Below the pieces are notes generated by a model. It had not been told where the DNA came from. It did not search any database and was given only the letters and a program-made list of their open reading frames with translations. Source: Rubellicoccus peritrichatus (GTDB lineage: Bacteria; Verrucomicrobiota; Verrucomicrobiia; Opitutales; Cerasicoccaceae). Taken from it: a stretch of 64,000 nucleotides of DNA. The stretch is from positions 4,831,001 through 4,895,000 of the forward strand of contig NZ_CP136920.1 in NCBI RefSeq assembly GCF_033100135.1, written 5' to 3'. Made by a program: the position numbers and the translations under genes. Positions 1 through 64,000 of this stretch are shown in pieces. Positions within the stretch are counted from its first letter, which is position 1. Every line of letters starts with the position of its first letter.

Positions 1-721
1 ATGAATCTTCGTTCATACCGGATTCAGGCGATCCGATTTTCTCGTAATAAGCACAGTCTGCCTCACGTTCCTGCTCATGAATGGCACTGTCACGGAAAAC
101 GCGTCCACACGACTTCATGGCTGCCACACGAACGACCGGGCTTCTCATACAGAAGGAAAGGTAATCCAGATCATGTGTGGCCTTTTGCAAAAAGAGCCCA
201 CCGGTTATTTTACTGTCACGGTACCAGGAATTGAAATAGACATCACCGTAGGGCACATAATTCTGAGCAAGCACATGCTCAGGCGTCCCAATGACTCCCT
301 GATCAAGCAACTGCTTAACTCGCTGACAAAGCGGCGAAGCACGCAAAGGAAAGCTGACAACAACTTCGCTGTCTGAAGCATCGAATGCTTCTTCCAGCGC
401 AATCGCCTGCTCCATATTGATCGCGACAGGTTTTTCCAGAAAGACAGGCAGACCAGTAGCAGCAGCGTCAATGGCATATGGAGTGTGAAGATCGCAACGA
501 GTCCCGATAGCGATCGCATCCGGCTTCACAGCCTCGACCATTTCATCAACGGAGTTAAAGAAGCGGACATCCTTAGCTTCGTTTTCAGGGAGCTCTGAAC
601 GCACCTTTTCTTCGTTTGGATCAATGACACCAACGACAGTTAGTTCAGCATCAGCCTCGCGCATGCAGTTGTTTACCATGTGCGCCAGACGAGTTCCGAA
701 TCCTATTACTCCAAGCTTCAT
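1..721 (-). CDS. Gfo/Idh/MocA family oxidoreductase, 3' end cut by the window
   Basis: The leftward frame opens with MKLGVIGFGTR, a Rossmann nucleotide-binding start, and stays open for 240 codons to the window edge. The dinucleotide-binding domain continues to the FLEKPVAI segment, whose EKP triplet is the hallmark of the Gfo/Idh/MocA family, and then passes into the alpha/beta substrate domain (YFNSWYRDSKITGGLFLQ). The family oxidises or epimerises sugars and cyclitols using NAD(P); the substrate cannot be read here. There is no signal peptide, so it is cytoplasmic. I chose the ATG at 721 because it matches the family start and has a G-run just upstream; an in-frame ATG at 730 is the alternative. 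It diverges from the hexosamine kinase operon across the inverted repeat at 754-790, which suggests shared control in carbohydrate use. Confidence 0.9.
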   Translation of the reverse strand, partial: MKLGVIGFGTRLAHMVNNCMREADAELTVVGVIDPNEEKVRSELPENEAKDVRFFNSVDEMVEAVKPDAIAIGTRCDLHTPYAIDAAATGLPVFLEKPVAINMEQAIALEEAFDASDSEVVVSFPLRASPLCQRVKQLLDQGVIGTPEHVLAQNYVPYGDVYFNSWYRDSKITGGLFLQKATHDLDYLSFCMRSPVVRVAAMKSCGRVFRDSAIHEQEREADCAYYEKIGSPESGMNEDS

Positions 722-753
722 TGCCCCCATTTAGATAGATTGTAAGAGAGTCG

Positions 754-790
754 TCAAGAAAAATGCGTAAACACTTACGCATTTTCTTGA
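754..790. promoter_or_regulatory. 37-bp near-perfect inverted repeat between divergent genes, candidate operator
   Basis: Arms at 754-770 and 775-790 pair over 16 bases with one extra A in the left arm, around a four-base centre. The inner core reads TGCGTAA-acac-TTACGCA. The element starts 33 bases upstream of the oxidoreductase start and ends 94 bases upstream of the kinase start, so it sits where a regulator could control both promoters. The GTAA...TTAC halves recall LacI-family sites, but the usual central CG is absent, so the protein family is a guess. A hairpin in the leader transcripts is also possible. Confidence 0.55.
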
Positions 791-884
791 TTTTATTAAA
801 TCTGACATTATGGTGGGATAAAAATGAAGGGGCCTGAGCTCCTACAAATCAATTTTTCAACTACAGAAAAACATATTTCATCCG

Positions 885-2024
885 ATGAATATAGATAGTT
901 CCTTGAAACTCGACGCAATCGCCTCGCTCTTTGATACGCGGGCCGATTTCGTTAACGCCCATCCCTATGGCAGTGGCCATATAAACGATACTTTTTGCGC
1001 CTACTATGACCAGGCCGGATTGCGTATTCGGTATATTCACCAGCGGATCAACCACAATGTATTCACCGATCCACCGGCATTGATGACAAACATCAAGCGG
1101 GTAACAGAACACGCTCAGGCTCTACTGTCCGAAGGGAATCATCCCGAAGCATTTCGCCGCACCCTCTCCCTCATCCCCGCCATCAGCGGTGAACCCTATG
1201 CTCAGGATTCCACGGGTAATTACTGGCGCACTTATCCATTCATTGAAAGGGCACGTACCTATGATCAAATTCAATCCACAGACCAGGCTGAAGCTGCCGC
1301 AAAGGCATTCGGCGAATTCCAAAAACATGCAGCCACCCTGCCGGGCGAACGGCTTACGGAAACCATTCCGTCTTTTCACCACACACCCAAACGTTACGAA
1401 CGGCTCCTCGAAGCCATCGCCAACGATAAAGTCAACCGGGCAGGATCGGTAAAAGAAGAAATCCTTTTCGTCGAAAAACGGGTGCAAGACTGTAGTCGCG
1501 TTGTCAAGCTGATGGAATCGGGCGAAATCCCGGAGCGCGTCACACACAACGACACTAAATTGAACAACGTCATGATCGACGATGTCAGTGGTGAAGGTAT
1601 CTGCGTCATTGACCTGGATACCGTGATGCCAGGCAGCGTTCTCTACGATTTTGGCGACATGGTTCGCACGGCAACACCGGCAACCGCAGAGGACGAAGTG
1701 GACACCAGTAAAATCCATATGCAGATGCCAATGTTTGAAGCTCTGCTTCGCGGTTATTTGGATAGCGCCAGAGCTTTCCTCAATGATGCAGAGATTCAGC
1801 ATCTCGCTTTCTCAGGAAAACTTCTCTCTCTCGAATGCGGTATCCGCTTTCTCACTGATCACCTGGAGGGAGACCACTATTTCAAAATCAAACGCAAAAA
1901 TCATAACCTCGATCGCTGCCGCAGTCAGTTTGCGCTCGTGAAATCCATCGAGAGTCAACAAAGTGAAATGGAAACTCTGGTTTCAAAATACATCTACAAT
2001 TCGAAACCAGCCAATGCATTATGA
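885..2024 (+). CDS. nahK: N-acetylhexosamine 1-kinase-like phosphotransferase
   Basis: A 379-residue cytoplasmic kinase of the APH/choline-kinase fold. The catalytic loop THNDTKLNNVMI (HxDxxxxN) is followed by the metal-binding VIDLDTVMPG and LYDFGDMVRT, the same arrangement as bifidobacterial NahK, which phosphorylates GlcNAc/GalNAc at C1 with ATP. The N-terminal HPYGSGHINDTF loop corresponds to the ATP-binding start of that family. The stop overlaps the start of the epimerase gene (ATGA), and a nucleotidyltransferase follows, the neighbours expected for turning a hexosamine 1-phosphate into a nucleotide sugar. No lacto-N-biose phosphorylase is visible, so the sugar probably comes from hydrolysis rather than phosphorolysis. 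The exact substrate (HexNAc or another hexose) is inferred from family and context. Confidence 0.8.
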   Translation: MNIDSSLKLDAIASLFDTRADFVNAHPYGSGHINDTFCAYYDQAGLRIRYIHQRINHNVFTDPPALMTNIKRVTEHAQALLSEGNHPEAFRRTLSLIPAISGEPYAQDSTGNYWRTYPFIERARTYDQIQSTDQAEAAAKAFGEFQKHAATLPGERLTETIPSFHHTPKRYERLLEAIANDKVNRAGSVKEEILFVEKRVQDCSRVVKLMESGEIPERVTHNDTKLNNVMIDDVSGEGICVIDLDTVMPGSVLYDFGDMVRTATPATAEDEVDTSKIHMQMPMFEALLRGYLDSARAFLNDAEIQHLAFSGKLLSLECGIRFLTDHLEGDHYFKIKRKNHNLDRCRSQFALVKSIESQQSEMETLVSKYIYNSKPANAL

Positions 2025-2938
2025 AGATTTTGATTACTGGAGGAAGCGGGTTTATCGGCTCACACCTCGTCGAACATTATCAGGGTGTGGCCGAGGAGAT
2101 TCGCGTTCTGGACAACCTGCGAACAGGCTATCGAAACAATCTCGAGGGCTTTGACTGCACTTTCGTAGAAGGCTCAATCACTGACCGTGGTGTTGTCAAA
2201 GAGGCTGTCAAAGATATCGACATCATCTATCATCTGGCAGCTCTAGTCAGCGTTCCCGAGTCCATGAGTAGCCCGCTGGAGTGCGTTGAGATCAATGTCA
2301 ACGGCCTCCTCAATGTTCTGGAGGAAGGTTCCAAGACTGGTGCCAAAAAATTGGTATTTGCCTCTTCTGCAGCCATTTACGGAGACAATCCGACGATCCC
2401 TAAGGTTGAGTCAATGTTTCCGGAGCCGCGTAGCCCTTATGCAATCACTAAACTCGACGGCGAGTATTACTGTGATCTCTACCAGCGTGAAAACCGAATT
2501 TCCACAGCCGCAATCAGATTCTTCAATGTCTTTGGTCCGCGACAGGATCCCAATGGTGCCTATGCCGCCGCAGTCCCCATTTTTATTGAACGCGCAGTTA
2601 ACAATCAGGAGATTACCATCTTCGGCGAAGGAGACCAGACTCGCGACTTTATTTATGTCAAAGACATCGTCAATGCCCTCACTTTTGCAGGAGAGAACGA
2701 GAAGATCCATGGAGTTCACAATGCCGGTTACGGAGCACAAATCACAATCCGCGAACTGGCGGACGAAATCATCTCTGCAACTTCCAGTAGCTCTAAAATC
2801 AAACATGCCCCAACGCGTGCTGGAGATGTAAAACACTCACGGGCCAGTGCGGAATTACTATTGAGCAAAGGCTGGCAGCCAAAGTACAGCCTGGCCAGTG
2901 GCTTAAAAGAAACGCTTGAGCATCTTTCGATTATCTAG
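2021..2938 (+). CDS. NAD-dependent nucleotide-sugar epimerase (GalE-like)
   Basis: A 305-residue extended short-chain dehydrogenase. The start ITGGSGFIGSHL is the NAD-binding GxxGxxG motif; SSAAIYGDNP carries the catalytic Ser region and YAITKLDGEYY the YxxxK pair. FFNVFGPRQDPNGAYAAAVP is the nucleotide-sugar binding stretch typical of UDP-glucose/UDP-GlcNAc 4-epimerases. The ATG overlaps the kinase stop by four bases (ATGA), which implies translational coupling. It ends 24 bases before the nucleotidyltransferase. In this operon it would interconvert the gluco and galacto forms of the UDP-sugar (UDP-GlcNAc/UDP-GalNAc or UDP-Glc/UDP-Gal); which one cannot be decided from the motifs. Confidence 0.88.
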   Translation: MKILITGGSGFIGSHLVEHYQGVAEEIRVLDNLRTGYRNNLEGFDCTFVEGSITDRGVVKEAVKDIDIIYHLAALVSVPESMSSPLECVEINVNGLLNVLEEGSKTGAKKLVFASSAAIYGDNPTIPKVESMFPEPRSPYAITKLDGEYYCDLYQRENRISTAAIRFFNVFGPRQDPNGAYAAAVPIFIERAVNNQEITIFGEGDQTRDFIYVKDIVNALTFAGENEKIHGVHNAGYGAQITIRELADEIISATSSSSKIKHAPTRAGDVKHSRASAELLLSKGWQPKYSLASGLKETLEHLSII

Positions 2939-2962
2939 ATTTTACCAATTTTCAAAATTTCC

Positions 2963-3874
2963 ATGAAACCAACACTCCTCGTTCTTGCTGCGGGCATGGG
3001 CAGTCGCTACGGCGGCCTGAAACAAATGGACCCGATGGGGCCAAATGGCGAAACCATGCTGGACTACTCTGTCTACGATGCGATTCGCGCTGGCTTTGAC
3101 CGTGTGGTCTTTGTCATTCGGCGCGACTTCGAAGCGGACTTCAAGCAACAGGTCGGTAGCCGCTTCGCAGGCAAAATTGACGTTGATTACGCATTTCAGG
3201 ATCTAAGCGATTTACCAGAGGGCTTTTCCATTCCTGAAGGCAGGACCAAGCCCTGGGGCACAGCCCACGCCATCCTGGCTGCAAGAAATGTGGTTCATGC
3301 GCCATTTGCAGCTATCAACGCAGATGATTTCTACGGACGTGATGCTTACGCGCAAATCGCTCATTACTTCGAATCGCTCGAAACGCCAGAAGCTCTTCAC
3401 CTCTGCATGGTTGGCTACAATCTGGAAAAAACGTTGTCTGATCATGGCACCGTCAATCGTGGCGTTTGTTCGACAGAAAACGGCTTGCTCATCAACGTCG
3501 AGGAATACACCGAAATTGGTCATTCATCAGAGAAAGGCCTGACTGGTAAAAATCTTACCGGAAACGAAGTTGCTGTTTCCCCCGACTCCAGCGTATCCAT
3601 GAACTTTTGGGGATTCACGCCACCGATCTTCGAACACTTGACCGAAGCCTTTGTTGCCTTCCTCAAAGAACGCGGTTCTGAAATGAAATCAGAGTGTTAC
3701 ATTCCGACTGTAGTGGACGATCTGATCAAAGCTGGCGTGGCACCCTGCCCTGTGTTGGAAACCTCAAGCCCATGGTTTGGTGTCACCTACCCGGATGACA
3801 AGCCCAACGTCGTAGCCAGTATTGAAAAGCTGATCGAAGCAGAAGACTACCCGCAGTCGTTGGTTTGTTGCTAG
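2963..3874 (+). CDS. Sugar-phosphate nucleotidyltransferase
   Basis: A 303-residue protein that opens with LLVLAAGMGSRYGGLKQMDP, the nucleotidyltransferase signature LxxGxGxRxxxxxK. AAINADDFYGRDAY supplies the metal-binding Asp of the GT-A-like fold. The family couples sugar 1-phosphates with NTP; this subtype, with PMGPNGETMLDYSVYDAIRAG, is familiar beside NahK-like kinases in Bacteroidetes and Verrucomicrobia. It is third in the operon after the kinase and epimerase and would act on the kinase product to make the UDP-sugar. No Shine-Dalgarno is evident before the ATG. A large hairpin repeat follows the stop. The nucleotide and sugar specificity is inferred, not visible. Confidence 0.82.
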   Translation: MKPTLLVLAAGMGSRYGGLKQMDPMGPNGETMLDYSVYDAIRAGFDRVVFVIRRDFEADFKQQVGSRFAGKIDVDYAFQDLSDLPEGFSIPEGRTKPWGTAHAILAARNVVHAPFAAINADDFYGRDAYAQIAHYFESLETPEALHLCMVGYNLEKTLSDHGTVNRGVCSTENGLLINVEEYTEIGHSSEKGLTGKNLTGNEVAVSPDSSVSMNFWGFTPPIFEHLTEAFVAFLKERGSEMKSECYIPTVVDDLIKAGVAPCPVLETSSPWFGVTYPDDKPNVVASIEKLIEAEDYPQSLVCC

Positions 3875-3894
3875 AGAAGCGAACAAACCTTTAG

Positions 3895-3991
3895 AGGACA
3901 CAGAGCTCACAGAGGAGGCACAGAGTGCACTGAGACAAAAAGACCGAATCTCTCTATGTTCTCTGTGCCTCCTCTGTGAACTCTGTGTCCT
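3895..3991. repeat. Intergenic hairpin element, CACAGAG class (copy A)
   Basis: Arms of 31 bases at 3895-3925 and 3961-3991 are complementary with one mismatch and enclose a 35-base loop. The arms are built from the words ACACAGAG, TCACAGAGG and GGCACAGAG. It fills the gap between two convergent genes (nucleotidyltransferase and parB) and could end transcription from both sides. The same words return in the element at 5089-5277. Confidence 0.85.
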
Positions 3992-4003
3992 AACAATCGA
4001 TCA

Positions 4004-5005
4004 TCAAATCTGCTCCAGGCCAGTCTTCTCCAGAATACGCTGGAGATCGTCGTTGCCGTAATACTCGATGATGATACGCCCCTTCTTGGGAGTATGCTTC
4101 AAGTGAACTTTGGTATTCAGCCTTGTGGAAAGCTGCCGCTCCAGATCATGAATCACGGTTTGTTCTGCTTCAGGAACGGAACGAACTCCAGTAGATGCAG
4201 TTTCACTCTTTTGCCGCTTAACATAGCGCTCGGCTTCGCGAACACTCATACCGGATTCAAGAATCCGGCGGGCCAATATAGAGCGCTGAGTCGCATCATC
4301 CAGACCAAGTAAAACCTTGGCATGACCAACTGAGAGCATCCCTTTCGAGACAAATCCCTGCGTCTCACGATCGAGCTGTAAAAGACGAAGGGAATTCGCA
4401 ATCGAAGCCCGGGCCTTGCCAACACGCTCAGCCACAGCTTCCTGGGTAAGGTCAAAATCCCCCATCAAACTTGCATAACCCAAAGACTCTTCAATCGGGT
4501 TAAGGCCTTCGCGCTGGAGATTTTCGATTAGCGAAATAACAGCCGAAGACGTATCACTCGCATCCATAATCTTTGCAGCAATAGTCTTCAGTCCAAGCTG
4601 TTGGTGAGCACGCCAGCGGCGTTCACCCGCAATCAGCTGAAAGACTTCCCCAACTGGTCTCACGACGATCGGTTGGAGCAAACCTTCGGAACGAATGCTA
4701 TCTGCAAGGTCTTTGACCCGCTCTGGGTCCATCTCACGGCGTGGTTGATAAGGGTTTGGCTCAACCTTGGATACAGAAATTTCGCGATAAGGCTGTGATG
4801 AGGAGACTTCAGCCTTTGGCTCAGCTTTAACGGCCTTTGATTTCACTGCACTGGCGGGTGTCTTTTTCGCAGCCGGTTTCGAAACCTTTTTCGGTGCTGC
4901 TTTGCTTGTGCTTTTTTTCTTGGGTGAGGAGCTTGGCTTACTTGCGCCGCCACCGGCGATCAAGCTACCAAGGCCACGACCTAATCGATTTTTCGAGGAT
5001 GCCAT
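4004..5005 (-). CDS. parB: ParB chromosome-partitioning protein
   Basis: A 333-residue ParB/Spo0J protein from the chosen start, MASSKNRLGRGLGSLI. The frame extends 16 codons further to a TTG, but the RLGRGLGSLI box is the normal N-terminus of the family. A Lys/Ala/Pro-rich linker (about residues 20-75) precedes the ParB/sulfiredoxin-like CTP-binding domain: VEPNPYQPRR, LLQPIVVRP and the GERRWRA C-motif. The helix-turn-helix that reads parS is LTQEAVAERVGKARASIANS, and a C-terminal dimerisation segment ends the protein. It loads on parS and forms a sliding CTP clamp for origin segregation. parA is not in the window, nor did I find a canonical parS by eye. Confidence 0.93.
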   Translation of the reverse strand: MASSKNRLGRGLGSLIAGGGASKPSSSPKKKSTSKAAPKKVSKPAAKKTPASAVKSKAVKAEPKAEVSSSQPYREISVSKVEPNPYQPRREMDPERVKDLADSIRSEGLLQPIVVRPVGEVFQLIAGERRWRAHQQLGLKTIAAKIMDASDTSSAVISLIENLQREGLNPIEESLGYASLMGDFDLTQEAVAERVGKARASIANSLRLLQLDRETQGFVSKGMLSVGHAKVLLGLDDATQRSILARRILESGMSVREAERYVKRQKSETASTGVRSVPEAEQTVIHDLERQLSTRLNTKVHLKHTPKKGRIIIEYYGNDDLQRILEKTGLEQI

Positions 5006-5088
5006 TGATACCACACTTTTTGAAATCCTGACATAAGTCGCAACCAAAAACAAAAGTCAGCTGCCGAGATGCGATTTTAATTACGCAA

Positions 5089-5277
5089 ATATTTGCCACA
5101 GAGGCACAGAGCACACTGAGAGAAATTTGAATAGCGATTTATAGACAGAATTAACGGAATTTAAGGAATTATTAGAGTTCGCTTTTTCAAATTCATGTAA
5201 TTCTAGTTAATTCTGTCTAAAAACTGCATCAAGGTACCTAGTAATCTCAATGTTCTCTGTGCCTCTGTGGCAAATAT
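5089..5277. repeat. Nested double hairpin element, CACAGAG class (copy B)
   Basis: Outer arms 5089-5111 and 5255-5277 are 23 bases and perfectly complementary, built of GCCACAGAGGCACAGAG words. Inside lies a second inverted repeat (5142-5155 and 5206-5219, 14 bases perfect) of the different word ACAGAATTAAC. The whole could fold as a long two-tiered stem. It lies between the ParB start and the stop of the LysM gene, both leftward, so it would be transcribed with the ParB leader. It shares the outer words with copy A. Confidence 0.85.
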
Positions 5278-5282
5278 CTGTT

Positions 5283-5909
5283 TTAGGGATTACTCTGCGG
5301 GACAAATATGATGTCTCCAACTTTCAGGTCCCTTTGTGGATTCGCGATCTGGTTCGCATTCTGGATGTCACGAATGGTTGAGTTAAGCTTGCGAGCGATG
5401 CCGGAAAGCGTGTCCCCAGACTTTACCTCATAAGAAACACCCTGCTCCGGGTAGTCGTTGTCAAAACTAACCGAATGCTGAATGGTGGGCTGTTGGCCCT
5501 GGGCCTTTGCCAAGGCATCAATTGCCTTTTGAAACTCAGTTCCCAGTTTGCGAATCTGAACCGATACATCCGAAAGAATCTCGTTTTTGAGCGAGCGTTC
5601 GCGTTCAGTCAGCGAAGCGAGCCGAGCATCAATTGAGGCTGTGTAGCTTTCAAATGCCTGGTTCAATTCGCGTTGTGCCCTGACTTGAGCATCAACAGTC
5701 TTTCGCAGCTGCTCATTCTCCCGCTCTAGAACACTGACACGTAAATTGACCTTGCCCAGCCGCTCAGCCAGGAGCGCGACATCCTGGTTCAGCCGAGCGT
5801 AGTCAGCAGCGCTCTGAGCGGAAGCTGATGATCCAAGAGAAAGAATGAAGAGGGAAATTGTGGCGATGAGCGCCTGTCGGAACATGCCTTTCTGTCTTAG
5901 GTAAGCCAT
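5283..5909 (-). CDS. Exported coiled-coil protein with C-terminal LysM domain
   Basis: A 208-residue protein with a signal peptide (hydrophobic LIATISLFILSLGSSASAQ) and a long heptad-rich coiled coil of about residues 35-130 (VALLAERLGKVNLRVSVLE onward). The C-terminal LysM domain is YEVKSGDTLSGIARKLNSTI...IQNANQI...LKVGDIIFVP. LysM binds N-acetylglucosamine in peptidoglycan, so this is probably a periplasmic wall-associated structural or scaffolding protein. The second Met (MFRQ, eight codons in) is also a possible start and would shorten the positive N-region. It lies leftward downstream of parB, separated by the nested hairpin, and diverges from the sulfatase. The precise role is unknown. 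Confidence 0.85.
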   Translation of the reverse strand: MAYLRQKGMFRQALIATISLFILSLGSSASAQSAADYARLNQDVALLAERLGKVNLRVSVLERENEQLRKTVDAQVRAQRELNQAFESYTASIDARLASLTERERSLKNEILSDVSVQIRKLGTEFQKAIDALAKAQGQQPTIQHSVSFDNDYPEQGVSYEVKSGDTLSGIARKLNSTIRDIQNANQIANPQRDLKVGDIIFVPQSNP

Positions 5910-6054
5910 GGATGTTTTGAAAGCTAAAATACGCCAGTGTTTCCATTTCTATTTGGAATACTCAAAAAACCTCATGAAAGACAGTTGCTACCTCGATAAC
6001 TCAAAAAACTTTTTCGCTGGTCACTGACTTCTCCCCTCACCTAATCTCCGCCAC

Positions 6055-7509
6055 ATGAAACGCTGCATCATGGTCATGTTCGATTCCTTGAATCGACATA
6101 TGCTAACTCCCTACAACGCTGAGGCGTGGATAAAGGCTCCAAATTTTCAGCGCTTGGCAGAGCGCAGTGCGACTTTTGACACCAGCTATGTCTGCTCAAT
6201 GCCATGCATGCCGGCCCGCCGGGACTTTCATACCGGACGCCCCAACTTCCTCCATACCGGCTGGGGTCCGATTGAACCCTATGACGATTCCGTGCCTGAA
6301 ATGCTAAAGAATGCTGGTGTTCATTCCCATCTCGCAACGGATCATTACCATTACCTTGAAGATGGCGGAGCCACTTACCATAACCGCTACAGCACATGGG
6401 AATGCTATCGTGGCCAGGAGGGAGATCCCTTTTACGGCATGGTTGGTGACTTATCCGTTCCAAAGCATTTCAACGGCAAAGGCCGCAAGCAGGACTGGGT
6501 CAACCGCACACAAATCAAAGAGGATGCTGATTACCCGCAGACAAAAACTTTTGATGCCGGTTTGCGCTTTATTGATCAAAACCAGACTGAAGATTCGTGG
6601 TTTTTGCAGATCGAGTGTTTTGATCCACATGAGCCGTTTACGACCGACCCGAAATGGCAAAAGCTGTATCCTTCGCCCGACATAGATGGTGTTTTTGATT
6701 GGCCGGCCTACGATGAAGTCAAGGAAACACCGGATCAGGTTGAAGCAGCCAAATGCAACTACGCGGCTTTGGTTTCGAAGTGTGATGCCAGCCTGGGCGC
6801 GATCATGGACAAAATGGATGAACATTCGATGTGGGACGACACCATGCTCATCGTCTGGACAGACCATGGTTACCTCTTGGGCGAACATGGTAAATGGGCC
6901 AAAAACTGGTCCATCCTCTACGAGCAGATTGCGCATACCCCTTTCTTCATCTGGGACCCAAGGTCGCCGGAAACTGCTGGGCTGCATCGCAAGTCACTCG
7001 TCCAGCCCGCAATCGATCTGGGGCCGACCCTGCTCGACTACTTTGGATTGAAGAAAACCCCGGACATGCTCGGTCATAGTCTGAGCGAAGTCATTTCCGA
7101 CGATAAACCGGTTCGAGACGCAGCGATTTTCGGCTATCATGGGAAACGCGTGAACATCACCGATGGCCGCTATCTTTACTTCCGTTGTCCCGAAGAGACG
7201 GGCGATTGTTACAGCTATACCTTAATGCCGACCAACATGCGCGGTTTTAAACCGGACATCGATAGCGCGGAACTTTGCGATCCGTTTTCCTTTACGAAAG
7301 GACATCGACTTTTGAAAATCGGTAAGCCTGGCGGCAAACGCAATGACGACTCGGCTCCGGATAGTCTCCTCTACGACCTCGCATCCGATCCTGAGCAAAA
7401 ACATGCCATTACCGACGAATCCGTCGAAAATCGTCTAGTCCAGCGCATGAAAGAGCTCATGCAGGACTGCGACGCCCCAAGCGAACAATACGCGCGCATG
7501 GGCCTTTAA
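6055..7509 (+). CDS. Sulfatase (type I, formylglycine-dependent), cytoplasmic
   Basis: A 484-residue alkaline-phosphatase-superfamily sulfatase. VCSMPCMPARRDFHTGR contains the CxPxR motif in which Cys51 would be oxidised to formylglycine, with Arg55. IMVMFDSLN near the start supplies a metal-binding Asp, and WTDHGYLLGEHG gives the DxxHG metal site and following Lys/His. There is no signal peptide: the catalytic fold begins at residue 4, so it should act on imported or already cleaved substrates. Such sulfatases remove sulfate from algal glycans or aryl and sugar sulfates; the substrate cannot be read. No formylglycine-generating enzyme is in the window. The gene stands alone, divergent from the LysM gene, and ends before hairpin copy C. 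Confidence 0.9.
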   Translation: MKRCIMVMFDSLNRHMLTPYNAEAWIKAPNFQRLAERSATFDTSYVCSMPCMPARRDFHTGRPNFLHTGWGPIEPYDDSVPEMLKNAGVHSHLATDHYHYLEDGGATYHNRYSTWECYRGQEGDPFYGMVGDLSVPKHFNGKGRKQDWVNRTQIKEDADYPQTKTFDAGLRFIDQNQTEDSWFLQIECFDPHEPFTTDPKWQKLYPSPDIDGVFDWPAYDEVKETPDQVEAAKCNYAALVSKCDASLGAIMDKMDEHSMWDDTMLIVWTDHGYLLGEHGKWAKNWSILYEQIAHTPFFIWDPRSPETAGLHRKSLVQPAIDLGPTLLDYFGLKKTPDMLGHSLSEVISDDKPVRDAAIFGYHGKRVNITDGRYLYFRCPEETGDCYSYTLMPTNMRGFKPDIDSAELCDPFSFTKGHRLLKIGKPGGKRNDDSAPDSLLYDLASDPEQKHAITDESVENRLVQRMKELMQDCDAPSEQYARMGL

Positions 7510-7533
7510 AAACCTTTATTATTACTCTATTAC

Positions 7534-7642
7534 AGGTCACAAAGAACACGAAGCGTTCACAAAGAACTCAAAGCCCAAAACTTGAAAGCTATCTCGTTCA
7601 ATCTTAGTGGACTTTGTGCCTGCTTTGTGTTCTTCGTGACCT
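7534..7642. repeat. Intergenic hairpin element, CACAAAG class (copy C)
   Basis: Imperfect arms near 7534-7571 and 7606-7642 begin with AGGTCACAAAGAACACGAAG and end with its near complement, CTTTGTGTTCTTCGTGACCT. It lies between the convergent sulfatase and Trp-rich protein genes, where a two-way terminator would be useful. The CACAAAG/CACGAAG words are related in style to the CACAGAG copies at 3.9 and 5.1 kb. Confidence 0.75.
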
Positions 7643-7668
7643 AAAATATAAGTAACCTAAGGTTCAAC

Positions 7669-8625
7669 CTACTGCAGGATATTTCCGAGCACTTCGGAAT
7701 TGCCCGTTGACTGATTACTGAACCAGCGAGAACCATCTTCAGTCCGAGTCAGGAAGAAGTACCAGGTGCCGTTGCCGGAACGGAATGTAAAAGGATAAGT
7801 TCCGTCGCCTGTCCACCAGAAATCCGCGGTTTCGACATCAAAATACCACATGCTGGTGCCATCGTCGCCAATCGGATAGATCCAGCCGAGATCATTGTGG
7901 AAATGCCAACGCTCAGTATCTGCAATCGGGAAATAGAAACCGAACCAACTCGAAAAACGCGCTCCTCCACCGACATCCGTCCCGGAAAGCAAACCGTCCA
8001 GACTGAAGGTTGTTCCACCACCGCCGGAACCTCCTCCATTATCTCCACCCGAGCCGCTACCGCCACCGGAACCACCGCCGCCAGCAACAGTGAATGGGGC
8101 AAGCCCTGCAGAGGCTGGATTGGAGCCACCTGACGGTACTGTGAGAGCATCTGTGGTTAAGAAAGAAAGACTGACAGATGCTCCATCACTGGGCACGACC
8201 CAAGGTGCACTACCGTCAGTTTCTTGTCCTACAGCGACGTCATAGCGCCCATAAGTCGCCCCTGTTCCAGGGCTGTCGGCACCTTGACTTAAAGTTGGAA
8301 ACCAAAACAAAGCAATCGGATCACCAGTAGAGATAGCTCCACTCAAATCTGTGATTGAGATAGTCTGCGCAAAAACACCCGCCACTTGATTCGTCGATAA
8401 ATCACTAAGAAAAATAACCTGATCATCACCACTAACAAATGCATCTGCCGTCGGATTTGAAACAGTAGCATCAGAGGTCGATACGACTACCATAACCAAG
8501 CCCGAAACAGGCATCGCAGCCCCATTGGCAGTCTTGAGCTGGTCAGCGGTAAAACTTAACGTCACTGACGCAGATGCGCTTAATGCAGTGATACAATAGA
8601 AAAACACATGGACGAATAAACGCAT
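7669..8625 (-). CDS. Secreted protein: N-domain, Gly/Ser linker, Trp-rich C-terminal module (paralog 1)
   Basis: A 318-residue protein with a signal peptide (FVHVFFYCITALSASA). Residues about 20-165 form a beta-rich domain with ALFWFPTL and APWVVPSDGAS landmarks, shared with the next two upstream genes. A linker of GGGGSGGGSGSGG type follows, then a module of about 110 residues very rich in Trp, Phe and Tyr: WFGFYFP, LGWIYPIG, MWYFDVET, FWWTGDGTYPFTF, WYFFLT, RWFSNQ. The aromatic spacing suggests three related strands or repeats, as in carbohydrate-binding or choline-binding-type modules, but I cannot name a family with confidence. The module is nearly identical at the DNA level to that of the gene at 8762-9691, whereas the N-domains have diverged. 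Function unknown; surface location is inferred. Confidence 0.75.
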   Translation of the reverse strand: MRLFVHVFFYCITALSASASVTLSFTADQLKTANGAAMPVSGLVMVVVSTSDATVSNPTADAFVSGDDQVIFLSDLSTNQVAGVFAQTISITDLSGAISTGDPIALFWFPTLSQGADSPGTGATYGRYDVAVGQETDGSAPWVVPSDGASVSLSFLTTDALTVPSGGSNPASAGLAPFTVAGGGGSGGGSGSGGDNGGGSGGGGTTFSLDGLLSGTDVGGGARFSSWFGFYFPIADTERWHFHNDLGWIYPIGDDGTSMWYFDVETADFWWTGDGTYPFTFRSGNGTWYFFLTRTEDGSRWFSNQSTGNSEVLGNILQ

Positions 8626-8761
8626 AATTGAATCCTGGGTATAGAGTAGATCTTAAGCGGTTTTCTCACTTATGAGACATTTCGCTCAAAATTTATTCCA
8701 AATGGGTCAGTGCGCTCTGCACCTCAGTTGCAAGCACATCGTGACTGCGGAAACTCCTTCC

Positions 8762-9691
8762 TTACTGAAGAATGTTTCCGAGCACTTCGGAATTGCCTGT
8801 TGACTGATTGCTGAACCAGCGGGAACCATCTTCGGTCCGGGTCAGGAAGAAGTACCAGGTGCCGTTGCCGGAACGGAACGTGAAAGGATAAGTTCCGTCA
8901 CCCGTCCACCAGAAGTCCCCAGTTTCGATATCCCAATACCACATACTGGTGCCATCATCGCCAATAAGGTATATCCAGCCGAGATCATTGTGGAAATTCC
9001 AACGCTCGGTATCACTGATCGGGAAATAAAAGCCAAACCAACTCGAAAAACGTGCTCCTCCACCGACATCAATACCGGAAAGCAATCCGTCTAGACTGAA
9101 GGTTGTTCCGCCACCACCGGAACCACCTCCATTGCCTCCACCCGATCCATTGCCACCACCAGAACCACCGTCACCACCAGCGACAGTCAATGAAGCACGG
9201 CCGCCAGGTGCAGAACTACCAACAAGGGAACCTCCATCTGCAGGGATCACCCATGGATTTGAGCCATCTGATGCTCTAGTTACTCCATAAGGATCACCGG
9301 CTGATAGATTCCTGACTGAGGATGAATGATTTGGAAACCAAACAATATAAAAAGAGTCACCAGTGTCTACAGCTGTGCTATTAACATTTACGGAACTGAA
9401 CTCGACAACAGCACTCCCAAAGGCATCTGAAGTCTGTAGAAACGCAGCGATATAATCATCCGTTCCATCGAAAAAATCACTAGTCGTAATGGTCCCCAAT
9501 GAAGGTTCAACACCATCCCCATTGGTATCGATCACCAAAATAGCTAATCTACCAACCGCAACGCTACCTCCAGTAGTATCCTGTAAAGAATCACCTGAGC
9601 CACCAGCAGTTCCAGACAAACTTACATTAACCGCAGAGGCAAAAGCTAAACTTGATAAGGAAGTCAAACAACTGAGGATAGATAACTTCAT
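8762..9691 (-). CDS. Secreted protein: N-domain, Gly/Ser linker, Trp-rich C-terminal module (paralog 2)
   Basis: A 309-residue paralog of the gene downstream. The signal peptide ends near LAFASA. The N-domain (SGTAGGSGDSLQDT, YIVWFPNHSS, NPWVIPADGGSL) is closest to that of the PEP-CTERM protein at 9858-10454. After a GGSGGGNGSGG linker it has the same Trp-rich module as paralog 1, ending in the identical STGNSEVLGNILQ. It is the second of three leftward genes with the same N-domain; the gaps of about 135-165 bases could hold separate promoters. Function unknown. The protein may display or anchor the N-domain by a different route than PEP-CTERM sorting. Confidence 0.75.
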   Translation of the reverse strand: MKLSILSCLTSLSSLAFASAVNVSLSGTAGGSGDSLQDTTGGSVAVGRLAILVIDTNGDGVEPSLGTITTSDFFDGTDDYIAAFLQTSDAFGSAVVEFSSVNVNSTAVDTGDSFYIVWFPNHSSSVRNLSAGDPYGVTRASDGSNPWVIPADGGSLVGSSAPGGRASLTVAGGDGGSGGGNGSGGGNGGGSGGGGTTFSLDGLLSGIDVGGGARFSSWFGFYFPISDTERWNFHNDLGWIYLIGDDGTSMWYWDIETGDFWWTGDGTYPFTFRSGNGTWYFFLTRTEDGSRWFSNQSTGNSEVLGNILQ

Positions 9692-9791
9692 AATACGGTG
9701 GTTCTAAAGCTGAATCAAATAATGGTAGTAGGACCGATCTTAAGAGTCAAATACCATACATTTATTCCATAATTTAGGACCATAGGCCTCA

Positions 9792-9834
9792 TCTAAAAAA
9801 ACAAAAACCCGGACACTATATAAGCATCCGGGCT
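9792..9834 (-). terminator. Rho-independent terminator after the PEP-CTERM gene
   Basis: On the leftward strand, GCCCGGA and TCCGGG arms (9827-9832 and 9808-9813 on the plus strand) form a GC-rich stem, followed directly by a T-rich run (TTTTTGTTTTTTT). It lies 24 bases after the stop of the gene at 9858-10454, so that gene is probably terminated before paralog 2. Confidence 0.8.
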
Positions 9835-9857
9835 TAAATTAAAATCGAATTAAGCTG

Positions 9858-10454
9858 TTACTTTCTGAATCTGCGAAGCGCAATTACTCCGAGACCAAAC
9901 AGACCTGCAATAGCAGCGTAAGTTGATGGTTCAGGAACAACAGTTAAATTTGCATTTCCACCTGGAGCGGCATCACCAAGATTATTTCCTGTTGGAGGTA
10001 ATGTCCATGCCGTCGCTATTGTTCTAGTCGTAAGACCGTAGTCTTGGCCTGCTGTTAAGCTAGTCGCAGCAGTAGTAAGTCCCGGAAACCAAGCAACGTA
10101 ATATTGGTCACCTGTCATTAGATTAACACCATCATTGTCCACAGTCTCATCAAAATCGATGAAAGATGTACCGAAGACATCTGAAGATGACAGTTTAGCT
10201 ACCAAGAAATCATCATCACCACCTGAAAGAAATGTTCCTACGTTTAGTGTTACACCTGGCTGAAACGAAATACCATTGCCTGATGCATCAACCAGTAACA
10301 ATCCTAGAGTGGAGGCTGGAATTGGGGTTCCACCACTATCAAGAAGGCTATCTCCCGAACCTCCAGCACTACCAGAAATACCGACATTTACAGCGTTAAG
10401 TGTCACAGCACTTGCAGCAATTAATAAGGCAGATAGAATAGAACAACGTCTCAT
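9858..10454 (-). CDS. PEP-CTERM protein sharing the N-domain of paralogs 1 and 2
   Basis: A 198-residue exported protein. After a signal peptide (LSALLIAASAVTLNA) comes SGSAGGSGDSLLDSGG, almost the same as paralog 2, then YYVAWFPGL and a closing AWTLPPTG. The C-terminus is a full PEP-CTERM sorting signal: VPEPSTYAAI, a hydrophobic stretch, then ALRRFRK. Exosortase-type enzymes recognise such tails; no exosortase is in the window. It therefore carries the same N-domain as its neighbours but a different C-terminal end. A good terminator follows. The role is unknown, probably an envelope or exopolysaccharide-associated surface protein. Confidence 0.85.
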   Translation of the reverse strand: MRRCSILSALLIAASAVTLNAVNVGISGSAGGSGDSLLDSGGTPIPASTLGLLLVDASGNGISFQPGVTLNVGTFLSGGDDDFLVAKLSSSDVFGTSFIDFDETVDNDGVNLMTGDQYYVAWFPGLTTAATSLTAGQDYGLTTRTIATAWTLPPTGNNLGDAAPGGNANLTVVPEPSTYAAIAGLFGLGVIALRRFRK

Positions 10455-10536
10455 ATTTATAGTTAAGTCTGTAGTATATGCAATGGCTCCAATTAGGTCA
10501 CTAAGAGCAAGTTAAATAGTTAGAGCATAAAATTTT

Positions 10537-11634
10537 TTAGCTGTTGTCAAGATATGGTGCTTGAGCCATCCATATTTCAGACTCAGCCAAACCAGCTGCT
10601 TTTCTAATAACAAACCCCTGACCTGGTTGAAAGACTTCCACATCATCTTGTAACCCAGCACCCAAGTTGCCGATTTGATACCAACCTGCAGCGCCTTGAG
10701 AACCATCATGATAGAGATAGCTTGAGCCTAATGGTTTATTTATTCCGACGGTATCATTATCAAAGACGAACACCACATCAAGTGGATTGAAAACATCTGG
10801 ACTAGGAGTAAATGCAGGTGATGTCGCTAAGCCAGATTCTGCAAGAGTTGTAGCAACAGGAAAAGAGTTTGCGATAAAAACATCTTGCGATGACCCATCC
10901 TCAAGGCGTGAGACAATTGTAGCAAAGTTAGCCATTTGAACTGATCCTGCCAAAACCATTTCTACATCTGCACCAGAATTATTACGAACAACATAGTAAG
11001 CATCCGGAGGAAGTGGGAGATCATTCTGTAGACCATCACCTAAACTACCAACCTTATACCAACCTGCTGCACCCTGAGAGCCATCATGGTATAAGTAACT
11101 GCTATCAAAAGGCAAATTCACACCTGATGTACCGCTATTGGTAAAAAAGATAACACCATCAGGATTGAATACGTCTGACGAAACAATGAAACCTTCTCCA
11201 TCTGGAAAGAGTGTGTTTAATGTCCAAAATGGGATAACAGTAAAACCATCACCATCAACAATCCCTTGAGTCGCAAGATCACCATCACCAATGTCTTCCA
11301 CGGTAATTGAGTCCGTAGTGTTAGCTGTGACAGTGTAAAATAGACCTTCTCTGGTACCAGAAGTAAAAATTATATAATGAGGACTATCTGTAAACTGATT
11401 CGCAGCCCATCCAGGCGTGCCTGATGGAGTTATAGTAAACCCAGAAAGACCAGATGTCCCTACTACTCCAACAAATGCAGCTGAACTATGTAGTGGTGCG
11501 CTAATGGCAGTATCTGAGCCATCTTTAAAAGTATGCTTCTGTGCCCCGACCGGGTCGGTGGTTACGGCGGTGAGGAGTGGAGCGGCTAAGAGAAGAGATG
11601 CGGCTGTAACAGCTAACGTGGTTATTTTTTTCAT
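10537..11634 (-). CDS. Secreted protein with internal duplication, resembling family TIGR02597
   Basis: A 365-residue protein with a signal peptide (TLAVTAASLLLAAPLLTA). The segment SSYLYHDGSQGAAGWY occurs twice, about 125 residues apart, each followed by an LGxGLQxD stretch and preceded by NPDGVIFFTN or NPLDVVFVFDN, so the C-terminal two thirds is a tandem duplication. The N-part (LFYTVTANTTDSITVEDIGDGD, then FTVIPFWTLNTLFPDG) resembles residues near the C-terminus of the giant protein at 32183-44377 (GARFQIASGG, RIKIIRYRTIGEMF, THLYIYNN). From memory this fits the verrucomicrobial family TIGR02597, unverified. It starts the leftward cluster of secreted proteins. Function unknown. Confidence 0.75.
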   Translation of the reverse strand: MKKITTLAVTAASLLLAAPLLTAVTTDPVGAQKHTFKDGSDTAISAPLHSSAAFVGVVGTSGLSGFTITPSGTPGWAANQFTDSPHYIIFTSGTREGLFYTVTANTTDSITVEDIGDGDLATQGIVDGDGFTVIPFWTLNTLFPDGEGFIVSSDVFNPDGVIFFTNSGTSGVNLPFDSSYLYHDGSQGAAGWYKVGSLGDGLQNDLPLPPDAYYVVRNNSGADVEMVLAGSVQMANFATIVSRLEDGSSQDVFIANSFPVATTLAESGLATSPAFTPSPDVFNPLDVVFVFDNDTVGINKPLGSSYLYHDGSQGAAGWYQIGNLGAGLQDDVEVFQPGQGFVIRKAAGLAESEIWMAQAPYLDNS

Positions 11635-12012
11635 GACTAAAGTACTAATTTTTATACAAATTATAACTATTTCTTTTCTGAGGCAAACTTATTTTATCTA
11701 CGGTAGGATGACACAAGTGCGTAATTATTTCACTCCTGAGGAAGAAAAAAGACGAAAATTTCGGCAACGACAAGCATTTATATAACGATTTAGTAGGCAT
11801 TTACAAAAATGTGACAGTCCATTCAGGATTTGTTAATGAAAAATTAATGTATACAAGAGCTGGGCACCACGTTCAACTGTAAAACGGTTTTCACTGGTAG
11901 AGCTCGTATTGTACTGAGGTTCTGATGAAGCAAACCAAAGCACTTTAACTTGATATTTATGCTGTGCCGGAGCTTGACCTCGTCCATTGAGCGGGCAGTA
12001 TTCGCCGACTAG
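11635..12012. other. Gene-free stretch between divergent genes
   Basis: This 378-base stretch lies between the starts of the duplicated secreted protein (leftward) and PPK2 (rightward). It is AT-rich near 11640-11700. I see no convincing coding frame, RNA gene or strong hairpin. A short rightward frame running into 11785 is the antisense shadow of the leftward gene. It should contain the promoters for both neighbours, but none could be assigned. Confidence 0.5.
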
Positions 12013-12813
12013 ATGGACTGCTATTGCGTCGAACCGGGTAAAAGAATCAAGTTAAACGATTGGGATCCGCAGGATAAAGAGTTCTGCCCCGATGGCAAAG
12101 ACGAGGGAGTCAGGCGGCTCGAATCGCTTAAACAAAAGCTGTATGACCTCCAGGTCCGGTTTTTTGCGGAAAACAAGCGCAAGCTGCTCGTAGTCCTCCA
12201 GGGGATGGACACGGCAGGAAAGGATGGAACGATCCGCAATGTCTTTGGTGGGCTCGACCCGCAGGGCATCCGCGTGGCAACCTTTGGCAAGCCGAGCACC
12301 CGCGAACTAAAGCACGACTACCTCTGGCGCATCCACCGTCAGACACCGGCCAAGGGACAAATCGGCATCTTTAACCGAAGCCATTACGAAGATGTGCTCG
12401 CCGTCCGGGTCCGGCATCTCATGCCCAAGAGCGTCTGGAGCAAGCGTTTTGGCCACATCAACGACTTTGAGCGCATGCTGACCGATGAAGGCACGACCAT
12501 AATAAAGATTTTCCTTCACATCAGTTTTGAAGAACAACGCGAACGGCTGCTTTCACGCAAAAACACGCCCCGCAAGCAATGGAAGCTGATTCCGCAGGAC
12601 GTGGAAGACCGCAAGCTTTGGCCCAACTACACCGAAGCCTACGAAGACACTTTGAGTCAAACCAGCACCAGGCACGCCCCCTGGTGGGTTGTCCCAGCCG
12701 ACCGCAAGTGGTATCGCAATCTGCTTGTGGCGTCACTGGTCTGCGACGCACTCCAAAAGCTCGATCCGCAGTACCCCACGCCTGCATACGATATTTCGGC
12801 AATTGAAATTTAG
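12013..12813 (+). CDS. ppk2: PPK2-family polyphosphate kinase / polyphosphate:nucleotide phosphotransferase
   Basis: A 266-residue cytoplasmic P-loop kinase of about the usual PPK2 length. Walker A is LQGMDTAGKDGTIRN, Walker B lies in IGIFNRSHYEDVL, and the Arg-rich lid is SRKNTPRKQWKLIP. The family moves phosphate between polyphosphate and nucleotides; the short form with a GMDTAGKDG P-loop fits class I or III enzymes, which make ATP or ADP from polyphosphate. The start lacks an obvious ribosome-binding site. It is a single gene with hairpin copy D after it. Direction and nucleotide preference are not decided by the sequence. Confidence 0.92.
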   Translation: MDCYCVEPGKRIKLNDWDPQDKEFCPDGKDEGVRRLESLKQKLYDLQVRFFAENKRKLLVVLQGMDTAGKDGTIRNVFGGLDPQGIRVATFGKPSTRELKHDYLWRIHRQTPAKGQIGIFNRSHYEDVLAVRVRHLMPKSVWSKRFGHINDFERMLTDEGTTIIKIFLHISFEEQRERLLSRKNTPRKQWKLIPQDVEDRKLWPNYTEAYEDTLSQTSTRHAPWWVVPADRKWYRNLLVASLVCDALQKLDPQYPTPAYDISAIEI

Positions 12814-12853
12814 AGTCCTTCCGTAAAGTCCTGATTCATCTTTTACTTGGAGC

Positions 12854-12937
12854 CACAAAGATGCACGAAAAGGCACGAAAATGAATCAATGGTAAGCGTT
12901 GGATTAGTTTTTGTGAATCCTTGTGCCTTTTCGTGGC
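12854..12937. repeat. Intergenic hairpin element, CACGAAAAGGCAC class (copy D)
   Basis: GCCACAAAGATGCACGAAAA at the left is answered by TGTGCCTTTTCGTGGC at the right, with GCACGAAAAGGCAC (12863-12876) pairing with GTGCCTTTTCGTG. It lies between PPK2 and the aldo/keto reductase and overlaps the region just before the latter's start. It has the same design as copies A-C: two arms made of short CAC-purine words around a loop of tens of bases. Confidence 0.7.
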
Positions 12938-12956
12938 AAAAAAAGAACGTCTCCAC

Positions 12957-13925
12957 ATGAAAACCATCGATATCCCCAACACCGATCTCACTGTTTCGGA
13001 ATTCTGCTTTGGTACGATGCAGTTTGGCAACAAAGTCACCGGTCTTGCCATAGATGAGCTTTTCAATGCCTACCGAGACGCGGGTGGTAATTTTCTCGAT
13101 ACGGCCCACTGCTACAGTGTCTGGATCGATGGCCAGACCGATGGCGTGAGTGAACGCATCATTGGCGACTACCTCAGGCGGCACAATTCCCGCGACCAGT
13201 TTATTATCGCAACCAAGGGCGGGCATCCGCCAGTGGCCAACTACCGGCGCAATGACAACGGCTACCTCGCCCCTTATCGCGTCATGGCAGATATTGATGA
13301 CAGTCTCAGCCGGCTCGCCATCGATGAAATTGATCTCTATTGGCTGCATCGTGACGACCCTCGCCTGCCCGTGGGCGAAATCCTCGAAATGCTGGAAACC
13401 GAGCGGAAGCGAGGTCGGATTCGCTATTATGGTGGTAGCAATTGGACCAGTGAGCGGCTAGCAGAAGCAAAACAGTATGCGACAGCAAACAATATGACTG
13501 GCTTTGTTGCCAGCCAACCACGCTGGAATCTGGCCGCGACAACCGAGTTTTACAAAAAGGAAAAGCGACAGAACCCCGGCATCCTGCTCACTGCCAACAA
13601 TGGTGATGTGGCATGGCATACGGAAACTGGTCTGCCGATGATACCTTACACATCCACTGCCAATGGCTTTTTCGCAAGACGAGGTGAAGCGCCCAAGCAT
13701 TGGTGCACCCAGGAAGGGGTCGCCCGTTACCAGCGAGTCGAGAAGCTAAGCCAGGAGCTTAACGCTTCCCCCAATCAAATAGCCCTGGCCTGGTTACGGC
13801 ATCAAGCCTTTCCGGTTATCCCAATTCTCGGAACCTCAAAAGTCGAAAATCTCAAAGACGCCGTTGGGGCAGCAAATGTTTCACTCAGCACTGCCCAAGT
13901 CAACTGGCTGAGAGACGGTGATTAG
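12957..13925 (+). CDS. Aldo/keto reductase
   Basis: A 323-residue NAD(P)H-dependent (beta/alpha)8 oxidoreductase. The catalytic tetrad is visible: Asp48 and Tyr53 (GGNFLDTAHCYSVW), Lys in FIIATKGGHP and His in LYWLHRDDP. The C-terminal VIPILGTSKVENLKDAV binds the cofactor phosphate. I chose the ATG at 12957 (MKTIDIPNTDLTVSEFCFGT), because the frame upstream to 12921 runs through the hairpin repeat. The QTDGVSERIIGDYL segment is typical of sugar- or aldehyde-active AKRs in glycan-degrading bacteria. It stands alone before the convergent lyase gene. Substrate unknown. Confidence 0.9.
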   Translation: MKTIDIPNTDLTVSEFCFGTMQFGNKVTGLAIDELFNAYRDAGGNFLDTAHCYSVWIDGQTDGVSERIIGDYLRRHNSRDQFIIATKGGHPPVANYRRNDNGYLAPYRVMADIDDSLSRLAIDEIDLYWLHRDDPRLPVGEILEMLETERKRGRIRYYGGSNWTSERLAEAKQYATANNMTGFVASQPRWNLAATTEFYKKEKRQNPGILLTANNGDVAWHTETGLPMIPYTSTANGFFARRGEAPKHWCTQEGVARYQRVEKLSQELNASPNQIALAWLRHQAFPVIPILGTSKVENLKDAVGAANVSLSTAQVNWLRDGD

Positions 13926-14021
13926 AAGCCGCAATTATCCTACCAAACAAGAATTGGTCGCACGAAAATAAAGGCACCCGTTCACAGATCGTTTTTCAGC
14001 AATTAGCTTTCGCGACACAAA

Positions 14022-17000
14022 CTATCTTCGAGAAGTCGAACGAACAACATAGCGCTGTCCGCCATCTGAGTTCATAGACAACTCTGGACGGTCGACAGAC
14101 CTGCCATTTGACAATGCACGCACCTGATCCTCACTCAATGAATAATTGTACATAAGAATATTTTCGATTTCTCCGGTGAAGCTTGGCTCTTTTGAATTAT
14201 TCAAATTCTGGCCAAAGGTGATCACCTCGTAGAACTCCAATCCATACTCTTCGTGATATGACGGTACTTCCTTAATAAGCGCCCCATCCTGATAAAGCTT
14301 CAAGTCATAGCCATCATTAACTACCGCGATCTGATACCATCGATCTTCTTCAAGATTATTATCAGTGCGCAATGTCGCTCCAGTCGACCGCAGCCAAAAC
14401 GAATTATCCCAAACCGACAAAGAAACGGCATTGCGAGCATGGACATTTGTGCTGAAAATTGGCAGCCGTCCCTTGAGCGAGCCCGGAGGAAACTTGATTG
14501 AAAGAACAAGGCTAAAGCCTGTGTGAGGCTTTCCCTGAAACAAAGTGTGCGGAATTTGCATCTGGCTATCAGGACCAAATTGCCAAGGGCGTGACTTACC
14601 ATCAGACGCAACTGACGTTACGTTTTTCATCCGAGCGCCAATTCCATTCTCGTCAGAAACATGAGCCCATTTCTCGTCAGTTGATTGTATATTAGTGAGT
14701 GAAGCAGCATTCTTTTCACTCGCATGAAAATGTGCTTTCCGTCCCAGCCCATCGGCTTCAAACATGGCCTGAATTTCCCGACTGGATAAAGGATAATCAT
14801 GAATACGCAATTCATCGATTCGTGACCATAATCCATCGAGAACGTGAATAGCATCACCCTTATCCAGATCAGCAAGGGTTCCTTTCATCTCAACCTCGCG
14901 TATCAACTGACCATCAACATACAACTTAACCAAGTTTTGATCGAATGTCAGCGTCAAATGGTGCCACTTACCCGGATCAGGAATTTTGACACCCAGCATC
15001 TCCAACAAACGATAATTATTCACCACGTTCATGCAGATAGCATCACCGGTAAAGTGATTGTGCATACGAACATCTAAGTTATTATTCATCTCGCTACCAC
15101 CAATCGTGAAAAGACTATTAATACCAGTACGTCTCGGACCCTCCAGAAACGCGTAAGGAGCAACCCCTTTGCCCGTGTCGGGTGGAGCCGAATACCACAT
15201 TGAAAGTGTCATCCTGCTATCGACCGGGTTCAATACGGATCCAGGCAGCTCCATATAACCAAACGTAACCGGTGGCTGTGGCTCCCGATGATCCATCACG
15301 GTGAAAACTTCTCCCGGGAGCATATCGGGAACTGACACCGGATCCAGGCCAAGGCCATTAATTCCCGGCGTAACATGGGCACCACCAAACAGTTTACCGT
15401 GATTACCACGGCCAGACATATCCTGAACCAGATTATCACGAACGGAATCAAAGGACCAGTGGCCGATTATCTGTCCGCCTTCGACGACTTGCACCGGCTC
15501 CTCATAATCTACACCAAAGGCAAGAACCTGGTCTCGATACTCACCTCGCTCACGTTTCAGGACAAATGTCGTTCGTCCTATTTCATCATGGCCGAATGAA
15601 AAGAAGTCAACCTGGTCACGCCATCGCACTTCCAGGCGAGAACCGTCTTCATGCCAGATTGTTTGCGGCATCTCAGTACGGCTTCCATAAGGGAAAAAAA
15701 GCAGTTTAAAGTCCGGCTGTTGATCGCGCCCAGGGACCATAAACCAATGCTCTGTATCACCAAACTGCGACAGATATCCCGGCCAATTCAAAGCAGGTTC
15801 ATAGCGAAAGCGCTTATGGAACTTTCCGGGACCTTCCTGCATTTGCAGAGCTCGAACCAACAATCCACTGTCTTTGGCATATTGAGGTCTATTGTTATTA
15901 TCTGGCAATCGTTCTACCAGGCGAGTATCGGCGACGTAAGGGTAACCAGTTTGGTTTTTAAATGCCCAAGTCTGAATCGACGCGTTCTCGGGCACTGACC
16001 AACTCCAGTCAAAGGCTGATGTTTCTTTAGTCTTCAAATCATCAAGTACGATCACATAAGGATGTTTCCCACGTATCACGCCCTCAGTCCGTGTCCAATT
16101 GATGCTTCTCCCGGAAAAAGTATCTCCCTCGAAATCTGTTTGAATGAAGCTAGCCAATGCACTGTTCACTCCTTCAATAACATTTGGTTTCACTCCTTCG
16201 ACCCATTCACCATCAACACGTATGGCTTTGCCTGTCAGATCCAGTTCACCAGCACGCCAGTCAGGATCGAAATCAAAACTCATGGGCATGCTCAAAACCG
16301 ATAGCACTTCAGTATTCCAATTAATTGGCTCAGCCTTTTTCATCGCAACATCATTGAAGGCGGTATGCATGCCTGCTTTTTCAGATGCATCGCCCATCAG
16401 AACCAGGACTGAATCGGAAAAATCACCAAACTCAAAAAGCGGTTCTCCTTCACGCAGTACTCGAATAGCAGTACGCCCATCATTCTGTCTGGCAAAGTGG
16501 ATAATATCATTTTTCTCCCCTTGCTCAACGAGCAAGGCACTATTTGCAGAATCCCACTTCACATCAGGCAAACCATCACTGACTCGATAAGGATAGATGA
16601 CCGTATAGGCATTCAGTGTATCACCTTCGAAAGGGATACGCAGACGATTGCAATGCAGGCGAGCGTTCTTACGCTCATGAATCCCGTAGCCTCCAAGCAA
16701 ATCGACTGATGGCAATTCTGGCGAAACATTTGCTTGCGGGCGGAATGTCTGCACCAATAAACGACGATCGCCTTCGCGCTCTTTTAGAATGGCCCAATCT
16801 CGACCGCTTTCCTCAAGCTCAATATCCAATGGAATTTGCAAAAACCACTCGTAGAGATGTGACTTATTATCCTTTTTTGCATCATCAATAATAAGCAAGT
16901 AAGGGTTAGCTCCGCGAATCAAACCTGAAGAACGAAACACATACTCCACGGGAACATGTGAGCGCATATAACGGGATTTATCACCTGCCTTGTCACCGGG

Positions 17001-18842
17001 ATACCGCCAATCCTGCAATTCGGTGATTGGCATCTCATATCCAGGTGCACGTGGTTTGCTAACCAGGGGCATACTATCCGCAAACGAATCAGAGCGCTCG
17101 ATGCTATCGGCTTCCTTGCGCCAACCTCCTTTATAGTCCCAGGCAAACTTCATATCAACAGCAGCAAAGGTTGCCAAAGGTGTATCTTCATATTCGATGA
17201 AAGCCGCTGGCATACCACTGGCCCCGACGCGATCAATATTCAGTGTACTGAAGAATCGTGCTTCATCCCAGCTTCCAAGCGGGCCACTAAGATTCGCTCC
17301 ATGGTAGTCACCCCAGACTCGTCCCTGGGCTGAGAAAGTAATCCCGCTAGATTCATTGGCCAAGTGCCCTTTTGACATCGCAGTGTTAACACGCATGTGC
17401 AACCATAGAGCGTCAGGCGTCCAATCACTACGCGTTATTAATAGAGCACTTTCCGGATCAAAAAAACTCAATTCAGCATCATCCGCAAAAATCAAAAGTG
17501 TAGGATCACTTTCACTATCTATTTCTGTAAAATTAACTGCTGCGAAAATCGGCGTCATAATTGCAGCAAAGTGAGATGACCAACGTTCGCGGAATGGTGA
17601 ATAATCATCTCCAACAACAACGCGATAGAGATAGTCAATATGAGGGTCGTCCGGGTATAAGTATTTAAGGTAAACCGTTTCCCATGGAACGATATTGCCC
17701 AGAGCCCTTCCCAAGCCTCCCCCAGTTTTAAACTTGTTTGCAAATGGCTGTTTGCTATGAAACATAAATGAACGACCGGTTTCCAACACGTTCGAGTAAG
17801 CGGCAATATCAACGCCGCGACGTGCGAGTAGAGGCAGGACATGGAAGCCCAGAGCCCCTTTGCCCAAAGGTTCATAACTCGCGCCATTCAAAGCTCGATC
17901 ATAACTCATTGATGCTGCAACACCATCAATCCAACTGCGCGTGACTTCAGGGTCATAACCCTCTTCACCTTCAATCGCCAGGTGTTGAATCGGTCCGGCC
18001 CAATGGCAGACGGCCCAATTGCCACCATCATTTCGTTGCCCCATGGCATGCGTCCAGATACCACCTGTGGTATCAGCAATAAACTTACGCATGATTGCCC
18101 GCTCATCTTCAGTCATGTAGTTATAAAGAAAATCATAACTCATTGCCGGTGTTCCATGAGCGATATCCTCCCAATAACCCTGGTAATCTTTTTCTCCTGG
18201 AATGTGTTTCTTGATTCCTGGCGGTAGACCTGCAAGGTGCTCATACATTGGCATCCTGGTGAGATCAATTTGATCAAATTTCTTCTGAAATCTTCTGGTA
18301 TGATTAATCACGGCAGGGATATGCCGGCGGGCTTCTTCAGCATCATCATCCACTAATATTGAAAATGATTTCCACATAAGTAAGGATCTCATACTACCAC
18401 CTTGCTCGCGGTAGAGTTTTTCAAAAACCGGATCAGTTGAACCCTTTTTTAAACCTTCGTAGATTTTACGAATTCGCTCATTGTCTTCCAGTGGAGCAAT
18501 CGATACGCATAGTCCCTTCAAGATCGCCTGCCCGGACTCAGTAGTCCGTAAACGCTCTCGCCACGCCGGCAGCTCTTCTGCCGTGATAAATACACGTGGG
18601 TGACTGTAGGGCTCGGGAATCGGTCTTCGAAAGTCCTCAGGGCGAAAGCCAGTGGCCTCATAATCCGGTTCTAAAAGCGGCCAGGCAGCAATCTGTCCCT
18701 CATACCATGCCTCCCGCTCTTCCGGACTGTCCCAAATTGCCCCCGAAGCCTGAGTTGCACGTATGTTAATGTCCGAGAAGAGAAAAAGGGCCCAACAACA
18801 TACAAAAAAGGGGTAAAAACAAGACCTCATCATCAAATGCAT
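14022..18842 (-). CDS. Large secreted heparinase-II/III-like predicted polysaccharide lyase with two LamG domains
   Basis: A 1606-residue exported protein (signal peptide around FYPFFVCCWALFLFSDINIRA). The N-terminal part, from HPRVFITAEELPAWRERL, looks like the alpha/alpha toroid of alginate/heparin-type lyases (GGNWAVCHWAGP, YEPLGKGALGFHVLPLLARRG). It is followed by a beta-sheet region with MSKGHLANESSGITFSAQGR, similar to the heparinase II/III C-domain. Two further beta regions cover about residues 620-1120. Two LamG/concanavalin-like domains end the protein: about 1125-1360 (IIGHWSFDS, LYVDGQLIREVE, RIDELRIHDYPLS) and about 1425-1585 (LKLYQDGALIKEV, IENILMYNYSLSEDQV). It probably cleaves or binds an acidic polysaccharide outside the cell. 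The family number and substrate are uncertain. Confidence 0.72.
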   Translation of the reverse strand: MHLMMRSCFYPFFVCCWALFLFSDINIRATQASGAIWDSPEEREAWYEGQIAAWPLLEPDYEATGFRPEDFRRPIPEPYSHPRVFITAEELPAWRERLRTTESGQAILKGLCVSIAPLEDNERIRKIYEGLKKGSTDPVFEKLYREQGGSMRSLLMWKSFSILVDDDAEEARRHIPAVINHTRRFQKKFDQIDLTRMPMYEHLAGLPPGIKKHIPGEKDYQGYWEDIAHGTPAMSYDFLYNYMTEDERAIMRKFIADTTGGIWTHAMGQRNDGGNWAVCHWAGPIQHLAIEGEEGYDPEVTRSWIDGVAASMSYDRALNGASYEPLGKGALGFHVLPLLARRGVDIAAYSNVLETGRSFMFHSKQPFANKFKTGGGLGRALGNIVPWETVYLKYLYPDDPHIDYLYRVVVGDDYSPFRERWSSHFAAIMTPIFAAVNFTEIDSESDPTLLIFADDAELSFFDPESALLITRSDWTPDALWLHMRVNTAMSKGHLANESSGITFSAQGRVWGDYHGANLSGPLGSWDEARFFSTLNIDRVGASGMPAAFIEYEDTPLATFAAVDMKFAWDYKGGWRKEADSIERSDSFADSMPLVSKPRAPGYEMPITELQDWRYPGDKAGDKSRYMRSHVPVEYVFRSSGLIRGANPYLLIIDDAKKDNKSHLYEWFLQIPLDIELEESGRDWAILKEREGDRRLLVQTFRPQANVSPELPSVDLLGGYGIHERKNARLHCNRLRIPFEGDTLNAYTVIYPYRVSDGLPDVKWDSANSALLVEQGEKNDIIHFARQNDGRTAIRVLREGEPLFEFGDFSDSVLVLMGDASEKAGMHTAFNDVAMKKAEPINWNTEVLSVLSMPMSFDFDPDWRAGELDLTGKAIRVDGEWVEGVKPNVIEGVNSALASFIQTDFEGDTFSGRSINWTRTEGVIRGKHPYVIVLDDLKTKETSAFDWSWSVPENASIQTWAFKNQTGYPYVADTRLVERLPDNNNRPQYAKDSGLLVRALQMQEGPGKFHKRFRYEPALNWPGYLSQFGDTEHWFMVPGRDQQPDFKLLFFPYGSRTEMPQTIWHEDGSRLEVRWRDQVDFFSFGHDEIGRTTFVLKRERGEYRDQVLAFGVDYEEPVQVVEGGQIIGHWSFDSVRDNLVQDMSGRGNHGKLFGGAHVTPGINGLGLDPVSVPDMLPGEVFTVMDHREPQPPVTFGYMELPGSVLNPVDSRMTLSMWYSAPPDTGKGVAPYAFLEGPRRTGINSLFTIGGSEMNNNLDVRMHNHFTGDAICMNVVNNYRLLEMLGVKIPDPGKWHHLTLTFDQNLVKLYVDGQLIREVEMKGTLADLDKGDAIHVLDGLWSRIDELRIHDYPLSSREIQAMFEADGLGRKAHFHASEKNAASLTNIQSTDEKWAHVSDENGIGARMKNVTSVASDGKSRPWQFGPDSQMQIPHTLFQGKPHTGFSLVLSIKFPPGSLKGRLPIFSTNVHARNAVSLSVWDNSFWLRSTGATLRTDNNLEEDRWYQIAVVNDGYDLKLYQDGALIKEVPSYHEEYGLEFYEVITFGQNLNNSKEPSFTGEIENILMYNYSLSEDQVRALSNGRSVDRPELSMNSDGGQRYVVRSTSRR

Positions 18843-18989
18843 GGAATAACATATAGTAAAACTTTGTAAATACTATAATTATAACTAGAATAACGAAACC
18901 AATAGGAGTTACCAAAAGAAAGAGAATTCGACGCAATATCATTTTTCAGACTTGAGTCTTTCCCCATCCCCCTTCCCTCTTTCAAGGCT

Positions 18990-21104
18990 ATGGATCATCC
19001 TTTTCTAGCCGACCTTTTTGAAATACCCTGGAGCCAGCTAATGCCGGATCGTATTGAGCCCGATATCTCAGCTGGTCTGGAGAACACTCAGCAGTGCATT
19101 GATGCCATAGCAGCACAGGATGCCAGCAGTCTCACCTTTGAAAACACCTTACTTGCCTTTGAAGAAGCAAACGAAGACCTAAGCCGGGCCTGGAACCTCG
19201 TAAGCCACTTGGACGGTGTCAACAACAGCCCGGCCTTACGTGAAGCACATAATAAGATGCTGCCACGCATCACTGAATTCACATCGCGCGTTTACTTGAA
19301 TCCTGCGCTTTGGAAAACGATCAAAGCTTACTCTCAAACCGATGAGGCCAAGGGCTTGACCGGTGTTCGAAAACGCCTGCTTGATGAAACCCTTGAAGAC
19401 TTCAAGGAGAGCGGTGCTGACTTGCCTGACGACAAGAAAAAGCGCTTGGAGGAGCTTAACAGTGAGTTGGCTGAACTGACTCAGAAGTATTCGGAAAACG
19501 TCCTCGACTCCACCAACGCATGGGAGCTGATCATTGACGCCGAATCCAAACTCGCGGGCTTGCCTGATTCTGCAAAGGAAGCGGCCCGTTTGGATGCACT
19601 GGCCAAAGAACATGGCACTGAGGAAAATCCTAAATGGCGCTTCACACAACAGTATCCATCGCTCCTGCCAGTGATGACATATCTGGATGATGACGATATT
19701 CGCAAACAGGTTTGGGAGGGCAGTACTCGTATTGGACTTGAAGGCGACCACGACAATACTGACATCATTCGCAAGACACTTGTCGTCAGGCAGGAAAAAG
19801 CTGAGTTGATTGGTAAGGCAAACTTCCCCGATCTCGTAACCGCCCGCCGCATGGCCAAAAACGGTCAAAGGGTGAACGAGTTCATCGAGGATCTCCACGT
19901 TCGTGTCAAAGATGCTTTCAAGTCAGACTTCCAAGAGATTGAAGCATTCAAGGCAGAGCAGACCGGAAAAGAAGGCCCTCTTGAGCCCTGGGAAACAGCA
20001 TACTGGAGTGAGAAACTCCGCCGGTCCAAATACGATCTGGATGCAGAAGAGCTACGCCCTTACTTCCCTCTGCCAAAGGTCAAAAAAGGTCTTTTCGAAA
20101 TAACAGAGCGGCTCTTTGGAATAAAAATCGTTCCACGCTCCACACGTTATGTGGATCCTGAAACAGGAAAAGAGCAGACCTTCACCATCGATGGCAATGA
20201 CGAAACTCCAATCGAAGTCTGGCATCCGGAAGTCGTGTTCTTCGAAATAATCGATGGCGATGGTACCATGCTCGGAGCCTTCTACGCCGACTGGCACCCC
20301 CGCGAATCAAAACGCAGCGGCGCATGGATGAATCACTTTCGCACTGGCGGCCCTCGCGCCGATGGCACATTTGATCCGCACCTCGGTTTGATGTGTGGTA
20401 ACATGACAAAGCCCACAAAAGACAAACCCGCCCTGATGACCCACGAGGAAGTCGAAACGATTTTCCATGAGTTCGGCCACCTCCTCCATCATCTACTTGG
20501 AAGGGTTGAAATCAAAAGCCTTAATGGCGTCAATGTCGCCTGGGACTTTGTCGAGTTGCCTTCACAGATTATGGAAAACTGGTGTTGGGAACGCGAAGCA
20601 CTCAACCTCTTTGCCAGACATTATGAATCAGGTGAAGCCATCCCGGATGAGCTTTATGACAAAATGATTGCCGCTCGCAACTTCCAGGCTGGTGCTGGAA
20701 CCATGCGGCAACTCGCACTGGCCAAGCTCGACCTCGACTTACATCAACATCCTGCCAGTTACACGGAAGGAGACCTAGACTCGCTCCTGCGCAAAACACT
20801 CGAAGATTACACCTACAACTTCAACACAACGCCCCCAAGTATCGTCAGGAGATTCGGTCACCTTTTCAGTAGCCCAACCGGCTATGCCGCAGGCTACTAC
20901 TCCTACAAGTGGGCTGAAGCACTGGATGCCGATGCCTTTACGCGCTTCCAAAAAGAAGGGGTAATGAATGGAGAAACCGGCATGGCCTTTAGACAGTGTA
21001 TCCTTGAAAAAGGAAACAGTGAACCACCGGAGAAACTCTTCAAGGATTTCATGGGACGCGATCCCGATCCGGAAGCATTGTTAAGACGAGCAGGGCTGGT
21101 TTGA
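18990..21104 (+). CDS. prlC: M3-family zinc oligopeptidase (oligopeptidase A-like)
   Basis: A 704-residue cytoplasmic metallopeptidase of the usual family length. The zinc site is EVETIFHEFGHLLHHLL with His493, Glu494 and His497; the third ligand Glu follows in DFVELPSQIMENWCWE. The C-terminal FSSPTGYAAGYYSYKWAEALDADAF is the conserved substrate-binding Tyr/Gly loop of thimet-type peptidases. The N-terminal half is helical. The enzyme degrades short peptides, including cleaved signal peptides. A leftward lyase gene diverges from it; a TauE/SafE-like gene follows 34 bases downstream and may be co-transcribed. Confidence 0.94.
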   Translation: MDHPFLADLFEIPWSQLMPDRIEPDISAGLENTQQCIDAIAAQDASSLTFENTLLAFEEANEDLSRAWNLVSHLDGVNNSPALREAHNKMLPRITEFTSRVYLNPALWKTIKAYSQTDEAKGLTGVRKRLLDETLEDFKESGADLPDDKKKRLEELNSELAELTQKYSENVLDSTNAWELIIDAESKLAGLPDSAKEAARLDALAKEHGTEENPKWRFTQQYPSLLPVMTYLDDDDIRKQVWEGSTRIGLEGDHDNTDIIRKTLVVRQEKAELIGKANFPDLVTARRMAKNGQRVNEFIEDLHVRVKDAFKSDFQEIEAFKAEQTGKEGPLEPWETAYWSEKLRRSKYDLDAEELRPYFPLPKVKKGLFEITERLFGIKIVPRSTRYVDPETGKEQTFTIDGNDETPIEVWHPEVVFFEIIDGDGTMLGAFYADWHPRESKRSGAWMNHFRTGGPRADGTFDPHLGLMCGNMTKPTKDKPALMTHEEVETIFHEFGHLLHHLLGRVEIKSLNGVNVAWDFVELPSQIMENWCWEREALNLFARHYESGEAIPDELYDKMIAARNFQAGAGTMRQLALAKLDLDLHQHPASYTEGDLDSLLRKTLEDYTYNFNTTPPSIVRRFGHLFSSPTGYAAGYYSYKWAEALDADAFTRFQKEGVMNGETGMAFRQCILEKGNSEPPEKLFKDFMGRDPDPEALLRRAGLV

Positions 21105-21138
21105 CCGTTTCATCTGACTGGCTTCATATTAGAATTTT

Positions 21139-21900
21139 GTGCTTATTGATTCCATAAACAGTGTATCCCTGTCGCCAGCTGACTGGGGCATGATAATTCT
21201 AGGCTCAATTTTGATCGGAATGAGCAAAGGTGGGTTACCTGGCACAGGAGCGATTACAATCTGGCTGTATGCACAAGTGTTTGGAGCAAAGGCATCCGTA
21301 GGTATATTACTACCTGTCCTGATATGTGCGGATATCTATGCGGTTATCGTTTACCGCCGTCATGTAGACCTTAACATGATCAAAAGATTGGCCCCCTTCC
21401 TAGTTGTTGGAACGATAATCGGAGCGGTTTTGTTCAATTGGATTCCAGCCGATCAATTCAAGCGATTAATCGGCTTCCTACTGTTAGTGATGGTTGCGAT
21501 TCAGTTACTTCCCAATTCGAAAAGTAAACCTAAAGCAGAAAGCAAAATATATTGCGTCACCAACTGGTTGATCCCTTTGAGTAGCGGTATTTGTAGTATG
21601 TTGGCAAATGCAGGAAGCCCCATTTTGGCGTTTTACTTAATGATACGCAAACTCCCAAAGCTAGTACTTTTAGGAACCTACGCCTGGCTAATACTGCTGA
21701 GCAATCTAACCAGCCTGCCACTTCACTTTGCCACAAAGAGTGTTACACTAGGATCACTACCATTCAGCTTCATGCTTGGCAGTATTACCATTATTGGTGT
21801 ATTTATTGCGCGCCGGATTGTTGATTTTATTCCTCAAAAACAATTCGAATACTTCATATGGACCGTCATCACTCTAGCAGGTATTAATTTGCTAAGCTAG
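21139..21900 (+). CDS. TauE/SafE-type membrane exporter
   Basis: A 253-residue integral membrane protein with about eight hydrophobic segments. MIILGSILIGMSKGGLPGTGAI carries the SKGGxPG motif of the first half, and LIPLSSGICSMLANAGSPILAFYLMI is the equivalent repeat in the second half (family PF01925). Members are linked to export of sulfite, sulfoacetate or related organic anions. It starts with GTG, chosen because it leaves a short cytoplasmic lead before the first membrane segment; a later ATG would cut into that segment. Export of sulfur compounds would fit the sulfatase in the window, but the two genes are 14 kb apart and the substrate is not known. Confidence 0.85.
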   Translation: MLIDSINSVSLSPADWGMIILGSILIGMSKGGLPGTGAITIWLYAQVFGAKASVGILLPVLICADIYAVIVYRRHVDLNMIKRLAPFLVVGTIIGAVLFNWIPADQFKRLIGFLLLVMVAIQLLPNSKSKPKAESKIYCVTNWLIPLSSGICSMLANAGSPILAFYLMIRKLPKLVLLGTYAWLILLSNLTSLPLHFATKSVTLGSLPFSFMLGSITIIGVFIARRIVDFIPQKQFEYFIWTVITLAGINLLS

Positions 21901-21994
21901 AACGAACGGACTTTCAGGCTTGAAGATCAAATGGAACAAGGATGCTGAATCTGCGTTGGCCGCAGGACGTAAAATCTGATATTGAATCCAACAG

Positions 21995-23449
21995 TTACTT
22001 CAACCAATCCATGTTTTCCTTCATCAGATCTGCACCATTGACATTAATATTCTCCCGATGTTCGACGTGCACATACAGGTTATAAATATCTGGTAATGCA
22101 GGTCGAAGGATTTGATGAAAAGGCAAATTGCACAATCGATCCAGATATTCTCTGGTTAAGCCACCCTTATGGAGGATGTCCAATAAGTGAAGCTCTCTGA
22201 CGCCATCATCGTGAGCTTCCCAGGTTACAATCGGACCACAGATGAAGCCACTCGTATCGATTTGCATGATACGATTAGCTTCCTCTCTGTCGATTGGTTC
22301 CAGCAATGATGCCCAGACTTCTTTCATTGTCTGCAAGTAATTAAGCGAGCCAAACCCCACCAGTGGCGTGATACCACAATGAAAGACACAGATGCCATAG
22401 ACGAGAAACATACCGGGGTAAATTTCTCTCTGCTCAAGCGCTTCCTGAATTGCATCAGCATTCAACTCAAGTCGATATTCTGTCTCATGGCTGATTAGAT
22501 AATCACCTTCCAGGCTAAGCCTCAAAGCGACACCTTTCTCATCAATCCCCCAGAAGAAGTGCGTGCCATGTTTTTCATCCGCATCCCAGCATCCATTGAT
22601 ACCACTGAACATGATGGTCACCTGGTCACGCAGGTCTCGTTCACATAACAAGCGGGTGAAAATGTTTGTAGGCTCGGATAAAAAACGCTTCAGCATGTTA
22701 GCACAAACCTCCTCATTCGGAACATAGAAGACATCGGGAACGTCTTCCTGCAAAGAGTCTTCAAAGACGCATGGCCATAAGCGATGGTTAATCCGTGATA
22801 TATGCTCCATTCCCCCACGCATACCAGGGAAGTCAACAGCTTGGTAAAGCTTTCGCTCTATCTCCTCGATAAAGTCATCGTACGATGAAGGCAGTTCCAG
22901 CATGCGTGCATGCTCGAGCAACGGAAAGGACTCAATCGGGTCGTTGTTATAAACAATTTTACGCCTGTTCCTATTCGGAATAACATTCAGTTGGTGACCA
23001 TTAAATTTAAAACCGCGACCAAACATACGGTTGTTAAAAGGGACACCGGAATCAGATAGAACAATCATTCCCTTTGGTGCCTTGTCCGTTAAATGGCCCA
23101 GGCTCGAAATGATGTTCGCACTAATCAAAAACGGATTGGTAATTGGAAGGTGATGATCAGAGATATTGACTGTCCAGGCACTAGCCCAATCAATATTTCC
23201 AGCCTCTATTTCATCTGGGCTAAAGCAACCGTCCAAGTAGTTTCGGACCTCTTCTTTAAAGACATTCTGACGACCGAAATACACAGAAGAAGTCTCCCCC
23301 CGATATAAGTTTTGGCTGTATTGACCCAACAGAGTTTGCTCATCCAATAATTCAGCAACAAGCGGAATGTCACTCGCAATGCCACGTTTTATGGTGACCA
23401 TTTCATCTTTGAAATCATTCATAGTTTTCAATAGAATGTTATTCTTCAC
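21995..23449 (-). CDS. Uncharacterised protein translationally coupled to a flavin oxidase
   Basis: A 484-residue soluble protein that I do not recognise. There is no signal peptide and no membrane segment. Notable stretches are SDHHLPITNPFLISANIISS, a MFGRGFKFNGHQLNVIPN block, NGCWDADEKHGTHFFWGIDE and MFLVYGICVFHCGITPLVGFGSLNYL. The His/Cys density near VYGICVFHCGI is curious, but no known motif fits. It starts with GTG at 23449, eleven bases inside the oxidase frame, with GGAG five bases upstream; this overlap is good evidence for the GTG over the ATG nine codons later and for co-translation with the oxidase. It may be a partner, accessory or second enzyme for the oxidase. Function unknown. 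Confidence 0.75.
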   Translation of the reverse strand: MKNNILLKTMNDFKDEMVTIKRGIASDIPLVAELLDEQTLLGQYSQNLYRGETSSVYFGRQNVFKEEVRNYLDGCFSPDEIEAGNIDWASAWTVNISDHHLPITNPFLISANIISSLGHLTDKAPKGMIVLSDSGVPFNNRMFGRGFKFNGHQLNVIPNRNRRKIVYNNDPIESFPLLEHARMLELPSSYDDFIEEIERKLYQAVDFPGMRGGMEHISRINHRLWPCVFEDSLQEDVPDVFYVPNEEVCANMLKRFLSEPTNIFTRLLCERDLRDQVTIMFSGINGCWDADEKHGTHFFWGIDEKGVALRLSLEGDYLISHETEYRLELNADAIQEALEQREIYPGMFLVYGICVFHCGITPLVGFGSLNYLQTMKEVWASLLEPIDREEANRIMQIDTSGFICGPIVTWEAHDDGVRELHLLDILHKGGLTREYLDRLCNLPFHQILRPALPDIYNLYVHVEHRENINVNGADLMKENMDWLK

Positions 23450-24878
23450 TGCACTCCACAGGCCACATCCGTGAGATCAATTGCTTATTCGGATCATATT
23501 TAGTTGTGATCGCTTGCAAACGTTCCAGATTGCCCCCCCACCAATTACGTGGAGTATCAAGGCGATCAGCATAATTAACGTAACGGCCACCAGTCAGAAT
23601 ACGACTCAGCTCCGAACGCACTCCCGTCAAAAGTGCATCATGACGCTGGATTAATTCCGGTTTCACCGCTACGTCATGAAACATTTCCCATTGAATTAAT
23701 AACTCCGCATTTCGATGAGGGTAGGCAGTGTCGCTGATTGAAGCATCGGTAATAGCTCCATTGCAAGATTCCAATAAGACACAACCGCCTGCTAAATCAG
23801 GTGCATACTCCAGTTGGTCAATAAATTGAACAATGGCAACGGCTTCGTCCTCATTAATTCCACCCTTGCTGAAATCACTCGCAACCCGAATAGGATGAAT
23901 ATTCCTTGGTGCTGGATCATGAAGAAGGTCGAAAGGAACCAACTGACTCATGGCATCACGGTAAGTATCCTTCTCGACGACAATGCTATCAATTAGACTT
24001 GGGTGATTTAAAAAAGGTTTCAAGTATTCAAGAGCTGCTACTTCACAGCCAATAAACAGACCATCTAAATGAACCAGTGGCATCCCGCCGTATCCTGAAT
24101 TCTTACAGGATTTATCATAGAAACGACCAGGTCCAGTTGTCCTGATTTTCAATTTTAAACCCATCTCGATTGGGCCTTCGCGCATCATCTCAGTAAAAAG
24201 TATTAGTATATCCGCTGCCGCTTCCCATTGAAAATCCAATTTGATGCAAGTCACATGCTTTACCGGACACAAATCAAATGTCATATCAGTCATTATACCG
24301 GCACATCCACCACCGCCACGACATGCCCAAAACAGATCGCTATTCTCAGCCTGACTGGCCATGACGATTTGACCATCTCCAGTTACAACTGTCGTATCCA
24401 CCATTGAATCCAAGGTTAAGCCAAACAGCCTGCTAAGATAACCAAATCCACCGCCTGCAGCCTGTCCTCCCATTGCAACAGTTGGACAATCTCCTCCTGG
24501 TAACACATAGTTCACATGCGACAAAACCTCATTGACGCTCGCATTAGTCGACGTAGGCATCAACTTCAACATACGATCTCCCTCAAACGTAGCTTGATTC
24601 AAATCACGGAGATCCAGCATCACGGTGTTATCCTGTACACAAAATGCATCAAAACTGTGGCCGCCCGAACGCGCAATGACTCGGGTGTTGGTTTCAGTTG
24701 CCCATCGCATCACGCTTGAAACCTCTTCGCGGTTGGCAGGCCTGACAACCACGGCTGGCTTACGAATACGCCCCATCGGAGAAAACACCTGGCGACCTGC
24801 TTCCCAGATTCGAGATTCGATCAATCCAACCCGCTGTGGCAAAAGCTTTTCAAGCTGATCAAGATACTTGGGATTCAT
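23439..24878 (-). CDS. FAD-linked oxidase of the berberine-bridge-enzyme family
   Basis: A 479-residue flavoprotein with a PCMH FAD-binding domain and a C-terminal BBE segment. RPANREEVSSVMRWA and VIARSGGHSF give the FAD fold; His74 and Cys131 (LPGGDCPTVAMGGQAAGGGF) occupy the positions of the two covalent FAD attachments of bicovalent BBE-like oxidases. LFWACRGGGGCAGIM is also typical. The end, YVNYADRLDTP...WWGGNLERLQAITTKYDP, is the BBE motif (PF08031). Relatives oxidise sugars, oligosaccharides or secondary-metabolite alcohols with oxygen. There is no signal peptide, so it is probably cytoplasmic. Its 3' end overlaps the unknown gene by 11 bases. The substrate is unknown. Confidence 0.9.
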   Translation of the reverse strand: MNPKYLDQLEKLLPQRVGLIESRIWEAGRQVFSPMGRIRKPAVVVRPANREEVSSVMRWATETNTRVIARSGGHSFDAFCVQDNTVMLDLRDLNQATFEGDRMLKLMPTSTNASVNEVLSHVNYVLPGGDCPTVAMGGQAAGGGFGYLSRLFGLTLDSMVDTTVVTGDGQIVMASQAENSDLFWACRGGGGCAGIMTDMTFDLCPVKHVTCIKLDFQWEAAADILILFTEMMREGPIEMGLKLKIRTTGPGRFYDKSCKNSGYGGMPLVHLDGLFIGCEVAALEYLKPFLNHPSLIDSIVVEKDTYRDAMSQLVPFDLLHDPAPRNIHPIRVASDFSKGGINEDEAVAIVQFIDQLEYAPDLAGGCVLLESCNGAITDASISDTAYPHRNAELLIQWEMFHDVAVKPELIQRHDALLTGVRSELSRILTGGRYVNYADRLDTPRNWWGGNLERLQAITTKYDPNKQLISRMWPVECSEE

Positions 24879-24997
24879 AAATCCGATAAGGCTAATACTT
24901 CTTTAATCCAAGTGAAGCACAGTGGACACCGGATTCAAGGTTTTCTGCAACTCTTGTAACCCCACTCTGAAGCCAAGCCTCGCTGGCGGCCAAAAGC

Positions 24998-25033
24998 AAA
25001 AGGCACGCTGAAATTCAATCCAACGTGCCTTTT
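24998..25033. terminator. Hairpin terminator, possibly two-way
   Basis: AAAAGGCACG at 24998-25007 and CGTGCCTTTT at 25024-25033 are perfectly complementary, giving a stem with A-run and T-run edges on both strands. It lies 55 bases beyond the leftward PEP-CTERM gene stop at 25088, suited to end that transcript. A second short stem (CTCACAC at 25042-25048 with GTGTGAG at 25059-25065) lies between them. Confidence 0.75.
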
Positions 25034-25087
25034 CTACCCCTCTCACACTCTTCTAAACGTGTGAGTTCACTAAAAAACTAACTCACA

Positions 25088-26311
25088 TCAAACACGACGG
25101 CGACGAATCACAGCAATGCCAAGGCCGATGATGCCTGCGAGAGCTGCATAAGTGCCTGGCTCAGGAATGATTGCTGCCCCCTCAAGAACAACCTGATTAC
25201 CTGTGCCACCTGCGTAATTCAAAGTGCCAGTCAAACCGTTAAGCTGCACATCAAACAGACCAGAACCAGAGATCGTATCGTATTCAAACAGCACGATATT
25301 AGTCGAACCGGTTCCATCCCAGGTTCCAGCGTCAATCGTCAGGACAGTATCCGTTGTGATTTTTAATTGAGCAGCCGTATCGATAAGTGAAACGTGATTT
25401 CCACCGCTATTTCCGAGAATGAATTCAAATTCATTGAGTGCTCCACCATTGGCTTCAACATTTCCTGCAAAATCGATGGTTGCATCACTGCCAGTTATGG
25501 AAAAGAGGGAAGTTGCACCATTAGCCTGCAATTGAAGTACATTACTTCCATTGATGTCGCCACCAGAGACATTGATGATATTCGTAGCATCCGTGGAAGA
25601 CCCCATAGTGAGGCGAGTAATAGCATTCAAAGTGCCTCCAGTAATATCGAGTGTGTTTGTACCACCTACGGTGCCTTCACCAAGTCGAAAGCCATTGTTT
25701 GCACTGACAGTAAGAACTGCGGAATTAGAGATAGACATATATGATGCTCCTCCAGTTCTTGCCCCCAGCATATCCGCGTGAGTTCCTGTAAAAGAGGTCG
25801 TTCCTCCGCTTAAGGTTGCGGTAAAACTGGCATTATTACTGCCAAGTGCATTGACCCGTGCTGCAAAATTCGCAGCCCCACTGGTTACAGTCACAAAATC
25901 GTGACTACCCGAACGGTGGCCAAAGCGAAAATTCCCTCCACCATCAAGATTAAGCGTGCCACCACTTACCCTCATAGTGCCACTGCTATCCCGATATACA
26001 TCTGATGTTAAGCCCGTGCCTGCAAATGTAAGGGTACCAGCCTGGACGTCCAATTCTCCAGTCGCACTGCCATTTGCCGCGCCCAGACGCAAAGAATCCA
26101 CAGTGGTGGTCACCCCGACATTGTTGTAAACAGCTGTATTGTCAGCATTGATTATTGCAGAGTCATTAACTCCGGGAACGGCATCGCCAACCCAATTTTC
26201 AGCAGTGAGGAAATCGTCACCGACTCCACCGCCATCCCAAGTGATGTTATCGGCAAGGGCTGGTAAAGAAAGCGCTGTTATCGCGCAGGTAAGGATTTTG
26301 AGCTTTTTCAT
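25088..26311 (-). CDS. PEP-CTERM protein with autotransporter-type passenger repeats
   Basis: A 407-residue exported protein. The signal peptide ends at LSLPALA. ITWDGGGVGDDFLTAENW and VGDAVPGVNDSAII are the usual N-terminal start of verrucomicrobial autotransporter-strand proteins. The middle is a run of short beta repeats rich in Gly, Thr and Asn (GELDVQAGTLTFAG, LNAITRLTMG), expected to form a beta-helix. The C-terminus IPEPGTYAALAG...IGLGIAVIRRRRV is a PEP-CTERM tail. It probably lies on the surface or in an extracellular matrix. It is followed by terminators, and its divergent neighbour is the glycoside hydrolase at 26675. Confidence 0.88.
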   Translation of the reverse strand: MKKLKILTCAITALSLPALADNITWDGGGVGDDFLTAENWVGDAVPGVNDSAIINADNTAVYNNVGVTTTVDSLRLGAANGSATGELDVQAGTLTFAGTGLTSDVYRDSSGTMRVSGGTLNLDGGGNFRFGHRSGSHDFVTVTSGAANFAARVNALGSNNASFTATLSGGTTSFTGTHADMLGARTGGASYMSISNSAVLTVSANNGFRLGEGTVGGTNTLDITGGTLNAITRLTMGSSTDATNIINVSGGDINGSNVLQLQANGATSLFSITGSDATIDFAGNVEANGGALNEFEFILGNSGGNHVSLIDTAAQLKITTDTVLTIDAGTWDGTGSTNIVLFEYDTISGSGLFDVQLNGLTGTLNYAGGTGNQVVLEGAAIIPEPGTYAALAGIIGLGIAVIRRRRV

Positions 26312-26674
26312 CTTTTGAGGTATTTGGGTTAAATTGCTTAATTCGAGTGCCTGTCACGTTTATTTGTGTGCACCAGTGGTTTAAATTCTATTACATAATG
26401 CATTATAGCATTACAGAGTAAAGATCTAAATTTATCTATTTTTGAGGCAACATGCATAGATTTCTAATCCATCCACACTTCCTTGGGAATTCAGATACTT
26501 GTATTGAGCCTACAGCAGACTTCCTTTCCTGCTTTGGAGAGCCATCAGCAGAGGTGTTGGATAAGAAAAAACGGCACAAAACGAGCCCGTTTATTCAAAT
26601 GGTTAAATAAACTGCCCAATTCGAGGACCTTGAGTAATCCTCATTCTGCTGTATCAACAAAAATATCTCATTTG
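26312..26674. promoter_or_regulatory. Divergent upstream region with a 12-bp palindrome at 26395-26406
   Basis: This 363-base stretch separates the PEP-CTERM gene start and the chosen start of the glycoside hydrolase. ATAATGCATTAT at 26395-26406 is a perfect palindrome followed by a near copy (AGCATTAC), and could be an operator. An open frame runs through 26483-26674 in phase with the hydrolase but has no protein-like character before the signal peptide, so I treat it as leader. No other feature was seen. Confidence 0.4.
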
Positions 26675-29600
26675 ATGAAACCCATGAAACACTTCAGAAA
26701 AAAAATCCTTCCCGCCATCGCTTGTTTTTCGATTGCCTACTCACAGACAAATGCTGAAGAGCCACTCCACCACATTCTACTCAATCCTCTAGAGCCCGGG
26801 GCGAATATCCACAAGGGGTCATGGTATCTGACTGAACCCTACATTAAACCTGCAACTGATATTGAACCACAGATGGGGGAAGTTGCCCTGACTTTTGGAG
26901 GCAACGCTGGTGGTCGCGGTGGCAAGGGTGACTTTGACGTGAGTAAAATCGTCCGCGGTGAGGCGAGGCAAATCGGCCTTCATGTCCACCTGACTGATGA
27001 CGCTAATGTCAACACACTTGGCCTGCAACTATACGATGATGAAGGAGAAATCTTTATTGCCCATGTTCCCGCTGACTGGACGGGATGGAGGCATCTCGAA
27101 TTCGACCTGATAGAGAATCCGCCAGAACAAATACGCCCTCAACCCGACAAGAACGGAACCATTGATTATCCGATTCGTGGTGTTCACTTCTCATGGTTTG
27201 CAAAAGCTGCCGGGCCGACTCACATGACAGTCGACGGACTGACGGCCAAAACTATAATTGATAATCTCCCCAATGACCTACTGGACGTAGACATTGCCAC
27301 TAAAAATGAAACCGAGGCTGGAGAAGAGTACACTGCTTCTATCTTTTTCACCAATTATGGAGACGAGGATATCACTCTGGATTTGAACTATAGCCTGCAA
27401 CGCAACGATCACTTTTTCAACGGCGAGCTACCGCACCCGATTCATGGCTCCAATCATGCGTCCGGGATCAAAGGCTGGGTCGAGTATGATGATAAAAAAG
27501 TCGAAGACAATCGCAGCACCGATGGCAAATCATGGACCAATACAACCATCCCCTACCAAAAGAACCACTACATCGAGGCCATTCAAACAGTTGATCTGGG
27601 ACAGGTAAGAGAGGTCCAGCACATCGAATGGACAAGCGGAGACGCAAATAACGCATGGTTTGTCGATGTATTGGCCTCAACAGATGGTTCCAATTTCGAA
27701 AAGATCTCAGACCTCCAGAATGTCGACCAACATAAAAAATGGGGAAGAAATGCATTTCCCAAATTCAAACCTTTTAAAGCACGTTATATCAAATTCCACA
27801 ACCGGACCAATGGAGACTCCAGGCATGTCATCCGTTTCCCCTCAGAGATAATGATCTACGATGGCACCAAAGACGAGCCAGTCGAGATCCCGAGCATTGG
27901 TGAAGTCGTCTACGAAGGAGAACTGAGCATAACTGTTCCGGCACGGTCCTTTGCACCAGCCTTTCTGGAATTCCCAACTCCGCTTAGCGATGGCGCCTAC
28001 ATGCTGGGCATGGACATTCAATCCGATGGCTTCCGCCAACTTGAGAAACGCAATATCTTCACCGCCCTGCCAAAGGTGCCCGGATTGATTAGCCCGGAGC
28101 GCCGTATCGGAATCAACACATCCAAACCGTACTTAGCCGAAACCATTGCCGAGCTGGGGGCCTCATGGGTCCGCTTCGAAAACGGTAAATGGCCCATGAT
28201 GTCATCTGAACCACACAAGTACCAATACAATCCGGGAGCCAAGCCCTGGCAATTGAACTTCGATGAGACTTTTGGCACCTACAAGAAACTTGGAATCAAT
28301 GTGTTGACCTACATGTTTCTTGTTCCCGAATGGGCCAGCCAACCGGGGCCCGATGTCCCCGAACGTGTGAAACTGTCTCAGCCACCAAAGAATCTGGCCG
28401 ACTATGGCGAGTTCACTTTCCAAACTGCTGCGCGCTACGCCAGTAAAAAGCATCCGGATGATGTCCTTAAGACAGACGACAAAGTGAGCGGTCTGGATTA
28501 TGTCAAAAGTTATAATATGTATAACGAGCCCAATCTGAATGCCTATTATGGAGCAAAACGAGGAGGCTGGGCCGCCCCCATGGATTTGTTCTACAAGATG
28601 ATGCGCTATGGAGTGGAAGGGGTCAGAAGAGCCGACCCCGATGCCATAGTCACTGGCCCAAGTCTCGCTGGGGCGACAGTTGATACCGTTGATATGATGC
28701 GCACCTACACTTATGAGGATGGCAAACATCCAGTCGATCTGGTTGATGTTATTTGTGTACATTTCTATTCCGGACATGATGCGCCGGAGACAGCAAGGAA
28801 TGATGGCAATACTCGCGTCGTAACAAAACAGGATTTCCCCGAACACATGCGTGAACTCAGTGCATGGCGCGATCGATACGCCCATGGCAAACCAATCTGG
28901 ATGACTGAGACGGGGTATGACAGTGCAGGTGAATTTGGAACCAATGAAACTATCCAGGCTGCACGCCTGCCGCGCCAAGTCATGCTCAGTCTGGCTTATG
29001 GAGCAGAAAGAGTATTCATCTATCGTGAAGCCGGAAGCACTCCGCGTCGTCACTCCGCATCGGGAGTCCTTCGCAATGATCTAACCAAGAAACCATCCTG
29101 GTACACCTTCGGGACATTAATCAGACAGTTCCAAAATGTCACCGGAGGCGCGATTCGCCTCCCCCACCCCGACAGCAATGTCTGGCTCATGCTTTGGAAT
29201 GATGGCGGTCAATCACTCGTAACGGCCTGGACTGTGGAAGGCGATACGACCCTGGATATTGATCTTGGCTCATGCGATGTCACCAACGCTTTCGGGACTG
29301 AAACCAAAGTGGACTCAACTAAGGGACTCAAGATCAGCACCTATCCTTCCTACCTTCGGGGCTTCAATGACTTCACTGAAATCAAGGCCCTCAAAGCGCA
29401 ATACAACGCCAATGAGCTTGCCCGCCAACAACGCATAGAACAAGTGGCTGCAGCCAACAAGTATTTGTTCGATTTTGGATCCACTGAGCAAATTGGAGAC
29501 TTCCTGCTCGATGGTTTCAAAACACCGTATCAAACCGTCCAGATGGAGACTGTCTGGACAGACGAGCTGGGCTACGGTTTTGACAAAGCAGCCAAGCGAA

Positions 29601-29908
29601 TGGGTGATCGAAAATACCTGGGCAATCAAAAGGCTGACCGTGATTCCGTCAAAGTACGCGGTCAGGTTTTCAGCTTCAAGGCTGATCCGGGCAGTTATAA
29701 ACTGGAGATCAAAGCAGAGCCTTACGGCAAAGCTGCTGATGTTAAGGTAAGATACAACGGAGGCGATCCAATCACTTTGAAAATAGAAAAAGACAATCCA
29801 ATTGCCATAGCTGAGATCGTCGTCACTGAAGATAATACCAAGGTGGACATCGAGATCGAAGAACTCCCTGCTGACCTCTTTTGGATCAATTGTGTCGAAG
29901 TGATCTGA
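26675..29908 (+). CDS. Secreted multidomain glycoside hydrolase (clan GH-A-like) with discoidin domain
   Basis: A 1077-residue protein from the chosen start. The ATG at 26675 is followed by a clear signal peptide (FRKKILPAIACFSIAYSQTNA); the frame is open for 64 more codons upstream, but these lack protein character. Residues about 30-210 look like a carbohydrate-binding jelly roll. An F5/8-type C (discoidin/CBM32-like) domain spans about 266-398 (IEWTSGDANNAWFVDVLAS, ARYIKFHNRTNGD). The TIM barrel covers about 475-770: Glu618 in YNMYNEPN is the likely acid/base and Glu745 in IWMTETGYD the likely nucleophile, as in GH39- and GH5-type enzymes. A C-terminal beta domain (LFDFGSTEQIGDF) ends it. 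It should hydrolyse an extracellular polysaccharide; family and substrate are uncertain. Confidence 0.8.
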   Translation: MKPMKHFRKKILPAIACFSIAYSQTNAEEPLHHILLNPLEPGANIHKGSWYLTEPYIKPATDIEPQMGEVALTFGGNAGGRGGKGDFDVSKIVRGEARQIGLHVHLTDDANVNTLGLQLYDDEGEIFIAHVPADWTGWRHLEFDLIENPPEQIRPQPDKNGTIDYPIRGVHFSWFAKAAGPTHMTVDGLTAKTIIDNLPNDLLDVDIATKNETEAGEEYTASIFFTNYGDEDITLDLNYSLQRNDHFFNGELPHPIHGSNHASGIKGWVEYDDKKVEDNRSTDGKSWTNTTIPYQKNHYIEAIQTVDLGQVREVQHIEWTSGDANNAWFVDVLASTDGSNFEKISDLQNVDQHKKWGRNAFPKFKPFKARYIKFHNRTNGDSRHVIRFPSEIMIYDGTKDEPVEIPSIGEVVYEGELSITVPARSFAPAFLEFPTPLSDGAYMLGMDIQSDGFRQLEKRNIFTALPKVPGLISPERRIGINTSKPYLAETIAELGASWVRFENGKWPMMSSEPHKYQYNPGAKPWQLNFDETFGTYKKLGINVLTYMFLVPEWASQPGPDVPERVKLSQPPKNLADYGEFTFQTAARYASKKHPDDVLKTDDKVSGLDYVKSYNMYNEPNLNAYYGAKRGGWAAPMDLFYKMMRYGVEGVRRADPDAIVTGPSLAGATVDTVDMMRTYTYEDGKHPVDLVDVICVHFYSGHDAPETARNDGNTRVVTKQDFPEHMRELSAWRDRYAHGKPIWMTETGYDSAGEFGTNETIQAARLPRQVMLSLAYGAERVFIYREAGSTPRRHSASGVLRNDLTKKPSWYTFGTLIRQFQNVTGGAIRLPHPDSNVWLMLWNDGGQSLVTAWTVEGDTTLDIDLGSCDVTNAFGTETKVDSTKGLKISTYPSYLRGFNDFTEIKALKAQYNANELARQQRIEQVAAANKYLFDFGSTEQIGDFLLDGFKTPYQTVQMETVWTDELGYGFDKAAKRMGDRKYLGNQKADRDSVKVRGQVFSFKADPGSYKLEIKAEPYGKAADVKVRYNGGDPITLKIEKDNPIAIAEIVVTEDNTKVDIEIEELPADLFWINCVEVI

Positions 29909-30068
29909 AACAAGCCAGTATGTCCCACCATTTACTCTGCCGTTATCGTAACGACATTTTTTACACCAATAATCAAAACAGAACAGGTTAACCTAAAGTA
30001 AGCGTTTCGTGTAGAACCGTTGTTAGAGGCTGTTCTTTGCTGTCACAATTGTCGTATTCCTAATAGCT

Positions 30069-30264
30069 ATGACAACTACAATAGATGACAGCTATGTGGA
30101 TGGCGAGATCTTGAAGACGGATGTGTTTGGCCGTGTTCGTATCCCTGATGGTGAGTATGATGCTTATTCTAGATGCATTTGAGGGTAACGGGATAAGTAG
30201 GGCTATTTTTGCTATGCATATCGGATTATCTGCCAAAAAGCAACCTCTGCAAAGCCTTCGCTAA
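30069..30264 (+). pseudogene. Frameshifted remnant of an IS66-type transposon accessory gene
   Basis: An ATG frame reads MTTTIDDSYVDGEILKTDVF and then GRVRIPDGEYDAYS before a stop at 30180-30182. In a second frame the downstream bases read LILDAFEGNGISRAIFAMHI followed by GLSAKK to a stop at 30262-30264. Together they match the usual order of small IS66-family TnpA-like proteins (DVFGRVRxP, then LLDxFExSGxSGxxFAxxxG), so a gene was broken by a frameshift and has lost its end. No transposase or terminal inverted repeat was found nearby. The rest of the gap 29909-30442 holds a short frame ending at 30355 (FAKKHRLKAEEVINVMSN), which I cannot identify. Confidence 0.6.
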
Positions 30265-30442
30265 GAAACACAGACTCAAGGCCGAAGAAGTCATAAACGT
30301 CATGAGCAATGTAGCCAATATGAATACGACATTAATGACTAAAATGGAGATGTAACATCCATTCCTTAACAGATGCGCAACAGACACCACCCTGCCCTCA
30401 TTTACTCGTCAAGAGAGCAAACTCAGAATCAAATAGCGTTTA

Positions 30443-32179
30443 TCAACTCGTTGCGCCGCTCAATTTACGCTTTCTCATACGGTAGAAATGCGTCAAGGCA
30501 AGAGCGGTGAGTCCAATACCTCCAAATATTGTTGTTGGCTCTGGAATCGGTATGAATGGAACGATTTCCCCCGTGCTCAAGATAATGGCATCATAGGTCC
30601 CCATTCGATCAGCTGGATTGACGAACTTGATCCGGTCCAACTGCCCAGCGGTCAAGCCAGTAATAGAGCTACCAAAGAAAATCTGGTCGTTGCCACCGCC
30701 ATAATTAACAACTCCATCCCAGTTGGTGACAAGGAGTTGGTTGGAGCCTGATCCAGACCAATCTTCACCGGAACTGTCCTCAAAGAAAATCTTCGAAGTC
30801 GTGGAATCTCCTGTCATATCGAGGTTTGAATCCTCAGTCAGAGTGAGTGTCAGAGTACCCAGCGATTCATTCGCCTCTCCCACCTGGATGAGGCCGTTCT
30901 CATAAGTCAGGTTGGTGTTGCTACCGAACTGGTTGTTATTTGTCGGATCAGTCTCACTAATGAAAAGCGTCCCGCCATTAACTTTGATATCCGTATTGAT
31001 GCGAGGATCGGTGCCAGTTCCTGACATCTGCAGGATTCCATTTTCGACAGATAGTTCGCCGGAAAGAGTGCTCTCGGTGTTTCCTGAAAGAATCAGTGTT
31101 CCACTACCCGTCTTGGCAACATCCCGAGTTCCAGCCAAAACCGTCTTGATGTCTGCAGTTACTCCCGACTCAACATTGATAAACGACTGCCGCTTGACCT
31201 TCCCAACACCATCTTCTTCAAGAAAAGCAAATCCACCGTTACGATCAAAAGTGATGGAACCATTGGTTCCATGCTCGATAGTAATCGTATTGCCATTCTC
31301 GAAATCAAGACCGAAGACATTCTCATTGCCCTCCTTGATGACGGTGTAGTCAGTGCCATTCGCATCTGTTCCCGCAGAAAAGGTAGCTACTGAAAACTCA
31401 CGAAAAGTCCGTGTGGGCCTTGTTCCATTGGCTCTACGATTCCAAAATGCATTGGTTGAATTCCAGGTCTGTGTCGTGCCTCCTGCCGCAGAGCCAATTG
31501 TAGAACCATTTAAATCCCAGTAACTGCCGCGTCCACCTCGATGTGTCTGGATATGAAGAGAGGATGGCGTATCGTCAGCAATACCTGCCCCGACAACTGC
31601 ACTATCATTGATACGTCCAAAAACAGCGGTGTCAGCCTCGGAAATAAACCAGCTTGGCGTTATAGTTGTCGAATCTGCATCGGGGATCTGCCAGGGACCG
31701 TCGAGACAGTTATCACATGGGCCTGCCAAGGCCTGAGTATAAAGGGCCCACTCAGAGGTCTCAGTGATATTCTGATTATCAAAGACCCAAACATAAGCCT
31801 GCTCACCTGCATTGAAAATGTCTGTTCCATTGGAATCAAGAGAAGCCGATGTTTGATCTGCATTCAGAGTGTCACTACCGACAAAAGCACCATTGGTGTC
31901 TGAAAAATCAAAGAAACGGTCAGAGGAGTCAGCGTCGCTCGCGCTGATTTCATCGAGCACTTTCCAATTCGCTGCCCAATCCTCGATATTGTTCTCAGTC
32001 GGCACGAATGAACCAAATGTCCCGAGCTGAAAGGTAAAATCACTGGGCGTTGCCTCGGTTTCACCGTCGCTCTGAACAATTTCATCAATCACCAGCCCGG
32101 TTCCCCAGTTGACGATCGTCGTCTGGGCTGACAAGGCGCAGGATGCCAGGAGCATCATGCATATGTAGCGGAGTTTCAT
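30443..32179 (-). CDS. PEP-CTERM protein with DWAANW domain and autotransporter strand repeat
   Basis: A 578-residue exported protein (signal peptide ICMMLLASCALSA). Residues about 20-190 form a domain with FQLGTFGSFVPTENNIEDWA, ANW, GEQAYVWVFDN and EWALYTQ, also present in the gene at 44675-45601. The middle is a beta-helix passenger with a clear autotransporter-strand repeat (KTGSGTLILSGNTES...LSVENGILQMSG). The tail, PIPEPTTIFGG...LALTHFYRMRKRK, is PEP-CTERM. It starts only three bases after the stop of the giant gene, so the two are co-transcribed and perhaps translationally coupled. Probable surface or matrix protein. Confidence 0.88.
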   Translation of the reverse strand: MKLRYICMMLLASCALSAQTTIVNWGTGLVIDEIVQSDGETEATPSDFTFQLGTFGSFVPTENNIEDWAANWKVLDEISASDADSSDRFFDFSDTNGAFVGSDTLNADQTSASLDSNGTDIFNAGEQAYVWVFDNQNITETSEWALYTQALAGPCDNCLDGPWQIPDADSTTITPSWFISEADTAVFGRINDSAVVGAGIADDTPSSLHIQTHRGGRGSYWDLNGSTIGSAAGGTTQTWNSTNAFWNRRANGTRPTRTFREFSVATFSAGTDANGTDYTVIKEGNENVFGLDFENGNTITIEHGTNGSITFDRNGGFAFLEEDGVGKVKRQSFINVESGVTADIKTVLAGTRDVAKTGSGTLILSGNTESTLSGELSVENGILQMSGTGTDPRINTDIKVNGGTLFISETDPTNNNQFGSNTNLTYENGLIQVGEANESLGTLTLTLTEDSNLDMTGDSTTSKIFFEDSSGEDWSGSGSNQLLVTNWDGVVNYGGGNDQIFFGSSITGLTAGQLDRIKFVNPADRMGTYDAIILSTGEIVPFIPIPEPTTIFGGIGLTALALTHFYRMRKRKLSGATS

Positions 32180-32182
32180 GAA

Positions 32183-35100
32183 TTATGGAGTCGGTTCTGG
32201 TTGAGTATCAGTGAATTGATCGCTTCCGGGCAGTTTGATGAAGCGGGCACGGTTGCTTTGCAAGGTAAGATCGGCAGGAGTATCGCTGACATTAGTAAAA
32301 GGTGGGGCTCCTACCTCAGCAAAATCGATCCATGATCCATCTGAGTCGAGAAGCATGAAAACCGTGGTATCAAAAGCCCCAATTTCCGGGTCGGTGTGCC
32401 AGAGAATGATCTCTGTAGCGGCATCCGGATCGGCTCCAGCAGTGAAAGTGGTATCGACCAGATCGAGGCCATTATCACCAGCGTCAACACCATCAATTGG
32501 CACTTGATCGAGTGGATACATCGATCCAATCAGGTTAAATCCGGTATTCAGCACGACATCAGCATCATGTGAACGCACTTTACCGAAGGCATACAGAGTC
32601 GGAGCCTGTTGTTTTGGAATCATCAGGAAACCAGTTGAAGGATCAATCAGGCGCAGCCCCTCATTTGCAGCATTGAAGTCCCCATGCTCACTTTCGAGCA
32701 CCCAGTTGTCTCCTTGAGAGAGGTTGGTATAGAAAGGTGCAAAATCAGCCGTGAGATCGAGGATATAGAAAGGATCATAATGCGTCTCATCGAGGCGGTT
32801 GTTGTAAATATAAAGGTGGGTCGCATTGTTCGGATCATTACTTGACTGACCAGACATCGTGCTGCTCAGGTCGAACATCTCACCAATTGTCCGATAGCGA
32901 ATGATCTTGATGCGGTCACTGGCCAGCAACGCAGGGACACCAGTCCGGGTGTTGAGTGAATCAACAGGCGTTGGTGAATACAGATCCGAATCATTGAGCA
33001 AAGTCACTGTATTAACACCACCCGAGGCAATCTGGAACCGCGCACCTTCGAGATCTCCGCCAGTTACTTCGATATAGTAATCACCGCTGGCAAGCAGCGT
33101 ATTGAAATCCGTTCCATTAGAGGAAGAAGTAAGTGTCAATTCATTCCCAAGAAGACTATCAATGCCGCCACAGTAAACTTCCTGCAATGAGAATGGATTG
33201 CCGAAGGAATTACATTGATCGAGTGTCATATCTGTCTTCTCCCAGCCCCATACATCAGTGTAAAGCGTGGTTGATCCCAGATCTACTCGGATGCGAATCA
33301 AGCCAAAGTCCGGTGTGGTGTAGCCGGCGTCATCCTCGATATTACCCAGAGTCAAAGTCTCAGTCCCATCACCATTATCCACAATAGAGAATGGTAAGGC
33401 CGCCGCAGTATTGGCCGCGATGCTTGCAATGGTAAACCATGAGCCAATGAGATCATTACTGCCCTCAATTGTGTAGCTGACATCAAGGGTGCTTGTAGGA
33501 CGAGTGAAAGTCAGGTCAAAACGACCAGTCGCTGCATCAACCAGATCGATCTCCGGCCAGGTGCTATTGAGGACACCGGTTTCAAGGTCACCGGACAATG
33601 CATATTCAAGAAGGTCATCCTTACAATCCTGGTCACTATTCGCTGTAAGCTGACCATCGAAGAACAGATTACCAGACAAGCTGGCGCCATCAGTGACGAC
33701 AATTCCTGGAATCAGGTTATCGTTCGGAGAAGTGCTGTCCCCGCTGCTGAAGTAACCAGTCGGATCGGTTTCACGAATGATGTAAGTTCCTACCGGCACA
33801 TTAGTGAAGGTGTATTCTCCGGTGCCGCTGGTCGTCGCAGGCGTGTTAAAGATAATATCACCCGCATCAATTTCACCATTACCATTTTTATCAAGAATCA
33901 GATCAACGGTGACCCCTGACAAGCCGGACTCTCCACTATCAAGGCTGCCATTCAGGTTTGTGTCATCATAAACGAAACCGGATACCGTTCCTGTTTCTGA
34001 CTCAATGAAATCAATATCCGCCACAGTAACGCCCGTTGTTACCACAATAGCGCTTTCGTCACCAATGATGTTATTGATGGTATCATTTAACCCATCGGTA
34101 TCACTGATACTGTCAAGCCCCGTAGGCTGAACTGTCTGCACAACCCGATAATTACCAACAGGCACATTTTCAAAAGTGAAGTTACCAAAGGCATCGGTGG
34201 TTGCTGTTGGTGGCTGGATTCCAGGGGTTGTCGGATCGGTATCGATCTGTGTGCCGTTAGCCAAACGCAGCTCCAGTGTATTTCCCGAAATCCCAATATC
34301 ACCGACAATGTCACCATTGACATCCTGAGTGACAGATCCAGAAATCGCGCCAACATCAACCGAATCAAAAGTGGTTGAACTAATTGGATCGGGCTGCTGA
34401 GTGCTGGTTAAAGTCGCAGTATTCTCGATAATCGAAACACCGGGATAATCATCAACGAGAACCTGATAAGTAACAATCAGCGTATCACTTGGATCCAGGG
34501 CATAATTAGTTGCCAAGGCACTCGGAGCGCCAACAGATCCTGTCTGGGCAGACTCGACAATCTGAGTGGCTTCAATGTCGATATTATCAAACCAAACCTG
34601 CTCATTGTTTGCTAAGCCCGAATCCGTAATGATTCTGACAAAGGTTCCCGCAGTGAAGAAAGAGGAATTAATCGCGGTAGAAACAGGTATAAATGTGGAC
34701 TGAACACCTAACCCAACTTCTGCAAGTTCAGTCCATGGGCCTGCACTATTAGTTGCAATTTCAACGAATACCGAGTCATTTGCTTCAAGAGCATTTCCAG
34801 AGGTTCTCCAATCAAAACTGATTTGCGCAGTGTCCGTTGTCGTGCTTAGGGCTGAGAGATTGATACCGCGGATAACACCACGATCATTGTCTTTTGTTCT
34901 CAAATAATTGGTTGTTCCATTATTCAATACACGAATATCGCCTCCGCTCACATTGGTTGTTTCACCAATCTCAGTCCAGTCGCCTACCCAACCAAGAGAG
35001 CCTCCAGAAGAATCTGGGGAACCTCCACCATAGGTTATACCATCTTCCCAGTCTTCAATAATGTTTGTTGTTGTCGTGCCGCTTACATAAGTTGACGGTG

Positions 35101-38100
35101 CACTTACTTCGGTTACAGATGCTGCAACGTAAGTGGTTCCAGCAGGAACGGTATCAGCAATATTGATACCCGTATGAGTAATAGAATCATTGTTCGTGAT
35201 CGTTACCGTATAAGTTATTGTGTCACCAGGATTCACACTTCCCCCAGCTGATGACACCTTACTGATAGCAAGATCGGCGATTTGAGGCTCATAGCCGAAA
35301 TCATTTCCTGTACTGTCCGTCGAATTCCCAACCGTAATATCATAGTAAGGATTCGGGGTTGGTGCGGTCAGAGCAAAGCTCGTTGAAGTAGGCAATGTAC
35401 TTGCATCAACCCGAACACGATAAGTGCCGGCGGCAAGGTCATCGAAAGAATAAAATCCTGATGGATCAACCGTATCCTGCGGCTCGTTGATACCTCTTGT
35501 GCCATTGTTATCCAGGTCAATGAATACAACAACCGAACCATTGAATCCAGATTCTGCCGGAGTATCAAATATACCATCTCCGTCGTCATCCTGCCAGACA
35601 GTTCCACTGATGCTGGCTGTCGATGTTGTCAGGAGAATATCCGTATCAACTGCATCAGGAATGTCATTGCTCAGGCTATCAATAGCATCAATGACTTGTG
35701 CCGTATTCGTTGTTGGGCTTTCCTCACCGATAACCCGGAATGAAACCGTAACTGAAGTGGTGGCTCCAACAGCAAGACCACCTAGAGTATTCCATACGAT
35801 TGATCCAGAACCGACACTATCAGGAACAACAGTCGCACTGAGATATTCGAGCACCGATTGGTTGTAAATGTCCTCTAACGGCAGAGTGACAATCGCGGTA
35901 TTACCAATGTTCTCAATCTCAATCGTGTAACTTACAGTGTCCCCGAAGAAAGCTGTCTGGGCTCCACCGTCAAGGGTCTTGGTGACTGCGACTGCAGGTC
36001 CAATATTAGCATCGAGGAATTCGTTACCCGTGCTTGAACCATTCGGTGCAACCGTAATGCCGATCTGATTGTCATTACCTGGAGCATCACTGTCATTCGT
36101 GCTGAAGAAGTTGACCGGATCTGTTTCAATGATCACGTAATCGCCAGCAGGAACAGAGAATGAATAATTTCCACCACCACTGGTGACTACTGTATCGACA
36201 AGAACTTCACCGAAGTCGAATAAACCATTGCCATTCAGGTCTTCGTATATCTCAACAGTAACACCATCGATACCGCTTTCCGAATCGTTGATGCCATTTG
36301 AATTCGCATCGTTGACAACCTGCCCGCTAATAGTCGCAGGAATACCATCGATGAAATTTATTCCGGTTTCGTTTTCACCTGCGGCAAGTGTAACGGTAGT
36401 TATATTCTTGTCACCACCGTCAGTGTCACTGACCGAAACATAGCCCACTGGATCAACCTCGACGACGTCATAAGAGCCATTACGCAAACCACTGAAACTG
36501 TAGTTACCACCACCACTTGTTGTTGTCGTGACATCAAACCCGGAATCGAAAACACCATTACCGTTCAAATCAAGGAAGACGGTCACTCCATCAATACCGG
36601 TATCACCAACACCATCGCCATCCGTATCATCCAGAACAGTACCGGAGATACTACCAGGTGTGATCTGCTCGACAAAATTATTTCCAGGATTCGCACCAGA
36701 GCTTACTGTGATAAGTGTAACGTCACCGATGAGATCGGCGTCGCCACCATCACTGTCGCTTACACTGGTATAACCGCTTGGCTGAATCTGACGCACCTGA
36801 TAGGAAACACCAGGAGTCAAGTCGTTGAAGACAAACTCGCCATTGGAATTCGTCGTTGCAGTCGTAGCTTGAACACCAGCCGTGACAGGATCACTGTCGA
36901 TCGATGCACCTGTGCTATCCAAGAGCTCGAGGCTGACGCCAGCGATTCCAGTGTCACCGGTTCCATTAAGATCGAAATCTTCCAGAACAAAACCAGAGAT
37001 GGTAGCCGGCTCCTGTTCAACAAAGTTGTTGCCTGAGCTGACTACATTGCCGGTAACCGCGATCGGCGTTCCGTCATCACCAAGAATATTAACATCAGGC
37101 GAAGCCGGATTCAAAGGTGTGGTTGTCGCCACACTGATGAAACCATTTGGTTGAGTTTGGCGAACTTGATAACTTGTGCCATCCGCAAGTTCGTCAAAAG
37201 TATATACTCCGTTTGAATCAGTGTATGCGTAGGTTGGCTGCAAACCAGGCAGATCTGTATCGGCATCAATTTGAGCACCAGCTGAAGTCAACAATTCCAA
37301 CTGAACATTCTCAATTGGCTGGTTTCCAATTCCATCGGCATCTGTATCAGATAAAACGGTACCAGTGATTGATCCAGTGTCCGGTGGAATCAGCGTATCG
37401 TCGGTTACAGTCGATGATACCAATGCGGACTGATTGCTAACAACGCTCGCTGTGTTGGCAACAGTAGCTCCTGGGCTTGTATTCACAGTCACTTCATAAG
37501 TGATGGTGATAGTGCCACCGTCGCTCAGAGTGTAATCGTTACCCAACTCATTATTTGTGGGGAAATTACCAGGTGTGCCTAGCTGCGCAATGATTTCATT
37601 CAACTCAATGTCAATGTTATCAATGTAATTATAATCAAAATCGTCACTGAAATAGGCTGGATCAGAAATAAAGCGAATGTGTGTGCTATTCGTCAGATAA
37701 GCAGCGGGGATAGTGATCGCACTTTGAGAAACGTAATTGGCATTGTTAACACCGTCAAAAGTAAATAACCGCAAAGGATATGTCACACCTCCATCATTGG
37801 ATATATCAAGATAGGATAGCTCTCCCTCAAGAGAATCCTGGCGGTAATCAAACGTGATGGTGGCCGAACTGGCATTACCAAGATTAACAGCTCGTGTGGC
37901 ACCCCCGCCCTGATCCAGTGTTGCGCCATTTCCCTGAATACGCAGAGCGATTACTGCAGGAAAATCGTCATCAGCTCTTACTTGAACAATACCAGCGTTA
38001 AAACCTGGGTTTGCCGCCTCATCAATCTTGACCCAATCCGCAGCCCAACCAATTTCACTTCCAACTGCTATCGGACTGCCACCACTCCCAACACCAACGG

Positions 38101-41100
38101 TTGCAAACGTATCGGTAATATTTCTAGTTATTTCTTCGCTCGGCGGTGCATTAATGCTTAGGCTTCCATTCACGTAAGTGACGTTCGATGGAAGTGTATC
38201 AGTGATATCGATACCGTCCTGCAAGACACCGGAGTTGTTAATAACTTCGATCGTGTATCGGATGGTATCTCCTGGTGAAACCGTGTCGGTAACATCAGAC
38301 GTTTTCAGAATGCCAAGGCCATTGAACTGATAGCCAACGTCATCTGCACTGCTCAAGGTCTGACTCGCAACCGCTACTGTCTGTGGATCATTTGCCGTGG
38401 TCGGTGTGGTGTCCAATCCTGCAGGCAAAGTGGTTTCGTCAACCTCGATTGAGATATTTCCAGTGTTGGAAGGAATCTCTAAAGTGTAGTTACCAGCACT
38501 ATCGGTAACAGCTGTTGGCTCACCAATAGTGAAATCTCCGCTATTATCAAGATCGGCAAATACAGTCACACCGCCAAGATCCGGTTCACCACCATCCTGA
38601 GTCGCATTGCCATTGGTATCAATGAAGAGGTGGCCGGTGACCCCCTGAGGCTGTTGATAGCCAATGTTATCAAACGTATTGATACCTGGTCCTGCGGTCA
38701 GCGACTGCGGCTCGTTGCCTGTTGTTAAATTATAAGCAGCTGGAAGCGTCGATTCATCGACATTGACAAAGGTCAAACCATCGGGAACTTCTGCCGAGTA
38801 AGAACCATCCGGTGCTGTTCTAACTGTCTGTGTATTACCGTTAACATCAGTGATGATAACATCAATACCGCCCAGGCCGTTTTCGCCAATATCAGGTGTT
38901 GTTGAGCCGTTACCGTTTACGTCATTGAAAATATTACCGGTAACTGTCGTGCGTTCGACACCAAAATCAATCGTGGTATCATCTTCACCCGGATCAAGGT
39001 CCACAGAGAAAACTGTCGTCCCAGGTGTTGTTACGCTAAGGGCATCATCCAATGTGTCTTCATCAATGCGAACGAGATAAGTTCCTTCAGCCAGATTACC
39101 GATGCGATAAGCACCATTGCTGTCAGTCACATCGAAAGGTTCGTTTGAATCGCGGATACCATCCCCATCAAGATCGAGGAAAACAGTTATTCCTGCAATG
39201 CCGGCTTCCGATCCATTCAAGGTACCGTCACCATCGGTATCTTCCCAAACAAGGTCACCAACACTGGCAGCGTCCGCAATCAGTTCGGTGTTGTCATCTT
39301 CGGCCTCTGGAGCGGAGTCACCATTAACATCAACAGCGTAACGAATTTCAACCTGATTGAGAACTGGATTGCTTTCTCCGACCACACGGAAGTTAACCGT
39401 AATCGAAGTGGTTTGCCCGACATTGAGAGTCGAGGCACCGGGAAGTAAATCGTTCCAAAGGACGACACCACCGCCACTACCATCCGGTGTGGTGCTGGCG
39501 CTGAGGAATTCGAGTGAAGTGCTATAGTTATCAACCAGCGGCAAGGTCTCAATGTTCACATTGCCAGTGTTTTCGATATCAATGGTATAAGAAATAATTT
39601 CGCCAAAGAATACCGTGCGCGTTCCGCCGTCCAATGTTTTGGTGACTGTCACCGCCGGATTGGTAACAGCGAGGATCTCAGTATCACTGTCCGTTGCATT
39701 ACCAAAACCGGATGTCGCCGTGACATCTGCATTGTTGGTTATTGAGCCGCCTGAACTCACCGTAAAAGTCACTGTAACACTAACACTTTCGCCAACTGCC
39801 AAAGCGCCAAGATCAGTCCAGGTCAACTCACGGTTCAGACCATTCAGCACATTGGTGTCAGGAGCAATGGACGCAGACACAAAAGCAAGTTCAGCATCAA
39901 CGAATGTATCCACGAGTTCGGTCGTGTTCAGTGTAGTACTACCGACATTTGTTACCGATATGGAATAGATGGCTTGATCGCCGACCAGTGCACCACCATC
40001 GGAGGGCTCAATCAGTGTCTTGCTGACAACAACTTGAGGATCATTAAGCGTTACACTTGGAACAGCCGCCTGGTCTTCCGAAGTGTCGAGTGGATTGTCG
40101 TCATCGACATAACTAACAACAAGGCCGGTGAAAACAGGAGCATTGATATCACCATCGTCTGCATTGGTGGTATCCGTTGCTGATGGGAAACAAGCGGTAA
40201 AGATACCGGTGTCGACCCCTGTCTCTGTCAACGTAACAACATCGGAATCCCCCTGAGTTGTTGTGATGGTGACCACCACGGTTTCAACCACACCCGAATC
40301 TTCGTTTTCATCGAAATCAAAGAGGCGCACACAAATGTCATCCGTGGCTCCGTAAATATCGGTGGCAGTGCCGTTGTCACCACTTGTGAATTCAACGAAA
40401 GAAGGTGTTCCTGAATCCTCTTGAGTCAGAATAATCGGCTGAGTTAGTGAATCCGAAACTGTGCCTTCAGTGCCTTCATCTGCAGCAACTGTGATATCAT
40501 AACTACCCTCGGTTGAACCTGTTCTCCAGACATACTCATAAGTAACTGAGTCTGTATCGCTGTCTACGAGCGTTCCGACGGAAGTCAAATCTCCAGGGCT
40601 GGGTGTAAAGGTATCCTGGCTATCCGGATCCGTGATTTGAATCGTTGGATTCGTGATGTCACTGGTTCCAAAAGGGTCACTAATGACTGTTCTAATGTAG
40701 AGCTGCTCACCAACCGAAGCGGTCGTGACTTGAGAACCATTTGGAAAAGGCGCGTCGAAGAACTGGATGGATTCAACATCAATAACCGTCACTGCAGGCA
40801 GTGCAATACATGTGTTGTACGTCGTACTGTCGTAAAGGACATCAAAGGGCACACTACCATTATTAACCACAATGAACTCAAGGAACTCGCCAGGATCGAC
40901 AGTCACATCGGCACTCAAAGTATCACTAAAATCCAAACGATAAACGTCACCACCACTTGGACCACTACCTGATGCGCCAATCAGTGTCTGTGAACTTGGA
41001 GCACTGGTAAAAACAGAAGCACCTCCATTGATATTCAAGGAAGCATCAATATCCGCCAAAGTAAGTGTTGCTCCCAGAGCCACTTCAACAAAAACCGTAA

Positions 41101-44100
41101 ATGCAACCACGCCATCTGTCGGCATCGTAAAGGTCGACGCCATAGTCGGTGATTGCGCCGCAGTGAGAGAGTTCTGCCCATCGACTGCCTTGATGGCAAC
41201 ACCGACAACTGCGTAAGAGTCCGTCCCACCGAAAGTCCAGGAAAAGTCAACAGAACTGGCGTTGGAGGGACCGACCTTTGCCGATATGATCGCTTCAGCA
41301 CCATCGCCACTTGGAGGGCTCTCTCCTGCTGGAGAACCTAGCCCCTCACCAGCACCTTCGGAACCAACTGGACCAAAGATATCGGTTTGACCAGGATTCG
41401 AAGTGATTGTGCGTTGGTCATCGACAGCAAGCAGACCAAGGACAAGGTCACCTGGCTCAGAAGGCACACCGATAATTTCAGTTTCATTATCTCGACCGGC
41501 AAATTGAATCGACGTGCCAAATGGGTTAACCTGGTCGACATCTGACATCACAATGGCACTTACAATGACCGAGTCTTCAAAGCCTGAACCTGGGTCCGTG
41601 TCGTTGATTATCGAGACTTCAACATCACCGGAGCCGGGGTTAGGATTGAGCACGTACCAGAGCTCTGTCGTCGCCTCTTCTGTGGATATCTGCTCATTCA
41701 AGAAAACCGCATTCACTGGTGCTGCAGTATCGCTGTCAAAAACAGCCCCGGAAACATCGATATCCGGTCCTGCATACGATCCACCAGCTGTATCCTGGTC
41801 ATCTTCATAAAATACACTGATCAGAATAATCTGATTGGACGCAGTACTACTCACGGTTACCGGCACCGTCATGGTATGATTACCAGTACTTGAAAAATCA
41901 ACGCGGTAATTAGCATCAACAACTGCAACCCCCGTTCCAAGTGGTAACTCGACAGGAGAGCTGCCCGTAGGCTCAACACGATTGATTACCGGTGTTCCAA
42001 AGTTATCGGATAGATAAAGTTTCTTCGTTTCTGTGACAGGGGAAATAACAACCGTGTCAGTGTCGGTTCCAATTCCTACGGGATCACCCGAATCCGTCAC
42101 CGTTACAGAAAGCGTGTCGCCAATCTCGAAGTTGAGTATACCATCCTGTGAATTGGTTCCACTTGCAGGAGAACTTGGCAGTGGCGCTGTGTTTTGAAAA
42201 ATACCGCTATTGACTGAGGTCTCGGTCAGAGTCAGCAATTCGAAATCACCGTTTGTCGCGTTCTGAACCACAACGGTAATGGTATCGACGACAGTATCGT
42301 TGATGTTGAAGTCCGGCTCATCCAGAGTCAGGTAAACGTCATCTTCTTCGCCATAAAAAGTAACTGGTGTGAACGAGGCATCGGTGAATTCAACATCCGG
42401 ACCAATACGGTTGTTGACCACTTCAATCGAACTGGAAGATGTCAGTGAATCAGCTATGAGGACTTCCGGTCCGATATCCAAAAATGCCGTATTGACAATA
42501 CTGCCGGAAGCACTGGAGTTCAATGTTGCTCGAAATGTTACGAGTAGTGTCGCACGAACGCCAATCGTGGGCAAATCAATCCCCTCACCATCAAGCGGAA
42601 AAACTGTGCCAGTTGCATCATCCGAAATCGCAACACCGTCTACCGTGGTTGATCCCGGGACATAAGTCACATCAGTAGGGAGATCGTCGGATAATTTTAA
42701 ATCACTCAATGAAATCGCCCCAAGATTCTTAACAGAAATCGTATACTCCACCGTATCATCCGGTTCGAAAAGCCCATCTCCATCCAAGCCAGGAACCTCC
42801 ACTGCGGTTTTGATCAACTGTGGAAAAGGAAATGGCGGAACTGTCGTTCCCAAATCCAAAAAGGGATTACCAGCACCAGCTGTGCTCGCATCCTGCCCCC
42901 AAGCCGCGGTCAACAAAGTACCATCGACCGTGTAGAGTTTCATACTCGTCTGGTCGTTGTCATTGTTGTCATAAACTTGCGCCTGCTGGAAGCGGCTCAA
43001 ATTGATGGCGGTATCGTATTGATTACCATTTGGGTCGGTCAAAGGCCCAGTGGAGGCGTCACCATCGTAGTCGATGTAAACAACTGTGGATTCGGTTACA
43101 GCAACCCAGACCGGGCTACCCTGTGCATCAGGAACACCGTTATTATCAACATCATCGGCACCTGGTCCCCAACCGACTACAACCTGTGGTGTCAGGATTT
43201 CCACAGGGACCAAACTGAAACCCCAATCCCAGGTATCGTTGTCGTCATTGGATGGGCCACCATTGTCGGTACCTGCCGCAACTGCCGCTGAACCGAAAAA
43301 AGGCTCTCCGCCCTGAGTCAGGAAAACCGCTCCTGAACTCGACGGCATGGTAAACTCGCCTACCCCACCAGCCGCAATATTGATTGTTCCCGAGCTGATG
43401 AAGGTCTCATAATCAACGTCAATAGCGGAGCCGTTAGGATTATACAGAAAGACACGGGTCGGCTGACTGTTGCCCGAGCTGCCAACTGGATTGTAATATT
43501 CATTACTCCAGGTATCGCTGGGGATTTGTGTATACCAGCGAGCTTCACTGCGACCATCCGTCGTGCTCAAATTACCGGTAATCAAATGAACCTGAACATT
43601 CTCATTTGCAGTCACCGTGCCGCCCGTTTGCACACCGCTTGAGAAGTAATTCTCTCCTTCATTGAGCAATCGAACTTCAGCAGCCTGACCACCAGGGCCA
43701 TCCAAGTCGATGGTGACGGTTGTTCCGTCCTCAGTCGCCATGATGAACACGGCAACATACTCAAACATGGAATCAGACAAGGCGGAGATATCCTCTCCAA
43801 GTGGAAATTCGTAGGTGCTGCCCAGATACTCGTTTGAATAAACCTCAACCGCGCCCGCAAGAACTGTTCCGGGATCGTCTGCCCATTCAGCACGCGTCAT
43901 GGCAATTGCTTTGGTCGAAGAAATCTTGTCCCTCGCGTCAAATAAGAAGGTGGAAGGATTACGCGGAATTGCCACGTCATTGATCAGCGCGATAACTGCA
44001 TCCGCATCTACAATGTCGGTTAGAAAGCCTGGAGGAATACCATTGGATGGATCATTATCACCCCAGATCTGAGTGCCACCAGGATTTGTTGCACTGTAGA

Positions 44101-44377
44101 TATTAACCGGGTTAGCGATATCGATTTCGTAACCATTCTCCCATTGGTCAAAATATAGGATCGTATTGTCACGGGTTGTTGTAATCGATGTGACACTCGT
44201 GATGGTCTGCCCAATGGTTCTGCTGGGTTGCAACTCAACAAGAGCTCGCTGAATATCCTGCTCGGGAAGTGGCAGGAAAAAAGTCTGCACTGGGTCTGGC
44301 CCGGCATACAGCGCAGTCCCCAGCAGTAGCAATGAGCTACATACAGCACCTAGCAAACGTCTATAAATCGTTAGCAT
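32183..44377 (-). CDS. Giant surface protein (4064 aa) with DUF11 and SdrD-B/Cna-B-like repeats
   Basis: The signal peptide (LLGAVCSSLLLLGTALYA) is followed by an N-terminal region of about 500 residues (DNTILYFDQWENGYEIDIA, RWYTQIPSDTWSNEYY) that resembles IgGFc-binding-type domains. About six DUF11 repeats follow (for example YTISVKNLGAISLSDLKLSD near 540, and near 1450, 1575, 2020, 2790 and 3040). About ten SdrD-B/Cna-B-like repeats are interspersed (near 1706-2010, 2330-2790, 2920, 3340-3570), each with a DxDGDGxxD calcium-type loop and a closing YSFxxLxxGxYxVxExxP strand. Near 3580 comes a DDLLEYALSGDLETG module, and the last 330 residues resemble the secreted protein at 10537-11634. There is no PEP-CTERM, LPxTG or T9SS tail. 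Likely a stalk-like adhesin or matrix protein; it heads an operon with the PEP-CTERM gene. Confidence 0.85.
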   Translation of the reverse strand: MLTIYRRLLGAVCSSLLLLGTALYAGPDPVQTFFLPLPEQDIQRALVELQPSRTIGQTITSVTSITTTRDNTILYFDQWENGYEIDIANPVNIYSATNPGGTQIWGDNDPSNGIPPGFLTDIVDADAVIALINDVAIPRNPSTFLFDARDKISSTKAIAMTRAEWADDPGTVLAGAVEVYSNEYLGSTYEFPLGEDISALSDSMFEYVAVFIMATEDGTTVTIDLDGPGGQAAEVRLLNEGENYFSSGVQTGGTVTANENVQVHLITGNLSTTDGRSEARWYTQIPSDTWSNEYYNPVGSSGNSQPTRVFLYNPNGSAIDVDYETFISSGTINIAAGGVGEFTMPSSSGAVFLTQGGEPFFGSAAVAAGTDNGGPSNDDNDTWDWGFSLVPVEILTPQVVVGWGPGADDVDNNGVPDAQGSPVWVAVTESTVVYIDYDGDASTGPLTDPNGNQYDTAINLSRFQQAQVYDNNDNDQTSMKLYTVDGTLLTAAWGQDASTAGAGNPFLDLGTTVPPFPFPQLIKTAVEVPGLDGDGLFEPDDTVEYTISVKNLGAISLSDLKLSDDLPTDVTYVPGSTTVDGVAISDDATGTVFPLDGEGIDLPTIGVRATLLVTFRATLNSSASGSIVNTAFLDIGPEVLIADSLTSSSSIEVVNNRIGPDVEFTDASFTPVTFYGEEDDVYLTLDEPDFNINDTVVDTITVVVQNATNGDFELLTLTETSVNSGIFQNTAPLPSSPASGTNSQDGILNFEIGDTLSVTVTDSGDPVGIGTDTDTVVISPVTETKKLYLSDNFGTPVINRVEPTGSSPVELPLGTGVAVVDANYRVDFSSTGNHTMTVPVTVSSTASNQIILISVFYEDDQDTAGGSYAGPDIDVSGAVFDSDTAAPVNAVFLNEQISTEEATTELWYVLNPNPGSGDVEVSIINDTDPGSGFEDSVIVSAIVMSDVDQVNPFGTSIQFAGRDNETEIIGVPSEPGDLVLGLLAVDDQRTITSNPGQTDIFGPVGSEGAGEGLGSPAGESPPSGDGAEAIISAKVGPSNASSVDFSWTFGGTDSYAVVGVAIKAVDGQNSLTAAQSPTMASTFTMPTDGVVAFTVFVEVALGATLTLADIDASLNINGGASVFTSAPSSQTLIGASGSGPSGGDVYRLDFSDTLSADVTVDPGEFLEFIVVNNGSVPFDVLYDSTTYNTCIALPAVTVIDVESIQFFDAPFPNGSQVTTASVGEQLYIRTVISDPFGTSDITNPTIQITDPDSQDTFTPSPGDLTSVGTLVDSDTDSVTYEYVWRTGSTEGSYDITVAADEGTEGTVSDSLTQPIILTQEDSGTPSFVEFTSGDNGTATDIYGATDDICVRLFDFDENEDSGVVETVVVTITTTQGDSDVVTLTETGVDTGIFTACFPSATDTTNADDGDINAPVFTGLVVSYVDDDNPLDTSEDQAAVPSVTLNDPQVVVSKTLIEPSDGGALVGDQAIYSISVTNVGSTTLNTTELVDTFVDAELAFVSASIAPDTNVLNGLNRELTWTDLGALAVGESVSVTVTFTVSSGGSITNNADVTATSGFGNATDSDTEILAVTNPAVTVTKTLDGGTRTVFFGEIISYTIDIENTGNVNIETLPLVDNYSTSLEFLSASTTPDGSGGGVVLWNDLLPGASTLNVGQTTSITVNFRVVGESNPVLNQVEIRYAVDVNGDSAPEAEDDNTELIADAASVGDLVWEDTDGDGTLNGSEAGIAGITVFLDLDGDGIRDSNEPFDVTDSNGAYRIGNLAEGTYLVRIDEDTLDDALSVTTPGTTVFSVDLDPGEDDTTIDFGVERTTVTGNIFNDVNGNGSTTPDIGENGLGGIDVIITDVNGNTQTVRTAPDGSYSAEVPDGLTFVNVDESTLPAAYNLTTGNEPQSLTAGPGINTFDNIGYQQPQGVTGHLFIDTNGNATQDGGEPDLGGVTVFADLDNSGDFTIGEPTAVTDSAGNYTLEIPSNTGNISIEVDETTLPAGLDTTPTTANDPQTVAVASQTLSSADDVGYQFNGLGILKTSDVTDTVSPGDTIRYTIEVINNSGVLQDGIDITDTLPSNVTYVNGSLSINAPPSEEITRNITDTFATVGVGSGGSPIAVGSEIGWAADWVKIDEAANPGFNAGIVQVRADDDFPAVIALRIQGNGATLDQGGGATRAVNLGNASSATITFDYRQDSLEGELSYLDISNDGGVTYPLRLFTFDGVNNANYVSQSAITIPAAYLTNSTHIRFISDPAYFSDDFDYNYIDNIDIELNEIIAQLGTPGNFPTNNELGNDYTLSDGGTITITYEVTVNTSPGATVANTASVVSNQSALVSSTVTDDTLIPPDTGSITGTVLSDTDADGIGNQPIENVQLELLTSAGAQIDADTDLPGLQPTYAYTDSNGVYTFDELADGTSYQVRQTQPNGFISVATTTPLNPASPDVNILGDDGTPIAVTGNVVSSGNNFVEQEPATISGFVLEDFDLNGTGDTGIAGVSLELLDSTGASIDSDPVTAGVQATTATTNSNGEFVFNDLTPGVSYQVRQIQPSGYTSVSDSDGGDADLIGDVTLITVSSGANPGNNFVEQITPGSISGTVLDDTDGDGVGDTGIDGVTVFLDLNGNGVFDSGFDVTTTTSGGGNYSFSGLRNGSYDVVEVDPVGYVSVSDTDGGDKNITTVTLAAGENETGINFIDGIPATISGQVVNDANSNGINDSESGIDGVTVEIYEDLNGNGLFDFGEVLVDTVVTSGGGNYSFSVPAGDYVIIETDPVNFFSTNDSDAPGNDNQIGITVAPNGSSTGNEFLDANIGPAVAVTKTLDGGAQTAFFGDTVSYTIEIENIGNTAIVTLPLEDIYNQSVLEYLSATVVPDSVGSGSIVWNTLGGLAVGATTSVTVSFRVIGEESPTTNTAQVIDAIDSLSNDIPDAVDTDILLTTSTASISGTVWQDDDGDGIFDTPAESGFNGSVVVFIDLDNNGTRGINEPQDTVDPSGFYSFDDLAAGTYRVRVDASTLPTSTSFALTAPTPNPYYDITVGNSTDSTGNDFGYEPQIADLAISKVSSAGGSVNPGDTITYTVTITNNDSITHTGINIADTVPAGTTYVAASVTEVSAPSTYVSGTTTTNIIEDWEDGITYGGGSPDSSGGSLGWVGDWTEIGETTNVSGGDIRVLNNGTTNYLRTKDNDRGVIRGINLSALSTTTDTAQISFDWRTSGNALEANDSVFVEIATNSAGPWTELAEVGLGVQSTFIPVSTAINSSFFTAGTFVRIITDSGLANNEQVWFDNIDIEATQIVESAQTGSVGAPSALATNYALDPSDTLIVTYQVLVDDYPGVSIIENTATLTSTQQPDPISSTTFDSVDVGAISGSVTQDVNGDIVGDIGISGNTLELRLANGTQIDTDPTTPGIQPPTATTDAFGNFTFENVPVGNYRVVQTVQPTGLDSISDTDGLNDTINNIIGDESAIVVTTGVTVADIDFIESETGTVSGFVYDDTNLNGSLDSGESGLSGVTVDLILDKNGNGEIDAGDIIFNTPATTSGTGEYTFTNVPVGTYIIRETDPTGYFSSGDSTSPNDNLIPGIVVTDGASLSGNLFFDGQLTANSDQDCKDDLLEYALSGDLETGVLNSTWPEIDLVDAATGRFDLTFTRPTSTLDVSYTIEGSNDLIGSWFTIASIAANTAAALPFSIVDNGDGTETLTLGNIEDDAGYTTPDFGLIRIRVDLGSTTLYTDVWGWEKTDMTLDQCNSFGNPFSLQEVYCGGIDSLLGNELTLTSSSNGTDFNTLLASGDYYIEVTGGDLEGARFQIASGGVNTVTLLNDSDLYSPTPVDSLNTRTGVPALLASDRIKIIRYRTIGEMFDLSSTMSGQSSNDPNNATHLYIYNNRLDETHYDPFYILDLTADFAPFYTNLSQGDNWVLESEHGDFNAANEGLRLIDPSTGFLMIPKQQAPTLYAFGKVRSHDADVVLNTGFNLIGSMYPLDQVPIDGVDAGDNGLDLVDTTFTAGADPDAATEIILWHTDPEIGAFDTTVFMLLDSDGSWIDFAEVGAPPFTNVSDTPADLTLQSNRARFIKLPGSDQFTDTQPEPTP

Positions 44378-44674
44378 TTAACCTTGAGAATGAGTGATCC
44401 ACCCCATATTGATGAGCGGAAGTATTTATTCAATATTAAATAGAGAGCCTCTAAAGCGGTCTTATTCCTTTAGAATTAAGCCTAAATTCAAGGAATTTTC
44501 GTCCGATGCGTTAAAAAGTTCAGATAGGATATAGATAAGAAAATGGCATGGAATATGTAAGAGCTCTAAAACCTCTGAATATGCTGTCCTGCCTATATAA
44601 TACCTACAGATTTCAATCGAATTGACAAAATAACCATCACTCAAGTAGTGACTTTTTGAACAAGGAAAAGCTTC
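44378..44674. promoter_or_regulatory. Divergent promoter region of the giant-protein locus
   Basis: The 297 bases between the giant gene (leftward) and the secreted-protein gene (rightward) are AT-rich. A TATAAT box at 44596-44601 and a TTGACA at 44622-44627 are candidate promoter parts for the rightward gene, though they do not form one ideal pair. AAGGA about eight bases before the ATG at 44675 is a reasonable ribosome-binding site. Before the giant gene only AAGG is seen. Confidence 0.35.
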
Positions 44675-45601
44675 ATGTATAAGAAATTAATCCTCCTAGC
44701 CGCTGCATTCGTCTTGGCGAGCAATGTGTCCATCCAAGCACGAGCGCTTGACTGGGGGAGTTCTGTAAATGCACAAGGCTTTCAACAAGATGGAGTTACA
44801 CCACTTAACGACGCCTTCGTCTTTTATTTAGGTGTTTTTGCCAACGGCTTCACACCAACCAACGCCAATGTCGATGATTGGGCAGCCAATTGGACCACTG
44901 TCGATGCCGTTAATTACAACCCGGCATACAAGGTTTTCAACGCTCGTCACACGACTTCGGCAACCGACCCGGCTGCAGGAACCCAGGGATATATCTGGGG
45001 CATACGACGGGATAAGGCCCTGAACGAATGGATTCTCATCACTGATTCAACTTGGTTGTGGCCAGAAAATTCTCTCTTTGGCTTGAAAGAAACATGGACG
45101 GTACGCATGGCCAGTGAAGCGATTGTCGGGTCGATCAACGATAGTAATTACCAGATGATGACCCAGAATGTCGGCGATGCCCCACTCCCAAGCATCGATT
45201 ATGCAATTTGGGCCAAGCGCTTCTTCGCTGATGGTGATCCAAACGCGGACAGTGAGGCAGATCCTGACTCCAACGGTCTCGCCAACATGGCCGAATTTGC
45301 GCTGGATGGTGATCCTGTCGGACAAGGAAGAGAATCCAATATCGAATCCGGTGTTTTTGAAGTTGTTGAGCCACTCCAACCTCAGGAATCAGAAGGCCAG
45401 CGCTACCTAGCAGTCATTGTGAAACCGTCTGTCGATGCCTCAGTCAACATTTCAGGAACTCTCGCCACAGACCCCGGTTTTTCAGAAAATGTGGAAGCTG
45501 CTGTGGTTGAACAACTTGAAGATGGCAGCTTGATGGTGCGCGACCCAACGCCGGTGGATGATATGACTCAGCAGAAGTTCCTCCGCGTCCAATTCGACTA
45601 G
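44675..45601 (+). CDS. Secreted DWAANW-domain protein with Asp-rich EF-type loop
   Basis: A 308-residue protein with a strong signal peptide (LILLAAAFVLASNVSIQARA). The N-domain, FYLGVFANGFTPTNANVDDW, AANW and QGYIWGIRRD, is homologous to that of the PEP-CTERM protein at 30443-32179. It is followed by DPNADSEADPDSNGLANMAE and FALDGDP, the Asp-rich NLLEYALGxDP module common at the end of verrucomicrobial secreted proteins and also present in the giant protein. A short beta domain ends the protein, with no sorting tail. It diverges from the giant gene and is probably part of the same surface system. Function unknown. Confidence 0.8.
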   Translation: MYKKLILLAAAFVLASNVSIQARALDWGSSVNAQGFQQDGVTPLNDAFVFYLGVFANGFTPTNANVDDWAANWTTVDAVNYNPAYKVFNARHTTSATDPAAGTQGYIWGIRRDKALNEWILITDSTWLWPENSLFGLKETWTVRMASEAIVGSINDSNYQMMTQNVGDAPLPSIDYAIWAKRFFADGDPNADSEADPDSNGLANMAEFALDGDPVGQGRESNIESGVFEVVEPLQPQESEGQRYLAVIVKPSVDASVNISGTLATDPGFSENVEAAVVEQLEDGSLMVRDPTPVDDMTQQKFLRVQFD

Positions 45602-45720
45602 ACGGTTTCATTGTCCGTCAACATAAGAGGTCTCTTTGATATCCAGAGTATGCAATTGGCTGCCTAGTTTGCACATCGTACCTCTCGAATGAAGCCCAAT
45701 GATGTAATGTCACTGACATT

Positions 45721-45754
45721 CGCCATTGCGGGAAGGAGGACATCCGCGATGGCG
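45721..45754. terminator. GC-rich hairpin between convergent genes
   Basis: CGCCATTGCGG (45721-45731) and CCGCGATGGCG (45744-45754) pair with one mismatch around a 12-base loop. There is no T-run, so it may be a stem that limits read-through rather than a classical terminator. It lies between the rightward secreted-protein gene (stop 45601) and the leftward PII-like gene (stop 45805). Confidence 0.5.
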
Positions 45755-45804
45755 GGAAGTCCAATAACCATTGAGGAAGGTGGTATCTCTTACTCCACCG
45801 ACAA

Positions 45805-47004
45805 TTACCCCAGGAAGGTCAAGGCACGCGGAATTTCCTGAACATAGAAACAATGATCGGTGCAGCGTGATTCTGTCGCGACTTTCTGCATGGCATGCAG
45901 GATGCCATCGACCTTGTCTGCTTTGATAGCCATTTTGATGAGGACGCGCTCTCGATTCAAGCGGACACCAGCTCCGGTTTTTTCAGAACCAGATTCAATG
46001 AGCTTTCCAAAAGCCGTCGTGATACCTGGTGAACCGGCAGTAAGCGCTGCGTCGGCCAGAGCTTCAGCATGCTTACGCTCGGCCAGACAGGATAAAAGCT
46101 GCAAGTTCGTAAGATAACGGCGCGACTTTTCTTTTCCAAAAAACGAAAATCCGCTTTTTCGCTCAGATGATCCCGGAAGTTGATGGTGTAAACGCCAATC
46201 CGCCCCACCCTTGATATCATCAATCGCATGAATGACTTGCTGGAGACTTGCTGAATGACGGCCGGAAGCAGAAACCGTAGCTAGATTCACCAAACCTTTA
46301 GCCACCGGGATCTGATAAATAAACCCTCTGCCGGGTTGATCAAGTCGACCAGCTCGCACCATTGCTTCAAAGACGGGTTCGGCATCAAACTCATCCACGA
46401 TGACTCGAATGAACTCCTTATCCGGATTTTGGGTAATCCGAAGCAAACCCAAACGGTCCCGTAATCCCCTGCCCTCACTGTAGGAGATGGAAGGCCCATG
46501 TGCGCCAGCCCTTACTGCCGCCCGGGCAATACTCTCGGCAGAACGACTCTGCGCAGTGCAATAAATCCCGACCAAACTGCGGCCCAGCTGTATCGCTCCT
46601 GAAGCGCGTGGAAAACCCAAGGCACCATTCTGCCAAAGTGGAGAACCAGAGGAAAATATCGCACGACTCGTCCGCATGGAAATAACCGCACCTGATCCGG
46701 CCAGGCGCAGTTGTCCAAGCGCAATAATCTGAGACATCAAAATTTCCTCGTCCTCCTGAGGGATAAGGAACTGATATACTTCCTGCTCAGGGCTCAGCAT
46801 CGGCAACAAAGCCTGATACCAACGATCTCGAATCAAGGTGCCGCGCGCATTGAACGCCACCAATCGCCGGCCCGGCCAATCCAGAATAAAATCCGCAACC
46901 TCAGAGCTGGTATGCCGGGGAAGAATCGCAGTGATGACATTGAAGCCCTTGACCTCCATGTAATCAGTGCTCCGAGTAGAACCTGCATTGTTCTGTTCAC
47001 TCAT
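45805..47004 (-). CDS. Triple PII-like regulatory protein paired with a DUF1538 transporter
   Basis: A 399-residue soluble protein made of three PII-like ferredoxin-fold segments: about 18-120 (FNVITAILPRHTSSEVADFI), about 135-250 (SLVGIYCTAQSRSAESIARA, SYSEGRGLRDRL, GRGFIYQIPVAKG) and about 300-399 (YLTNLQLLSCLAERKHAEAL, VLIKMAIKADKVDGILHAMQ). The middle copy best shows the PII pattern of a T-loop region and the closing aromatic strand. PII-like proteins sense nucleotides or small ligands and bind membrane transporters. Its ATG overlaps the stop of the DUF1538 gene by four bases, so the two are coupled; it probably gates that transporter. A tandem three-domain form is unusual, since PII proteins normally trimerise from single domains. 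Confidence 0.8.
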   Translation of the reverse strand: MSEQNNAGSTRSTDYMEVKGFNVITAILPRHTSSEVADFILDWPGRRLVAFNARGTLIRDRWYQALLPMLSPEQEVYQFLIPQEDEEILMSQIIALGQLRLAGSGAVISMRTSRAIFSSGSPLWQNGALGFPRASGAIQLGRSLVGIYCTAQSRSAESIARAAVRAGAHGPSISYSEGRGLRDRLGLLRITQNPDKEFIRVIVDEFDAEPVFEAMVRAGRLDQPGRGFIYQIPVAKGLVNLATVSASGRHSASLQQVIHAIDDIKGGADWRLHHQLPGSSERKSGFSFFGKEKSRRYLTNLQLLSCLAERKHAEALADAALTAGSPGITTAFGKLIESGSEKTGAGVRLNRERVLIKMAIKADKVDGILHAMQKVATESRCTDHCFYVQEIPRALTFLG

Positions 47005-48929
47005 GCCTGCTCTCCTTTCGGACTCATCTCACTCGTGCGCCGCACAATCAAACCAACCGTCAAGACAGTCAGAATTGGCCCAACCGAAGCCATGGCAAGG
47101 ATTCCAAAACCATCAATGACGCCCGGAATGTTGGCACCAATTCCCAAGCCCATCGAAAGAACAAGCGGCACCGTAATTGGGCCAGTCGTCACTCCGGCAC
47201 TGTCCCAGGCGAAGTTAACGAATTCCTCCGAAGATATCATCGTCAGGACAATGAGCAGGAGATACGCAGGAATAATCATCCAGTGCAAGGGCACGCCATA
47301 GATCATTTTCAATGTCCCGGCAGCAATGCCAAGAGCCACTCCCAAGGCGACCGACTGCATTAGCAGGTTCTTACGAAAAGCACCAGCAGTGATTTTCTGA
47401 ACCGTGTCTCCCAGCGCATTTAATGCAGGCTCAGCAAGGGTTGCCCCATAGCCCAGAAAGAATGCAAAGGTCATAACCAGGAATTTGCCTCCAAAGCCTT
47501 CACTAATAATCGGCCCAACGAGCCCATCCATACCAAAGGGCTTAATTGCCGCAAACGAAGACGGTATATTGCTACCCAACTGGGTCCCAAGTGGTGTAAG
47601 CCCCATCTCAATTCCCAAACCGAACAGGAACATCCCAACGAGGGCAAAAACGATCCCAATGACCATTTCATCAAGACGCCTAAGCTTCTCTCGAAGCACA
47701 ACGATGAGTGTAAAAAAGAGAAAGGCACAAAGAGGAATAATTGCCTGGAGGGCGGCGAACACAGCCCCTCGAGCTTCATCGAAAAAGTTACTCTCCGGAT
47801 CCCAGTCATCGACATCTTTGGCCCAAATCGATGGATCCCTTATCTTTTCAAAAACGACTGAAGCATCTCGATGGAGAATTCGTCCTTCCTCCCACTCAAC
47901 TTGTCCACCGACATAACGTATGCGAACATCTTCCGGTAATTCACCAGTCATCAAATAGTCATGATACTCTCCTTCAGAAATCCCCCCAGGCAACTGACCG
48001 GCAGCATGATCATCACTCAGCTCTTCAGCAGCGTGCGCCAGGCCAAGAGCCTCAATGTTTGTTCCGTAATCTACAGCGACAGGAACATCGCCAGAATAAT
48101 TTTCTCCCCCCCAATAATCGTCGGCAAAAAAATGGCCAAAGGCCAAAAGTAATACGGCAATAATCGGAAAAAGCGACGCGAGGGTGACAATACCAAAACC
48201 TGCGTTCCCGCTATCTTCACCACCAACAATGCGACATACACCAATGCCAAGCGCAATGACCAAGGGCACGGTCACCGGACCAGTCGTCACCGCTCCACAA
48301 TCCCAAGCGAGTCCGATGACCGGCTTCAGCATAGGCTCATTCGCTGCCCAAACAGTCAGCACCACCAGAATACCCAACAACGGATAAAGCAGTATTTTTA
48401 GAGACCAGCCATGGAAAAAACGCAATACCCCCAACAGCACCGCAATCCCAACACCGGCGCCCACACAGAAGACAAGCTGGTTGGCAAAATCATTGAGCAG
48501 ACTGTAGAGCAATGGTGCCTGTTGAGGCGAAACTCCGGCACCTGCCGCACGCAACACAGCAATAGCCGGTTCAGCAAAAGTCGCCCCTAACCCAAGCAGG
48601 AAGGCAAATCCCAGAATGATAGGCATATTCGCATTGCGCGGAAGTATTGCCCCAATGATCTCCCCCAAGGGCATCAACCCAAGACGCAGGCCTTCCATAA
48701 AGAACATCAAACCCACCGCGACCAGAAAGATGCCTACTGCGATCATTGCCGCATAGACGATTGGCATCTGCAGAACGAAAAGCTGAAACACCAGTAGGTA
48801 AAAGATAATAAACCAGATGGTTTTGAGCTGCTCGACGAACTTCTCCTGAAAGTAAGGAACAAGTAATCGGACTGCACCGGTAAAACCCAGCCGCACCGCA
48901 TCCCCTCGCCGTTGTTCAATCTCAGCCAT
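47001..48929 (-). CDS. DUF1538 membrane transporter with internal duplication
   Basis: A 642-residue polytopic membrane protein with two homologous halves. GLAWDCGAVTTGPVTVPLVI in the first half matches NFAWDSAGVTTGPITVPLVL in the second, and FAFLLGLGATFAEPAIAVLR matches FAFFLGYGATLAEPALNALG. About 150 hydrophilic residues between the halves (DDYWGGENYSG to NFFDEARGAVFAA) probably form an extracytoplasmic domain. DUF1538 (PF07556) proteins are thought to be cation/proton transporters; the inverted-repeat GPxTVPLV motifs may line the pathway. It lies upstream of, and coupled to, the triple PII-like gene. The ion is unknown. Confidence 0.85.
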   Translation of the reverse strand: MAEIEQRRGDAVRLGFTGAVRLLVPYFQEKFVEQLKTIWFIIFYLLVFQLFVLQMPIVYAAMIAVGIFLVAVGLMFFMEGLRLGLMPLGEIIGAILPRNANMPIILGFAFLLGLGATFAEPAIAVLRAAGAGVSPQQAPLLYSLLNDFANQLVFCVGAGVGIAVLLGVLRFFHGWSLKILLYPLLGILVVLTVWAANEPMLKPVIGLAWDCGAVTTGPVTVPLVIALGIGVCRIVGGEDSGNAGFGIVTLASLFPIIAVLLLAFGHFFADDYWGGENYSGDVPVAVDYGTNIEALGLAHAAEELSDDHAAGQLPGGISEGEYHDYLMTGELPEDVRIRYVGGQVEWEEGRILHRDASVVFEKIRDPSIWAKDVDDWDPESNFFDEARGAVFAALQAIIPLCAFLFFTLIVVLREKLRRLDEMVIGIVFALVGMFLFGLGIEMGLTPLGTQLGSNIPSSFAAIKPFGMDGLVGPIISEGFGGKFLVMTFAFFLGYGATLAEPALNALGDTVQKITAGAFRKNLLMQSVALGVALGIAAGTLKMIYGVPLHWMIIPAYLLLIVLTMISSEEFVNFAWDSAGVTTGPITVPLVLSMGLGIGANIPGVIDGFGILAMASVGPILTVLTVGLIVRRTSEMSPKGEQA

Positions 48930-49061
48930 CTAACTTATCGCAATGAGAAGCAATAGCCATACCCAGGCTATGCCAAGCGTAAGATCATGAACTTTTTGTA
49001 AAATCGACGAATGGAGGCATTAGAACAGCATCAATAGCTGCTATTCATCATTTCAGTTGTT

Positions 49062-49160
49062 GTATATGCTCCCCCATAAGCCACGCAGTGTCATATGCTG
49101 TTTGCGCGATCGCCTATGGTACATGTGCGACGTCACACAGGGCATATGACGTCACATAAT
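49062..49160. repeat. Degenerate 21-bp CATATG-core repeats (second locus)
   Basis: TCATATGCTG at 49091, GCCTATGGTACATGTGCGAC at 49112 and TCACACAGGGCATATGAC at 49133 are spaced exactly 21 bases apart; a further ACATAATGGC follows at 49154 and TATATGC lies at 49063. Trailing GCG(A) words recur. The pattern matches the cleaner array at 61138-61263. It lies between the stop of the esterase gene and the start of the DUF1538 gene, both leftward. The remainder of the 48930-49191 gap shows nothing else. Confidence 0.6.
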
Positions 49161-49191
49161 GGCTGCTTTAAATCGCCAGGCGAAGGCGGAA

Positions 49192-52100
49192 TTAATTCTC
49201 CGTGATCTCAAGCACCCCCGTGTAGGCATAGGTTGTCCCGGCACCAATGGTCACCGTGATCAACACCTCGCCGTTGACTGGCGAAACGCCGTCAATCATC
49301 ACGACCGTATCCTGATTATAGGCGGCATCGAGACTCATGGATGTCGTTCCGATTGTGTAAATCGCAAACCGGGGACTTGCCTTGGCAATGGAAGCAAAGA
49401 ACGAGAAGTCGTAGGTTTTGGAGTTATCCAGATTGCTGACGAGGATCTGAGCCTGATTATTCGTCGGTGTCAGGATCAAAGAATCCCTCCCGGCAAGTTC
49501 CGGATAGATCGTTGAGATTTCACCTTGATTGCCACTCGTGGCAAAGCTGTCAATCAGCTCGATATCAAAGCCGGTCGGAATACCCTGATCATTGACCGCA
49601 TTGGTAACCAGCCAGTAGTTACTGTTGGAAGAAATATCATTCCATGACGGATTTGAGATCTTGGTGCTGTTTGGTCCGAAGTCGACAAAGACCGTCTGCC
49701 CATTTGGCAGGGCCAGAATGGAATAATCAGTAAACACAGCTCTGCTAGCCTCAGAGACACTTCCACTATTCGAGAATACACCAATCGCTACGCTGGTGCT
49801 CAACCCGCTCAACACGGTCGAACTCACCTGATTGAAACTATTACCGTCACTTGAAACAGCCAGATAGACGTTGTCGCCCTGACGCTCAATCAAAACCCAA
49901 CCATCAGGATAAGTGTAAGTTTCAGAAGGCATCGTTGTCGTTGAGGAAGCACCAATGGTATCACGCGTAATGGTAGCGTAGCTGCTTCCAGTTGTCGTAG
50001 CAATGGCAACCATCCGCGCATCCGCATCCAGCGTTTCACGCAGCATCAAACCGGCAAGAGGATTCGTTCCATTACTGGCCAGACTGTTCACCCTTACAAT
50101 AGCCTGAAAGTTTCCAGTGAAATTCTGATACTCATAGTGTAGATTATCCGAAGCAGCACCAACGCCTGCACCTGAACCGTTCACCTCCCAACTGTTATCG
50201 AGTAAAACGCGACTTGAACCGCTGCCACCGCTGCCAATAAGGACACCGGTCAGACCTTCGGCAGTCAAATCACTTGCGGTAGAAGTATCGTTGACCGTCA
50301 CTTGCACAGTGGCTGAATCCATGTCTGCACCGTCTGTGATTGTGTAGGTAAAACTATCAACACCGTAAAAACCAGCATTCGGAGTATAGGTAATCTCACT
50401 GCCGTTGATGACCGCACTGCCATTGGAAGCAGTGCCTACACTGGAAATGGTCAAAGCACTTGGTGCAGCATCAGGGTCGTTATCATTACCGAGTACTGCA
50501 ATGTTCACACTCAAACCCTCATCAACACTGGCGATATCATTGTTTGCTACAGGAGCAACATTAGGAACCCCGGCATCCGTTGTGATTTCGATCAGTCCAA
50601 GATAGCTGTATGTGCTATCAACGGATGCGTACACTTCAATGAAGACCTCACCACTGGAACTGGGAACAATACCAGTGAGCTCTTCGGTGTCATTTTCATT
50701 GAGCGCAGTTTCCAGGCTGACGAATTGTCCATTGATCTGGTAAAAAGTAAGTCGATTTCCACCTGCGTTACGCGAACCGAAGAATGTAAAATCGAATGTT
50801 TGATTTGGATTCAAACCGCTCAACTTAATAACACTCGGACTATTGGCTTTGGCTGTCGTAAACACGCTGTCCTGCTTTGCTTCGACAGGATAGCCACCCG
50901 CCACAGTCGTGCCTCCGGAATTACGGCCACTGAATGGAACCTCTATTTCGATTCGCACGCCAGTTACATTCCCAAGGTCATCGATTGCATTTTCAACTAA
51001 CCCAGTCACTTCGTGGGTCAAGTGATTCCAGTTACCTGGAGCGAGGATGTTTTTGTCGCCAAAGTCAGCCAGTATTGTATAGCTACCACTCGCGACGACC
51101 GTAATAGTCGGTGCAGTAACAACTTCGGCCCGATAACCACTATCAAGCGCCTGACAGGTGATCTCATGAACTCCAATTCCAAGATTGCTAACGGTAATAT
51201 TTGATCCGGAGCCAAGCTCACCGTCGATATTACTAAACCATGTAATATCACTGCCTGCAATGCTAACACCATCCTTATCAACGGCACTGGCTTGAAGATT
51301 GATTGATTGTCCTTCAACCAAGAGCGTAGGTGCTGAAGGCTGGGTTAAAGTAACCGTTGGCTTCACTTGCTCAAGGAGCCAACCCCAAACGTCAAGATTC
51401 TTGTAAGTCCGATTCCAGGTGCTGTGTCCTGCATTCGGATAAATGGTTAATTTTGGTGAAATATCACTATCATCAATAATCCCCAGCTGCCATGACCAAG
51501 TGCCAGCATTTCTGTCAAACAATGCAGTGTATTCCAAGCCATCCCTCGGATAGCGTGGATCATTGTTGATACCTGAACCCAAAATAGTTGGACCCGTTCC
51601 TAATAGAGCACCTGCGATATTATTCACAGACTTGTAGGCATCAGAACTATCCTGCTGGCCAGTTAAAGCCCAGTAAGGAATGCCCTCCATCGCAGCCAAC
51701 CCGGATGGTTCTTCGACCTTACCTCGATTGGCGGATGCAACAATCGCAGTGATCTGCTGAGAATTTGGATCATCATCAACAAATACGTGTATTCCGCGCG
51801 AACCATTGCTCAAGCCAGTGAGATAAATACGTTTTGAATCGATACGATAGTGTTGAATTGCATAGTCAACAAACGAACGAATTTCCGACTGAGTCCAGGC
51901 ATTCCTACTGGTTTGCGGAGATAGCGTAATCACTTCTTCCAGTTCCAACAGATCATTGACTGCAGCATGATCGGCATTGCTGTTGTCGTTATGAAATTTA
52001 GGAACCGCATGCACAAGAACTTCCTGTAGCTTATTGGCAGTAGGATCTCCCGGCGCAGCAAGTGTGCCATCACCATTCTCACCTTTTCCATGAAAAAAGA

Positions 52101-52266
52101 AAACGACGGGAAACTCTTTGGTCGGATTAGCGTCATAGGCTGCAGGCAGGAATTCCCAATAGCCGAATGGCGTTCCATTTGTGCCAATTTCGAACGGAGT
52201 AAAAGTCCAGGCTTGAACTCCTGCAACCGACAAGAGGTATACTAATAAGACAGATATGCGATTCAT
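49192..52266 (-). CDS. Secreted multidomain esterase (PHB-depolymerase / CE1-like)
   Basis: A 1024-residue exported protein from the chosen start MNRISVLLVYLLSVAGVQA; the frame extends 17 codons upstream without signal-peptide character. The N-terminal alpha/beta hydrolase (about 20-300) has VVFFFHGKGENGDG as the oxyanion region and IYLTGLSNGSRGIHVF with the GxSxG nucleophile; the catalytic His is probably in NAGHSTW. An Ig-like segment follows (about 305-385), then a domain of about 170 residues (YTILADFGDKN to LGLIEITT) which occurs again at the C-terminus (VFVDFGPNS to YTGVLEIT). Between these copies lie a Big_9/cadherin-like domain (about 572-665: VLGNDNDPDAAPS) and a DUF1349/LamG-like domain (about 690-840). 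It probably removes acyl or feruloyl-type esters from extracellular polymers. Confidence 0.82.
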   Translation of the reverse strand: MNRISVLLVYLLSVAGVQAWTFTPFEIGTNGTPFGYWEFLPAAYDANPTKEFPVVFFFHGKGENGDGTLAAPGDPTANKLQEVLVHAVPKFHNDNSNADHAAVNDLLELEEVITLSPQTSRNAWTQSEIRSFVDYAIQHYRIDSKRIYLTGLSNGSRGIHVFVDDDPNSQQITAIVASANRGKVEEPSGLAAMEGIPYWALTGQQDSSDAYKSVNNIAGALLGTGPTILGSGINNDPRYPRDGLEYTALFDRNAGTWSWQLGIIDDSDISPKLTIYPNAGHSTWNRTYKNLDVWGWLLEQVKPTVTLTQPSAPTLLVEGQSINLQASAVDKDGVSIAGSDITWFSNIDGELGSGSNITVSNLGIGVHEITCQALDSGYRAEVVTAPTITVVASGSYTILADFGDKNILAPGNWNHLTHEVTGLVENAIDDLGNVTGVRIEIEVPFSGRNSGGTTVAGGYPVEAKQDSVFTTAKANSPSVIKLSGLNPNQTFDFTFFGSRNAGGNRLTFYQINGQFVSLETALNENDTEELTGIVPSSSGEVFIEVYASVDSTYSYLGLIEITTDAGVPNVAPVANNDIASVDEGLSVNIAVLGNDNDPDAAPSALTISSVGTASNGSAVINGSEITYTPNAGFYGVDSFTYTITDGADMDSATVQVTVNDTSTASDLTAEGLTGVLIGSGGSGSSRVLLDNSWEVNGSGAGVGAASDNLHYEYQNFTGNFQAIVRVNSLASNGTNPLAGLMLRETLDADARMVAIATTTGSSYATITRDTIGASSTTTMPSETYTYPDGWVLIERQGDNVYLAVSSDGNSFNQVSSTVLSGLSTSVAIGVFSNSGSVSEASRAVFTDYSILALPNGQTVFVDFGPNSTKISNPSWNDISSNSNYWLVTNAVNDQGIPTGFDIELIDSFATSGNQGEISTIYPELAGRDSLILTPTNNQAQILVSNLDNSKTYDFSFFASIAKASPRFAIYTIGTTSMSLDAAYNQDTVVMIDGVSPVNGEVLITVTIGAGTTYAYTGVLEITEN

Positions 52267-52333
52267 GGGCAACTTTGTGCGGGGTTCGTTGATAGTGTAG
52301 CCAGAAGCCAATACCAATTAATAATGATACATC

Positions 52334-52345
52334 ATGATTAATCAT
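52334..52345. promoter_or_regulatory. 12-bp palindrome in a divergent promoter region
   Basis: ATGATTAATCAT is a perfect palindrome, with partial flanking extension, in the 265-base gap between the leftward esterase and the rightward gene at 52532. It could be an operator controlling both. No regulator gene adjoins it, so the call rests on symmetry and position alone. Confidence 0.3.
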
Positions 52346-52531
52346 CAACATGGGTTCGGGGAAGCAACTGACGCCTTAATTTACATACCGATTGGCATAT
52401 TTGAGACAACAGGCATCCATATTCAATCATTTGAATTATTGAACTGAACGGAAGTGTTGTACATATATTTTGATAGTCTGCTTTTGACTCCACGGCTGTA
52501 AGCCTGTAGCTAACTTCAGACTCCGAGAGCA

Positions 52532-54928
52532 ATGGATATAAAAACCTTAATGAGTAAATTCACCAGCAGAACTACGAGACGAATCATCCTGATAGGCCTC
52601 GCCTACTTGATGTCGCCAGTCGCCGATGCTGGAGAACTCACTATTGATTTATCCAACAATCAAATAGAAGAGATTAGGCGTTTAAGAATACGTGGTGGAT
52701 TGGTTGAATATCCCAAAGAGAACGAACTGATTGACCTTTTTCAGGATTATCATCTCGAAGTAATCAAAGGCATAGCAGAACCAGTAAGCAACGAGCTTCG
52801 TCAATATGCAAAACAGCAAAACCCGGATAAGTCATTTTTAATATCCAGCAATATGGCTGGCGGTATGAATAACGGACGCTGGATCGAAGCAATAAGCTCT
52901 TTCGACTACTTGAATAATGAAATTGATGTCAGCGGATTAAAGAAAGGTCTCGGCGAGTATCTTTTGATCAAACAGCTAACTGAAGCAGTTGGTGTTGGCC
53001 TCATGGTCATGCCCAATGCCAAATCCAACTCTATCTGGAGTAACAGAGAAGATCCCGAGCTCTATGGAAAAGCTACTGCCCTTGCCTATGCTACTGGGTC
53101 ACACATGCACATTCCATGGTGCCTCTATGATGGCTCTCAGCGCGGGCGTTTTTATGGCCGACCGCAAACACATGCAAAGTACTTTCAATTGATAGCTGAT
53201 AATCAAGATTATTTCGATGATCATACAGGCCTGGCTTGGAATGAATTCACTGTGCCTTACACAAGCGATGGCCTGAGAAACCAACAGGTAATTGAAGATC
53301 AGCTGGAAAGGTTTTTCGAAGACGGCATTCCCACTTACATTCGATTCGATGACAAAGCATTCGTTGCAGACCGTGGTTATCGGGCAACTTTACCTGCCAC
53401 AGAAAGGGATGTTCAGCCAAGGTACGAAACAACATTGAAAGAAGCTGATAAGGTATCATCGCCGACAAAGGGAAATGTTGCCTATCATCGAAAGTTCTTC
53501 CCTCCAATCATCCGTGTCAGTGATGCTCCAAGTCTTACTCCAGCGGTCTTTCACGTGATTGAACGTTTCAATGGAAAAGAAGTTCGCAGGCCTTCTTTTG
53601 TTATTAGTCCTGATTTGATTGATCCTCGCCAAATCGAATCCGTCAGTTACATCACAGTTGGGCAAACAGAGAAACCGGCTTCAATCAGACGTTCAAAAAG
53701 CGGAACAAGAGTCGAAGTCCCCAGCAAGGTCAATGACTGGGCTGTTTTTAGAGTCAAGACCACCGAGCCGATTGCTCTGCCTCATCTGCCGCAAGAACCT
53801 TATCGCTCAGTTGTCGCCGAATCCGAAATCCCGGTCATGCGGCTTATTCGTTTCAGCGACACTTGGAAACGACCAGACTGGGTGAATGAAATGATCGACA
53901 ACATGCCCCCCGACCCAATCAAAGAATATGACACCACTCGTATCACCTGGAGCTATGACAAAAGGCCTTCATCAATCAAGTATGCACACGACAATGGTTG
54001 GACATTTCATGGAACAGAGAACATAGCAGCAGTACATATTGGTGAACAAAAGAACGCCAAACGTCCAGGGTTGCGATGGAAGCAAGAAGACAACTGGCAA
54101 GGCTTTGCTCGTAATGCCGATGGGGAAATACTTTTGATGCGATCAGACTTTGATCCGCCCATATTCAGTGCATCGTTTGCGACAGAGGAACATCAGGATT
54201 GGTTTCTAGAACGCAACAAAGAGTGGGTTGACCGTGGTGTTGATGGTGTACAATGGGATGACTTGGCCGCACCGCTGAATCGCATATGGAGACATGGGGG
54301 AGATTTTAGTGAAGGCTCACTTGAGGGATTTCGAACCTATCTCGCTAAGAGAGGCATCGCTGACGATAAAACAATAAGTAGCTCTATCGACGTGCTGAGA
54401 CAACAGTTAGTTGAAACCGCCAGGCCGATCTATGTTCTGCATAAAAGCGACAATAAAGGCCCAGGCTTTTTGCGCATCCCATATAACCAAAATTCTGACA
54501 GCAGAGGTAACCTCTGGCTCATCACTCCGCCAATTGAGTTGGATGGCGAAACCCTCGAAGCCCGAATTACATTTCGCACCGGAAAGGAAGCACATGGAGA
54601 TGCCAGCTTTTACCTGCTGGATAAAACCGGATCCGTATATTACAGCACCTTAAAACTCAATAAAGGCAAACTCTCGAACAAAGCGAAAGACTCAGTGCAA
54701 ACTATCAGTGCGTTTGACATTCCCAACGAAGAATGGACTACCTTGACGTTGAAGTTTGACCTTAAGAATAGTACTTACACGGTAAAACTAGACCAGGAGG
54801 GACAGCGATCCGAACCATTAAGTTTTCGTAAGCCAGTCCCAAATCACTTTAAAACTGCTGCCTTCGGCATACTCTTAAATGCAAAGGATGGTTCGTTCGA
54901 TCTGCAAAGTATTACACTGAAGAACTAG
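52532..54928 (+). CDS. Secreted protein of unknown function, possibly glycoside-hydrolase-like
   Basis: A 798-residue protein with a signal peptide (RRIILIGLAYLMSPVADA). It has GAGAG-like bases just before the ATG at 52532; MSKF six codons later is an alternative start. The first half (about 35-300) has SSNMAGGMNNGRWIE, VMPNAKSNSIWS and SHMHIPWCLYDGSQRGRFYG, similar in style to agarase- or GH29-type TIM-barrel proteins. A beta-rich linker follows, then a second barrel-like region with WFLERNKEWVDRGVDGVQWD and DLAAP. The last 150 residues look like a concanavalin-type beta sandwich (GNLWLITPPIELDGETLEAR). No family could be assigned firmly. The 3' end overlaps the purK 3' end by 17 bases. Its neighbours suggest a role in polysaccharide use. 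Confidence 0.65.
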   Translation: MDIKTLMSKFTSRTTRRIILIGLAYLMSPVADAGELTIDLSNNQIEEIRRLRIRGGLVEYPKENELIDLFQDYHLEVIKGIAEPVSNELRQYAKQQNPDKSFLISSNMAGGMNNGRWIEAISSFDYLNNEIDVSGLKKGLGEYLLIKQLTEAVGVGLMVMPNAKSNSIWSNREDPELYGKATALAYATGSHMHIPWCLYDGSQRGRFYGRPQTHAKYFQLIADNQDYFDDHTGLAWNEFTVPYTSDGLRNQQVIEDQLERFFEDGIPTYIRFDDKAFVADRGYRATLPATERDVQPRYETTLKEADKVSSPTKGNVAYHRKFFPPIIRVSDAPSLTPAVFHVIERFNGKEVRRPSFVISPDLIDPRQIESVSYITVGQTEKPASIRRSKSGTRVEVPSKVNDWAVFRVKTTEPIALPHLPQEPYRSVVAESEIPVMRLIRFSDTWKRPDWVNEMIDNMPPDPIKEYDTTRITWSYDKRPSSIKYAHDNGWTFHGTENIAAVHIGEQKNAKRPGLRWKQEDNWQGFARNADGEILLMRSDFDPPIFSASFATEEHQDWFLERNKEWVDRGVDGVQWDDLAAPLNRIWRHGGDFSEGSLEGFRTYLAKRGIADDKTISSSIDVLRQQLVETARPIYVLHKSDNKGPGFLRIPYNQNSDSRGNLWLITPPIELDGETLEARITFRTGKEAHGDASFYLLDKTGSVYYSTLKLNKGKLSNKAKDSVQTISAFDIPNEEWTTLTLKFDLKNSTYTVKLDQEGQRSEPLSFRKPVPNHFKTAAFGILLNAKDGSFDLQSITLKN

Positions 54929-56093
54929 CCACGGGCATTAGTTTTTCAAAAGCACTTTCCGCCACGGTAATGGCTTCTTCCAATGTTGGCTTCACAACGG
55001 TGAAGTGCCCCATCTTACGGCCCGGGCGCGGTGTCCCTTTATCATAAAGATGCAAGTGAATGGATTCGTCCTCCATTAGATGCGACCAATCAGGAGCAAC
55101 CCCATCAACCCATACATCACCTAGAAGGTTCACCATCACTGCAGGGCGCAAGACTTCACTGCCACCAAGCGGCAAACCGCAAACCGCACGGATGTGCTGT
55201 TCAAATTGACTTGTCTCGCATGCATCAAGAGTCCAGTGGCCACTGTTGTGTGGGCGTGGCGCCAGCTCGTTCACAATAACCTCCCCATCGCCCTTAACAA
55301 ATAACTCAACTGCCAAAAGGCCGACACAATCAATTGTTTCAGCGATATTCCTGGCCAGTGTGATTGCGGCTTCAGCCGTCTGCTCACTAATACGAGCAGG
55401 AACAATAGATTGATGTAAAATGTGATTGCGATGGACGTTCTCGGCGACTGGAAATGGCCGACACTCACCACGACCATTTCGCGCTATGATGACAGAGCAT
55501 TCCATCTCGAAATCAACCCACTGTTCAACTACACCTTTTCGGAAACCAAGGTTTCTCCAGAGGGCACGAAAGTCATGGTCACTGCTTTCGATCTTCATCT
55601 GGCCTTTGCCATCGTAACCGAAATCCGCTGTCTTCAACACACAGGGTGTCCCTAAGTCCTTAACTGCTTGCTCCAGATCAATTCCATCTGAAACAACACG
55701 AAAGTCCGCACAGGCAAATTCATTAGCCTGTAAAAACTCTTTTTCCCTCTGACGGTTTTGACAGATATGCAGAACTTCCCCCTTGGGATAAACCGGAGCC
55801 TCTGCTTGCATCACGGCAACTGCATCGAACGGAATATTTTCAAACTCAAGGGTGGCCCCCACCACGCCTTTGCCGAATGCCTCAAGTGCTGGAGCATTTT
55901 CATAGGCGGCGTTGGTCTCGCTATCAGCCACCATACCTGCACAGCAGCCAGCACTCGGCTCGTAGACATGGAAGCGATATCCCATGCGTCTACCGGCAAG
56001 GATACTCATACGGCCCAGCTGACCACCTCCGAGCATCCCGAGTGTCGCTCCCGGTTGAATAATTTCTCTCCCCTGCTCTTTTGCACTTCCCAT
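54912..56093 (-). CDS. purK: N5-carboxyaminoimidazole ribonucleotide synthase
   Basis: A 393-residue ATP-grasp enzyme. It starts with the ATP-grasp N-domain ATLGMLGGGQLGRMSILAGR and continues with CVLKTADFGYDGKGQMKI (ATP-binding loop) and VNELAPRPHNSGHWTLDACE (metal-binding Asn/Glu and substrate His). It converts AIR, ATP and bicarbonate to N5-CAIR in purine synthesis. purE lies nine bases upstream on the same strand, making the standard purEK unit. Its stop overlaps the convergent gene at 52532-54928. Length is normal for the family. Confidence 0.96.
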   Translation of the reverse strand: MGSAKEQGREIIQPGATLGMLGGGQLGRMSILAGRRMGYRFHVYEPSAGCCAGMVADSETNAAYENAPALEAFGKGVVGATLEFENIPFDAVAVMQAEAPVYPKGEVLHICQNRQREKEFLQANEFACADFRVVSDGIDLEQAVKDLGTPCVLKTADFGYDGKGQMKIESSDHDFRALWRNLGFRKGVVEQWVDFEMECSVIIARNGRGECRPFPVAENVHRNHILHQSIVPARISEQTAEAAITLARNIAETIDCVGLLAVELFVKGDGEVIVNELAPRPHNSGHWTLDACETSQFEQHIRAVCGLPLGGSEVLRPAVMVNLLGDVWVDGVAPDWSHLMEDESIHLHLYDKGTPRPGRKMGHFTVVKPTLEEAITVAESAFEKLMPVASSSV

Positions 56094-56102
56094 GAATCGA
56101 AT

Positions 56103-56612
56103 CTAAGCGGGCAACTCCATTTTTTCGACCTTGGCTGTCTGTGCCTTTCGGAAAGCTTTTAACTTCCGGCGAACAGTAACATCACTCAAAGCAACAACTG
56201 CAGCAGCGGAAAGCCCTGCATTAATGGCACCAGCTTTACCGATAGCCAAAGTCGGAACCGGAATCCCGGCCGGCATTTGAACAATTGAAAGCAAAGAATC
56301 CATCCCGCTAAGCGTGCGGGATTGAACAGGAACACCGAAGACTGGCAAATAAGTCATCGCCGCTGTCATTCCGGGAAGATGGGCCGCACCACCAGCACCA
56401 GCAATGATCACGCTCAAACCGCGCTTCTCGGCTGATTTAGCGTAGTCGACCATCACATCAGGCGTGCGGTGTGCACTGACAATACTTTTTTCATAGGGCA
56501 CGCCCAACTCAGTCAGGATTTCAGCTGTGTGCTGCATCGTCTCCCAATCAGAGATGCTGCCCATAATGATTCCGACAACTGGTTTTGCCTTTGCAGTGCT
56601 TTTCTTAGCCAT
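56103..56612 (-). CDS. purE: N5-CAIR mutase
   Basis: A 169-residue class I Pur[21 protein letters not shown] is the canonical GSxSDxxxM start; VSAHRTPD and [13 protein letters not shown] carry the catalytic His region and substrate loop. It rearranges N5-CAIR to CAIR, using the product of PurK. I chose [19 protein letters not shown] at 56612 over a start 14 codons upstream, whose extra residues are not family-like. It is followed by purK after nine bases. No PurR-type site was seen. Confidence 0.96.
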
Positions 56613-56741
56613 AAAAGCCACAAATAATTGGCCCGCACAATTCACTTTGTCCACACAAAGTTAACTGGATGAGCCGATGTGCCGTTCAACAGGCTACAAA
56701 AAACGGATAAGCACTATACGCAAGTGCACCAAAAAGACGTT

Positions 56742-58268
56742 TTACCAGTGTGTAAACAAATAAGGCTTATAATCAAAATCGTTGTCGAACTCGACAATGA
56801 TAACATCCGTCACCGGCCCGGCCTTAAGTGCTTCAGGCAGGTGCATCTCCAGCTTACCATCCGAGTATTCAAATGGAAGTGCATCGCCAGTGCGCATTAA
56901 CGTCACAGCAACCGGCTTTCCAGCCCCTTCGAAAACGATTGGATTTTCCTTGGTGGCTTGTTTTTCTTTCGCATGAAAGAACCAGATATTGTCGCGGCAA
57001 GTGATTGGGACATTGCAATCATCGGGCCAGGGACCACCACCATTGATACCAAAAACGGAATCCTTGTTGGTTTTCATCCATTCCTCCATTTCGTCGAAAA
57101 GCCGATAGGCCTGGTCCTGCATTTTGCCATCTGGTCGAGGTCCGATATTGGCAAGTAAGTTACCGCCCATGCAGCGGGCCTCGGCCAAACGCATGAGAAC
57201 TTCATCAGTCGGATAAACTGTTTCCCCCAAATGCTTATCATAGTGCCAGGAACCTCGTTGGATAATCGAGTTGACCTCCCACCACCAGCCGTTCTCAAGA
57301 ACCGGCTTACGAATGTATTGTGGATCGGACATACCAAAACCTTCTGCAGTGGCGTGATCGCCACTGTCATAACCACGATTGTTAACCACGATCCCCGGAC
57401 GCCATTCACGTATCTTATGAATACTGGCTCCATGGCCGCCATCACCCCACCAGATGTCAGGGTCAAATTTTTCAATCAGTTCTTTAACCTGGTTTTCGTT
57501 AAATTCCTCGTATGCTTTTGAGAAGCTTGGAGGGCGTTTGGGTAAGGATTTAACTTTCTCCCCCTTATAGTTAACTAACACACTAGGGTCATAACTGAAA
57601 TTCATATAATCACGCTCAAAATACCAGTCCATCCCTGAGTAATAAAGTCCAACCTTGATGTCATTATCGCGGCACGCCTGAACCCAGGGCTCAACCAGAT
57701 CACGCCCATCCATGGTTTGACGAACACCAATCAGAGCATAGTCCGAATCCCAGATCGCAAAACCACCATGATGCTTCATGGTTAAAACCGAGTACTTAAA
57801 CCCTGCTCGCGCAGCAGCGGACATCCATTTTTCCGGATCGTAGTCAGTCGGGTTCCAGCCTTCAACCGATTCCCACAATTCTGTTTGAGGATAGAATGTT
57901 CCCTTGTCTTCTCTCGCCTGCGACCAACGACCACTCCACCCTTCACCGTTCGGTTCAAAAACACTGGGCAGCCCCCAACAAAGAAAAAGACCGAGACCAG
58001 CCTCAGGCCACCATTGTGCATCGGGATGTTTGGTCCGTTCCGTTTCAACATGAAGCTTACCATTTTTCCACTTGTTCCACATAGGCCAGTGGTAGAAGCG
58101 TTTGCCATCTCGTTCCTCAATGCGCGGTGTTACATTTTCGCCAGTTGCGATGTTTGTATATGATTCTGCACTGCCATCAGCAGACTGACTTGGAGTATGT
58201 TTTTCCGCTGATGCAGGAAGCCCAGCTCCAATAAGAAATGACAATAATACTAAATGCTCTTTGCTCAT
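56742..58268 (-). CDS. Alpha-L-fucosidase, GH29 family, exported
   Basis: A 508-residue protein with a short signal peptide (LVLLSFLIGAGLPASA). WWPEAGLGLFLCWGLPSVF is the usual GH29 start (WWxxAxxGxFxHWG), followed by YSVLTMKHHGGFAIWDSDY. DIWWGDGGHGASI holds the likely nucleophile Asp in the WxDG position. LLANIGPRPDGKMQDQAY is the conserved end of the barrel, and a beta-sandwich closes the protein. It would release L-fucose from fucoidan or glycan ends in the periplasm. A LacI regulator diverges from it across a candidate operator, so fucose-related induction is plausible. Confidence 0.92.
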   Translation of the reverse strand: MSKEHLVLLSFLIGAGLPASAEKHTPSQSADGSAESYTNIATGENVTPRIEERDGKRFYHWPMWNKWKNGKLHVETERTKHPDAQWWPEAGLGLFLCWGLPSVFEPNGEGWSGRWSQAREDKGTFYPQTELWESVEGWNPTDYDPEKWMSAAARAGFKYSVLTMKHHGGFAIWDSDYALIGVRQTMDGRDLVEPWVQACRDNDIKVGLYYSGMDWYFERDYMNFSYDPSVLVNYKGEKVKSLPKRPPSFSKAYEEFNENQVKELIEKFDPDIWWGDGGHGASIHKIREWRPGIVVNNRGYDSGDHATAEGFGMSDPQYIRKPVLENGWWWEVNSIIQRGSWHYDKHLGETVYPTDEVLMRLAEARCMGGNLLANIGPRPDGKMQDQAYRLFDEMEEWMKTNKDSVFGINGGGPWPDDCNVPITCRDNIWFFHAKEKQATKENPIVFEGAGKPVAVTLMRTGDALPFEYSDGKLEMHLPEALKAGPVTDVIIVEFDNDFDYKPYLFTHW

Positions 58269-58323
58269 CTTTTTTAAGTAACTAGACCCCTAGTAAAAAA
58301 TAAATTAAGCCGAAAAACAAGAA

Positions 58324-58343
58324 AAATGTGAACGTGCTCATTT
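58324..58343. promoter_or_regulatory. LacI-type candidate operator between fucosidase and regulator genes
   Basis: AAATGTGAAC|GTGCTCATTT is a 20-base imperfect palindrome centred on CG, with outer AAATG/CATTT perfectly paired. A central CG with A/T-rich edges is typical of LacI-family sites. It lies 56 bases upstream of the fucosidase start and 65 bases upstream of the LacI gene, so the regulator could repress both itself and the fucosidase. Confidence 0.6.
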
Positions 58344-58407
58344 CTTAAGCATGATTATTGAATTTACAGAATCCACCGACCAATCAAGGTAGAGGATAAG
58401 CAGCTCG

Positions 58408-59466
58408 ATGAAGAACCAGACTTACGAAAAGACAACAGCCACCCTCGTTGAGGTTGCCAACAAAGCAGGTGTGTCCAGACAAACCGCGAGTCGCATTCTG
58501 GGAGGGAATGCAGATAAGCATAAAGCAGCGACCGTGGATAAAGTGCACCAAGTCGCAAACGAACTGGGATATCGTCCGAATCTGTTAGCCAAGAGCATTG
58601 TCTCAGGTCGGACTTACAGTATTGGTATTTTGATACCAAGTGCGATCAGTCATGATGTATTTTTTGCCCAAGTGATCTCTGGCATTCAACAAAAGCTAGC
58701 CGAAACCGATCTTATCCCAATCTTCCTTCACTCTTCTGAGAGGCATCCCGAACACCAGCAAATTCACCGTCTCGTAGACCGTCGTGTAGACGGCATTTTA
58801 CTCATTCCGCACGCAACGAACGTCAGTCTGGATTACTTCAATGAGATAGTGAATCGCAACATACCCGTAGTCTGCATCAATGAAAAACTGCACAATGTCA
58901 AACCGGTCGACTTTGTAGGCACTGATGAATTCAAAGGCGGCCAAGCTGCAGCCGAATTCTTATTACAAAATGGGCATACCCGACTCTGCTCATTAAGGGT
59001 CGACCAATCATTCAACCTTGGCATGCGCCATGATGGTTTTGAGAAAACAGCGACTGCAGCAGGAGCCTCATGCCAGAGTGTATCGCTGCCCGGCTGGTCA
59101 CTTGAGGAGAACATGGATCTACTTTGCGATTTCCTGCAAAAACCGAAACGACCAACTGCATTTTTTGCGGTCACTGATTTATATGCGGCTATGCTCTACA
59201 AGGCAGCAGAGAAATTAGGCTTAAAGATTCCGCAGGACTTTTCCGTTATTGGCTTTGCTGATAACACTCTGGCCCAATACCTTTCTCCGTCCTTGACCAC
59301 ATTACGCCAACAAGGAAAAGACATTGGAATCCTGGCCACCACTGCCCTCCTTAAGCGCATTAACGGCTCAAAAGCACGCATACAGAATTTAACACTGCCT
59401 GCAGAACTCATTCAACGCGATTCAGTAGCACCAGTAAAAAAGAAACGAAGGAAACAACCTTCCTGA
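58408..59466 (+). CDS. LacI-family transcriptional regulator
   Basis: A 352-residue repressor. The N-terminal helix-turn-helix is ATLVEVANKAGVSRQTASRI, followed by hinge NELGYRPNLLAKSIVSGRT and a periplasmic-binding-protein-like effector domain (YSIGILIPSAISHDVFFAQV, FVGTDEFKGGQAAAEFL, FSVIGFADNTLAQYLSPSLT). The family binds sugar effectors and releases palindromic operators. Its divergent neighbour is the fucosidase, with a candidate operator between, so fucose or a fucosylated sugar is the likely effector by context. A Lys/Arg-rich tail (KKKRRKQ) ends the protein. Confidence 0.94.
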   Translation: MKNQTYEKTTATLVEVANKAGVSRQTASRILGGNADKHKAATVDKVHQVANELGYRPNLLAKSIVSGRTYSIGILIPSAISHDVFFAQVISGIQQKLAETDLIPIFLHSSERHPEHQQIHRLVDRRVDGILLIPHATNVSLDYFNEIVNRNIPVVCINEKLHNVKPVDFVGTDEFKGGQAAAEFLLQNGHTRLCSLRVDQSFNLGMRHDGFEKTATAAGASCQSVSLPGWSLEENMDLLCDFLQKPKRPTAFFAVTDLYAAMLYKAAEKLGLKIPQDFSVIGFADNTLAQYLSPSLTTLRQQGKDIGILATTALLKRINGSKARIQNLTLPAELIQRDSVAPVKKKRRKQPS

Positions 59467-59574
59467 ACAAGAATAGGGCTTGGATCCTGTCTCATAAAAA
59501 CACGTCGAAAAAGGTCTGAACTTGATCCAAAGGAAACAAAAAGGTTTCTTTCATGTCTCTTAGCGAAACACCCT

Positions 59575-61098
59575 ATGCATCGAAAAACATATCCATTCTT
59601 TGTTGTGGCGGCACTCGCAGTCGCCTCTGTTCTCTTCACCTCAGATTATGCTGGCAAGTTATGCGCAGCTGAAGAGGAGGACGAATTCCCACCAGTCGAG
59701 CTGAAGCGTGACACTTCCGATCTCAACCGAAAGGATAGTGCCCGCATCGTCAGCTACGCAGATGTCCTCGAGCCCATAACGCCAGCTGTGGTCAGTGTCT
59801 ATACAGCTCAAGTTCGCGAAACAGACCCGAGACGTGAGGCTCTGGAGGAAATGATGCGGCGTTACTTCGGAATGCCCCAACAACAAACTCCGGATACTCC
59901 TCAAAATGACGAGCCGGAGCCAACCGGCATGGGATCGGGATTCATTGTAAGCAAGGACGGGTATATTTTGACTAACAACCACGTTGTCAAAGGCCTTAAC
60001 AATACCACTCCGGACGAGATCACGGTTAAACTGCGTGACGGACGTGAGTTTGACGCCAAGCTGGTTGGTGGGGATTCTCAAACCGATGTCGCTGTCCTCA
60101 AAATTGACGCCGATGATCTTCCATTTCTGACCATTGGTGACAGCAGCCAGTTGCGCGTTGGTGACATTGTTTTTGCCGTGGGCAATCCACTAGGCATCGG
60201 TCTAACCGTGACTCAGGGGATTATTTCCGCCATGGACCGCACGGATCTGGGCATTCTGCAAGGCGGCTTTGAAAGCTTTATCCAAACCGATGCCGCCATC
60301 AACCGGGGCAACTCCGGAGGCCCGCTCGTCGATGCGGAAGGTCGTGTTATCGGGATTAATTCGGCGATTATTTCGGATTCTTACTTTGGAGGAAACATCG
60401 GCATCGGTTTTGCCATTCCGGTCGATCTGGCAGCCAACGTCATGGAGAGCCTGGTGGAAGGTGGTGAAGTCCGTCGTGGCTTTATCGGCATCCGCCCGGA
60501 ACCGTTGACTCGCGAGCTGGCTGAAGCTTTTGGCCTCAACAACACCAAGGGAGCCGTTGTTGCCCGGGTGACTCCCGATCTTCCAGCCGACAAAGCAGGG
60601 CTTCGTCATGGCGATGTGGTTTTGACCGTGAACGGCGACCAGGTCGACTCGGTCAATGACCTCATTTATCTGATCTCCAAGCTCGAACCTGGTACCATTG
60701 CCAAGCTCGGCATTTCCCGTGGCGGCAAGGATGAAACCATCGATGTGAAACTCGGTGATCGTTCTCAGTTGATCGCAGGCGCTGTCGATGATGCCTACAG
60801 CACACCACAGCAGGATCTTTTTGAAGGGGTAAAGCTCAAGCCAGTCAGCGATAAGGTTCGAAATGACTTTGATATCCCGGAGGATGTATCCGGCCTGTTG
60901 ATCGAGGAAGTGACCCAAAGTTCGCCTTATGGCCGGACCTTGGCCCCTGGAGTCGTTATTATTGAGATTAACGGCAAACCTGTCGCCACAATTGATGAAG
61001 CCAAAGCAGCCCTCAAAGAAGACGGCAAAGTGAATTCCGTATACGTCTACTTTGAAGGTAACTTCACCTACACAACGATTACAGTGAAGAAAGAGTAG
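59575..61098 (+). CDS. HtrA/DegP-family periplasmic serine protease
   Basis: A 507-residue exported protease. The signal peptide covers about residues 1-31 (FFVVAALAVASVLFTSDYAGKLCA). The trypsin-like triad is visible: His136 (LTNNHVVKG), Asp171 (QTDVAVLKID) and Ser247 (NRGNSGGPLVD). Two PDZ domains follow: about 305-400 (GFIGIRPEPLTRELAEAFGL, AGLRHGDVVLTVNGDQ) and about 415-505 (VSGLLIEEVTQSSP, GVVIIEINGKPVATI). It degrades or refolds damaged envelope proteins. The 21-bp repeats follow its stop. Start and length fit DegQ/DegP relatives; which subtype cannot be told. Confidence 0.94.
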   Translation: MHRKTYPFFVVAALAVASVLFTSDYAGKLCAAEEEDEFPPVELKRDTSDLNRKDSARIVSYADVLEPITPAVVSVYTAQVRETDPRREALEEMMRRYFGMPQQQTPDTPQNDEPEPTGMGSGFIVSKDGYILTNNHVVKGLNNTTPDEITVKLRDGREFDAKLVGGDSQTDVAVLKIDADDLPFLTIGDSSQLRVGDIVFAVGNPLGIGLTVTQGIISAMDRTDLGILQGGFESFIQTDAAINRGNSGGPLVDAEGRVIGINSAIISDSYFGGNIGIGFAIPVDLAANVMESLVEGGEVRRGFIGIRPEPLTRELAEAFGLNNTKGAVVARVTPDLPADKAGLRHGDVVLTVNGDQVDSVNDLIYLISKLEPGTIAKLGISRGGKDETIDVKLGDRSQLIAGAVDDAYSTPQQDLFEGVKLKPVSDKVRNDFDIPEDVSGLLIEEVTQSSPYGRTLAPGVVIIEINGKPVATIDEAKAALKEDGKVNSVYVYFEGNFTYTTITVKKE

Positions 61099-61137
61099 GC
61101 AATACTGAGCGCCGCGTCAGACACTATGGCAGACTAA

Positions 61138-61263
61138 ACATATGCGGCATCTTGTGCGTTATATGCCATAGATGACGCATCATATGCTACACCTTGCGTG
61201 TCATATGTGGCAACTTGCGTGTCGTACGCAACAGTTGGACCGTAAGTGCTACATTATGCAATT
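61138..61263. repeat. Array of six 21-bp CATATG-core repeats
   Basis: Six consecutive units start at 61138, 61159, 61180, 61201, 61222 and 61243, each exactly 21 bases long. Units 3 and 4 begin TCATATG and end CTTGCGTG; the others vary around an (A/T)CATATGC start and a GCG/ACG end. Because 21 is a multiple of three, reading frames repeat every seven codons, and both strands stay open across the array: SYATPCV-SYVATCV on the plus strand and TQVATYD-TQGVAYD on the minus strand. Neither frame has a start with a ribosome-binding site. The array lies between the htrA-type gene and a PEP-CTERM gene. The remaining bases of 61099-61400 are AT-rich leader. Confidence 0.8.
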
Positions 61264-61400
61264 GATTAAAGCATAGTTTCCGCAAACTGAATTTTTATCA
61301 TAAAAATTGTGCAATTAACCCATTATTCATATTACATTCATGTTTCATATGGTATAATCCTTAACATACACGCAATATGCTTTCTTCTTAACTCACTATC

Positions 61401-62006
61401 ATGCACCTGCAAAAAACAAATTTTCTCTGTTTGAGAAAATTGACCACAATACTGATTTTCATAGGCTCTGCCTCATTCTGCCTTCAATCCCATGCAGTGT
61501 TGAATCTTCACATCGATGTTGTGAATGAAGAAACCTGGGTTACCGGTTCGGATACTGGAAGGTTGGATATCAACGGTAGAATTTATTGGACTTTCCAGCC
61601 TACTAGCCAAGGGTTAAACCTCCCGTCCGGAACCTTGGATTTTGCATCGATTATAGTAGAAGATGCCCCTGACGGTGCATTCTTTTTCGCGAACGCTGCC
61701 GTGGCAGAACTGGGAACGAATTCAGGTGATAAATATGGTGCTTTTGGAGTTGAGGAATTCGTTGGGGTAGCGAGCTTAGCAACCGTTACGATTGTAGGAA
61801 CGGGATCGATTGGGAAGTTCAGCTACAGTGGTTTACGCGACAAATCATATTTTGAAGCCATGATTGGGCAATCTGTGCCCTTTTTTGACCGGAACGGTGC
61901 CGCTGATTGGAGTAATTTAAATGTCGTAGTTCCTGAGCCTGCACACACCGCGCTTTTGATTGTCTTCACCGCTCTGTTTGCCTGCTTTCGCAGGAAGCGC
62001 CCGTGA
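61401..62006 (+). CDS. Small PEP-CTERM protein
   Basis: A 201-residue exported protein with signal peptide (TTILIFIGSASFCLQSHA). The body is a beta-rich domain (TFQPTSQGLNLPSGTLDFAS, FFFANAAVAELG) without a recognised family. The C-terminus, VVPEPAHTALLIVFTALFAC followed by FRRKRP, is a PEP-CTERM signal with PEPA instead of the more common PEPS or PEPG. It lies downstream of the 21-bp array and is probably anchored or processed at the outer membrane. Function unknown. Confidence 0.8.
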   Translation: MHLQKTNFLCLRKLTTILIFIGSASFCLQSHAVLNLHIDVVNEETWVTGSDTGRLDINGRIYWTFQPTSQGLNLPSGTLDFASIIVEDAPDGAFFFANAAVAELGTNSGDKYGAFGVEEFVGVASLATVTIVGTGSIGKFSYSGLRDKSYFEAMIGQSVPFFDRNGAADWSNLNVVVPEPAHTALLIVFTALFACFRRKRP

Positions 62007-62103
62007 AGCCTTAAAGTCAGTCTCAATCGGGTCCCTGAGTGGAATCAAAGGCGGCGAGGACCTTACCTTATGGCCAGAGAGACGCAGCTCCTCATGATGT
62101 GAC

Positions 62104-62568
62104 TTAGGTCAAGGCGGGTGCGTAAGCGGAAAGATGCTTTTGCTTTTCGTAAAGTTCGACTTCCATCAACGCTGCCCAAGTCCTCATATAAAGTGCGGCG
62201 TCAGAACGCTGGCCTTTTCGCAAATAACGAAACCCTCCCGGAAGAGCGTTGAGGACTTGCTGATTCGATAAATACTCCAATTGGTGGATGTCCTTCAATT
62301 CCAGACCAATAGCGAACATAGCGTCCATAATCATATCCATCGGCGCCCCACTCGATGGACAATAGTCTTGGGCATACTCAGACCATTCTTCCAGAGCCTG
62401 GCTATACGCACGCTGGTAAATTTCTGAAGATGTCAGCGGTGTGATGCATTGCGCTAAATGGCCGCAATTACAATGGCCAACATGCCCCCAGCAATAATCG
62501 GCCCCTGATTCGATTTTTGCGGCGGCTTCTCTCAGTTTGTCGATGAGTTCTCGGTTCGCTCTTGCCAT
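62104..62568 (-). CDS. Conserved hypothetical protein with CWGHVGHCNCGHLAQC motif
   Basis: A 154-residue soluble protein without signal or membrane segments. The segment near residues 26-41 packs four Cys and three His in CWGHVGHCNCGHLAQC, a likely metal-binding knuckle. A further CPSSGAPMDMIMDAMFAIGL and a helical C-terminal half (LEYLSNQQVLNALPGGFRYL) follow. I recall similar proteins of unknown role in Bacteroidetes and Verrucomicrobia, unverified. It ends 97 bases before the convergent PEP-CTERM gene. Function unknown; a metal- or redox-related role is only inferred from the motif. Confidence 0.7.
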   Translation of the reverse strand: MARANRELIDKLREAAAKIESGADYCWGHVGHCNCGHLAQCITPLTSSEIYQRAYSQALEEWSEYAQDYCPSSGAPMDMIMDAMFAIGLELKDIHQLEYLSNQQVLNALPGGFRYLRKGQRSDAALYMRTWAALMEVELYEKQKHLSAYAPALT

Positions 62569-62909
62569 CTTAAACTATTTCACAAGTTAACTTGGATATT
62601 AAAAAGACCTTATAGCTTCTATTAGTTTTTGCTGTTACCAACATTCATTGCCCAAGGTAAATTCCGTAGGCATAACACCGTTTGCACAACGAAAGCCCGT
62701 TGTCAACAAGGTGGACTTTTTGAAGGAAGCCAGCATGTTGTTTGCATGCGAAACTTAATCATAGCTGGCGCAAAGGCCTGAAGCAAACCTGATCTTCTTT
62801 GCGACTTGGAGTGAGATAATCACGGCCTTCAGTTTTCCAGGTAAGCCACTCGCAGAGGAAAACCCGATAGCGCACCTCAGGAGTTACTTTTTCGCTGATC
62901 ACGATTTGC
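62569..62909. other. Gene-free stretch downstream of the AraC gene
   Basis: This 341-base gap lies between the start of the Cys/His hypothetical and the stop of the AraC gene, both leftward. A leftward frame covers 62759-62998, overlapping the AraC 3' end in another frame; its part from VRYRVFLCEWLTWKTEGRDY onward is somewhat protein-like, but it has no good start and no family. I see no RNA gene or clear hairpin. It may contain the promoter of the hypothetical gene. Confidence 0.4.
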
Positions 62910-63794
62910 CTACCGCTTAAAATATTCGCGAGGTCCGTAGCCGTAGGTTTCGAGAAATACTTTATAGAACTGAGCATAACTGCCAAACCCGGCGGCAAAG
63001 ACAGACTCCAGCAAGGTCTTTTGCTCGGGCTGTCGATAATAAGACATAAAACGGCTCAAGCGAATTGAATTGCGGTAGTGATTGAGTGGCACCCCGACTT
63101 GCTCCCTGAATAAACGGCTTAAATATGCAGCGCTGACACCACAACGGGATGCAATATCATCCAGGCCGGCCAGTTCACCTTCACCCAGTAATTGGAGCGC
63201 CCGATAAACTGCAGGATGCAATTGAGTCGAACTATCCCGCTCGGATTTTTCCTGGGACAATCTCCAGCAAAGAATCAACAGATAGCGCAATCCGGCATTA
63301 AGGGCATCGGGATCGTTGTGCTCGAATCGGAAACTTGACTGTGATCCAAATCCAGCCTCGCGATTCAGAAGGGCGGAATCAAGCGATCCCACCATAAGTG
63401 TATCCATAATGCCCTTCAGCAAATCAAAAGACTCGGGACGTAATTGCCGGTTAAGGATACCTTCGCAGTTAATATCTTCCCGCTTGAGATCGCCATAATC
63501 ATCACCACGGCATGTCTCAGCGATCATCTCTGGCTTAAACACGCCGACATAGTTATTGGCATCAGGAGTACGATGAACCAGCTGATGCTCCTGAGCCGGA
63601 AAAAACCACAGAAGCGTCCCTTTTGAGAATACATATCGCTTCCCACCAACGACATAGGTGAGCTCCCCCCGGACAACTAAATTCAACTCAAGCTCAACGT
63701 GACGATGACTGCCAATCGCACGCGGATTTAGCTCGGACTGGGACAGATAGAGAAACCCATCGTAGGTGTCACTGATCTTTAGATTCTCAAGCAT
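62910..63794 (-). CDS. AraC-family transcriptional regulator with cupin sensor domain
   Basis: A 294-residue regulator. The N-terminal half is a cupin-like ligand domain (IGSHRHVELELNLVVRGELT, GTLLWFFPAQEHQLVHRTP). The C-terminal third holds the two AraC helix-turn-helices: LDDIASRCGVSAAYLSRLFR and LLESVFAAGFGSYAQFYKVF, ending in YGPREYFKR. Members of this type often sense sugars. It diverges from the incomplete gene at 63918, which it probably controls, since the gap is only 123 bases. A/T-rich bases lie between. Confidence 0.92.
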   Translation of the reverse strand: MLENLKISDTYDGFLYLSQSELNPRAIGSHRHVELELNLVVRGELTYVVGGKRYVFSKGTLLWFFPAQEHQLVHRTPDANNYVGVFKPEMIAETCRGDDYGDLKREDINCEGILNRQLRPESFDLLKGIMDTLMVGSLDSALLNREAGFGSQSSFRFEHNDPDALNAGLRYLLILCWRLSQEKSERDSSTQLHPAVYRALQLLGEGELAGLDDIASRCGVSAAYLSRLFREQVGVPLNHYRNSIRLSRFMSYYRQPEQKTLLESVFAAGFGSYAQFYKVFLETYGYGPREYFKR

Positions 63795-63917
63795 GAGTTA
63801 AAAAAATGATAACTTTTTCATCTATATCGAGTAGAAATCAAGAAAATCTTAGCATATAATGATCATTACTGCAGCTTATTTTACCTATCAGATGAGGCAG
63901 CAAACCAATTTACTCCC

Positions 63918-64000
63918 ATGGCAACGACCTTAGAAAAACCAGAAATTGATCTCAGCGACTATAGTCTCGTTGGTAAAAATGCCGAACTCGCCATTGAGAA
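63918..64000 (+). CDS. Start of a gene cut by the window, possibly a fatty-acid-desaturase-like protein
   Basis: Only 27 codons are visible: MATTLEKPEIDLSDYSLVGK followed by NAELAIE. There is no signal peptide. The pattern LVGKNAELAIE recalls, from memory, the N-terminus of verrucomicrobial proteins annotated as fatty acid desaturase or similar, and this is unverified. It diverges from the AraC gene, which is likely its regulator. Too short for a firm call. Confidence 0.35.
   Translation, partial: MATTLEKPEIDLSDYSLVGKNAELAIE

Follow-up and report, generated by a model that had tools for sequence, protein, structure and literature searches.

The window analyzed here is a stretch of 64,000 nucleotides from Rubellicoccus peritrichatus (NZ_CP136920.1, here also G000:C1, positions 4831001-4895000), whose genome is a single contig of 5.80 Mb; seven-digit positions below refer to that contig and shorter ones to the window. 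On the plus strand, a degP/htrA-type serine protease gene (59575..61098; TIGR02037, 455.7 bits against a cut-off of 416.2), whose product has its best named match in an Opitutia bacterium at 42% identity, ends with a stop codon 40 bp before the start of an array of five tandem units in exact 21-bp phase (61139..61243; neither the repeat units nor the palindrome described below carry a strand). The unit approximates CATATG-N3-CANNTT-GNGNGT. Its CATATG core is exact in units 1 (61139..61144), 3 (61181..61186), and 4 (61202..61207), while unit 2 has TATATG (at 61160) and unit 5 has CGTACG (at 61223) in its place. A sixth row (61244..61264), starting with AAGTGC, is weakly similar and off phase, with its best fit at an offset of -3. 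Mean identity across the six rows, five of which share a common phase, is 46%; units 3 and 4 are the most similar neighbors, and Tandem Repeats Finder reports 2.1 copies at 61180-61223. The original prediction had described six exact 21-bp repeats that would place all CATATG palindromes on one face of the helix. Its period stood, but the exactness did not, and the common helix face applies to the three exact copies and not to the remaining rows.

Past the array lies an A+T-rich perfect palindrome, AATTTTTAT-C-ATAAAAATT (61290..61308), followed on the plus strand by a promoter-like site (61331..61358), ATTACA-16-TATAAT, whose second hexamer is preceded by TG. The array ends 87 bp upstream of this site, which is one of three such sites in 601 bp, with 1.8 expected by chance. 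The next plus-strand ORF (61401..62006) encodes 201 amino acids, looks secreted, with a tail judged by eye to be PEP-CTERM-like, and has no Pfam or NCBIfam match. An AraC-type gene (62910-63794) lies farther downstream. Elsewhere in the window, at 7537-7574, Tandem Repeats Finder detected 1.9 copies of a 20-bp tandem repeat of the CACAAAGAACACAAAG type, which we take to be widespread.

The 21-bp periodicity of the array is beyond chance. Its self-match at lag 21 amounts to 43/66, 50/84, or 55/105 bases, and the observed maximum was reached by 0/1000 dinucleotide shuffles of 61099-61400, either at lag 21 or at any lag between 10 and 45. Within the 64-kb window, no other lag-21 stretch scores as high (55/105, with the runner-up at 49), and the gap that contains the array has the top 21/22 score among the 488 tandem-gene gaps of a 2.06-Mb sample of its own genome. 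A half-period alternation of A+T and G+C accompanies the repeat at a nominal p of 0.037. Arrays of 15-bp dyads were considered as a definition of the class and dropped because chains of dyads exceeded shuffles at many periods and the window array scored best at period 19, not 21.

A credible second copy of the array sequence was not found in the same genome. The window 21-mer, with up to three mismatches, recovered the array itself only, the reversed control also giving one match, and the whole gap matched itself and four weak sequences (E 0.6-7.6). Searches with the exact unit gave no match in viral contigs or plasmids and weak matches in three phage records (best E 0.2). DNA matches at E up to 1 were obtained in 25 of 54 genomes (own included), mostly on the A+T-rich palindrome after the array; those in the 53 other genomes, with a best E of 0.02, were taken as chance rather than as true copies. 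Furthermore, the array is absent after degP in all eight relatives compared (six of the family and two of the order), where the 700 bp 3' of that gene reach at most 32/66 at lag 21 versus 43 in the window.

Related arrays do occur at other loci. A genome search for 21-bp periodic CATATG had originally been proposed, and three further loci carry the unit CATATG-N3-YATATG-NGATCN at 21 bp (4217666-4217750, 4305926-4305989, and 5147193-5147228). A 27-base pattern of this unit, with up to three mismatches, had ten matches in the genome, all at these loci (reversed control, 0), and one match in each of two out of nine other family members. The window profile resembles two of the CATATG loci, at a level equaled by 1 and 2, respectively, of 200 column shuffles (66 profile pairs compared), and differs from all three inside the unit; kinship is likely. 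The absence of further copies, which the original prediction had named as evidence against itself, holds for the exact window sequence but fails for this kind of array. Across the order, a run of three CATATG spaced 21 bp apart, with one mismatch at most, was found in 2 of 372 genomes, namely, this one (two loci) and G211. The G211 case (L149/L155) is an exact three-copy 21-bp minisatellite, GGAGGTGAAGGAGGGTCATAT, apparently inside a secreted-protein gene (coding judged by eye). Motifs of the arrays vary by locus, including TTGGGC-N3-GCCCAA, TACGTC-N3-GACGTA, GCTTACTC..., and TTCCC...GGGAA besides CATATG, and the two-turn spacing is constant.

The CATATG array at 4217624 adjoins a PocR-AraC gene, between it and a divergent neighbor. 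Five of five family members with the same gene pair keep the short divergent gap and have no CATATG array in the 600 bp upstream; by this comparison, the sister array is an insertion. The gap also holds a block common to all five, TCTCCGCATA..C.GAC.A around TGGTCAGTATATGCGGAGACA (L152 5840-5900, G000:C1 ~4217840), upstream of a cbb3-type oxidase-like gene, and this block has the look of a genuine control site. At 4305926, the third CATATG array follows the stop codon of one gene and precedes another gene, lying as much downstream of the first as upstream of the second. Two other repeated structures were noted on this contig. One, a dispersed element (2030671, 4323821, 4372661, and 5377840), consists of arrays in which GCTTACTCTGACAGAGTAAGC-like palindromes recur at intervals of 22-23 bp, each array being bordered by TGC(A/G)GACATTTTG(T/G)CACAC-like sequence. 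The other, at ~4478000-4610000 (L203-L210), is a bacteriophage-like unit of 35,720 bp in about 3.7 near-identical tandem copies (mean identity of 0.997 at that lag), with domains of a terminase large subunit and of a phage capsid/prohead protease.

The preference for the two-turn period was quantified in a 2.064-Mb sample of the genome, with gaps scored over 36 periods (10-45) at a threshold of z 4.6. This value was reached at period 21 (nine) or 22 (five) by 14 of 788 intergenic gaps, so that 14 of the 43 gap-period matches fall on 2 of the 36 periods. The other recurrent periods were 45 (five), 19 (four, in prophage copies), and 11, 42, and 44 (three each), and control pairs of periods gave 1 (15/16), 3 (17/18), 0 (25/26), and 0 (28/29). 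The six best intergenic self-similar stretches at periods 12-40 all have a period of 21 or 22, with the window array third. With 66 comparisons and z >= 4.6, the sample yielded 31 matches, 11 of them at 21/22, and its five shuffled copies yielded 13, none at 21/22. In the family member with the closest DegP (G002; 400 kb sampled), 5 of 170 gaps hold period-21 arrays. The control gaps comprised Escherichia coli K-12, with a period-21/22 array in 0/141 (eight 50-kb stretches), and mixed other phyla, with 2/321 (80 loci). The contrast between family and controls (19/958 versus 2/462 gaps; p 0.015) is modest, and period-21 arrays are not confined to the family, since a separate scan of the 80 mixed-phyla loci gave two period-21 matches, L138 and L126. 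The L126 match looks coding by eye. In L138, a betaproteobacterial contig, a 21-bp phased GCAGATT array (3123-3235) lies between two genes with its strand reversed halfway, a build like that of the arrays here; repeats of this type are presumably widespread. Arrays occur in all kinds of gap and are not limited to gene ends: according to a simple gene caller, they fall in 8/488 tandem, 3/176 divergent, and 3/125 convergent gaps of the own genome and in 2/106, 0/38, and 3/26, respectively, of G002. None such was recognized in the literature, in a search that reached few subscription papers.

Arrays in the own genome have three to six units each, and those in G002 have up to 15, at about 50% identity and with no phase change. 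Since arrays were detected by ungapped similarity, which favors in-phase ones, the phase test scored rows outside the four-row seed, at 17 offsets. In five G002 arrays, 33 of 46 such rows fit best at offset 0, versus 5 of 31 in the own genome, where the test is nearly empty because arrays hardly extend beyond their seeds. Neutral simulations kept five units in phase in 13% of cases at 5% indels per substitution and in 43% at 2%; for 15 units, the values were 0.4% and 8.6%. The original prediction had argued that divergence with a retained period indicates selection on spacing. Support for this claim came at the level of the class, as periods 21/22 stand out from all others in the gaps of both the own genome and the relative, and from the phase of the extra rows in G002 but not in the own genome. 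For the window array by itself, five in-phase rows prove little given the simulated range, and the break of phase at its sixth row is a point against selected spacing. The case for such selection rests on G002 and on the period preference, and less on the window array. Additionally, the halves of two G002 arrays share a motif in gene-sense orientation, with the strand switching between them (0/500 shuffles each); at a third locus, the switch is not clear (27/500). We regard this as a lead only, as the strand of the right-hand gene at the first locus differs between gene determinations.

Our tentative first choice among the explanations is that the window array, short and worn, belongs to a class of intergenic arrays built from tandem units of two helical turns, whose spacing would be selected for a DNA-level role that reads phase. 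This reading was ranked first, with functionless decay close behind. In the latter, itself a serious possibility, slippage would have duplicated a 21-bp stretch in tandem and drift would have followed, so that even spacing would be inherited and not selected; genome-wide, many such scars would have been kept, perhaps since two-turn duplications form more readily. By bare definition, the window array is a decayed tandem repeat: like minisatellites and VNTRs, it has head-to-tail units of fixed length, with copies beyond chance in the shuffles and in Tandem Repeats Finder, in an intergenic position and with no close copy elsewhere. Decay would suit the greater likeness of neighboring units 3 and 4, an array that is short, unique, and missing after degP in 8/8 relatives, a sister array at 4217624 that would be a recent insertion (CATATG missing in 5/5 relatives with the same divergent gene pair), and the 13% of neutral simulations with five units in phase at the higher indel rate. 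However, decay alone accounts neither for the prominence of 21 and 22 in a set of 36 periods nor for 15 G002 units staying in phase at ~50% identity, an outcome of 0.4% or 8.6% of simulations. It is in these two respects, unit lengths piling up at 21 and 22 and long arrays keeping phase, that the arrays differ from minisatellites.

The array could also serve the gene at 61401 as an upstream operator with several sites, its 21-bp direct repeats binding an AraC/XylS-type regulator or some other dimer, although we judge this improbable. Direct repeats about 21 bp apart suit the AraC/XylS family, whose tandem operators resemble the arrays in this respect, and the promoter-like site beyond the array, the AraC-type gene downstream, and the PocR-AraC gene beside the array at 4217624 are all compatible with it. 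On the other hand, AraC-type genes are common in such genomes. Where the tandem operators of that family have two units, the window array has five. Nor does the sister CATATG array stay with the regulator gene in relatives: the PocR-AraC locus keeps its shared block but no CATATG in 5/5 relatives, which argues against conserved operators, and the position after degP is likewise empty in 8/8. The array at 4305926, placed as much downstream as upstream of a gene, is a further point against an operator.

Less probable again is a role as RNA, with the 3' region of the degP transcript forming a structured RNA or a group of hairpins that would stabilize or terminate it. The plus strand folds somewhat better than shuffles (z -2.8 for 61130-61275; z -2.5 for 61139-61263), and several palindromic arrays of the own genome fold strongly (e.g., z -5.1 and -6.9). 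Nevertheless, the fold weakens in longer windows (z -1.8 and -1.5), the array also folds as DNA (z -2.9), as palindromic repeats do, and shuffles fold at least as well as five of the eight G002 strands scored (z above 0). No terminator-like site lies in 60900-61500 and no Rfam family covers the array; within 58000-64000, Rfam gave two matches, scoring 20.4 and 14.2 bits where 35 and 35.6 are required, and both lie off the array. The G002 arrays are slightly C-rich, and Rho sites were considered for them and set aside (window strand C 0.22, G 0.23, with some structure). Finally, a repeat-coding sequence, in which each unit would supply seven codons and read SYATxCV or, on the opposite strand, AYDTQxx, is very unlikely: 21 is a multiple of 3 and, as originally reported, both strands are open without a start signal, here for about 35 codons each (plus frame from stop to stop, TYAASCALYAIDDASYATPCVSYVATCVSYATVGP), but stops lie on both sides, neither frame has a start codon at its head, no similar sequence was found in 53 other genomes, and period-22 sister arrays cannot repeat codons. 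Neither a peptide, nor a known RNA family, nor a conserved operator is supported by these results.

The nearest described elements are REPs and BIMEs, which share with these arrays an intergenic position, short and wholly or partly palindromic units, and several families per genome. One verrucomicrobium, Opitutus terrae, is reported to have abundant REPs (PMC3733652). A REP family, however, repeats one sequence many times over, carries a GTAG or CGTC tag, and usually leaves 20-100 bp from one partner to the next, whereas the arrays here are locus-specific in sequence and untagged, with the two-turn period as their only common trait. The window unit has no credible second place in its genome, its CATATG relatives at three loci differing inside the unit; neither GTAG nor CGTC occurs in 61139-61264 on the strand shown, and no window unit contains a perfect 6-bp stem (both by eye). 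A REP/RAYT origin was also considered and gained no clear support. PF01797 (Y1_Tnp) has three matches in the genome, and the flanking sequence inspected for the best one lacks the array motif by eye. The combination of a period preference with locus-specific motifs is outside what REP/BIME elements and decayed tandem repeats cover.

Under the reading that we rank first, a selected two-turn spacing, the role of the arrays would probably be exerted as DNA, through wrapping or topology, by analogy with that thought for BIMEs. Selection holding the phase would present the same DNA face in every unit, and a protein of low sequence specificity, such as gyrase or a nucleoid protein, would wrap or bend the array. 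Lying between genes, here just past a stop codon, the element might handle the twist left by transcription, as a BIME may, and the motif peculiar to each locus would preserve a record of the tandem duplication by which that array grew. A possible parallel is the E. coli gyrase motif, described in PMC6379681 as degenerate and 130 bp long, with G/C content that varies in phase every 10 bp; the enzyme cleaves within BIME-2 elements, and the motif is enriched there and downstream of operons. The likeness lies in a long, degenerate motif phased at about the helical turn; the difference is that its G/C phase comes without sequence repeats. The test for G/C phasing at the helical turn gave p 0.037 for the window array and p 0.030 for the 4217 array, and p above 0.05 for 11 of the 14 other profiles. 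Half-period G+C alternation gave a combined p of 0.003 over 11 period-21 profiles, some of which are not independent, and is absent from five period-22 arrays and 6 of the 11 period-21 profiles (p above 0.1).

A bolder proposal, which we consider rather unlikely, is that the helix-phased arrays in the gaps of this family share nothing but their two-turn spacing: the motif would evolve at each locus, a structural protein or gyrase would read the phase, and these wrapping or twist-absorbing sites would be encoded by spacing rather than by sequence, with some gaps switching strand midway. If so, the halves of strand-switching arrays would each face their own gene, the pattern seen at two G002 loci. 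Even if the arrays are mere scars, a duplication length biased toward two helical turns would add something new to what is known of how bacterial tandem repeats originate. If instead the phase is selected while the sequence drifts, the arrays would provide a natural test of DNA-wrapping or topology sites encoded by helical spacing alone, and such spacing-only elements would escape motif and homology searches, which would explain their missing annotation.
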